Shown in pieces: positions 1 to 45,000 of a DNA stretch of 45,000 bases. Positions within the stretch are counted from its first letter, which is position 1; every line of letters starts with the position of its first letter. The notes beneath the pieces are model-generated. The model was not told where the DNA came from, did no database searches, and worked only from the letters and a program-made list of their open reading frames with translations. A program made the translations under genes and the position numbers. The stretch is from Neocallimastix lanati (nom. inval.) (lineage: Eukaryota > Neocallimastigomycota > Neocallimastigomycetes > Neocallimastigales > Neocallimastigaceae), in NCBI GenBank assembly GCA_016946835.1, contig JACVTC010000067.1, positions 310,001-355,000 of the forward strand, written 5' to 3'.

Positions 1-359
1 TATTATTATTATTATTTTTTATTTATTAACAATAAATTTTTTATTTTGTATTTATTTAACAATAAATTTTAAGTCAGCTGTAATTTTTTTTTTTTTAAAA
101 AAAGAAATTTCTATATATATTATATTTTCCTCTTTTTTTTTTCCAATTTTAATATATTTTTAATTAATAACTTTAAAAATATCATGTTAGTGTAATATTA
201 CTAATATATTAAAAAAAAAAAAAACTTGGTAAATCATTTATTATTATTTTTACATTTTATCATCTTATTTTTTTTAAATTAATAAATTTTTAATTTTTAA
301 TTTAAAAAAAAAAAAAAATTTAATTAAAATTTTATTTATTACTTAAATATTAATTTATT

Positions 360-930
360 TATTATTCAATTATTTATATTTTTATTTATTAATTATATAA
401 TACTTATTATACTCTTTTTATTCATTAATTATATAATACTTTTTTATTATTTATATATTTATCAATAAATATTGTTTTTATTTATTAATAATATAATACT
501 TATTATACTCTTTTTATTCATTAATTATATAATACTTTTTTATTATTTATATATTTATCAATAAATATTGTTTTTATTTATTAATAATATAATACTTATT
601 ATACTCTTTTTATTCATTAATTGTATAATACTTATTTATTATTTATATATTTATCAATAAATATTGTTTTTATTTATTAATTATATAATATTCATTATTT
701 ATTATTTATATATTTATTAATACATTCTTTTGATTTATTAATTATATAATACTTATTATACTCTTTTTATTTATTAAATATATAATACATATTTATTATT
801 TATATATTTATCAATAAATACTCTTTTTATTTATTAAATATATAATATTCATTATTTATTATTTAATCATTTATCAATAAATACTCTTTTGATTTATTAA
901 TTATATAATATTTATTGTTATTTGGTTATC
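360..930. repeat. 96-bp AT-rich minisatellite, three regular plus degenerate units
   Basis: The string ACTCTTTTTATTCATTAAT occurs at about 411, 507 and 603, giving a 96-bp period. Each unit also carries ATTTATCAATAAATATTG and a TAATATAATACTT stretch. Later units (to about 930) are diverged in length. No coding potential is seen. Confidence 0.7.
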
Positions 931-1185
931 TTTAATTTATTACTTATTTATATATTTATTTATTATTTATTTATTATTTATTTATTATTTATTTATTATT
1001 TATTATTCAATTATTTAATATTTATTATTTATTATTTATTATTTATTATTTAATTATTTATTATTTATTATTTATTATATATTAAAAAATACTCTTTTTT
1101 TTTATTATTTATTATTTATTAATTATTATTTATTATTATTCATTATTAATTTTTTTTTTTCTGTTAATAATTAATAATTAAAAAA

Positions 1186-1250
1186 ATATATATTACTCAA
1201 ATTAAATATTAAAATATTAATTAAATTATGATTGGTATAAGTCAATTAAA
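1186..1250 (+). promoter_or_regulatory. Orphan copy of the GNAT-type promoter block
   Basis: The order AAATTAAATATTAAAATATTAATTAAATTATG followed by ATTGG (1231-1235) and TATAAGTCA matches the blocks in front of the two acetyltransferase genes (ATTGG at 8566-8570 and 11660-11664). ATTGG is an inverted CCAAT box, the site bound by the NF-Y/Hap complex in fungi and other eukaryotes. No acetyltransferase reading frame follows within the next kilobase; the downstream sequence is AT-rich with stops in all frames. I infer a promoter left behind by a deleted or displaced gene copy. Confidence 0.5.
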
Positions 1251-1742
1251 GTTGATTATTAATTATTTATGATTATTATTAATATTATTTAATTTTTAAA
1301 TAAATTTTATAGAATGAATTTTGACTTAAAAAAAAAATGAAAAGTAATTATTATTTAATAAATTTATTAAATGGATAAATTTAATTTCTTCTGTATGATT
1401 AATACATTTTTAATAATAAATAAAAAAAAAAAATTTTTTTAATTTATATAAAATACTAATTGTAATATTGTAATATAATGTATTTGTAGAATAATTAATT
1501 TATAATATATAATGCTTAGCAATAATTCATTAATGGATTAAAATCCGCAAAAAAAAAGCAAATAAAATGTGAATATAATTTATGTAAAAAATATACAATA
1601 TATACAATAAAAAGAAAAAATAAAAAGAAAAATATTTAATAAAAAAAATTAGTTATATCAATTAAATACTTATTATATATATATAATAATCTATTAAATT
1701 TACATTAAAGTTAACATATTAAAAAAAAATCAATATATATTA

Positions 1743-2756
1743 TTATTAATCATTTTAATTTATTTCAAATTATTTCAATATTTCATACTAACTCATAACA
1801 CCTTAAAAAAGATATTTCTTTCCTAATAAATAAAATATATTCCATTACATTTTTAATTAGTCAATTTTAATCTATTTCAAATTATTCCAAGATTCTATAC
1901 TAACTCATAACACCTTAAAAAAGATATTTCTTTCCTAATAAATAAAATATATTCCATTACATTTTTGATTAGTCAATTTTAATCTATTCCAAATTATTCA
2001 AATATTCCATACTAACTCATAACACCTTAAAAAGATATTTCTTTCCTAATAAATAAAATATATTCTATTACATTTTTAATTAGTCAATTTTAATCTATTT
2101 CAAATTATTCCAAGATTCCATACTAACTCATAACACCTTAAAAAAGATATTTCTTTCTTAATAAATAAAATATATTCCATTACATTTTTAATTAGTCAAT
2201 TTTAATCTATTTCAAATTATTCCAAGATTCTATACTAACTCATAACACCTTAAAAAAGATATTTCTTTCCTAATAAATAAAATATATTCCATTACATTTT
2301 TAATTAGTCAATTTTAATCTATTTCAAATTATTCAAATATTCTATACTAACTCATAACACCTTAAAAAGATATTTCTTTCTTAATAAATAAAATATATTC
2401 CATTACATTTTTAATTAGTCAATTTTAATTTATTTCAAATTATTCCAAGATTCCATTCTAACTCATAACACCTTAAAAAAGATATTTCTTTCTTAATAAA
2501 TAAAATATATTCCATTACATTTTTAATTAGTCAATTTTAATCTATTTCAAATTATTCCAAGATTCCATACTAACTCATAACACCTTAAAAAGATATTTCT
2601 TTCCTAATAAATAAAATATATTCTATTACATTTTTAATTAGTCAATTTTAATCTATTTCAAATTATTCAAATATTCTATACTAACTCATAACACCTTAAA
2701 AAGATATTTCTTTCTTAATAAATAAAATATATTCTATTACATTTTTAATTAGTTAA
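1743..2756. repeat. 111-112 bp satellite, nine tandem units
   Basis: The string ACTCATAACACC recurs at 1791, 1903, 2015, 2126, 2238, 2350, 2461, 2573 and 2684, a spacing of 111 or 112 bp. Each unit contains GATATTTCTTTC, AATAAATAAAATATATTC, CATTACATTTTTAATTAG and TCAATTTTAAT. The units are very similar; differences are a few substitutions and five versus six A's before GATATTT. Units 3, 6 and 9 share a CAAATATT variant where most others have CCAAGATT, suggesting a three-unit higher-order period of about 335 bp. No open reading frame runs through it. Confidence 0.93.
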
Positions 2757-4795
2757 ATAGATAATCTTTAAACATAATTTAATATATATTAAATATACAA
2801 AGAAATATCTATTTTATTTAATACTAATATAGAGCTTTATTAGTGTTGTTAATGTATAATTAAAAGAAAATCAATTTTATATAAATAAAAATAACTTTCT
2901 TGATAGGATAAATTTTAATCAGTTTAATTTTTATTATACATATTTTTATATGTTATTAAATTTCAAGAAAATACTAGTTATTAATATTTATTAATTATAA
3001 CAGAAATAGGGAACACTTTACGATGATTTTCAATAATACATCCAACTAATAAAAAATATTTATTTATATTTTAATAGTTGAATGAGTAATTTTTTTTAGA
3101 AGCTTGAATTACTATTATAGTAATTTAATATAAATTAATTTAAATATAAATATAATAAATAATTTAATATATATAAAGGATTTCATTTAATTAGGGAAAA
3201 AAAATATACTATTAATTAATTCAAAGCTATAAACAAAACCATGATGATTATCTATAATTTTAGATTAAATCATTTTCATGCTATGTTTCTTTTATTTTCA
3301 TATTTGTACATATTAAAATTTTAAATTTATTATTTATTATTTGAATTTTCTTTTAAGAAAAATATATATTATTTTTAATATAATTAAAATAAATATATAA
3401 ACATTTATATATTACTTTTTCATCTATTATACAATGGAAGAATGAAATAGAATGAGAATGAAATAATATAAAATTAAATTAAAATGAGTAAAAATGATTG
3501 AAATTATTTAATTATTAATAATTAAATTAATTAGTCATAATGTATAAAAATTTAATATATTTAATTATGAGTAATTTAATTAGAGATTATTATACTAAAT
3601 TTGGTAATATATAAATTTATATTTTATTTATATATTAAAAGGATATCTATATTTAAAATTAATAAATAAAAACAATTAAAAGATTGAAATAAATTTTTAT
3701 TAATTGTTTAATATTCGGATTATAATCCACTTTTAAAGGTTATTGATTTATAGGTTGACTTAACCTTTTTAACCAGTTTATTAATATTACATAATCTCAT
3801 TCTATATTTAAATTTTTAAGATATTAATTTATATATATTTTTATTTATATATATATTTTTTTTATTTAAAAAGAAAAGTATAATCTCCATTTTCACTATA
3901 AATATGTTTATTAAATATTAATAAATTACTAAATTTTCTAAATTATTTCATTTTTAATATATTTATATTCTTTAAAATTTGGAATAAAATATTTTTAAAA
4001 AAAAAAATATTTTATAGTATATGTAATAAAATAAGGGAAATTTTGTAGGTTTATTACATTAAACTTTGTTATTACTAATATATATAATATATCATAAACT
4101 CAAAGAACTGGAAGTATTTATTTTTTTGGTATTTATTAAATTTCAAAAAAATAAATTTTTATATAATTTTTAATTAATTTATTAATGTTACAAGTTGTGT
4201 TTTTAATAAAATCTTAGTTTAAGTTACAAAATATAAATTAATTATTGTTTATATAAAGCAAAAAAAAAAAAAATAATAATAATAAAAATGATAAAAAAAA
4301 AAAAAAAAAGTGAAAACTACTTAATTGAATATTTTTATCAATTCATTTTTTTTTTCTTTTTTTTTTTTTTTGTCATTTTTATTTTTTATATTTAAAAATT
4401 TATTTGGTAATTACTTCTATATAATTTTCATATTTATTATATTTATTATATTTATTATATTTTTTATATTTATTATATATATTTTTAAAATAATTTTTTT
4501 TTTTTTTTATTTTTTTTTTTTTATTTTTTTTGGTTTACTATAAAGATAGTTAATTGTTTATAATTTGAAATATTTCATTTTCATTTTAGATTTAAAATTT
4601 GTTATTATTATAATTATTATAATAAAAGTTTTTTTATTAGTTTTTTTGCAACTTTATTATAACATATTATTATTATTATTAAAATGAATGAATTAATGTA
4701 CAAATTAACTTTTGTTTTATTTTCCTCTATTATTATAATTTTATCTTATTTTATTTTATTTTATTTATTATTATTATTTTATTTATCTTAATAAA
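2757..4795. other. Gene-free AT-rich spacer
   Basis: No reading frame with protein-like composition is visible on either strand. The only long frame (about 4325-4543) is a Phe/Ile string made by T-homopolymers and TTTATTATA repeats. A few slightly GC-richer patches (about 3000-3060 and 3715-3790) show no recognisable motif. Confidence 0.6.
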
Positions 4796-4802
4796 GTATT
4801 GA

Positions 4803-5321
4803 TTATTGGTATGGTGAAGCAGGAGATTGGTTAGGAGAATATAAAGGCTATTGGTAAGTCATCGTTTGAGGGCTGGGGCTAGGAGTATAGAATGGTGGTA
4901 ACTAGGGATTATACAATTGTTTATTAGGAGTAGATGGTGGTTATCAGGTAAAGTGTTGATGATGGTGATCTATGAAAAAAAAAAAATAAAAAAAAACAAA
5001 AAAAAATAATTTAGACACACATAATGAGTACCCATCTCCCATTATGATCATAACAGATATAACCATTAAGTGTGATATACTGGCATATTAGTTCAGCATT
5101 GCCCCTCCACACATCGTTACATGTCTGCATGGGGGTGGTCTATGATAAAATTGTAAATAAGGATGGGATAATCTTATTTGACTAGTGACAGAGGTGAATT
5201 GTTGACTTGGAGTAGCTGATGGCTGTTGAATAGGAGTAGAAAATGGTTGATTATCGGTAGTATGTTGATTTTAATTTTGATTAATGGTATCATAAATATC
5301 TATATATCTATATCTTTTCAT
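4803..5321 (-). pseudogene. Broken Pro/Gln-rich coding relic with a Cys-containing segment
   Basis: Read on the minus strand, 5321-5088 is a frame beginning with ATG that gives a Thr/Pro/Ser/Gln-rich protein (TPIQQPSATPSQQF, then FYHRPPP) with one internal TAA at 5271-5273. A second frame shifted by one nucleotide opens at 5130 (ATG) and runs to 5011, giving 39 residues with four cysteines and the stretch CYDHNGRW. After a poly-T tract, 4975-4804 reads as another Pro/Gln-rich segment (LPPFYTPSPSPQ, PLYSPNQSPASPYQ) broken by several TAA/TAG codons and one TGA, each one C-to-T step from Gln or Arg codons. Base composition is far less AT-rich than the flanks. I infer a decayed gene, or exons of one. 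The YxDxxGxW-like pattern faintly recalls fungal dockerins, but cysteine spacing does not fit well, so no function is assigned. Confidence 0.5.
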
Positions 5322-5399
5322 CGTTTCTTTTTTTTTTTTATAAGAATGGTAGACCTAGAGAGGATACCGCTTTCTTTTTTTTTTTTTTTTTTTTATTAA

Positions 5400-5864
5400 A
5401 TGATCTTCCTTTGAATTAGACATATCTTTGATTTTATTCAATCATTTAGATAATTCACTATTTATCACTAAAGGTGATTATTAGTTCTACCTTTATTACT
5501 GTAGATTAATAATAATTTAATTAATATCTATGAAAGTATTATAAATTCTTTCCATACAACATCTACCCCTTAATTTCCTTTTCAATTTTATTATTGTCCA
5601 ACGGTAAAATAATTTTGTTACTTTCGACATAGGCTAATATTATTTAAGTTAATTCAATATTACTTGAATACTTAATACAAACCGATTTTAAAATTGGATA
5701 AAATCCAATAAACAGAGACCTATCGGTAATATTCAAATTTAATATAGTGTATATTAGTACAATTAGTAGGAGAGTCAATGCTGAAAATGCAGTAAGACAG
5801 GCTAGGTTAGCAGGATCAATGCCTCGGAAGGAGAAAACCATGATTTCTTTCAGATAGTTAATTC
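5400..5864 (-). pseudogene. Decayed coding relic with one membrane-spanning segment
   Basis: The minus-strand frame starting at the ATG at 5841 encodes 65 residues to a TAA at 5644, including a strongly hydrophobic stretch (residues about 14-35, LACLTAFSALTLLLIVLIYT) typical of a transmembrane helix. The same frame continues past the TAA for about 25 more protein-like residues (AYVESNKIILPLDNN) to a TAG, and then in short pieces between further TAA/TAG/TGA codons down to about 5400. The frame also reads backwards through NYLKEI before the ATG. G+C is well above the flanks. This looks like an old gene fragment in decay; it may have belonged with the Pro/Gln-rich relic immediately downstream on the same strand. 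Family unknown. A short expressed membrane peptide is possible but less likely. Confidence 0.4.
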
Positions 5865-6034
5865 AAACCCTAATCTATAAGGAAGAAAGGTTCGTTTGGC
5901 ATAGGAACTTTTTTTCTGAATTTATTTATACACTTTTATTTTATATATTACTTTTTATTTTACCTTATTATTTTAAATATTATTATGTTCTTATTGAATA
6001 AATCATATTTAATTTTTTTTTTTTATTAATTCTA

Positions 6035-6066
<32 letters not shown>

Positions 6067-6188
6067 ATAAAAATTATTCATGTAATTAATAAATGAATAA
6101 ATAAAGATTAAAACTCGTAATAATTGGGGCTTTAAAAAAAAAAAAAAAAAAATGGTATAATTAATAATTAAATGAAGACATATCAGGA

Positions 6189-6455
6189 TTATAGTGAGTA
6201 ATTGCTTCTAATAATATATAAAATCCCAAATACTTTATCTTTTATGTTAAGTTCTAAAGGAACATTATGTCTTGTCAGCATAATTAATAATCGATTTTTC
6301 ATATTAATGTTTCTCACATATGACTGTTCTTGGTCTTTCAAAACTTTTCGTTTCAAATATTTAATAGATAATATAAACAAAATTCTAACCTTATCCACCC
6401 TGAATATATGGTAAAGCAGTTTAAAATAGGAAGGTGTCACATTATTATTAATCAT
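6189..6455 (-). CDS. Hypothetical 88-residue ORF, possibly a gene fragment
   Basis: An ATG-initiated frame of 88 residues rich in Lys, Arg, Ile and Leu (FRVDKVRILFILSIKYLKR, then NRLLIMLTRHNVPLELNIKD) with mixed codon use, unlike the low-complexity frames elsewhere in the window. The local G+C is raised compared with neighbours. A GTAAGT donor-like string lies just upstream on the minus strand (near 6463-6468), so the visible frame could begin inside an intron of an older gene or be an exon remnant; no splice solution I tried joined it in phase to an upstream frame. No signal peptide, no clear domain and no homologue that I recognise. Confidence 0.3.
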   Translation of the reverse strand: MINNNVTPSYFKLLYHIFRVDKVRILFILSIKYLKRKVLKDQEQSYVRNINMKNRLLIMLTRHNVPLELNIKDKVFGILYIIRSNYSL

Positions 6456-6745
6456 ATAATTACTTACCAGACAATTTATTAATATTAAAATATAAAATAT
6501 TTGATTTAAATAAAATTTTATGACACTTAGTCATAATAAAAATGAACTAACTAATTTTAATAATGAAACAATAACAAATAAAATTTAAATTATATTTTAA
6601 TAAATTAATATAATAAAATAAAATTTTCAATAAAATTATCAATCTTCAATTTATCTAAACTGGATATATATATATATATATATTTTCTAATTTTACTTGA
6701 TAAATTAATAACCTTTAGTTATTATAATTATTATAATTATTATCT

Positions 6746-6786
<41 letters not shown>

Positions 6787-7325
6787 AATGTAATATTTCT
6801 TATTATTGTTCTTTTCATTATATGAATTCGTTAAAAGAAATTTCTTTGTAAATAATTAATTACGACCTATTTATTTATATAAAATTTAATTATTGAGTTT
6901 ACAAAAAAAAATTATATATTTCCTACCAAGTTAATAAATTTCCAAAACTAATTATTTTTAAAAAGGTTAGTTAACAATTTTTTTTTTTAATAAATTTCCA
7001 TAAATAATTATTTTTAATGAAGTATTAAGCATTTTTTAAACAATAGTATTTTATATGTAATTTTTATTTTACTTAAAGTTTTGAATTATCTCAATTATTT
7101 CAATTATTTCATAAATTTTATACTTTCATATATTATGTTAATATATATATATATATTTTTTATATTTTATTATTCTTTAAAGTATTATCATATATTAAAT
7201 AAATTAAAAAAAAAAAAAAAAAAATAATAATAATAATTTATTGATATAATCCTCAAAAAATTACTTTTCACTATTTTTTAATTTTAATTAACCAATTTTA
7301 TTATTATTTTTAATAATTTAATACG
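6456..7325. other. AT-rich spacer with long T homopolymer
   Basis: Contains a TA dinucleotide run (near 6665-6682), a T run of about 35 (6749-6785) and a second TA run near 7140. No reading frame or motif that I can support. Confidence 0.6.
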
Positions 7326-7329
7326 GTAT

Positions 7330-7510
7330 ATTGTAGGAAGTTCTACTTCCATAGTTTATATTACGAGTCAGGTTCTATCCTGGGTGTTAGTCTGTAGGCT
7401 AGCATACTTATGGCTCTTGATTCGATCCAGCCTTGTTATGAACCGTTTTCCAGGGTTTTTTCCTAGTACAAGAGGTTTTTTAAAGGAATATAATGGTTAG
7501 GTTTATTGGT
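7330..7510 (+). repeat. GC-richer island with tRNA-like motifs (possible SINE relic)
   Basis: This island stands out from its AT-rich flanks. It contains a perfect short hairpin (GGAAGTTCTACTTCC near 7338-7352), a D-arm-like stretch (TAGTCTGTAGGCTAGCAT) and, about 20 nt later, GATTCGATCC, which resembles a pol III box B (GGTTCGANTCC) with one base missing. The T-stem does not pair, so it is not a working tRNA gene. A tRNA-derived retroposon relic is the simplest reading; it lies directly before the MITE-like element at 7515. Confidence 0.3.
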
Positions 7511-7514
7511 AAAA

Positions 7515-7811
7515 CGTGTATTTCACAATGTGGCGTATAGAAAATTTAAGTAAAGCCATACATTTTTAAGATATTCTATACAATCATAAATAAATATATA
7601 AATAATAATTATTTTATTTTAAAAGAAATAATAATATATTCTATTAAAAAAGAATTATAAAAAATTATTTTTTATAATTGAATATTAATAAATTATATAT
7701 ATAAAAAAAAAGAATATTTATTATTTATTGAATTATTTTTTATTGAATTATTATTTAGTTGATTGTTAAAAAACGCGCCACATACAAAATGCGCCACATG
7801 ACAAATGCACG
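7515..7811. mobile_element. MITE-like element, copy 1 (about 297 bp)
   Basis: The left end (CGTGTATTTCACAATGTGGCG) and the right end (TGCGCCACATGACAAATGCACG) are imperfect inverted repeats of each other. The interior is non-coding and AT-rich, and shares long near-identical blocks with 44058-44355 in the same orientation, among them AAAGCCATACATTTTTAAGA and GAAATAATAATATATTCTAT. The two copies are almost the same length (297 and 298 bp). The right end carries a second nested GCGCCACAT. No convincing target-site duplication is visible. The structure fits a non-autonomous DNA transposon; the source transposase is not in this window. Confidence 0.72.
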
Positions 7812-8164
7812 ATTGCCATGAGGAACTAGTACAAATTACCATGGGTTAGGTTATACTGACCCTTGCTTCATGAGAAAAGTATATATGTTTTTTTATAATA
7901 AACTTTATTTAATTTTTGTATTTATTTAATACATAAATTTTATTAATTTTAAGAACTCATTTTTTTAAGATAAAATAATTATTTTTTATAGTAAAAATTA
8001 CATATTTAATCATGTGATAATTCTATGAATTAATACACATAGATAAATGTTACACAACATAAAAATATAATAATAAAATATTAATATAAGATAAGAATAT
8101 AATATTGATAATAATATAAGTATATAAAAATATAATTTTAATAATATAAAAATATAAAATAAAA

Positions 8165-8440
8165 TGTGATTATTTTAACACTTCAAAACTTCAACAACAA
8201 AAAGGGAAAAGTTACGAACCTGGAGAAGCAAGCACCTCCGAGAAAGAAATAGTACAAGAAAAATTCTTAGCAAATTATAGAAAAGTCAGAATGACAATGC
8301 TATAACAACTCAATAAGGCTATCCAAAAGGGACAAGACCTGCCTGTATGGACAGCGAAGTGTTTGTGACTCTCTATCTCAAAATCTCAATATTTCCTACC
8401 TGCCTTTGAAACCAAAGGGTAGTACACACCGGAAATAAAA
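8165..8440 (+). pseudogene. Coding relic followed by a poly(A) run
   Basis: The + frame through 8165-8440 gives protein-like sequence (SYEPGEASTSEKEIVQEKF, then NKAIQKGQDLPVWTAKC and SQYFLPAFETKG) broken by one TAA, one TGA and one TAG. A run of about 25 A's follows directly (about 8438-8462). The strings GATTATTTTAAC (8168) and GATTTATATTAAC (8463) lie at the two ends and could be a worn target-site duplication. This would fit a reverse-transcribed gene copy or retroelement fragment, but A-runs are common in this genome, so the link may be accidental. I do not recognise the protein family. Confidence 0.4.
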
Positions 8441-8532
8441 AAAAAAAAAAAAAAAAAAAAAAGATTTATATTAACTTAATAACTTTAATAAATATAAAAT
8501 TTGGTAAGGTAATAATTTTTTTTTTTTTGAAG

Positions 8533-8585
8533 TTACACAAATTAAATATTATATATTAAATTGTGATTGGACTAAGCCATATGTT
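8533..8585 (+). promoter_or_regulatory. CCAAT-box promoter block of first GNAT gene
   Basis: The block ACACAAATTAAATATT ... TTGTG ATTGG (8566-8570) ACTAAGCCAT lies about 220 bp before the start codon. The same order is found before the second GNAT gene and at the orphan site near 1231. ATTGG is CCAAT on the other strand; conservation across three duplicates in otherwise drifting sequence supports a regulatory role. Confidence 0.6.
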
Positions 8586-8790
8586 TTTATTTATTTTTAT
8601 TATTATTTATTACCAGGTATTTTGGTTTCGTGTTTCGATTTATTATTATTTTATTAAATTTTTAATATATATAGAAAATTAGAATAATAAATAATAATAT
8701 TTTAAAATAAAACAAACTAAAAAATAAAAAAAAAAAATAAAAAATAAAATACTTAAAATAACAACAAAAGAAAAAAAAAAATAAAACAAA

Positions 8791-9366
8791 ATGTCTATTA
8801 TTTTATGTGATAAATCTCACCTTAAAGATTTAGTTGAATTTTATGAAGATGAAATTAGGTATTTAGAACAAAATATTAATTATCCAGATTGGAAATTAGG
8901 AAGTTATCCATCAGAAAGATCAATTTTAGGAGCTATTATGGCAAATAGTCAATATGCTTATATAAAAGATGGTGAGATTATTGGCGCTGTTGTATTAAAC
9001 GATGAACCAGGATGCAAATACGAAAATGCTAATATTGCTTGTAAATATAAGGAATATATGGTTATTCATGCTTTAGGAACTTCCCATAAATATTATAAAA
9101 AGGGAATTGCATCTGAAATTGTTAACTACTGTATTGAAAAGGCTAAAAAAGAAGGATATAAAGGAATTTACTGTGATGCCGCTCCTAAAAATACAGTTTC
9201 AAGAAATTTATTCCTTAAATTAGGTTTTAAGGATTTAGGAGTCTTTGATTTAGATAAAACAATTATTGGTATTCACAATGAAATATTAACTATAAAAGAA
9301 TTAAAAAAATTAGTTCCAGACCTTGAACTACCAGTTGATTTTCATGTTTTTGAAATGGTATTTTAA
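8791..9366 (+). CDS. GNAT-family N-acetyltransferase (paralogue 1)
   Basis: Encodes 191 residues without introns. GNAT enzymes transfer an acetyl group from acetyl-CoA to an amine. The acetyl-CoA binding motif A is visible at residues 91-114 (VIHALGTSHKYYKKGIASEI), where KKGIA fits the Q/R-x-x-G-x-G/A signature, and motif B follows at 127-150 with the typical SRNLFLKLGF helix. The start is chosen because an A-rich leader precedes the ATG and the second paralogue begins with the same MSIILCD. The N-terminal WKLGSYPSE stretch and overall layout resemble bacterial (Firmicutes-type) GNATs, which suggests an old transfer from bacteria; this is inferred. It differs from paralogue 2 by about 14 extra residues around 155-180. 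There is no targeting signal, so it is probably cytosolic. The substrate is unknown; small amines, antibiotics or peptides are all possible. Confidence 0.88.
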   Translation: MSIILCDKSHLKDLVEFYEDEIRYLEQNINYPDWKLGSYPSERSILGAIMANSQYAYIKDGEIIGAVVLNDEPGCKYENANIACKYKEYMVIHALGTSHKYYKKGIASEIVNYCIEKAKKEGYKGIYCDAAPKNTVSRNLFLKLGFKDLGVFDLDKTIIGIHNEILTIKELKKLVPDLELPVDFHVFEMVF

Positions 9367-10155
9367 ATTTTTTTTTTTTTTTTTTTACTCTAAAATCGTA
9401 GATAATTAAATTAAAATAATTATAAATAAATATTATTATATTTATTCTATTTCTATGGATATTATTTTAATTAATATATATATGTGAATAATTAAAGAGA
9501 TATAAAAATTATAATAGAAAAAAAAAAAAATAAAAATAAAAATAAAAAAATTAAAAAATTAAAAATAATAAGAACGTAAAAGAAAAATAAAAAAATAAAA
9601 AAAGCAAATATTAAATTAGATTTTAAAATGATAATTAATACCTAGATAAAAAATAAACAAATAAATAAATAAATAATAAATTTAGATATTAGAAAAATAA
9701 TAAAATTAGAAATAAAATTATTATTAAATATTGTAAAATATATAATAAAATTAAAAAAAAAAAAAAAAAATAAATTCATATCTTTAGGTAAACATATATT
9801 TTATTACTTTTTAATTGTGTATATAGAAGATTATTGTTATTAATATATATATAAATATATGTATGTATTTTTAACGTGTATATAGAATCATTATTAATTA
9901 TATATATATATATATTTATTTTTTTATTTTTCTTTTTTTTTTTTTATTTAATATGTAAAAGTAAAAATTATTGTTAATAGTTTATATATTTTTTTTTTAT
10001 TTATTATTAATTATATCATTTCATTCCAAAAAAAAAAAAGTTTATTTTACAACAATAATTGTTATAAAGTTAGTTTTAATTTAGTATAAAATGTAAATCA
10101 TTTTAAAATGATATTATCTTTTTTAACAATTTTTATTATTATTATTATTTTTATT
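9367..10155. other. AT-rich spacer after first GNAT gene
   Basis: Starts with a T run just after the stop, as after the second GNAT gene. The rest is A/T homopolymer, TA runs and (AATA)n. No feature beyond simple sequence. Confidence 0.6.
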
Positions 10156-10159
10156 TATT

Positions 10160-10266
10160 TAAAGAAATTTCAAAATTTATATTATATTTTCCTTCTTCCA
10201 TTTTCCATTTTTTTTTTTTATTTATTTATTTATTCCACTTTTAATATATTTTTTAATTAATTACTT

Positions 10267-10308
<42 letters not shown>

Positions 10309-11150
10309 TGGTAGTATAATTTTTTTTTAAATTAATTTTTTTTTATTTTAAAATTAGAAATTAAAAAAAAAAAAAAAAAAATTAATAATTAATAAATACT
10401 CTTTTTATTATTTTATTTATTTATTAATATATTCTTCATTTATTATTATTTTTTTTAATTATTTAATTATTCAATTATTTATTAATTATTTATTAATTAT
10501 TTATTAATTATTTATTAATTATTTATTATTCAAATTATTATTTATTAATAAATATTTTATTTTTTTATTTTTTATTATTTATTATTTATTATTTATTAAT
10601 AAATTATTTATTATTTATTATTTATTAATAAATTATTTATTATTTATTATTTATTTATTTATTATTTATTAATAAATACTCTTTTTATTATTTATTATTT
10701 ATTATTTATTATTTATTTATTACTTATTTATTATTTATTATTTATTTATTATTACTTATTTATTATTTATTTATTAATAAATTCTTCTTTTATTATTTAT
10801 TATTTATTTATTAATAAATTCTTCTTTTATTATTTATTATTTATTTATTAATAAATTCTTCTTTTATTATTTATTATTTATTTATTAATAAATTCTTCTT
10901 TTATTATTTATTATTTATTTATTAATAAATTCTTCTTTTATTATTTATTATTTATTATTTATTTATTAATAAATTCTTCTTTTATTATTTATTATTTATT
11001 ATTTATTATTTATTAATAAATACTCTTTTTATTATTTATTATTTATTATTTATTAATAAATACTCTTTTTATTATTTATTATTTATTATTTATTAATAAA
11101 TACTCTTTTTATTATTTATTATTTATCATTTATTATTTTATTTTATTTTA
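10160..11150. repeat. TTATTTA microsatellite region with a 37-bp minisatellite
   Basis: The opening block (about 10160-10320) matches 100-230. From about 10770 to 10990 a unit containing ATTCTTCTTTTATTATTTATT recurs at 10781, 10818, 10855, 10892, 10929 and 10973, mostly a 37-bp period. From about 10990 to 11130 a second unit with AATAAATACTCTTTTT recurs four times. All of it is non-coding. Confidence 0.75.
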
Positions 11151-11413
11151 TTTCAATATGTAATTATTATAATTATAATAGTTATAATACTTTAATTCAT
11201 ATAAAATTAATATAGTTCTATATATTAGAATATATAATTAATAGATTACCTATTTCTTATAAATAGATTAGATTATTTATATTAGAAATAGAGGACTCTC
11301 TTGTAAAATTTCAGGAATTAGAATTATTATTTTAATTGTACGAATATTATAATTTTATTAATAAAATTTTCTAAACTACCATTATTTTAAAAACCCACTG
11401 CTTATATAAATTA

Positions 11414-11540
11414 TTGCACATAAAAGTCCCGCATATCAGAGGGAAAGCCTTATGAACATCACGTGTGATCTCATGATATAACAGGATAGAAACCTCCGAT
11501 TATTTGGTGCCATGCCGAGGGATTCGAACCCCGCCCTCTT
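11414..11540 (-). repeat. tRNA-like 3' half with exact box B (SINE-like relic)
   Basis: On the minus strand the sequence GCGGGGTTCGAATCCCTCGG holds an exact pol III box B (GGTTCGAATCC), and 13 nt later comes GGCACCA, which looks like a tRNA acceptor end with CCA. No 5' tRNA half or box A precedes it: upstream is poly-A/T. The T-stem has a C-C mismatch at its base and CCA is encoded, so it is not a normal eukaryotic tRNA gene. A body of about 85 nt of mixed composition follows, including an ATCAC/GTGAT stem. A truncated tRNA-derived SINE, a tRNA fragment, or (read on the + strand) a retrotransposon primer-binding site are the options; the pairing length of about 30 nt is long for a primer site. 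Confidence 0.5.
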
Positions 11541-11623
11541 TTTTAATTATTTATTGTTATTAAATTCTTTTTTTTTCTTTTCATTAATAATTAAAAAAAT
11601 ATATATATATATATATATATATT

Positions 11624-11680
11624 CCACAAATTAAATATTAAAAGATTAATTAAATTATGATTGGTCAAAGCCATGTAATG
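11624..11680 (+). promoter_or_regulatory. CCAAT-box promoter block of second GNAT gene
   Basis: CACAAATTAAATATTAAAAG ... ATTATG ATTGG (11660-11664) TCAAAGCCAT lies about 116 bp upstream of the start codon and matches the block upstream of the first GNAT gene. A TA dinucleotide run precedes it. Confidence 0.6.
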
Positions 11681-11779
11681 TGGATAAAAAATCATTTATT
11701 TATGTTTTTTTTTCATTATTAGTTAATATTTAAAATAATTTTATTATTAATTATTATTATCTATTAAAGGTATACTAAA

Positions 11780-12313
11780 ATGTCTATTATTTTATGTGAT
11801 GAGTCTAACATTAAAGAATTAGTCGAATTTTTTAAGGAGGAGGTAGCATATTTAGATCAAACTTTTAATTATCCAAAATGGAAATTTGGTTTGTATCCAT
11901 CAGAAGAATCAATTACTGAGGCTGTCACCAAGAAAGAACAATATGCTTATCTAATAGATGGTAAGATTGTTGGTGCTGTGGTCTTTAATGATAATCCAGG
12001 AGGCAAATATGAAAATGCTAACATTGTATGTAAACGTAATGAATATATGGTTATACATACTTTAGCAACTTCCCATAAATGTTACAAAAAGGGAATTGCT
12101 ACTAAAATTGTCAACTTTTGTATTGAAAAAGCTAAAAAAGAAGGATATAAAGGAGTTTATTCTGATATCATACCAACCAATGTTCTCTCAAAGAATTTAT
12201 TAACTAAATTAGGTTTTAAAAATTTAGGAACATTTGATTTAGAAAGAGATGAATTAATAAAAGTTTTCCCAGAAGGAGTACCAACTTTTACTGTTTTTGA
12301 ATTAGTATTTTAA
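11780..12313 (+). CDS. GNAT-family N-acetyltransferase (paralogue 2)
   Basis: Encodes 177 residues, intronless, clearly homologous along its length to the gene at 8791 (same MSIILCD start, same YPSE, motif A at 91-114 with KKGIAT, motif B at 127-150 with SKNLLTKLGF). It should therefore be an acetyl-CoA-dependent N-acetyltransferase with a related but perhaps not identical substrate. The C-terminal part lacks about 14 residues present in paralogue 1, and the region after residue 150 is the least conserved, which is where GNATs often shape the acceptor site. The gene lies about 2.4 kb downstream of paralogue 1 in the same orientation, with a duplicated promoter block, so this is a tandem duplication that has since diverged. 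The stop is followed by a T run, like paralogue 1. Confidence 0.88.
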   Translation: MSIILCDESNIKELVEFFKEEVAYLDQTFNYPKWKFGLYPSEESITEAVTKKEQYAYLIDGKIVGAVVFNDNPGGKYENANIVCKRNEYMVIHTLATSHKCYKKGIATKIVNFCIEKAKKEGYKGVYSDIIPTNVLSKNLLTKLGFKNLGTFDLERDELIKVFPEGVPTFTVFELVF

Positions 12314-12420
12314 TTTTTTTTTTTTTTTTTTTTTTTAAATAGATCAATTATTATAATCAATGATTATATTTATTTATTATTTAGAAAAATAGCAGTAAAG
12401 AACTGTTTAAAAATAATTAA

Positions 12421-12467
<47 letters not shown>

Positions 12468-13165
12468 ATTATTATTATTATTTATTATATATAAATATTT
12501 ATTATATAATAAAACAATGATATAATTTGTAAAAAAAAAAAAAAAAAAAAAATAAGAGAGAGGATAAAATAAAAAAAAAAAAAAAAAAAAAAAATAATAG
12601 TTTATGTATAAAAAAAAAAAAAAATAATAGTTTATGTATAAAAAAAAAAGTTTATTGTTTTATTAAATTCAAGTAAAAAATATTATAATTTATAATATTT
12701 CTGCTTAATAGATCGAATTTATATATGTATAATTATTGTACATTTTGTTATGTGCCTTACATATATATATAGTAGCTAAAAATATTGTAATACTAATTAT
12801 AAAGTCTAAATAATAATAAAAACAATAAAAATAGCTTATGAAAAAAACAAATAAATAAAAAAAAAATAAGAAATTAAATCAAATTTTATATTTATAATTA
12901 ATTTTTAATTATATAATTCTTTTATATTATTATTATTATATAAAATGGGATTCAATGTTTATATTTTTCTCTTTTATAATTAATGGTTTATTTTTATTAT
13001 TAGTAATTGATTTGAAGAAAAAGAATGTATGAGTAATAGTTATTTCTTTGAAATAATAATAATAATAATACCTAAATTAATTAATAATATTTAAATGTAA
13101 TTCTTATATACACATATATATATAAAAAAAAAATAATAAGATGAAGTACGGAGATACCTAAATAT
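12314..13165. other. AT-rich spacer
   Basis: Several A runs of 20-40 nt and a duplicated AATAATAGTTTATGTATAAA (about 12593-12645). No reading frame of protein-like composition. Confidence 0.6.
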
Positions 13166-13169
13166 ATTC

Positions 13170-13550
13170 ATTTTTTTTTTTTTTTTTTTTTTTTTTATCA
13201 TTATGTTAATTTAATAAATTGATAATAGTCATAAATCTTTTAAAAAATATATTTTATTTTATTACTGTATAATACTATTTTTTTTTTTTTTTTTTTAATT
13301 ATATAACTATTCTTTTATCATATTTTTTTTATATAATTATTCAAAATGATTCATACATACATACTTACTTTCTTTTTTTATCACTATGTTGATATAATAA
13401 ATTAATAATAATAATAGTAATAAATTTTTTAAAAAATATATTTTATTTTATTTTATTACTGTATAATATTATTTTTTATTTTTTAATTATTCTTTTATTA
13501 TATATATATATTTTTTTTCATAGAATTATTCAAAAATGATTCATACATAT
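13170..13550. repeat. Tandem duplication of about 185-190 bp
   Basis: Two successive copies each carry TATCAYTATGTT (13197 and 13379), AAAAAATATATTTTATTTTA, ATTACTGTATAATA and AATGATTCATACATA (about 13345 and 13535). They have drifted by small indels in T and AT runs. Confidence 0.75.
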
Positions 13551-13865
13551 GTATATAACTTTTACATAACTATTTATTATAAATATATAGCTATTAAGGT
13601 TTTATATAACATTTTTCTAATATTTCAAGGTGACCAATTCTTCAATCTATTTTCATATTTTAATGGTAATAATTTGAAATATAAATTATTTTAAATTACT
13701 ATTATTATTTTTTTTTAATAATTTAATATTTATATAATAATTGACAAAGAAATAAAAATATAATAAAATAAAGTAAAATAAAATAAAATAATAAAGTTGA
13801 AAAATATATAAAAAAAAAAAGATTATATATTTTCTTGAAAATTTAAAGTTAAATATGTTTCATAT

Positions 13866-13876
13866 TATATAAATGA

Positions 13877-13934
<58 letters not shown>

Positions 13935-14225
13935 TTAATATTAATAATAAATATCCTTCCCTATGTTTTTCTTTATTATTTTTTAATTTTATTTTTTTAT
14001 TTTTAATTTTTTTTCTTTCTATTTGCTTATTGTGATTGTGAAATATATATATATATATATTTTTATTATTTAAAAAATAAAAATAAAAATAAAAAAAAAA
14101 ATAAAAATAAAAATAAAAATAAAAATAAAAATAAAAATGAAAATAAAAATAAAAATAAAAATAAAAATAAAAATAAAAATAAAATAAAGTAGAATAAAAC
14201 AAAACTAATAAAATAAAATAAAAAA

Positions 14226-14280
<55 letters not shown>

Positions 14281-14290
14281 ATATTATTGA
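13866..14290. repeat. Microsatellite cluster: (AAT)n, (AAAAAT)n, (AAAT)n
   Basis: (AAT)n at about 13866-13945, (AAAAAT)n at about 14075-14190 and (AAAT)n at about 14222-14283. A long minus-strand Phe/Tyr frame across it is an artefact of the hexamer repeat. Confidence 0.85.
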
Positions 14291-14566
14291 AGATTTTTTT
14301 TTTTTTTTTTTTTTTTTTTATAGACTGAAGACTTTGGTCTTCCCCATATAGTAATATGGGTGTATGATTAACTGCCATACCGGTACGGCGTCGACGCTCT
14401 CAACTCCCCATAAGCAAAGAAACTCCATATAGAAGCACCCTGCGCGATCCTCGAGGGAAAGCAGAGCCAACTATAGGTGGCGTCCTTGCCATCCCAGAGG
14501 AGCTGGACACTGTAAATCCTCTCAGACAAGGCTTACGCAATGGGATTCTTATAGATTATTGAAGAT
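14283..14566 (-). mobile_element. 5'-truncated retroelement insertion (LINE-like), poly(A) tail and 12-bp TSD
   Basis: A GC-rich block unlike anything around it is bracketed by the 12-bp direct repeat ATTATTGAAGAT (14283-14294 and 14555-14566). Next to the left repeat is a run of about 25 T's, that is a poly(A) tail on the minus strand. This is the footprint of target-primed reverse transcription. On the minus strand a frame of 54 codons is open from 14532 to a TAA at 14368 (SVQLLWDGKDATYSWLCF ... STPYRYGS), compatible with the C-terminus of a retroelement protein; a second frame is also open, so the coding call is unsure. Between the stop and the tail are two perfect hairpins, CCCATAT/ATATGGG and GAAGAC/GTCTTC, as seen in the 3' ends of some LINEs and their SINEs. 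No box A/B is visible, arguing against a tRNA SINE. Confidence 0.72.
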
Positions 14567-14639
14567 AGATAAGGTATTTTATATAATATATATGTTTTGT
14601 TCATTTGTTAGTATTTTACTAATGAGCAAAGATAAAAAA

Positions 14640-14945
14640 ATCAAAAGTTTAAAAAAAAATCAAAGTTTATTGATATAAAATAAAGATAAAAACCTTAATA
14701 ATTAATAAATTATTTTATTAATCATTACATAAAAATAAATTAATAAATCATTAAATTATCACTTGATTAATTATCATATGATTTATAAAATGATCAAAAT
14801 AATAACGTGATATAGGATAAATTTATGTAATGTCATAAATTCTATAAAATACCTAAAATTAATGTAAACATAAATTTTATATCATAAATTTTTTTGGTAT
14901 GTAAATATGTAAATAATTTATATTTAAGTTTTATTTTATTATTTG
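14640..14945 (+). repeat. Dispersed repeat B, copy 1
   Basis: This block is similar along about 280 bp to the reverse complement of about 41560-41840. Shared strings include ATAACGTGATATA, AATTCTATAAAATAC, AATTAATGTAAACATAAA, GATTAATTATCATATGAT and GTAAATATGTAAATAATTT. It starts about 75 bp after the retroelement insertion. No reading frame and no clear terminal repeats; a transposon-derived or structured repeat is likely. Confidence 0.75.
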
Positions 14946-14974
14946 AACTTTACAATATATAATATAAATATATA

Positions 14975-15480
14975 ATATTTTATTATTTATTATTTATTAT
15001 TTATTATTTATTTATTATTTATTTATTATTTATTATTTATTATTTATTATTTATTATTTATTATTTATTATTTATTATTTATTTATTTATTATTTATTAT
15101 TTATTATTTATTATTTATTTATTATTTATTTATTATTTATTATTTATTATTTATTATTTATTTATTATTTATTATTTATTATTTATTATTTATTATTTAT
15201 TATTTATTATTTATTATTTATTATTTATTATTTATTATTTATTATTTATTATTTATTATTTATTATTTATCATTTATTATTTATTATTTATTATTTATTA
15301 TTTACTATTTACTATTTATTATTTATTATTTATTATTTATTATTATTATTTATTTATTATTATTATTTATTATTTATTAATAAATACTCTTAATTATTAT
15401 TTATTATTTATTATTTATTATTTATTATTTATTATTTATTATTTATTAATAAATACTCTTAATTATTATTTATTATTTAC
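14975..15480. repeat. (TTATTTA)n microsatellite array, left arm
   Basis: About 500 bp of TTATTATTTATT-type repeat on the + strand, with a few interruptions (AATAAATACTCTTAATT twice near 15380-15470). It is the reverse complement of the array at about 16375-16775. Confidence 0.9.
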
Positions 15481-15829
15481 TATTATATATTTTATTATTT
15501 GAACTTTACATATATAATAAATAATAAAATATTTTATATTTTATATTTATATAATATAAAAATTATTTAAATAATAATATTTTAATACAAATATATATAT
15601 ATATATTTTTTATTTTTTAATCATTTATGGTATATAAAACTTTTTTTTTTTTTATTCTTTTTATTAATAAAAAGAAAAGACATAAAAAAAAAGTTATATA
15701 ATTAATTTTACACTTTTTGATCCCTTTTTTTTATTTATTTTTTTTTAAAGAAAAAAAAGAAAAAATAAACGAAAAAATAAAAAAAGGTTAAAAGTTTGAA
15801 ATTTATATAATTAACTTTTGTTTCTATTT

Positions 15830-16263
15830 TATATTTTTTATATTCTATTCTAATATTTAATTGAATTTGTCACGTCACAAACAATTTAATTTATTTAATA
15901 ATTTATGGTTACACACATCTTTCTATTTTTGGTTAAAATTTTATTTTAATTAATTATCATCAAAAAAAAAATTTAAAAAAAAAATTAAAAAAAAAATTTA
16001 GAAAATAGAAAATTAAATAAATAAATAAACAAAAGATTAAAAATTGTTTCTATTTTATATTTTTTATATTCTATTCTAATATTTAATTGAATTTGTCACG
16101 TCACAAACAATTTAATTTATTTAATAATTTATGGTTACACACATCTTTCTATTTTTGGTTAAAATTTTATTTTAATTAATTATCATCAAAAAAAAAATTT
16201 AAAAAAAAATTAAAAAAAAAATTTAGAAAATAGAAAATTAAATAAATAAATAAACAAAAGATT
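15830..16263. repeat. 216-bp tandem direct duplication
   Basis: Two nearly identical copies start at 15830 and 16046 (GTTTCTATTTTATATTTTTT). Both contain TTGTCACGTCACAAACAATT, GGTTACACACATCTTTCTA and ATTATCATCAAAAAAAAAAT. They end in AATAAATAAACAAAAGATTA, a tail repeated twice more just downstream (about 16300-16375). The very low divergence implies a recent duplication. Non-coding. Confidence 0.9.
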
Positions 16264-16374
16264 AAAAATAATAATTCAATAATAAATAATAAATAAAAAT
16301 AAATAAATAAACAAAAGATTAAAAATAATAAATAAATAAATAAATAAAAATAAATAAATAAACAAAAGATTAAA

Positions 16375-16775
16375 AATAATAATTCAATAATAAATAATAA
16401 ATAATAAATAAATAATAAATAATAAATAATAAATAATAAATAATAAATAATAAATAATAAATAGTAAATAATAAATAATAAATAATAATAATAATAATAA
16501 ATAATAAATAATAAATAATAAATAATAAATAATAAATAATAAATAATAAATAATAAATAATAAATAATAAATAATAAATAATAAATAATATAATAATAAT
16601 AATAATAAATAATAAATAATAAATAATAAATAATAAATAATAAATAATAAATAATAAATAATAAATAATAATAATAAATAATAAATAATAAATAATAAAT
16701 AATAAATAATAAATAATAAATAATAAATAATAAATAATAAATAATAAATAATAAATAATAAATAATAAATAAAAA
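16375..16775. repeat. (AATAAAT)n microsatellite array, right arm
   Basis: About 400 bp of AATAATAAATAAT repeat, complementary to the array at 14975-15480; the pair could fold back across the 0.9 kb between them. Confidence 0.9.
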
Positions 16776-16779
16776 TATT

Positions 16780-17755
16780 TGATATATTAAAATATTACAT
16801 AACAGAATAATAAATTATTAACTAATAAATATTAGAAACATTAATTAATAATTAATATATGATAGATAATAAATAATAAATATATATGTATACAATATAT
16901 ATATAAATAAAACTATTTAATAGTATAATAAATAAGATTTAAAAAAAAAAAAATTATTACCATATTCTACATTAAACCTTTTTTTTTTTTTTTTTTTTTT
17001 TCCATTTTTTTATTACATTATATAATGATTTTAATTAAGATAATTATTAATTAATTTATTAATTAATTTATTAAATTGATTTGAATTTCTTTTTCTGGAT
17101 GTAATTTTTTTTTTTTTTTTGTGTATTTTTTTTTTTTTTTTGTGTATTTTTTTTTTAAATATTTAATCAAAATTTTTAATGTTCAATATAAATACAAATA
17201 AAATTATTACAAATAGTATATATCATTGTTTCAATTTAAATATATATTTATTTATTAGATTAGATTTTTTTTTTTTTTAACAACCAAAAAATATTATTCA
17301 ATTTTAATTTTTATTAAATTATTTATTATTTAAATTTAATTTAATTAAATATATTAAATAAAGTTTTTTTTACACTAAAAAATAATGTAAATGAAATTTA
17401 ATTAAAAAAATAATTTTTTTTTTATTTTTTTTTTTCTATTTTTTTAATTTAATTTAATTTAATTTACTTATGGAACTTATCAATTCATATTTTATAGAGA
17501 TCAATCCTTTTATAATGAATTAAGTTTATGAAAAAAAAATAATAATAATAAAAATTAAAATTTAAAATTTTATAATAATAAAAAAAAAAATTTCCAAATT
17601 ATATTAATGTTGTTTTTTATTTATTTATTTATTTATTTATTTTTTCTATACTAATTTTTATTTAAAAATTATTATTTATTTATTTATTTTTTTTTTTTAT
17701 TTTATTTTATTTTAAATTATAAAAAAAAATAAAAAAAAAAGGTTAATAAATTATT
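16780..17755. other. AT-rich spacer
   Basis: Homopolymer tracts, a duplicated T-run-GTGTA unit (about 17100-17155) and TTTA repeats. No gene seen. Confidence 0.6.
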
Positions 17756-18175
17756 TCACTTGTAGCTTTAATTCAAATATTAAAATATTTTGAATTAAAG
17801 ATTAAGAAAAAAAAAAAAGTGATAAAAAAAAATTAAAATTAAAAAATAAAACTAATAGATAGTACAATAGTTAATAAACATAAATTTTTTTTTTTTTGTT
17901 TTTTTGTTTTGTTTTGTTTTTACTGTTCTTTTTTTTAAAATTTTATAATACTATTCTTTATATATATATATATTTAAATAATTTAATACAAATAATACAA
18001 ATAATAAGTTTTTTTTTTTTTTTTTTTTTTTGTTTGTTTTGCTTTGTTTTTATTTTGGTTTTTGTTTTTGTTGTTTCGTTGGTGGTGATGGTGTTTGGTT
18101 GGTTTTTTTTTTTTTTTTTTGGTTAATTTATTTATTTTTTTTTTTTTACTTGTTTTTTTATTTTTATTTTCATTT
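17756..18175 (-). other. 3' flank of synthase copy 1, with hairpin
   Basis: Read in gene direction (minus), the downstream sequence includes A-rich and CAAAACAAA-type tracts, then TTATTTAAATATATATA...GAATAGTATTATAA and an ACTATCTATTAGTT string that is conserved downstream of all three synthase copies. A hairpin with 12-bp perfect arms (CTTTAATTCAAA/TTTGAATTAAAG, about 17766-17800) recurs downstream of copy 3 (about 31171-31205). It may serve in 3'-end formation or mark the edge of the duplication unit. Confidence 0.5.
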
Positions 18176-21100
18176 TTAATTTTTAAGTGGAACTGGCCAG
18201 TAAGTGGAACGTTGGAATGGATAGGTTGGTAATTCTATTTTATGAACTGGACATGCTTTTTGAGTTTCAGCTTCCACTCTACTATTCACTACCTTCCAAT
18301 TAATGTTTTGTCCATTTTCATATTCATTCATAATGAATTGATCGAAAAGACTCTTCTTTGTACCATCATCAAAGAATTCGATAATATTAAGTGATGATGG
18401 GGATTCCGATATAATTTCTTGGTCCCCATTCATACTGTAAAGCGTCATATCCTTACTCTTTGGACCATATTTATTAATAAAGATAGAATAGTCATTCTTT
18501 TTCACTTCATTCTTACGCTTCATGATAGTAGAAATATCTTCAAAGGAGAGACTTTCTCCATTCTTGAATTCTTTTTCAAGAGATGGAATAAAGACTGTCT
18601 TTTGGAATTTTGGAATAGATTGCTTTCCGAACCAGGAAGAAAGATCACTACCATTCTCAGTAGCAGTTTGAATTAAGGAAATGGCTGAACTGAAAGATAA
18701 TCCTCCACTAAGAACTAAACTTATTATTTCTCCAAATCCAAATCCTCCATAAATCTTCTTACTACTGTTATTCTTTATCATTATGGATTCGACAAGTTGA
18801 TGTAAACTGTAATAGAAAGAAAGGATAAAGAATGAATTATTGAGTTCGCTTTCCTTTCCATTCTTTTCTTCTTCTATCATTTGTTTTAAGGAAATGCCTT
18901 CAGCAATCTTTTGAATTTCAGAGTCACAGAATTCGAATGTCTTCTTGAAACTATTTTCAGTAGATAAGAGCTCCTTAACGGTATCATAGACCTTTTTAGG
19001 AATTTGAAGATCACCAGCATTTTCAGAATAAATTTCAAGATGTTGAGAAATACCATTACTTTTGGAAGCAACCTGTTTGAATATAGCTTCACTATTATCT
19101 TCATCATCATCAAAGATTTCCATTTTTTTCTCAAGATCATCATAGAGTTCATGAGCATTCTTACCAATCGCTGAAATTCTATAATCGAAATGTTGACGAC
19201 CAACATTTGAAGTGTAACAGAGATCTTCAATATTTTCTTCATTATCTTCCATACCTTCAAGGAAGTTCAAATAACTTTCACATAATTCATTCAAAGCCGC
19301 TGGAGTTTTAGCACTAATGGTTAAGATATGATCTTCTTTACTATCCTTACTCTTCTTAACATCTTCTTCCTTTCCATTTTCTGGAATATATTCTTGAAGA
19401 ATGATATGAACAATACTACCTTGTAAACCAAAGGAAGATACTTGAGCAATACGTGGTTTGTTATCTTGTGTTTCCCATGGCATGGTTTTGGTAGCAATTT
19501 GAATTGGAATGGAATGAATATCAATTTCTGGATTAAGCGTATTGAAATGTAAATTCTTTGGAATATATTTATGTTGCATGGCTAAAATGACCTTAGCCAT
19601 ACCAGCTAAACCAGCGGCTTCATTAGTATGTCCAATGTTTGTTTTCACACTACCAATCACTAATGGATTTTCTTCGGTGTGACTACCTCCATAAACTTGA
19701 TTAAGGGCGTCAACTTCAATGGCATCACCAAGTGGAGTACCAGTACCATGAGCTTCAACAAAAGAAACTTCAGATGGATCAACACCTGCAAATTTAAGTG
19801 CTCTCTTCAAGTTAAGTACTTGACCATCAGAAGATGGTGCACTAATCGATTGTCTTAAACCACTTTGACCACTACTGGTACCAAGGATAACTGAAAGAAT
19901 ATTATCTCCATCACGAACAGCATCTTCAAGACGCTTCAAAATAAACGTAACACAACCTTCACCTGGTGCAAAACCATCAGCATCCTTATCAAACGTGGCA
20001 CAACGACCATGAGGAGAGGTCATACGAGCAACACTGGTTCTATGGAATTCAGAGGCAGAATATAAATATTTAACTCCGGAAACCACTGATAAGTCACAAT
20101 CTCCAAATTGTAAGGAACGACAAGCAGAGTGGAGGGCAGAAGCACCTGTAGAACAAGCAGTATCGATAGTAAAGGAAGGTCCGAAAAGTTTATAGAAGTA
20201 ACTGAGACGGCCAGCAATACCACTTGGAGTAGAATGTGCTGAAATAGGTTGAGCGATACCGTTTTCTTTCAATAAATCTTGATAGTCATGATCATCATTT
20301 ACACCCACGAAAACACCAGTGGTGGTATTTTCTAAGGTATTTGGAGCAATACCTGCATTTTCGAAAGCTTCCCAACTCGTTTCTAAGACCCAACGTTGTC
20401 TTGGATCCATACTATTGACTTCTTCAGGTAAACAGTTGAAGAATTCTGCATCAAATTCAGAAGGTTTAGCTGCATTTGAACGAGAATCGTAGCAACCACA
20501 TTTTGGAATATTATGTTCATTTTCTCCTAAAAGATTAGATGGTTTATCCACATAACCAAGGTGTAATTTTCTATCCTTGACTGGAGCCAAGACACAATCT
20601 CTACCTTTGGCTAAAGACATCCAGAACGATTTAGAATTATTGATGGCACCAGGTAAACGAAGAGCCATACCAATCACTGCCACTCTTTTATCCATCGAAA
20701 CATCCTTAATCGATTTTGGAAGGGAAGAAAGAGGAGAAGCTTTCTCTTTCAACTTTTTATCATAACCAGTAATATATCTCGCAAGATCATATGGAGTACC
20801 ATAGTTAAATAAGGTGGAAGCAGAGAATGGTTTTAAGGTCTTTCGATTTAAAACACTAGTTAATTTTCTGGTAGCAAGAGAATCAATACTGTAGATAGTA
20901 AATGGTGCATTAATATTGAAATCTTCAAAATCTGGAGTAGAAGGAATAATTTCTTTAATGGATTCATAAACAATCATTACTGCTTTTTGAATTTCTTCAT
21001 TAATTTCTTCTTCTGTTTTATTCTCTGTAACAATTTCAGTTTCTTTCTCTGTTTGAACATTGGTTTCTTTTTCATTTTCTGTAATTGAATTATCTTTTTC

Positions 21101-23476
21101 TTTAACTTCTTTAACTTCTTCTTCTTCTTGTTTTCCTTCTTTTCCTTCTTTATCTTTTCCTTCGTCTTCTTCTTCTTCTTCTCTCTTTTTTTCTTCTTGT
21201 TTTTGTTTTAATAGGTCATCAATAGCTTCATCAATTGAACTAATTTTACCATTAATAAGATTAGACATTTGATTTAAAACTTCTGAATATTCTAATTTAG
21301 CAACTCTTCTAGCAACTGAACCTTTAGCCGTTACTGGGAACTGCTTACCATAATCAATAATATAAACATTATGAATGGTAAGTTGTTTTGTCCAATTATT
21401 TAAACTTTTGGCATTATCTTGTAATAAGTTGTACATACTATTCCATGTTTGTTCTTGAGCTAATTTCTTAAGCTTTCGTTGTTCTTCCTTACTTAAACTT
21501 TCTGGATCAATCGTGATATCTAATGGGGTTCCATCTTCCATTAAAATTTCTGACCATTCTGGTTCAACGAAGCAAACCACTTCATATTGAGTATTATCCA
21601 CTAATAGACAACAGTGTTTGATATTTTTACATTCACTAGACATGGTATTTTCAAATGGAAGTGGGTTCATTTTATGACCGGTTGCAAAGGTTAAAATATC
21701 ATCTACTCTGGAAACATATTTGTAATCACCAGAAATGGTACTACGAGTCCAAATATCATTGGTTCGATAGTATTCAATTCCATCAATTGTTTCATAAAGA
21801 TTATCGTGTTCATAATCACAACGCATTCCTGGTACAGCTGATTCATAGAATTCACCTTTCTTTGCCCTTCCAATATAACCGGTGATTGCGAATGGATTGT
21901 AGATAAAGAGCTCACCTTCATTTGGATTATTTTCATCAATAAGTTTAAAATGGAAATATTGCCATGGGACTCTAGTGAGGTAACCTTCTTCTCCTGGGAC
22001 GAGATCTTTATCAAATTGTTTATACATCATAATACCAGTTTCCGAGGAACCGTATTCATTATTAATTAAAATCTTAAATGTTTGATTAAACCAATGAAGC
22101 AAATCATAGCCGATGGGGGCACCACCTGTTCTAAAACAATTCTTGGGACAGGCCTGGATGGCTTTCTCCCAAACCTCACATCTTGGATGATGTTCATCAA
22201 AAAGTCTTTTAATTTCTGCATAATTAAATGGGAAGAGAGGAATGACTCCAGGTTTAGTCTCCACTATATCATCTAATAATACTTCTGGTACAAATCCAAT
22301 ATCATGTAATTTTTGAGTATGGAAAATTAAGGCGCCTCCAGTATTCATATGATGAACGCCAATCCAGGTGAAACCCATCATATGATAGGAGGGAATGCTG
22401 GCAAGAACACTGTATTTAAGGCTTATCTTTCGAGTCAATAATATGTTTTGAAAAAGACTACCACATTGAATTAATCGAACAGGAATAAACTTCATTTTGG
22501 AGCAGTGTCCATTTTTAATGATAGCTTGAGTGGAAGAAGAAGTACCAATAACCATGACCACATCATCTTTTAAACCGGGACGTGCATACGTTTTACCTTC
22601 AAGACTACATTGATAAATTTCTTCAAGAAATTCTGAATTATTCATACAAAACATAGGAATTCCTTTGAAGCCAGCACTTAAATTATATTCGTCTTCACGT
22701 AAAGGATATTCCCATTCCCATATCCATTCACCACTTTCATTTAATTGATTTTGTTTTTCTTCATCAAAAATATTAACATTAATATCATAAATAAACATAC
22801 TAATATCGAGCATTCTAGCCCAAAATTGTTTAACATCATTACCGAGTTTAGGAGGAACAGCTACAGGTGTACAACGAATATACCAGAGAGCATAAATAAT
22901 TAAAATATTTAAGGGTAAAGTATTGGCGACCACACCTACTCTAGATTGAGGTGGTAAATCAAATCTTTTTTTAAGGACATAAGCACAAGCTTTCACTAAT
23001 CTAAAAAATTGTTTATAGGAAACACAAGTCCATGGGGAAGGATAATCAGGATGAGGTTCCGGTTTAAATGGTAAACTCCAAAGATTTGGTTTAGAAACCA
23101 AGGCTGGTTCATCACTATCCTTACAAAGATTATAACGATATTCTAATCTTTCATAAATAGTTTCAGCTTTAAGTAAATCTTCACTTTAAAGCAATAAAAA
23201 TAAGAAAAAAAAAAAAATAAATAAATATTATTAATAATAAAGAAATAACATAAATACTAATTCAGCATTAATATTATAAAAATTATATATCATATAACAG
23301 ACAAAAATATTTTTATTTGCCAAATATACATTTTAAAATTATTATAAAAATTTTAAATTTTAATTTTAAATTTTAATTCGATGTTTATTCCACTAATAAA
23401 AAAATATAATCAAAATTAAAAATGAAATAAAAATAACAAAATTTAACTATTATTATAACGCTTAATAATAATTTTA

Positions 23477-23518
<42 letters not shown>

Positions 23519-23607
23519 TACAGATAGGAATTAGGTTTTTCTTTTAAGAAAATTTCTTTTCCTAATTCAAATAAATTTGAATAGTTTCTTGGATCAATTT
23601 CTGTCAT
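18176..23607 (-). CDS. Adenylation-ACP-ketosynthase-degenerate AT synthase, copy 1 (two exons)
   Basis: Exon 1 is 23607-23522 (86 nt, ATG at 23607) and exon 2 is 23183-18176; the 338-nt intron has GTAAGT and AAAG ends and joins in phase (CT+T, Leu), giving 1697 residues. In order: adenylation domain (about 70-665) that should activate a carboxylic acid as AMP ester, with a divergent A3 loop GTSSSTQ (242-248), A5 NNEYGSSE (403-410), A7-like YRTND (501-505), A8-like SRVDD (520-524) and a candidate A10 Lys in TAKG (649); an acidic Glu/Lys linker (about 690-760); a carrier domain with Ser797 in IDSL for phosphopantetheine; a complete ketosynthase (about 860-1293) with Cys1039 (DTACSTG), His1174 (EAHGTGT) and His1214 (NIGHTN); the ketosynthase extension; then an acyltransferase-like remnant whose active-site motif is GFGFGE (1509-1514), lacking the Ser, ending in YPFQRSTYW. 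No reductase, dehydratase or thioesterase. Likely one loading plus one condensation step; product unknown. Confidence 0.9.
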
Positions 23608-23935
23608 TTTATTTTTACTTGTTAATTTTTTTTTTTTTTTTTTTTTTTTACAATTCTTTCTTAAATAAATAATTTATATTTTAAATAAAATTTTTCTTTT
23701 CTATATTCTTCTATTATTATAAGTTTATGATATAAATAACAAAAAAAAAGTTCTATATATACATATAAATATATATATTATATATTTTTATAATTCTATT
23801 CTATTTATAATAAATAAATACAATATTTTCTAATTAAATAAATAAAAATAATAATACTTATAATATTAATTTATTTTTATTATTTATTATTTTTCAAATG
23901 AATACTAATTGAATATATTAAATATAAAGTTGATG

Positions 23936-23974
<39 letters not shown>

Positions 23975-23985
23975 AAAAAAATAAG

Positions 23986-24130
23986 CTATTTATATTGTTT
24001 ATATTTTTTGACAAAAACAGAAAAAAGAAAAGGTTCTATAGTTATATAATAACCTTATTATTTATAATTATTTTGTATTGTATTAAAATTTTAATTTTAA
24101 TTAAAAATTTAATAATCCAACCAATAAAAG
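23986..24130 (-). promoter_or_regulatory. Promoter of synthase copy 1: TATA and inverted CCAAT
   Basis: In gene direction TATAAATAG sits at 23994-23986, about 380 nt before the ATG. On the + strand CCAAT is at 24121-24125 within CCAACCAATAAAAGGG, about 130 nt further upstream. A CTGTTTTTGTCAA string lies just upstream of the TATA box in gene direction. The same elements in the same order are found before copies 2 and 3, although the spacing sequence has diverged in homopolymers. The 5' leader would be roughly 300 nt. Confidence 0.7.
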
Positions 24131-24646
24131 GGTAAATTAATCCACAATATATTTATTTATTTATTTATTTATTTATTTATTATTTATTTATTTATTTATA
24201 CATTTATGATTTACTAATTTTTTTAAAATAAACATTAATATTTCTTTTTCTATTTTTTGAGAAATATTCTTTATATATATATTTAAGTACTATTGAAAAA
24301 TAAATTGAATTAAAATATTTACAAAAAAAAAAAAAATTAAAATATTTACAAAAAAAAAATAGAGATTAATAATTTATAAAAAATAATTAAAAATAAAACT
24401 AATAGATAGTATTAATTGTAATAAATATAATTTTTTGTTTTTTGTCTTTTTTAAATTTTTATAATACTATTCTTTTTTTTTATATATATATTTGAATAAT
24501 TTAATATCAATAATAAGTTTTTGTTGTTGTTGTTGAGTTGGTTTTTTGGTTATTATATTTATTGGTTATTATTTCTTTTGTTTATTTGTTTTTTATTTGT
24601 TTTTTATTTGTTTTTTTTACTTGTTTTTTTATTTTTATTTTCATTT
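24131..24646. other. Boundary between synthase copies 1 and 2
   Basis: Begins with (TTTA)n upstream of copy 1, then the 3' flank of copy 2 carrying the shared ACTAATAGATAGT (about 24400) and TATAATACTATTC (about 24460) strings. No gene. Confidence 0.6.
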
Positions 24647-27600
24647 TTAATTTTTAAGTGGAACTGGCCAGTAAGTGGAACGTTGGAATGGATAGGTTGG
24701 TAATTCTATTTTATGAACTGGACATGCTTTTTGAGTTTCAGCTTCCACTCTACTATTCACTACCTTCCAATTAATATTTTGTCCATTTTCATATTCATTC
24801 ATAATGAATTGATCGAAAAGACTCTTCTTTGTGTCATCATCAAAGAATTCGATAATATGAAGTGATGATGGAGAGCCGGTTGTAATTTCTTGATCACCAT
24901 TCATACTGTAAAGCGTCATGTTCTTACTCTTTGGACCATATTTATTAATAAAGATAGAATAGTCATTCTTTTTCATTTCATTCTTACGCTTCATGATAGT
25001 AGAAATATCTTCAAAAGAGAGACTTTCTCCATTCTTGAATTCTTTTTCAAGAGATGGAATAAAGATTGTCTTTTGGAATTTTGGAATGCATTGATTTTTG
25101 AACCAGGAAGAAAGATCATTACCATTCTCAGTAGCAGTTTGAATTAAGGAAATGGCTGAACTGAAAGATAATCCTCCACTAAGAACTAAACTTATTATTT
25201 CTCCAAATCCAAATCCTCCATAAATCTTCTTACTACTGTTATTCTTTATCATTATGGATTCGACAAGTTGATGTAAACTATAATAGAAAGAAAGGATAAA
25301 GAATGAATTATTGAGTTTACTTTCTTTTCCATTCTTTTCTTCTTCTATCATTTGTTTTAAGGAAATGCTTTCAGCAATCTTTTGAATTTCAGAGTCACAG
25401 AATTCGAATGTCTTCTTGAAATTATTTTCAGTAGATAAGAGCTCCTTAACTGTATCATATACCTTTTTAGGAATTTGAAGATCACCAGCATTTTCAGAAT
25501 AAATTTCAAGATGTTGAGATATACCATTACTTTTGGAAGCAACCTGTTTGAATATAGCTTCACTATTATCATCATCATCATCAAAGATTTCCATTTTTTT
25601 CTCAAGATCATCATAGAGTTCATGAGCATTCTTACCAATCGCTGAAATTCTATAGTCGAAATGTTGACGACCAACATTTGAAGTGTAACAGAGATCTTCA
25701 ATATTTTCTTCATTATCTTCCATACCTTCAAGGAAGTTCAAATAACTTTCACATAATTCGTTCAAAGCCGCTGGAGTTTTAGCACTAATGGTTAAGATAT
25801 GATCTTCTTTACTATCCTTACTCTTCTTAACATCTTCTTCCTTTCCATTTTCTGGAATATATTCTTGAAGAATGATATGAACAATACTACCTTGTAAACC
25901 AAAGGAAGATACTTGAGCAATACGTGGTTTGTTATCTTGTGTTTCCCATGGCATGGTTTTGGTAGCAATTTGAATTGGAATGGAATGGATATCAATTTCT
26001 GGATTAAGCGTATTGAAATGTAAATTCTTTGGAATATATTTATGTTGCATGGCTAAAATGACCTTAGCCATACTAGCTAAACCAGCGGCTTCATTAGTAT
26101 GTCCAATGTTTGTTTTCACACTACCAATCACTAATGGATTTTCTTCAGTGTGACTACCTCCATAAACTTGATTAAGGGCGTCAACTTCAATGGCATCACC
26201 AAGTGGAGTACCAGTACCATGAGCTTCAACAAAAGAAACTTCAGATGGATCAACACCTGCAAATTTAAGTGCTCTCTTCAAGTTAAGTACTTGACCATCA
26301 GAAGATGGTGCACTAATCGATTGTCTTAAACCACTTTGACCACTGCTGGTACCAAGAATGACTGAAAGAATATTATCTCCATCACGAACAGCATCTTCAA
26401 GACGTTTTAAAATAAACGTAACACATCCTTCACCTGGTGCAAAACCATCAGCATCCTTATCAAACGTGGCACAACGACCATGAGGAGAGGTCATACGAGC
26501 AACACTGGTTCTATGGAATTCAGAGGCAGAATATAAATATTTAACTCCGGAAACCACCGATAAGTCACAATCTCCAAATTGTAAGGAACGACAAGCAGAG
26601 TGGAGGGCGGAAGCACCTGTGGAACAGGCAGTATCGATAGTAAAGGAAGGTCCGAAAAGTTTATAGAAGTAACTGAGACGGCCAGCAATACCACTTGGAG
26701 TAGAATGTGCTGAAATAGGTTGAGCGATACCATTTTCTTTCAATAAATCTTGATAGTCATGATCATCGTTTACACCCACGAAAACACCAGTGGTGGTATT
26801 TTCTAAGGTATTTGGAGCAATACCTGCATTTTCGAAAGCTTCCCAACTCGTTTCTAAGACCCAACGTTGTCTTGGATCCATACTATTGACTTCTTCAGGT
26901 AAACAGTTGAAGAATTCTGCATCAAATTCAGAAGGTTTAGCTGCATTTGAACGAGAATCGTAACAACCACATTTTGGAATATTATGTTCATTTTCTCCTA
27001 AAAGATTAGATGGTTTATTCACATAGCCAAGATGTAATTTTCTATTCTTGACTGGAGCCAAGACACAATCTCTACCTTTGGCTAAAGACATCCAGAACGA
27101 TTTAGAATTATTGATGGCACCAGGTAAACGAAGAGCCATACCAATCACTGCCACTCTTTTATCCATTGAAACATCCTTAATCGATTTTGGAAGGGAAGAA
27201 AGAGGAGAAGCTTCCTCTTTCAACTTTTTATCATAACCAGTAATATATCTCGCAAGATCATATGGAGTACCATAGTTAAATAACGTGGAAGCAGAGAATG
27301 GTTTTAAGGTCTTTCGATTTAAAACACTAGTTAATTTTCTGGTAGCAAGAGAATCAATACTGTAGATAGTAAATGGTGCATTAATATTGAAATCTTCAAA
27401 ATCTGGAGTAGAAGGAATAATTTCTTTAATGGATTCATAAACAATCATTACTGCTTTTTGAATTTCTTCATTAATTTCTTCTTCTGTTTTATTCTCTGTA
27501 ACAATTTCAGTTTCTTTCTCTGTTTGAACATTGGTTTCTTTTTCATTTTCTGTAATTGAATTATCTTTTTCTTTAACTTCTTTAACTTCTTCTTCTTCTT

Positions 27601-29950
27601 CTTCTTCTTCTTGTTTTCCTTCTTTTTCTTTTCCTTCGTCTTCTTCTTCTTCTCCTCTCTTTTTTTCTTCTTGTTTTTGTTTTGATAGATCATCAATAGC
27701 TTCATCAATTGAATTAATTTTACCATTAATAAGATTAGACATTTGATTTAAAACTTTTGAATATTCTAATTTAGCAATTCTTCTAGAAAGTGAACCTTTA
27801 GCTGTTACTGGGAACTGCTTACCATAATCAATAATATAAACATTATGAATGGTAAGTTGTTTCGTCCAATTATTTAAACTCTTGGCATTATCTTGTAATA
27901 AGTTGTACATACTATTCCAAGTTTGTTCTTGAGCTAATTTCTTAAGCTTTCGTTGTTCTTCCTTACTTAAACTTTCTGGATCAATCGTGATATCTAATGG
28001 GGTTCCATCTTCCATTAAAATTTCTGACCATTCTGGTTCAACGAAACAAACCACTTCATATTGAGTACTATCTACTAAAAGACAACAGTGTTTGATATTT
28101 TTACATTCACTAGACATAGTACTTTCAAATGGAAGTGGGTTCATTTTATGACCGGTTGCAAAGGTTAAAATATCATCTATTCTAGAAACATATTTGTAAT
28201 CACCAGAAATGGTACTACGAGTCCAAATATCATTGGTTCGATAGTATTCAATTCCATCAATTGTTTCATAAAGATTATCGTGTTCATAATCACAACGCAT
28301 TCCTGGTACAGCTGATTCATAGAATTCACCTTTCTTTGCCCTTCCAATATAACCGGTGATTGCGAATGGATTGTAGATAAAGAGCTCACCTTCATTTGGA
28401 TTATTTTCATCAATAAGTTTAAAATGGAAATATTGCCATGGGACTCTAGTGAGGTAACCTTCTTCTCCTGGGACGAGATCTTTATCAAATTGTTTATACA
28501 TCATAATACCAGTTTCCGAGGAACCGTATTCATTATTGATTAAACGATTAAATTTTTGATAAAACCACTGAATCAAATCATTACTTATAGGAGCACCAGC
28601 TGTTCTAAAACAATTATTGGAACAGGCCTTAATGGCTTTCTCCCAAACCTCACATCTTGGATGATGTTCATCAAAAAGTCTTTTAATTTCTGCATAATTA
28701 AATGGGAAGAGAGGAATGACTCCAGGTTTAGTCTCCACTATATCATCTAATAATACTTCTGGTACAAATCCAATATCATGTAATTTTTGAGTATGGAAAA
28801 TTAAGGCGCCTCCAGTATTCATATGATGAACGCTGAGCCAGATATAACCCAGCATATGATAGGAGGGAATGTCAACGAGAACACTGTATTTAAGGTTTAC
28901 CTTTCGATTCAATAATATGGTTTGAAAAAGACCACAACATTGAATTAATCGAATAGGTATAAACTTCATTTTGGAGCAGTGTCCATTTTTAATGATAGCT
29001 TGAGAGGAAGAAGAAGTACCAATAACCATGATCACATCATCTTTTAAACCGGGACGTACATACGTTTTACCTTCAAGACTACATTGATAAATTTCTTCAA
29101 GAAATTCTGAATTATTCATACAAAACATAGGAATTCCTTTGAAGCCAGCACTTAAATTGTATTCATCTTCACGTAAAGGATATTCCCATTCCCATATCCA
29201 TTCACCACTTTCATTTAATTGATTTTGTTTTTCTTCGTCAAAAATATTAACATTAATATCATAAATAAACATACTAATATCGAGCATTCTAGCCCAAAAT
29301 TGTTTAATATCATTACCAAGTTTAGGAGGAACAGCTACAGGTGTACAGCGAATATACCAGAGAGCATGAATAATTAAAAAATTTAAGGGTAAAGCATTGG
29401 CGACCACACCTACTCTAGATTGAGGTGGTAAATCAAATCTTTTTTTAAGGACATAGGCACAAGCTTTCACTAATCTAAAAAATTGTTTATAGGAAACACA
29501 AGTCCATGGGGAAGGATAATCAGGGTGAAGTTCCGGTTTAAATGGTAAACTCCAAAGATTTGGTTTAGAAACCAAGGCTGGTTCATCACTATCCTTACAA
29601 AGACTATAACGATATTCTAATCTTTCATAAATAGTTTCAGTTTTAAGTAAATCTTCACTTTAAAACGATAAAATTAAAAAATAAATATTATTAGTAATAA
29701 AGAAATAACATAAATACTAATTCAGCACTAATATTATAAATAATTATAAATCATATAACAGACTAAAATATTTTTATTTGCCAAATATCCATTTTAAAGT
29801 TATTATAATAATTTTAAATTTTAATTTTAAATTTTAATTCAATGTTTATTCCACTAATAAAAAAATACAATTCAAAATTAAAACGAATTAAAAATAACAA
29901 AATTTTACTATTATTATAATTATTATAACTTTTAATAACATTTTTATATA

Positions 29951-30002
<52 letters not shown>

Positions 30003-30091
30003 TACAGATAGGAATTAGGTTCTTCTTTTAAGAAAATCTCCTTTCCTAATTCAAATAAATTTGAAAAGTTTCTTGGATCAATTTCTGTCAT
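24647..30091 (-). CDS. Adenylation-ACP-ketosynthase-degenerate AT synthase, copy 2 (two exons)
   Basis: Exon 1 is 30091-30006 (86 nt) and exon 2 is 29657-24647; the intron is 348 nt with a GTAAG donor followed by a run of about 47 T's. The product is 1698 residues with the same domain order as copy 1 and all key residues: carrier Ser798, ketosynthase Cys1040, His1175 and His1215, and the serine-less GFGFGE at 1510-1515. From the A5 motif to the ketosynthase end it is nearly identical to copy 1. In contrast, residues 256-318 and 372-402 of the adenylation domain differ at many positions (for example VDIPSYHMLGYIWLSV against ASIPSYHMMGFTWIGV), which should change the acid it loads. The acidic linker has one more residue than copy 1, from GAA-repeat slippage. 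The stop lies about 1.04 kb upstream of the copy 1 start; with no shared divergent promoter, each copy is probably transcribed on its own. Confidence 0.9.
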
Positions 30092-30454
30092 TTTATTTTT
30101 ATTATTATTTTTTTTTTTTTACAATTCTATCTTAAATAATTTATACTTTAAATAAAAATTTTTCTATTCTATATTCTTCTATTATTATAATTTTATGATA
30201 TCAATTAAGAAAAAAAAAAAAAAAATCCTATATACATATATATTTTTTTTATATTTATAATTTCTTTATAATTCCTATCTTCTACTTAAATAAATAAACA
30301 AAATAATATTTACTATATCAAATTATTATTATTATTTATTATTTATTACTTTTCCAATAAATACTATTTGAATATATTAAATATAAAGTTGATAAAATAA
30401 TAAGCAAAAATAAAAAAAATAAAAAAATAAAAAAAAAAAAGGAAAAAAAGCAAA

Positions 30455-30480
30455 CTATTTATATTTGTTGACAAAAACAG

Positions 30481-30511
<31 letters not shown>

Positions 30512-30660
30512 CAAAAACAAAAAAAAAAAAAAAAAAGTTCTATAATTATATAATAACCTTATTATTTATAATTATTTGTATTATTTGTATTATTTATAAT
30601 TATTTGTATTATTTGTATTAAAATTTTAATTTTAATTAAAAATTTAATAATCCAACCAAT
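30455..30660 (-). promoter_or_regulatory. Promoter of synthase copy 2: TATA and inverted CCAAT
   Basis: TATAAATAG in gene direction at 30463-30455, about 364 nt before the ATG, preceded by CTGTTTTTGTCAAC. CCAAT on the + strand at 30656-30660 in CCAACCAATAAAAGG. A run of A's and a TTATTTGTATTATTTG duplication widen the gap to about 190 nt relative to copy 1. Confidence 0.7.
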
Positions 30661-31520
30661 AAAAGGTAAATTAATCCACAATATATTTATTTATCTATTT
30701 ATACATTTATTTATTGATTTATTGATTTATTACTTTATTAATTTATTTATCTATTTATACATTTATTATTTTATTTATTGATTTATTTATCTATTTATTG
30801 ATTTATTTATCTATTTATTTATTTATTTATCTATTTATTTATTTAAAATGAACATGATTATTTATTTTTCTCATTTTTTAAAAATATTCATTATATATAT
30901 ATATATATATATTAATATATATATATATTAAGTACTATTGAAAAAATAGAATTAAATTAACTAAAACAAATTTATTCTATATATTTAAGTATTACTGAAA
31001 AAATATATGAAATTAAATTATCTAATAAAACTATAAATATTTTTTTGCTTTGTTTTTGCTTTTTTTTTTTTTTTTTTTTTTTTTTTATTTTATTTTATTT
31101 TATTTTATAAAAAAAATAAAAGAAAATAAAAAAAAAAAGTTAATAATAAATTATTTCATTTCATTTTCATCTTTAATTCAAATATTAAAATATTTTGAAT
31201 CAAAGATTTAAATAAAAAAAAAAGATAAAAAAAAAATTAAAAATAAAAAAATAATACTAAAAGATAACTAATAGATAGTATAATAGTTATAAACTTGACT
31301 TTTGTTTTTATCTTTTTTTTTGCTTTTACTTTGTTTTTATTGTTTTTATTGTTTTTATTGTTTCTATTGTTTTTATTGTTCTTTTTGTTTTTTTTTTTTT
31401 TTGTTTTTTTTTTTGTTTTTTTTTTTTTGTTTTTTTTTTTTTTGTTTTTTTTTTGTTTGTTTACTTTGTTTGTTTGCTTTTGTTTTTACTGTTGTTTTTT
31501 AAATTATTATAATACTATTC

Positions 31521-31560
<40 letters not shown>

Positions 31561-31874
31561 TAATTTAATATAAATAATTGGTTTTTGCTTTGTGTTGTTT
31601 TATTTTTTTGTTGCTGTTTGGTTGGTTTTTTTGGTTAGTTCATTTATTTGTTTTTTATTTGCTGTTTTTATTTTTATTTTTATTTTTTTTTTTTTTTTTT
31701 GTTATTGCTGTTGCTTGATTGTTTGGTTGTTTTTTGGTTAGTTTATTTTTTGTTTTTTTATTTTTTTTTATATGTATATTTATCTATATTAAATAGTATG
31801 TATTTTATATAAATATTAGTATTTATTTATTTACTTAAAATACTTATTTTACTTGGAATACTGAAGAAAGAATA

Positions 31875-31920
<46 letters not shown>

Positions 31921-31951
31921 ACAATATTTTTTTTTATTGTTATTTTCATTT
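30661..31951. repeat. Spacer between copies 2 and 3: TTTA/TCTA repeats, T-rich tract, TA run
   Basis: Upstream of copy 2 is a (TTTATCTATTTATTGATTTA)-type repeat (about 30685-30845) and TA runs near 30893 and 30914. The 3' flank of copy 3 follows: the hairpin at 31171-31205, ACTAATAGATAGT near 31267, a pyrimidine tract of T runs split by G (31296-31500), a TA dinucleotide run (31524-31557) and an A run of about 40 (31879-31918). No protein-like frame; frames in the T tract are Phe/Leu/Cys artefacts. Confidence 0.7.
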
Positions 31952-34900
31952 TTAATTCTTAAGAGGAACTGGCCAGTAAGTGGAACGTTGGAATGGATAG
32001 GTTGGTAATTCTATTTTATGAACTGGACATGCTTTTTGAGTTTCAGCTTCCACTCTACTATTAACTACCTTCCAATCAATATTTTGTCCATTTTCATATT
32101 CATTCATAATGAATTGATCGAAAAGACTCTTCTTTGTGTCATCATCAAAGAATTCGATAATATGAAGTGATGATGGAGAGCCGGTTGTAATTTCTTGATC
32201 ACCATTCATACTGTAAAGCGTCATATCCTTACTCTTTGGACCATATTTATTAATAAAGATGGAATAGTCATTCTTTTTCATTTCATTCTTACGCTTCATG
32301 ATAGTAGAAATATCTTCAAAGGAGAGACTTTCTCCATTCTTGAATTCTTTTTCAAGAGATGGAATAAAGATTGTCTTTTGGAATTTTGGAATGCATTGAT
32401 TTTTGAACCAGGAAGAAAGATCATTACCATTCTCAGTAGCAGTTTGAATTAAGGAAACAGCTGAACTGAAGGATAATCCTCCACTAAGAACTAAACTTAT
32501 TATTTCTCCAAATCCAAATCCTCCATATATCTTCTTACTACTGTTATTCTTTATCATTATGGATTCGACAAGTTGATGTAAACTATAATAGAAAGAAAGG
32601 ATAAAGAATGAATTATTGAGTTTACTTTCCTTTCCATTCTTTTCTTCTTCTATCATTTGTTTTAAGGAAACGCTTTCAGCAATCTTTTGAATTTCAGAGT
32701 CACAGAATTCGAATGTCTTCTTGAAATTATTTTCAGTAGATAAGAGCTCCTTAACAGTATCATAGACCTTTTTAGGAATTTGAAGATCACCGGCATTTTC
32801 AGAATAAATTTCAAGATGTTGAGAAATACCATTACTTTTGGAAGCAACCTGTTTGAATATAGATTCACTATTATCTTCATCATCATCAAAGATTTCTATT
32901 TTTTTCTCAAGATCATCATAGAGTTCATGAGCATTCTTACCAATCGCTGAAATTCTATAGTCGAAATGTTGACGACCAACATTTGAAGTGTAACAGAGAT
33001 CTTCAATATTTTCTTCATTATCTTCCATACCTTCAAGGAAGTTCAAATAACTTTCACATAATTCATTCAAAGCCGCTGGAGTTTTAGCACTAATAGTTAA
33101 GATATGATCTTCTTTACTATCCTTACTCTTCTTAACATCTTCCTCCTTTCCATTTTCTGGAATATATTCTTGAAGAATGATATGAATAATACTACCTTGT
33201 AAACCAAAGGAAGATACTTGAGCAATACGTGGTTTGTTATCTTGTGTTTCCCATGGCATGGTTTTGGTAGCAATTTGAATTGGAATGGAATGAATATCAA
33301 TTTCTGGATTAAGCGTATTGAAATGTAAATTCTTTGGAATATATTTATGTTGCATGGCTAAAATGACCTTAGCTATACTAGCTAAACCAGCGGCTTCATT
33401 AGTATGTCCAATGTTTGTTTTCACACTACCAATCACTAATGGATTTTCTTCAGTGTGACTACCTCCATAAACTTGATTAAGGGCGTCAACTTCAATGGCA
33501 TCACCAAGTGGAGTACCAGTACCATGAGCTTCAACAAACGAAACTTCAGATGGATCAACACCTGCAAATTTAAGTGCTCTCTTCAAGTTAAGTACTTGAC
33601 CATCAGAAGATGGTGCACTAATCGATTGTCTTAAACCACTTTGACCACTGCTGGTACCAAGGATAACTGAAAGAATATTATCTCCATCACGAACAGCATC
33701 TTCAAGACGTTTTAAAATAAACGTAACACATCCTTCACCTGGTGCAAAACCATCAGCATCCTTATCAAACGTGGCACAACGACCATGAGGAGAGGTCATA
33801 CGAGCAATACTAGTTCTATGGAATTCAGAGGCAGAATATAAATATTTAACTCCGGAAACCACCGATAAGTCACAATCTCCAAATTGTAAGGAACGACAAG
33901 CAGAGTGGAGGGCAGAAGCACCTGTGGAACAGGCAGTATCGATAGTAAAAGAAGGTCCGAAAAGTTTATAGAAATAACTGAGACGGCCAGCAATACCACT
34001 TGGAGTAGAATGTGCTGAAATAGGTTGAGCGATACCATTTTCTTTCAATAAATCTTGATAGTCATGATCATCGTTTACACCCACGAAAACACCCGTAGTG
34101 GTATTTTCTAAGGTATTTGGAGCAATACCTGCATTTTCGAAAGCTTCCCAACTCGTTTCTAAAACCCAACGTTGTCTTGGATCCATACTATTGACTTCTT
34201 CAGGTAAACAGTTGAAGAATTCTGCATCAAATTCAGAAGGTTTAGCTGCATTTGAACGAGAATCGTAGCAACCACATTTTGGAATATTATGTTCATCTTC
34301 TCCTAAAAGATTAGATGGTTTATCTACATAGCCAAGATGTAATTTTCTATTCTTGACCGGAGCCATGACACAATCTCTACCTTTGGCTAAAGACATCCAG
34401 AATGATTTAGAATTATTGATGGCACCAGGTAAACGAAGAGCCATACCAATCACTGCCACTCTTTTATCCATTGAAACATCCTTAATCGATTTTGGAAGGG
34501 AAGAAAGAGGAGAAGCTTCCTCTTTCAACTTTTTATCATAACCAGTAATATATCTAGCAAGATCATATGGAGTACCATAGTTAAATAAGGTGGAAGCAGA
34601 GAATGGTTTTAAGGTCTTTCGATTTAAAATACTAGTTAATTTTCTGGTAGCAAGAGAATCAATACTGTAGATAGTAAATGGTGCATTAATATTGAAATCT
34701 TCAAAATCTGGAGTAGAAGGAATAATTTCTTTAATGGATTCATAAACAATCATTATTGCTTTTTGAATTTCTTCATTAATTTCTTCTTCTGTTTTATTCT
34801 CTGTAACAATTTCAGTTTCTTTCTCTGTTTGAACATTGGTTTCTTTTTCATTTTCTGTAATTGAATTATCTTTTTCTTTAACTTCTTTAACTTCTTCTTC

Positions 34901-36941
34901 TTCTTCTTGTTTTCCTTCTTTTCCTTCTTCTTCTCTCGTTTTTTCTTCTTGTTTTTGTTTTGATAGGTCATCAATAGCTTCATCAATTGAATTAATTTTA
35001 CCATTAATAAGATTAGACATTTGATTTAAAACTTCTGAATATTCTAATTTAGCAACTCTTCTCGCAACTGAACCTTTAGCCGTTACTGGGAACTGCTTAC
35101 CATAATCAATAATATAAACATTATGAATGGTAAGTTGTTTCGTCCAATTATTTAAACTCTTGGCATTATCTTGTAATAAGTTGTACATACTATTCCATGT
35201 TTGTTCTTGAGCTAATTTCTTAAGCTTTCGTTGTTCTTCCTTACTTAAACTTTCTGGATCAATCGTGATGTCTAATGGGGTTCCATCTTCCATTAAAATT
35301 TCTGACCATTCTGGTTCAACGAAACAAACCACTTCATATTGAGTACTATCTACTAAAAGACAACAGTGTTTGATATTTTTACATTCACTAGACATAGTAC
35401 TTTCAAATGGAAGTGGGTTCATTTTATGACCGGTTGCAAAGGTTAAAACATCATCTACTCTGGAAACATATTTGTAAGCACCAGTAACGGTATTACGAGT
35501 CCAAATATCATTGGTTCGATAGTATTCAATTCCATCAATTGTTTCATAAAGATTATCGTGTTCATAATCACAACGCATTCCTGGTACAGCTGATTCGTAG
35601 AATTCACCTTTCTTTGCCCTTCCAATATAACCGGTGACAGCAAATGGATTGTAGATAAAGAGCTCACCTTCATTTGGATTATTTTCATCAATTAGTTTAA
35701 AATGGAAATATTGCCATGGGACCCTTTTGAGATAACCTTCTTCTCCTGGGACGATTTTTTCATCAAATTGTTTATACATCATAATTCCTGTTTCCGAGGA
35801 ACCGTATTCATTATTGATTACAAGATTAAATTTTTGATAAAACCAATGAACCATCTCATCGCTTATGGGGGCACCAGCTGTTCTAAAACAATTCTTGGGA
35901 CAGGCCTTGATGGCTTTCTCCCAAACCTCACACCTTGGATGATGTTCATCAAAAAGTCTTTTAATTTCTTCATAATTAAATGGGAAGAGAGGAACGATTC
36001 CCGGTTTAGTCTCCACTATATCATCTAATAATACTTCTGGTACAAATCCAATATCATGTAATTTTTGAGTATGGATAATTAAGGCACCTCCAATATTCAT
36101 ATGTTGAATGACGATCCAGGTGAAACCCAACATATGATAGGTGGGAATGCTAGCAAGAACACTATATTTAAGGTTTACCTTTCTATTCAGTAAGATGGTT
36201 TGTAAAATATTACCACATTGCTTTAATCGAATAGGAATAAACTTCATTTTGGAGGTGTGACCATTTTTAATGATAGCTTGAGTGGAAGAAGAAGTACCAA
36301 TAACCATGACCACATCATCTTTTAAACCGGGACGTACATACGTTTTACCTTCAAGACTACATTGATAAATTTCTTCAAGAAATTCTGAATTATTCATACA
36401 AAACATAGGAATTCCTTTGTAGCCAGCACTTAAATTATATTCATCTTCACGTAAAGGATATTCCCATTCCCATATCCATTCACCACTTTCATTTAATTGA
36501 TTTTGTTTTTCTTCGTCAAAAATATTAACATTAATATCATAAATAAACATACTAATATCGAGCATTCTAGCCCAAAATTGTTTAACATCATTACCGAGTT
36601 TAGGAGGAACAGCTACAGGTGTACAACGAATATACCAGAGAGCATGAATAATTAAAAAATTTAAGGGTAAAGCATTGGCGACCACACCTACTCTAGATTG
36701 AGGTGGTAAATCAAATCTTTTTTTAAGGACATAAGCACAAGCTTTCACTAATCTAAAAAATTGTTTATAGGAAACACAAGTCCATGGGGAAGGATAATCA
36801 GGATGAGGTTCCGGTTTAAACGGTAAACTCCAAAGATTTGGTTTAGAAACCAAGGCTGGTTCATCACTATCCTTACAAAGATTATAACGATATTCTAATC
36901 TTTCATAAATAGTTTCAGCTTTAAGTAAACCTTCACTTTAA

Positions 36942-36972
<31 letters not shown>

Positions 36973-37378
36973 GAAATAATACATTTAAAAATATTATTAG
37001 TAATAAAGATATAACATAAATACTAATTCAACATTAATATTATAAATAATTATATATAATATAACAGAAGAACATATTTTTTTTTCCAATATCCATTTTA
37101 AAATTATTATAATAAATTTAAATTTTAATTTTAAATTTTAATTCAATTTTTATTCCACTAATAAAAAAATATAAATAAAATAAAAATAAAATAAAAATAA
37201 TAAATTTTGCTATTATAATAATTATTAATAACAATTTTATAAAAAAAAATAATAAAAAAGAAAAAGAAAAAAAAAAAAAAAAAAAAACTTACATATAGGG
37301 ATTAGGTTCTTCTTTTAAGAAAATCTCCTTTCCTAATTCAAGTATATTTTTATAGTTTCTTGGATCAATTTCTCTCAT
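31952..37378 (-). CDS. Adenylation-ACP-ketosynthase-degenerate AT synthase, copy 3 (two exons)
   Basis: Exon 1 is 37378-37293 (86 nt, begins MREIDPRNY where the others have MTEIDPRN) and exon 2 is 36935-31952; the intron is 357 nt. The product is 1689 residues. Domain order matches copies 1 and 2: adenylation, acidic linker (shortest of the three, about 8 residues less than copy 1), carrier with Ser789, ketosynthase with Cys1031, His1166 and His1206, and the acyltransferase-like remnant with GFGFGE at 1501-1506. It is the most diverged copy in the adenylation domain, with its own residues at the pocket windows (ASIPTYHMLGFTWIVIQHMN; APISDEMVHWFYQKFN) and also in DEKIVPGEEGYLKR and NTVTGAYK where copies 1 and 2 agree with each other. 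Copy 3 is thus probably the oldest branch, with copies 1 and 2 split later or homogenised by gene conversion. Likely role: loads an acid on its own carrier and condenses it; product unknown. Confidence 0.9.
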
Positions 37379-37688
37379 TTTATTTTTATTTATTATTTTT
37401 TTTATTTTTTTTTTTTACAATTCTTTCTTAAATAATTTATATTTTAAATAAAATTTTTCTACTCTATATTCTTCTATTATTACAATTTTATGATATCAAT
37501 ATGAAAAATAATTCTATATATACATATATATATATTTTTATATTTATATTTTCTATTTTCTACTTAAATAAATAAACAAAATAAAATTTACAATATAAAA
37601 TAAATTTATTATTTATTATTTTTCCAATAAATACTAATTGAATATATTATATATAAAGTTGATAAAAAAAAAAAGGAAAAAAAACAAA

Positions 37689-37825
37689 CTATTTATATTT
37701 GTTAACAAAAGCAGAAAAAAAAGAAGAAAAAAAAAAAGGTCCTTTAAATATATATGATAATTTTATTATTTAAAATAAATTTAATTATAATTTTAATTAT
37801 AAAATTAACAATCCGACCAATAAAA
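37689..37825 (-). promoter_or_regulatory. Promoter of synthase copy 3: TATA and inverted CCAAT
   Basis: TATAAATAG in gene direction at 37697-37689, about 311 nt before the ATG, preceded by CTGCTTTTGTTAAC. CCAAT on the + strand at 37817-37821 in CCGACCAATAAAAGGG; here the neighbouring base differs from copies 1 and 2 but the CCAATAAAAGG core is kept. Confidence 0.7.
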
Positions 37826-37839
37826 GGGAAGGTTAATCC

Positions 37840-38175
37840 ATACAATATTTATTTATTTATACATTTATTATTTATTTATGTATTTATTTAAATATATATT
37901 ATTTATATATTAATATATTTATTTATATATATATTTATTAAAACATAACATATATATATTTATTTATTTATTATTTATTATTTATTATTTAAACATAACA
38001 TATATTTATTTATTTATTTATTATTTATTTATTTATTATTTATTATTTATTATTTAAACATAACATATATTTATTTATTTATTTATTATTTATTTATTTA
38101 TTATTTATTATTTATTATTTAAATATAACATATATTTATTTATTTATTTATTTAATATTTATTTATTTATTTAAA
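37840..38175. repeat. TTTA minisatellite with TAAACATAACATATA marks
   Basis: A unit of about 60 bp, AAACATAACATATATTTATT followed by TTTA and TTATTTA repeats, occurs about four times (near 37940, 37990, 38055 and 38120). Confidence 0.75.
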
Positions 38176-38900
38176 TCCATAGGTTATTTTTATGTGAAAT
38201 TTTATTTAATTTTCAATGATATACTTTTCTTTATTGTAATAATAATAAAAATAAAAATTTTTTTTAAAAATTAAAAAAAAAAATATGTATATATTTATAT
38301 TTATATTTATATATATTTATATATTTACATATATAAATTAGAATTGAAATAGAAATTGAATTATATCAATTATAAATATAAATATTTTGTGGATATAGAA
38401 ATAAATAAATAAATATAATATTTTATATATTTAAATATAAAATTAAATATTTAATAAGAACTTAAAACAAAAACAAAAATAAAAAACAAAAAAAAAAGAA
38501 AAATAAAAGAATTAAAAAATTTTTTTTTTTTTTTTTGTATTCAATATCCATAATTAATTATGAAGAAATTTTTATTTTTTTTAATATAAATCTAGTTTCA
38601 AATCTTAAACTTTTTTTTTTATGATTATTAATTAATATGAATTCAAAAAATAAAAAAAAAAAAATTTTATTGCTTTTATTTTTCTTTCTTTTTTTTTTTT
38701 AATTAAATAAATTAAAAAAAAATTTTGTATTTTAATAATAAATATTAAAATTTCTGTATTAAAAGAAATTTATTTATTTATATATATTTACATATTTAAT
38801 ATTGATTTATTTATTTAATATTTATTCATTTATTTAATATTGATTCATTTATTTAATATTGATTCATTTATTTAATATTGATTCATTTATTTCATTAAAT

Positions 38901-38950
<50 letters not shown>

Positions 38951-39710
38951 ACATTTAAATATTTTATTTAAATTTTATTTATCTATTTATTTAATATTTA
39001 TTTATATAAAGAAAAACTTTTTGTATTTATATTATATGTTTTATAGCTTTTCACATATATTGGAATTGAAAGATAATATATAGCATATTAGAATTTAATT
39101 TAGTTTTAAAATAAAAAATTATTGAAAAACTAAAAAAAAAGTAAAATTAAGATTAAAATTAAGATTAAAATTAAGATTAAAATTAAAAACTGAAATCAAA
39201 ATTGAAATTAAAAAAAATAACAAAAAAGGAAATGTTTTAATTAATTAAATAATTATTAAAATTTTTTAACAGTTAATCTTTCATTTAATCTATTAATTAA
39301 TAATGTAAAAAAAAAAAAATTTTTATCTTCTTTTAATATAAATTGTATATAATTAAATTTATAATTTATTTTTAATATTGGTGAGATATACTATACAGAA
39401 TATATTAGAATACATTATAATTTAAAACTATATATATATAAAACTTGTTTTTTTTTTTTTTATCTTTTTTATATTTAGAGGGGAAGAACTGAATATGGAA
39501 TAAAAATTTTAATTTTTATAGTTTACATAAAGAAAATTATACACCTGATGTAATGTTACACAAGTATATTATGCATTGTATTCTGATATAAGTTCCTTTA
39601 AACAAATAAATAAATAAAAAATAAAACATGAATTAGGATAGATTTTCTTATTTTTTAAATAAATACATAAATAAATAAATATAATAAATAAATAAAATAA
39701 ATAAATAAAA

Positions 39711-39753
<43 letters not shown>

Positions 39754-39765
39754 ATATAATAAATA
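38176..39765. other. AT-rich spacer
   Basis: Simple repeats (ATTGATTCATTTATTTAAT about 38835-38890, TTTA about 38900-38950, AAATTAAGATTA about 39140-39185, AAAT about 39660-39760). Frames over 70 codons here are Tyr/Leu/Ile/Phe strings from TTTA repeats. No gene supported. Confidence 0.6.
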
Positions 39766-39770
39766 AAAAC

Positions 39771-39828
39771 ATTGGTATAACATAAAAATTTTTTAAAATA
39801 TAAAAAAAAATTTTTATGTTATACCAAT
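39771..39828. repeat. Perfect 24-bp inverted repeat with about 10-nt loop
   Basis: Left arm 39771-39794 starts ATTGGTATAACAT; right arm 39805-39828 ends ATGTTATACCAAT and is its exact reverse complement. A stem of this length would form a strong hairpin in DNA or RNA. It lies next to a slightly GC-richer patch (39830-39935). It could be the end of a foldback element or a small-RNA precursor. Confidence 0.9.
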
Positions 39829-40129
39829 TATTAAATATGAAATGATAGAATACTGCAAAGCATCTAACGGAAATAGAACTAATTAAACATTTATATCCTT
39901 TTATATTATTTATTATCCTACCATTGATATGCATTTCTATAAATATTAATAATAATTAATACAGTTAAAATACGTAGTATAATAAATAAATATAAAGATA
40001 AAAAAAAAAACAGTCTTTCTTAAAAAAAAAAAAAAATAGCCATGAAGTTATAAATATTTATATTATTTATTTAATTCTATGATTAAAACATTTTTTTAAC
40101 TCTTTAGGAATTAAGATTAATACTTAATA

Positions 40130-40180
40130 AAGTCTATTTCATTATTAATAAATATAAATTATTAATAATGAAATAAACTT
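40130..40180. repeat. 22-bp inverted repeat (one mismatch) with 7-nt loop
   Basis: AAGTCTATTTCATTATTAAT on the left pairs with ATTAATAATGAAATAAACTT on the right with a single mismatch; loop near ATATAAA. Immediately followed by the short tandem repeats at 40181-40325. Confidence 0.85.
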
Positions 40181-40325
40181 CAGAGTTAATTATTAATTAT
40201 TTATTTATATTTATAATATCTCTATAGTTAATTATTAATAATTTATTTATATTTATATTTATATTTATAATATCTCTATAGTTAATTATTAATAATTTAT
40301 TTATATTTATATTTATAATATCTCT
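40181..40325. repeat. Short tandem repeat, about three units of 45-60 bp
   Basis: Units made of AGTTAATTATTAATAATT, TATTTATATTTATATTTATA and ATATCTCTA recur three times with different numbers of the internal ATATTT hexamer. Confidence 0.7.
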
Positions 40326-41555
40326 AACATTTGTATAAAGTTAATAATGAAGTAATTAACTGTTAATTAAATATATTGAATAATTAAGTGAATAAAAACA
40401 TTTTTTAAATAAATTAAAATATGAAAAAAATTTGTGTCAGTCAACAAAAAAAATAAATTTTTGTATAATAATAAAGTTTATTATATTAAAATTTGATAAT
40501 TAATTTAATAATTTTTATGATTTTGTTATCAGATAGTTAAAAGTTTTTTTAGAATAGACATAGTTAAATTTGTTGGCTTGCTTATACTGTACAATAATAT
40601 TTATATTGACATACATTATACACAGGTTTAGAATATAAAACTTTTCTTTAATTCATGTACTATTTAATAAAAAAAGGGCATCTTTAATTAATAAAAATCT
40701 TATTATTAATTAATAACAATAATAATAATAGTAATAATAAAAAACTTTCATTTATTATAATAATATTAATAGTAAAATTTAATATAAAATAATTATTTTA
40801 TAAGAAACTAAGAAAAAAAAAGCAATAAAATAGTTTTATCAGAAGTATTCACATTTAATTATATAAACCTCGAATATAAATTTATTAATAAGATATTTAC
40901 ATATTATTACCATATTATTACTAGTATCATTAATTCTTCTATATATAAATACATAATTACAAACTAACAAAAAAAAAAAAAAAAGGTTTTTTCCCTTTTT
41001 CATATTATCTATATTTATTTTTTGATTTATTTATTCATTCATTTATTCATTTATTGATTGATTAATTATTCATTTATTCATTTATTCATTTATTTATTGA
41101 TTGATTTGATAAAGTACGCCTGGTTCATTATCTCTTACTGGGAGAAGTTATATTTATTTATGTAATTTATAAATATAAATATAATTTTATTTATTTTATT
41201 TATTTATTTATTTATTTTATAATTTAAATTTATTTAATTAAATACTAAATTTTATAAATTCATATTATTAATATTACTAAACTAATTTTATTAATAAAAA
41301 TATACATTGATTTGGCAAATTCACTATTATAATTTTAACAACTTTGAATTGCAAAGAATTAACATAAAAAAAAATATTCTTATATATAATTTTCCTTAAT
41401 CTTAAACTATTTTAAAAACAATAAAAATTAATTATTTAGTTAAATATATAAAAAGTATAATAAAATAATAAAATATTTATAGTATTTATAATATATAAAA
41501 ATATAATAAAAACATAATAAAAATGTAATAAAATAAAATAATTAAAATGAAATAA
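40326..41555. other. AT-rich spacer with a tiny GC-richer patch
   Basis: Mostly AT-rich, no gene. A 40-nt patch at about 41110-41150 (AAGTACGCCTGGTTCATTAT and onwards) is clearly less AT-rich and reads on the minus strand as LLPVRDNEPGVLY; too short to classify. Confidence 0.5.
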
Positions 41556-41559
41556 ATTA

Positions 41560-41840
41560 AATAAATTATTTACATATTTACATAACATAAAATTTATATT
41601 ATAAATTTTATGTTTACATTAATTTTATGTATTTTATAGAATTTATAAGGTTACATAAATTTATCTTATATCACGTTATTTTAGATCATTTTATAATCAT
41701 ATGATAATTAATCAGATGATTAATTAATTAATTTTTATGTAATTATTAGTAAAATAATTTATTAATAATTAAGGTTTATATTTTCATTTCATATCAGATT
41801 GATTTTTATGTCAATTTTAAAAATTAATAATTATAACCAA
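41560..41840 (-). repeat. Dispersed repeat B, copy 2 (inverted relative to copy 1)
   Basis: Reverse complement of this stretch aligns with about 14640-14945: CTATAAAATAC, AATTAATGTAAACATAAA, TAACGTGATATA and AATTATCATATGATT appear in the same order. The copies are diverged by substitutions and small indels, so the duplication is old. Confidence 0.75.
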
Positions 41841-42027
41841 AAAGATTTATATTAAAAAAATTTATTTTTTTGGTTATTTATAATTAATATTATTAATATA
41901 AATAATATTTTAATATATATAATTTATATAATTTATTATTAAAAGAAAAAAGAAATAAAAATTTTTTATATCGATTTTATTTATATTATTTATTATTTAT
42001 TATTTATTATTTATTATTTCTTTATTA

Positions 42028-42264
42028 ATATATTGATTATTGATTATTGATTATTGATTATTGATTATTGATTATTGATTATTGATTATTGATTATTGAT
42101 TATTGATTATTGATTATTGATTATTGATTATTAATATGTTGATTATTGATTATTGATTATTGATTATTGATTGTTGATTATTGATTATTGATTGTTGATT
42201 ATTGATTATTGATTATTGATTATTGATTATTGATTATTGATTATTGATTATTGATTATTGATTA
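42028..42264. repeat. Heptamer array (ATTGATT)n
   Basis: More than 30 units of ATTGATT in tandem, interrupted near 42130 (TTAATATGTTG) and by a few ATTGTTG variants. Smaller relatives occur near 43008-43028. Confidence 0.95.
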
Positions 42265-42949
42265 TTATTTATTATTTAGAGATATACAAAAAAAAATTTT
42301 TTATTTTTAAATTTTTGTATTTAATGGAATTAAAAAAAAAAAAAAGGGTTCATCACAGCAACATCTTCCTTTTATGGTTAAGGGTAAGAATTATCCCAAA
42401 ATCAAAAATCAAAAATAAATAAATAAACAAATAAATAAATAATAGTAAAAAATAAAGTTTTCTGTTTAATATAAAGTTTAATTTTTATTATTTTAATTAT
42501 TAATAATTATAGATAAAAAAAATTTTAAAAAGGAAAATGAGAAACCTTTTTTTTCTTTTTTTTGCTTTTTAAACATATTCCATATAAATAAATAAATATC
42601 TATATTATTTTTTTTTTAAATAGAAATTGAAATAAAAATAGAAATAAAAATAAAAAAATGAACATTTTTATATTAATTTTTGATATGTTTTCTTATTTAG
42701 TTTAAATTCTTTATCAATTCTTTTATCGATTATTCTATTAATACTTTGATTTAATCTAAATCCAATTTTTATTATTTACTAAATATTTAATTATTTATTC
42801 ATTTATTCATTTCTATTTCATTTTTCCAATCTATTATTATTCCATTATTCCATCAATGATTACTTATTGATTACTTATTAATAAATACTTTTTTTATTTA
42901 TTAATTACATATTATTTATTATTCAATTATTTATTATTTATTATTTATT

Positions 42950-43258
42950 ATTTATTATTTATTATTTATTATTTATTATTTATTATTTCTTTATTAATAT
43001 ATTAATTATTGATTATTGATTATTGATTATTATTTATTATTTATTATTTATTATTAATTATTTAATTATTATTATTTATTATTTATTATTTATTATTTAT
43101 TATTTATTATTATTATTTATTTATTATTTATTATTTATTATTCAATTATTTATTATTCAATTATTTATTATTTATTATTCAATTATTCGTATTATTCTTA
43201 TTATTATTTTATGTTCTATATTTCTTAAATTTCTTTATCGGTTATGTATTATTATTTA

Positions 43259-43312
<54 letters not shown>

Positions 43313-43565
43313 TATTACTAAATTATTTATGATTTATTATTTATTATTTATTATTTATTATTTATTATTTATTATTTATTATTTATTATTTATTATTTAT
43401 TACTCAATTATTTATTATTTATTATTTATTATAAATACTTTTTTATTTATTAATTATTTATATATATTTAAGATTTATGATTTATTTATTTATTTATTTA
43501 TTTATTATTTATTTATTATTTATTATTTATTATTTTTTTTATTTATTTATTTATTTATTTATATA
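42950..43565. repeat. TTATTTA / TTA microsatellite array
   Basis: TTATTATTTATT repeats with a pure (TTA)n run at about 43257-43315. The long + frame here is only Tyr/Leu/Ile/Phe and is not a gene. Confidence 0.9.
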
Positions 43566-43825
43566 ATGCACCATACTGAAAATAAAATTTGGTAAAATAC
43601 AACTCTCAAGATGTTAAAATTATTAATATTATTATATATATAAAGTACCAAAATATAAATAAATTATAATCTTATGAGATATGTTTGAAAATTAGTATTT
43701 TATATTTTCAATTTTATTTCTAATTTTATTACAACTTTTATTATAAATTTTAAATATTAAATAGTATATCACAATTAAATAAGAAATATAATAATGTTAT
43801 ATAGTTGATATAATACAAAATAATT

Positions 43826-43862
<37 letters not shown>

Positions 43863-43934
43863 CATATTTTATTAATATGAAAAATATTTTTAATATAATT
43901 TTATTGAAATATGTATGATCCATTAAAGGGATAT

Positions 43935-43962
43935 GGTTCATTTTATAATATGGCGCATTTAT
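43935..43962. mobile_element. Possible MITE end fragment
   Basis: GGTTCATTTTATAATATGGC resembles the left terminal repeat of the MITE copy at 44058 (CGTACATTTCGTAATATGGC). Only the end-like motif is present. Confidence 0.3.
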
Positions 43963-44057
43963 TAATGTAATTTAACACCATAATATTTTTTAAAATTTTT
44001 CAAATTATATATAAACAAATAAATTAATAAATATATTATAATCAGTTTTTGAAGGAT

Positions 44058-44355
44058 CGTACATTTCGTAATATGGCTTATTATATTTTAAAATAAAGCC
44101 ATACATTTTTAAGATATTCTACAATCATACAATCATAAATTAATATATAAATAATTATTATTTCTTCTGAAATAATAATATATTTTTTCAATTAAATATT
44201 TTTTAAAAACTATTTTAAAAGAAATAATAATATATTCTATTAAAAAAGAATTTTAAAAAATTATTTTTACAATTGAATATTAATAAATTATATATAAAAA
44301 AAATATATTTATTATTTATTTAATTATTAAAAATAAGCCACATTGAGAAATGCAC
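44058..44355. mobile_element. MITE-like element, copy 2 (about 298 bp)
   Basis: The left end CGTACATTTCGTAATATGGC and the right end GCCACATTGAGAAATGCAC are inverted repeats of about 24 bp with few mismatches (AATAAGCCA on the inner side of both). The interior matches copy 1 at 7515-7811 in the same orientation, including AAAGCCATACATTTTTAAGA and ATTGAATATTAATAAATTAT. Non-coding. Confidence 0.75.
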
Positions 44356-45000
44356 TAGATTCGTTTTTAAAATAAATAAAATGGAGTTAATTATTAAATA
44401 AAATATTTCAAATATATTTTCTTAATCATTTTGTTAAAAACTACTGAATAATTAATATTAATTTATTTATAATAAATAATTATATTTAATCAATAAAAAT
44501 AAAAATAAATAATAAAAATTCAAATATAAATAATAAAAATTCAAATATAAATAATAAAAATTTAAATATAAATAATAAATAATTAGATATTAATAATATA
44601 TAATTAATAATAAAGAATAAAGAATAAATAATTTGGTATATATATTTTATTTTCTAGTAAAAAATAAAATATTTTCTTAAAAGCATTTCATAATTAAAAA
44701 ATAATAATAATAATTAAATATTAATAGGGAATAATTAAATATTTTACCTTTTTAAATATATATATATTCTTAAAAATACTTTATAATTAAATATATAATA
44801 AATAATTAATCAATTTAATATAAATAACAAATTATATAAATAAATAATTATAATATTTTCTTATAAAATAATTTAAAAAAAAAAAAAAAAAAAAAAAATT
44901 AAAAGCAATTCATTCATAATAAATTAAATAAATAATACAAAAAAAATTTTTTTTGATATTATTTATTTGTTATATTAACTTGATGTTAATAACAAATAAT
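44356..45000. other. AT-rich spacer to window end
   Basis: AAATTCAAATATAAATAAT units (about 44515-44575), AT homopolymers and no reading frame of protein-like composition. Confidence 0.6.

What the first reader, a model, noticed from the sequence alone, without database searches (positions are those of the whole stretch)
22064..22504. Substrate-pocket windows diverge while the rest of the synthases stay nearly identical
Between the A3 loop and A5 motif, two short windows differ sharply between the three copies: protein residues 256-318 (copy 1 22316-22504, copy 2 28790-28978, copy 3 36068-36256) and 372-402 (copy 1 22064-22156, copy 2 28538-28630, copy 3 35816-35908). By eye, copies 1 and 2 differ at about 14 of 63 and 12 of 30 positions there, against a few per hundred elsewhere and almost none in the ketosynthase. 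In ANL enzymes this is where the A4 helix and the pocket-lining segment before A5 lie. That pattern suggests diversification of the loaded acid on a fixed condensation scaffold, perhaps with gene conversion homogenising the rest.
Basis: partly seen in the sequence, partly recalled or inferred. Interest (0 to 1): 0.88.

Follow-up and report, generated by a model that had tools for sequence, protein, structure and literature searches.

The report
Tandem fungal synthases, two divergent patches
A gut fungus carries three neighbouring, nearly identical enzyme genes that differ sharply in just two short patches of the part that picks the starting acid, a pattern expected when gene conversion keeps the rest alike, so the copies may load different building blocks.

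Summary
The window is Neocallimastix lanati (anaerobic gut fungus; copy 1 equals protein P0002). Three tandem two-exon genes encode A-ACP-KS synthases ending in an AT fold without its catalytic serine. Residues 256-318 and 372-402 differ 8-10 times more at non-synonymous sites than the rest, and 2.2-3.5 times more at silent sites. Copies 1 and 2 are identical over codons 305-370 and 403-519; all 19 of their differences in 305-519 lie in 371-402. So this is a gene-conversion mosaic with islands. Omega is 0.69 in the windows, 0.17 outside; omega = 1 is not rejected, so positive selection is not shown. A Piromyces sp. E2 pair shows a like peak in window 1 (42% against 11%). Two other clades show no window excess, a third does (1.4-2.0 fold). 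The pocket reading is only partly right: residue 382 (G/A/A) and 300 or 301 fall in pocket registers, but much of patch 2 is one helix outside them and the A5 pocket residues do not vary. Best reading: conversion homogenises the scaffold while selection keeps specificity-linked segments apart. Known analogues: opsin exon 5, bacterial NRPS A-domain recombination.

The parts
18176..23607 (-). Copy 1 gene: exon 1 23522-23607, intron 23184-23521, exon 2 18176-23183; 1697 aa
   Evidence: spliced model identical to P0002, N. lanati
24647..30091 (-). Copy 2 gene: exon 1 30006-30091, intron 29658-30005, exon 2 24647-29657; 1698 aa
31952..37378 (-). Copy 3 gene: exon 1 37293-37378, intron 36936-37292, exon 2 31952-36935; 1689 aa
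22316..22504 (-). Window 1 of copy 1 (residues 256-318; core of c1-c2 difference 262-304 = 22358-22486): helix after A3, A4 motif and following helix
   Evidence: secondary structure
22064..22156 (-). Window 2 of copy 1 (residues 372-402; island 371-402 = 22064-22159): GGAP strand and following helix up to A5
22160..22357 (-). c1-c2 identical tract, codons 305-370
   Evidence: 0 of 198 nt differ; permutation p 0.004 for the tract 304-371
21713..22063 (-). c1-c2 identical tract, codons 403-519
   Evidence: 0 of 351 nt differ; permutation p 1e-4 for the tract 403-520
28790..28978 (-). Window 1, copy 2
28538..28630 (-). Window 2, copy 2
36068..36256 (-). Window 1, copy 3
35816..35908 (-). Window 2, copy 3
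21350..23101 (-). A (ANL) domain of copy 1, residues 57-640
22124..22126 (-). Residue 382 (G in c1, A in c2 and c3), PheA 301 register
   Evidence: role of position 301 in PMC3098103
20825..21112 (-). ACP of copy 1, approximate limits, attachment Ser 797
   Evidence: SIDSL; Ser in 19 of 19 covering rows; PP-binding hit in 4 of 6 relatives scanned, not in copies 1-3
19544..20689 (-). KS of copy 1
   Evidence: Pfam 1.2e-65; Cys 16 of 16, first His 16 of 16, second His 15 of 15 covering rows
18179..19012 (-). AT-like C-terminal region of copy 1 without catalytic Ser (motif GGFGFGE at 18728-18748)

Best explanation
Three tandem copies of an A-ACP-KS(-dead AT) synthase exchange sequence by ectopic gene conversion (shown as a mosaic; donors and dates are inferred). 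Two segments of the A domain's substrate-binding subdomain, codons about 256-304 and 371-402, have escaped homogenisation and carry about three-fold deeper silent divergence and about ten-fold higher amino-acid divergence (shown). The most likely reason is that conversion across them is selected against because they tune which carboxylic acid each copy activates and loads onto its ACP, with some neutral or surface change hitchhiking in the islands (inferred). The ACP-bound acyl group would pass to the intact KS; because the in-cis AT lacks its serine, the extender unit must come from a partner protein (inferred). The starter is perhaps an aryl or hydroxycinnamic acid by analogy with FnsA (speculative).
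For: Mosaic tracts and islands. Window pN 0.125-0.138 against 0.013-0.017; pS 0.157-0.211 against 0.058-0.072. Codon model: windows have their own omega, 2dlnL 17.9 on the whole gene and 12.9 in the A domain. Same kind of peak in the Piromyces sp. E2 pair P0028/P0030, where only window 1 could be compared: 25 of 59 against 29 of 255 in the rest, p 2e-7. No excess in the six pairs of the P0012-P0015 clade (ratio 0.73-1.04) or the three of the P0007/P0009/P0011 clade (1.11-1.32), so the windows are not unconstrained everywhere. Residue 382 G/A/A at the position-301 register, where a Val to Ala change is reported to lengthen the acetyl-CoA synthetase pocket. Theory and the opsin precedent for such a peak (PMC3924837, passages).
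Against: omega in the windows is 0.69; omega = 1 fits almost as well (0.7-1.0 lnL units) and omega > 1 is not shown. Against other unconverted segments the N:S contrast is not significant (p 0.10-0.27). Only 2-3 of about 10 pocket registers vary; the A5 registers are invariant. A third clade without known tandem duplication (P0005, P0006, P0008, P0010, P0016; ten pairs) does show a window excess of 1.43-1.98 (each p 0.0052 or less), and so does the cross-genus pair P0029/P0031 (1.94, p 0.0012), so the windows can also diverge between loci or species without conversion. In the Piromyces pair divergence runs on into the middle segment (39 of 53 identical), unlike here, and P0030 is a truncated gene model. 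No substrate, expression or ligand-bound structure data.
Confidence: 0.45

Rival explanations
1. Neutral conversion boundary plus low constraint: two segments happened to miss recent conversion and tolerate substitutions, with no difference in substrate.
For: Silent divergence in the windows equals that of other unconverted segments (p 0.35-0.63) and the N:S contrast with them is not significant; omega about 0.7; the windows are the least conserved of the five A-domain parts compared family-wide (mean column identity 0.35 and 0.36 against 0.53-0.56); a third clade shows a 1.43-1.98-fold window excess over ten pairs.
Against: Amino-acid divergence 3-4 times that of those unconverted segments (p 3e-5 to 1e-3); no window excess in two clades (nine pairs); a peak in a Piromyces pair; window 2 is a sharp island in an otherwise identical c1-c2 stretch of 215 codons.
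Confidence: 0.34
2. Import: one or both segments of a copy were overwritten by conversion from a more distant paralogue elsewhere in the genome.
For: Sharp edges; the most diverged copy differs between windows (copy 3 in window 1, copy 1 in window 2).
Against: No close donor among the relatives compared: the best window-2 match of a copy to another family protein in the pairs printed is 18 of 31. The own genome could not be searched, so a donor is not excluded.
Confidence: 0.12
3. The windows diverged for a protein-protein or conformational reason (carrier docking, dimer contacts), not for the acid.
For: Window 2 is largely one helix whose changes include polar and charged residues (N/Y/Y, T/K/K, K/N/N, I/R/L).
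Against: Window 1 includes the A4 motif and helix; no partner is known.
Confidence: 0.09

Closest known systems
Human red/green opsin exon 5 peak of divergence (Teshima and Innan model; passages of PMC3924837 read)
   Same: Tandem duplicates homogenised by conversion with a divergence peak around functionally different residues
   Different: There the functional residues are known; here two peaks in a synthase and no assay
Bacterial NRPS A-domain recombination (PMC8097286, PMC9205934; passages read)
   Same: Diversification concentrated in the A-core substrate-binding part while the rest is kept
   Different: Those are exchanges of larger A-core stretches in bacteria with known products; here short islands in fungal tandem paralogues and no known donor
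Fungal A-T-KS-AT hybrids: FnsA (PMC9606254, passages read); HispS, AnATPKS, HppS (named there, not read)
   Same: Loading A-T followed by KS-AT; FnsA loads p-coumaric and p-hydroxybenzoic acids
   Different: Here the protein stops after an AT that lacks its serine: no second ACP, no DH, KR or TE
Carboxylic acid reductase A domain (5mso)
   Same: Ungapped match from the GGAP strand through A5
   Different: Weak overall match (E 0.039); KS instead of a reductase domain
PKSs of anaerobic gut fungi (PMC8106346; passages and sections 5, 6, 8, 11 read)
   Same: Phylum-restricted PKS families
   Different: Windows, tandem mosaic and dead AT not mentioned in the parts read; supplements not seen

Membership tests
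ANL adenylation domain | ANL fold | tested here: met
ANL adenylation domain | A10 catalytic lysine | tested here: met
   19 of 19 covering rows
ANL adenylation domain | Canonical P-loop A3 (TSGSTGxPKG, recalled) | tested here: inconclusive
   Altered: GTSS[ST]xQA in 20 of 20 covering rows, followed by AIIKNG in the copies
ANL adenylation domain | Adenylation activity | not testable with these tools
   no assay
Type I PKS KS | Cys-His-His | tested here: met
   16 of 16, 16 of 16 and 15 of 15 covering rows
PKS acyltransferase (active) | AT fold | tested here: met
PKS acyltransferase (active) | GxSxG nucleophile serine | tested here: not met
   Gly, Asp, Lys or Glu in 15 of 15 covering rows
FnsA/HispS-type fungal NRPS-PKS | A-T-KS-AT order | tested here: met
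   AT inactive by sequence
FnsA/HispS-type fungal NRPS-PKS | Downstream ACP | tested here: not met
   Protein ends at YPFQRSTYWPVPLKN
Peak of divergence under gene conversion | Conversion tracts beside segments with raised silent divergence | tested here: met
Peak of divergence under gene conversion | Functional difference at the peak | not testable with these tools
   no assay

The most novel reading that the evidence does not exclude
Anaerobic gut fungi keep tandem arrays of loading synthases as a starter-acid wardrobe: ectopic conversion constantly renews one shared scaffold while two short specificity segments of the A domain are protected from it, the same design having arisen in Neocallimastix and Piromyces. 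The left border of segment 1 coincides with an intron site (codon 258) that relatives seem to retain, so exon borders may once have set the cassette edge.
Probability: 0.2. Interest if true: 0.72.

Novelty: new variant of a known kind. Interest (0 to 1): 0.5.

Why it matters
If true, nature has drawn, inside one tandem array, the minimal segments to swap in order to change the starter of an A-ACP-KS synthase, and the natural swap experiment is ready to test. It would also be a eukaryotic synthase case of conversion-opposed divergence, known from opsins and, as recombination, from bacterial NRPSs.

Tried and rejected
A search of the window's own genome for further paralogues and a donor of the islands was asked 13 times in the same form and never answered. 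Loci in viral contigs and genome contigs: pattern matches (38 and 95, two peptide patterns each) but no relative confirmed. PDB sequence searches with A-domain queries gave no E below 0.0099; a profile that included KS was swamped by KS. The stretch with pLDDT under 50 at model 214-227 = residues 270-283 weakens the reading of window 1's first helix. Trans-species age of the islands: not supported, as the copies remain closer to each other than to other genera in both windows in the pairs printed. Polarising the changes with four outgroup proteins: inconclusive, 21 of 33 two-state window sites unresolved. Assembly error: thought unlikely, as the copies' differences keep the frame and copy 1 equals P0002.

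Intron divergence (31 of 324, 35 of 334 and 40 of 329 aligned sites) exceeds silent divergence outside the windows, which fits homogenised exons but is weak because the introns are low-complexity. Permutation and scan tests treat sites as exchangeable; the simple count was made on a stretch chosen after seeing the data.

Dropped rows: pair ratios use pairs with at least 25 window and 150 other residues, and only pairs with rest divergence under 0.42 were printed; P0017-P0027 (KS-level matches) and P0032-P0037 (too short) were not used in ratios.

Full report

Family. Of 26 proteins found with copy 1, P0002-P0016 (15) are A-KS relatives at 42-100% identity; those with an organism label are from Neocallimastix, Anaeromyces, Piromyces and (by the label Orpsp) Orpinomyces, and five have none; P0017-P0027 (11) cover 27-48% of the query, mainly the KS. 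With the A domain alone, 5 of 5 hits and, with residues 180-460 of all copies, 8 of 8 hits are gut-fungal or unnamed. No relative was confirmed in the viral or prokaryote genome collections. These searches reach only relatives that share short words or patterns. The A-domain fold is closest to aryl and acyl CoA ligases, but the best VIA rows are tied.

The observation. Window 1 (256-318) and window 2 (372-402) have pooled non-synonymous divergence higher than any other window of their size outside their own neighbourhood (0 of 1481 and 0 of 1593), while 10 and 55 of those windows reach their silent divergence. Pairwise pN is 0.125-0.138 in the windows against 0.013-0.017 outside; pS is 0.157-0.211 against 0.058-0.072 (Fisher p for pS 0.0002-0.035). 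A scan without preset windows finds the same two places.

A conversion mosaic. The pattern of shared bases changes along the gene: of 235 variable sites 93 pair copies 1 and 2, 77 pair 2 and 3, 61 pair 1 and 3, and 4 differ in all. Long tracts are non-random: copies 1 and 2 share codons 403-520 (p 1e-4) and 304-371 (p 0.004), copies 2 and 3 share 1609-1657 (p 2e-4); the other tracts listed had p 0.05 or more. Between codons 305 and 519 copies 1 and 2 differ at 19 bases, all of them in codons 371-402. Window 2 is thus an island in an otherwise identical stretch; window 1 has such a sharp edge on its right side only.

How much is selection. A codon model gives omega 0.69 in the windows and 0.17 elsewhere (2dlnL 17.9; 12.9 within the A domain); fixing omega = 1 in the windows costs only 0.7 lnL units (1.0 within the A domain), so neither relaxation nor positive selection is singled out. 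Neutral depth in the windows is about three times that of the rest (summed branch lengths 1.11 against 0.38). Against other segments that escaped conversion (403-520 for copy 3, 1531-1657 for copy 1; four comparisons) the windows have the same silent divergence but three to four times the amino-acid change; the N:S contrast with these segments is not significant.

Comparison across the family. In the clade P0012-P0015 the window-to-rest ratio over its six pairs is 0.73-1.04, and in P0007/P0009/P0011 over its three pairs 1.11-1.32, none significant. In a third clade (P0005, P0006, P0008, P0010, P0016) it is 1.43-1.98 over ten pairs, each p 0.0052 or less, and 1.94 (p 0.0012) in the sister pair P0029/P0031. 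So the windows are held as firmly as the rest in some lineages and diverge faster in others, as expected of a part that follows substrate, but also of a part whose constraint varies. In the N. lanati copies the ratio is 6.8-12.8 and in the Piromyces sp. E2 pair P0028/P0030, where only window 1 could be compared, 3.7 (p 2e-7). The remaining printed pairs lie at 1.28-2.02. Which pairs are orthologues is inferred from the tree, not from synteny. In the Piromyces pair the middle segment is also diverged (39 of 53 identical), so the match is not exact.

Pocket mapping. By motif register the variable pocket positions are 382 (G/A/A; PheA 301) and 300 (F/Y/F) or 301 (T/I/T) at PheA 239, plus 298 (M/L/L) if the A4 histidine is set at 234 as in PMC3098103. 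Registers 278, 299, 322, 330 and 331 are the same in all copies (of the PheA numbers 234, 235, 239, 278, 299, 301 and 322 are in the passages read; the rest and the register by motif are recalled). PMC3098103 reports that a Val to Ala change at the 301 position lengthens the acetyl-CoA synthetase pocket and that the luciferase glycine there is important. The register of 382 is supported by an ungapped match to the CAR A domain. Residues 388-398 of window 2 are one helix after the GGAP strand; that it lies on the surface is recalled from ANL structures, not computed. Hence the windows overlap the specificity subdomain but are not a list of pocket residues.

Likely working. Inferred: each copy adenylates a carboxylic acid, loads its ACP, and the KS extends or transfers it with an extender from a partner, since the in-cis AT cannot work by its usual serine. 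FnsA, an A-T-KS-AT-DH-KR-ACP-TE fungal synthase, loads p-coumaric and p-hydroxybenzoic acids (PMC9606254, passages); hydroxycinnamic acids are abundant in the fungus's plant diet (own knowledge), so they are a first guess. Conversion renews the scaffold; variants that mix the two segments would be lost if the copies have different roles. This is the known model for conversion with local selection, shown for red and green opsins (PMC3924837, passages), and it parallels A-core recombination in bacterial NRPSs (PMC8097286, PMC9205934, passages).

In print. The gut-fungal natural-product survey (PMC8106346; passages and sections 5, 6, 8 and 11 read) describes 23 PKS genes in six families but, in the parts read, neither this mosaic nor the dead AT; its supplements were not open to me. 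The rows listed by the searches showed no title or abstract beginning on this pattern in these fungi; this covers only the held open-access library.

Noticed in passing
window 18728-18748 (copy 1) and equivalent sites in P0003-P0014: The C-terminal AT fold keeps GxxxGE (with one extra residue in P0006) but lacks the catalytic serine in 15 of 15 covering rows: a dead AT beside an otherwise intact KS across the family.
   Followed up: partly
proteins P0033, P0034, P0035, P0036, P0037, P0011, P0008: Relatives seem to have a phase-1 intron at codon 258, the left edge of window 1: P0035 and P0036 run into S/R-K-F-F-F, as a GTAAG donor with a T run would read; P0033, P0034 and P0037 end there; P0011 starts at the next Met; P0008 skips about 30 residues. 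P0032 reads on. Copies 1-3 have no intron there. Inferred from protein letters; no DNA seen.
   Followed up: partly
   Followed up: partly
A3 motif, residues 242-254 of the copies: The P-loop of the A domain is altered family-wide (GTSS[ST]xQA in 20 of 20 covering rows).
   Followed up: no
A4 motif, residue 296: The A4 histidine is kept in 18 of 21 rows but is Gln in P0005 and Phe in P0029 and P0031, hinting at different substrates in those members.
   Followed up: no
window 8791-9366 and 11780-12313: Two GNAT acetyltransferase genes, plus strand, 81% identical over a 300-nt repeat: another local duplication.
   Followed up: no
window 1694-2886: Nine overlapping 300-nt repeat copies at a spacing of 111-112 bp.
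   Followed up: no
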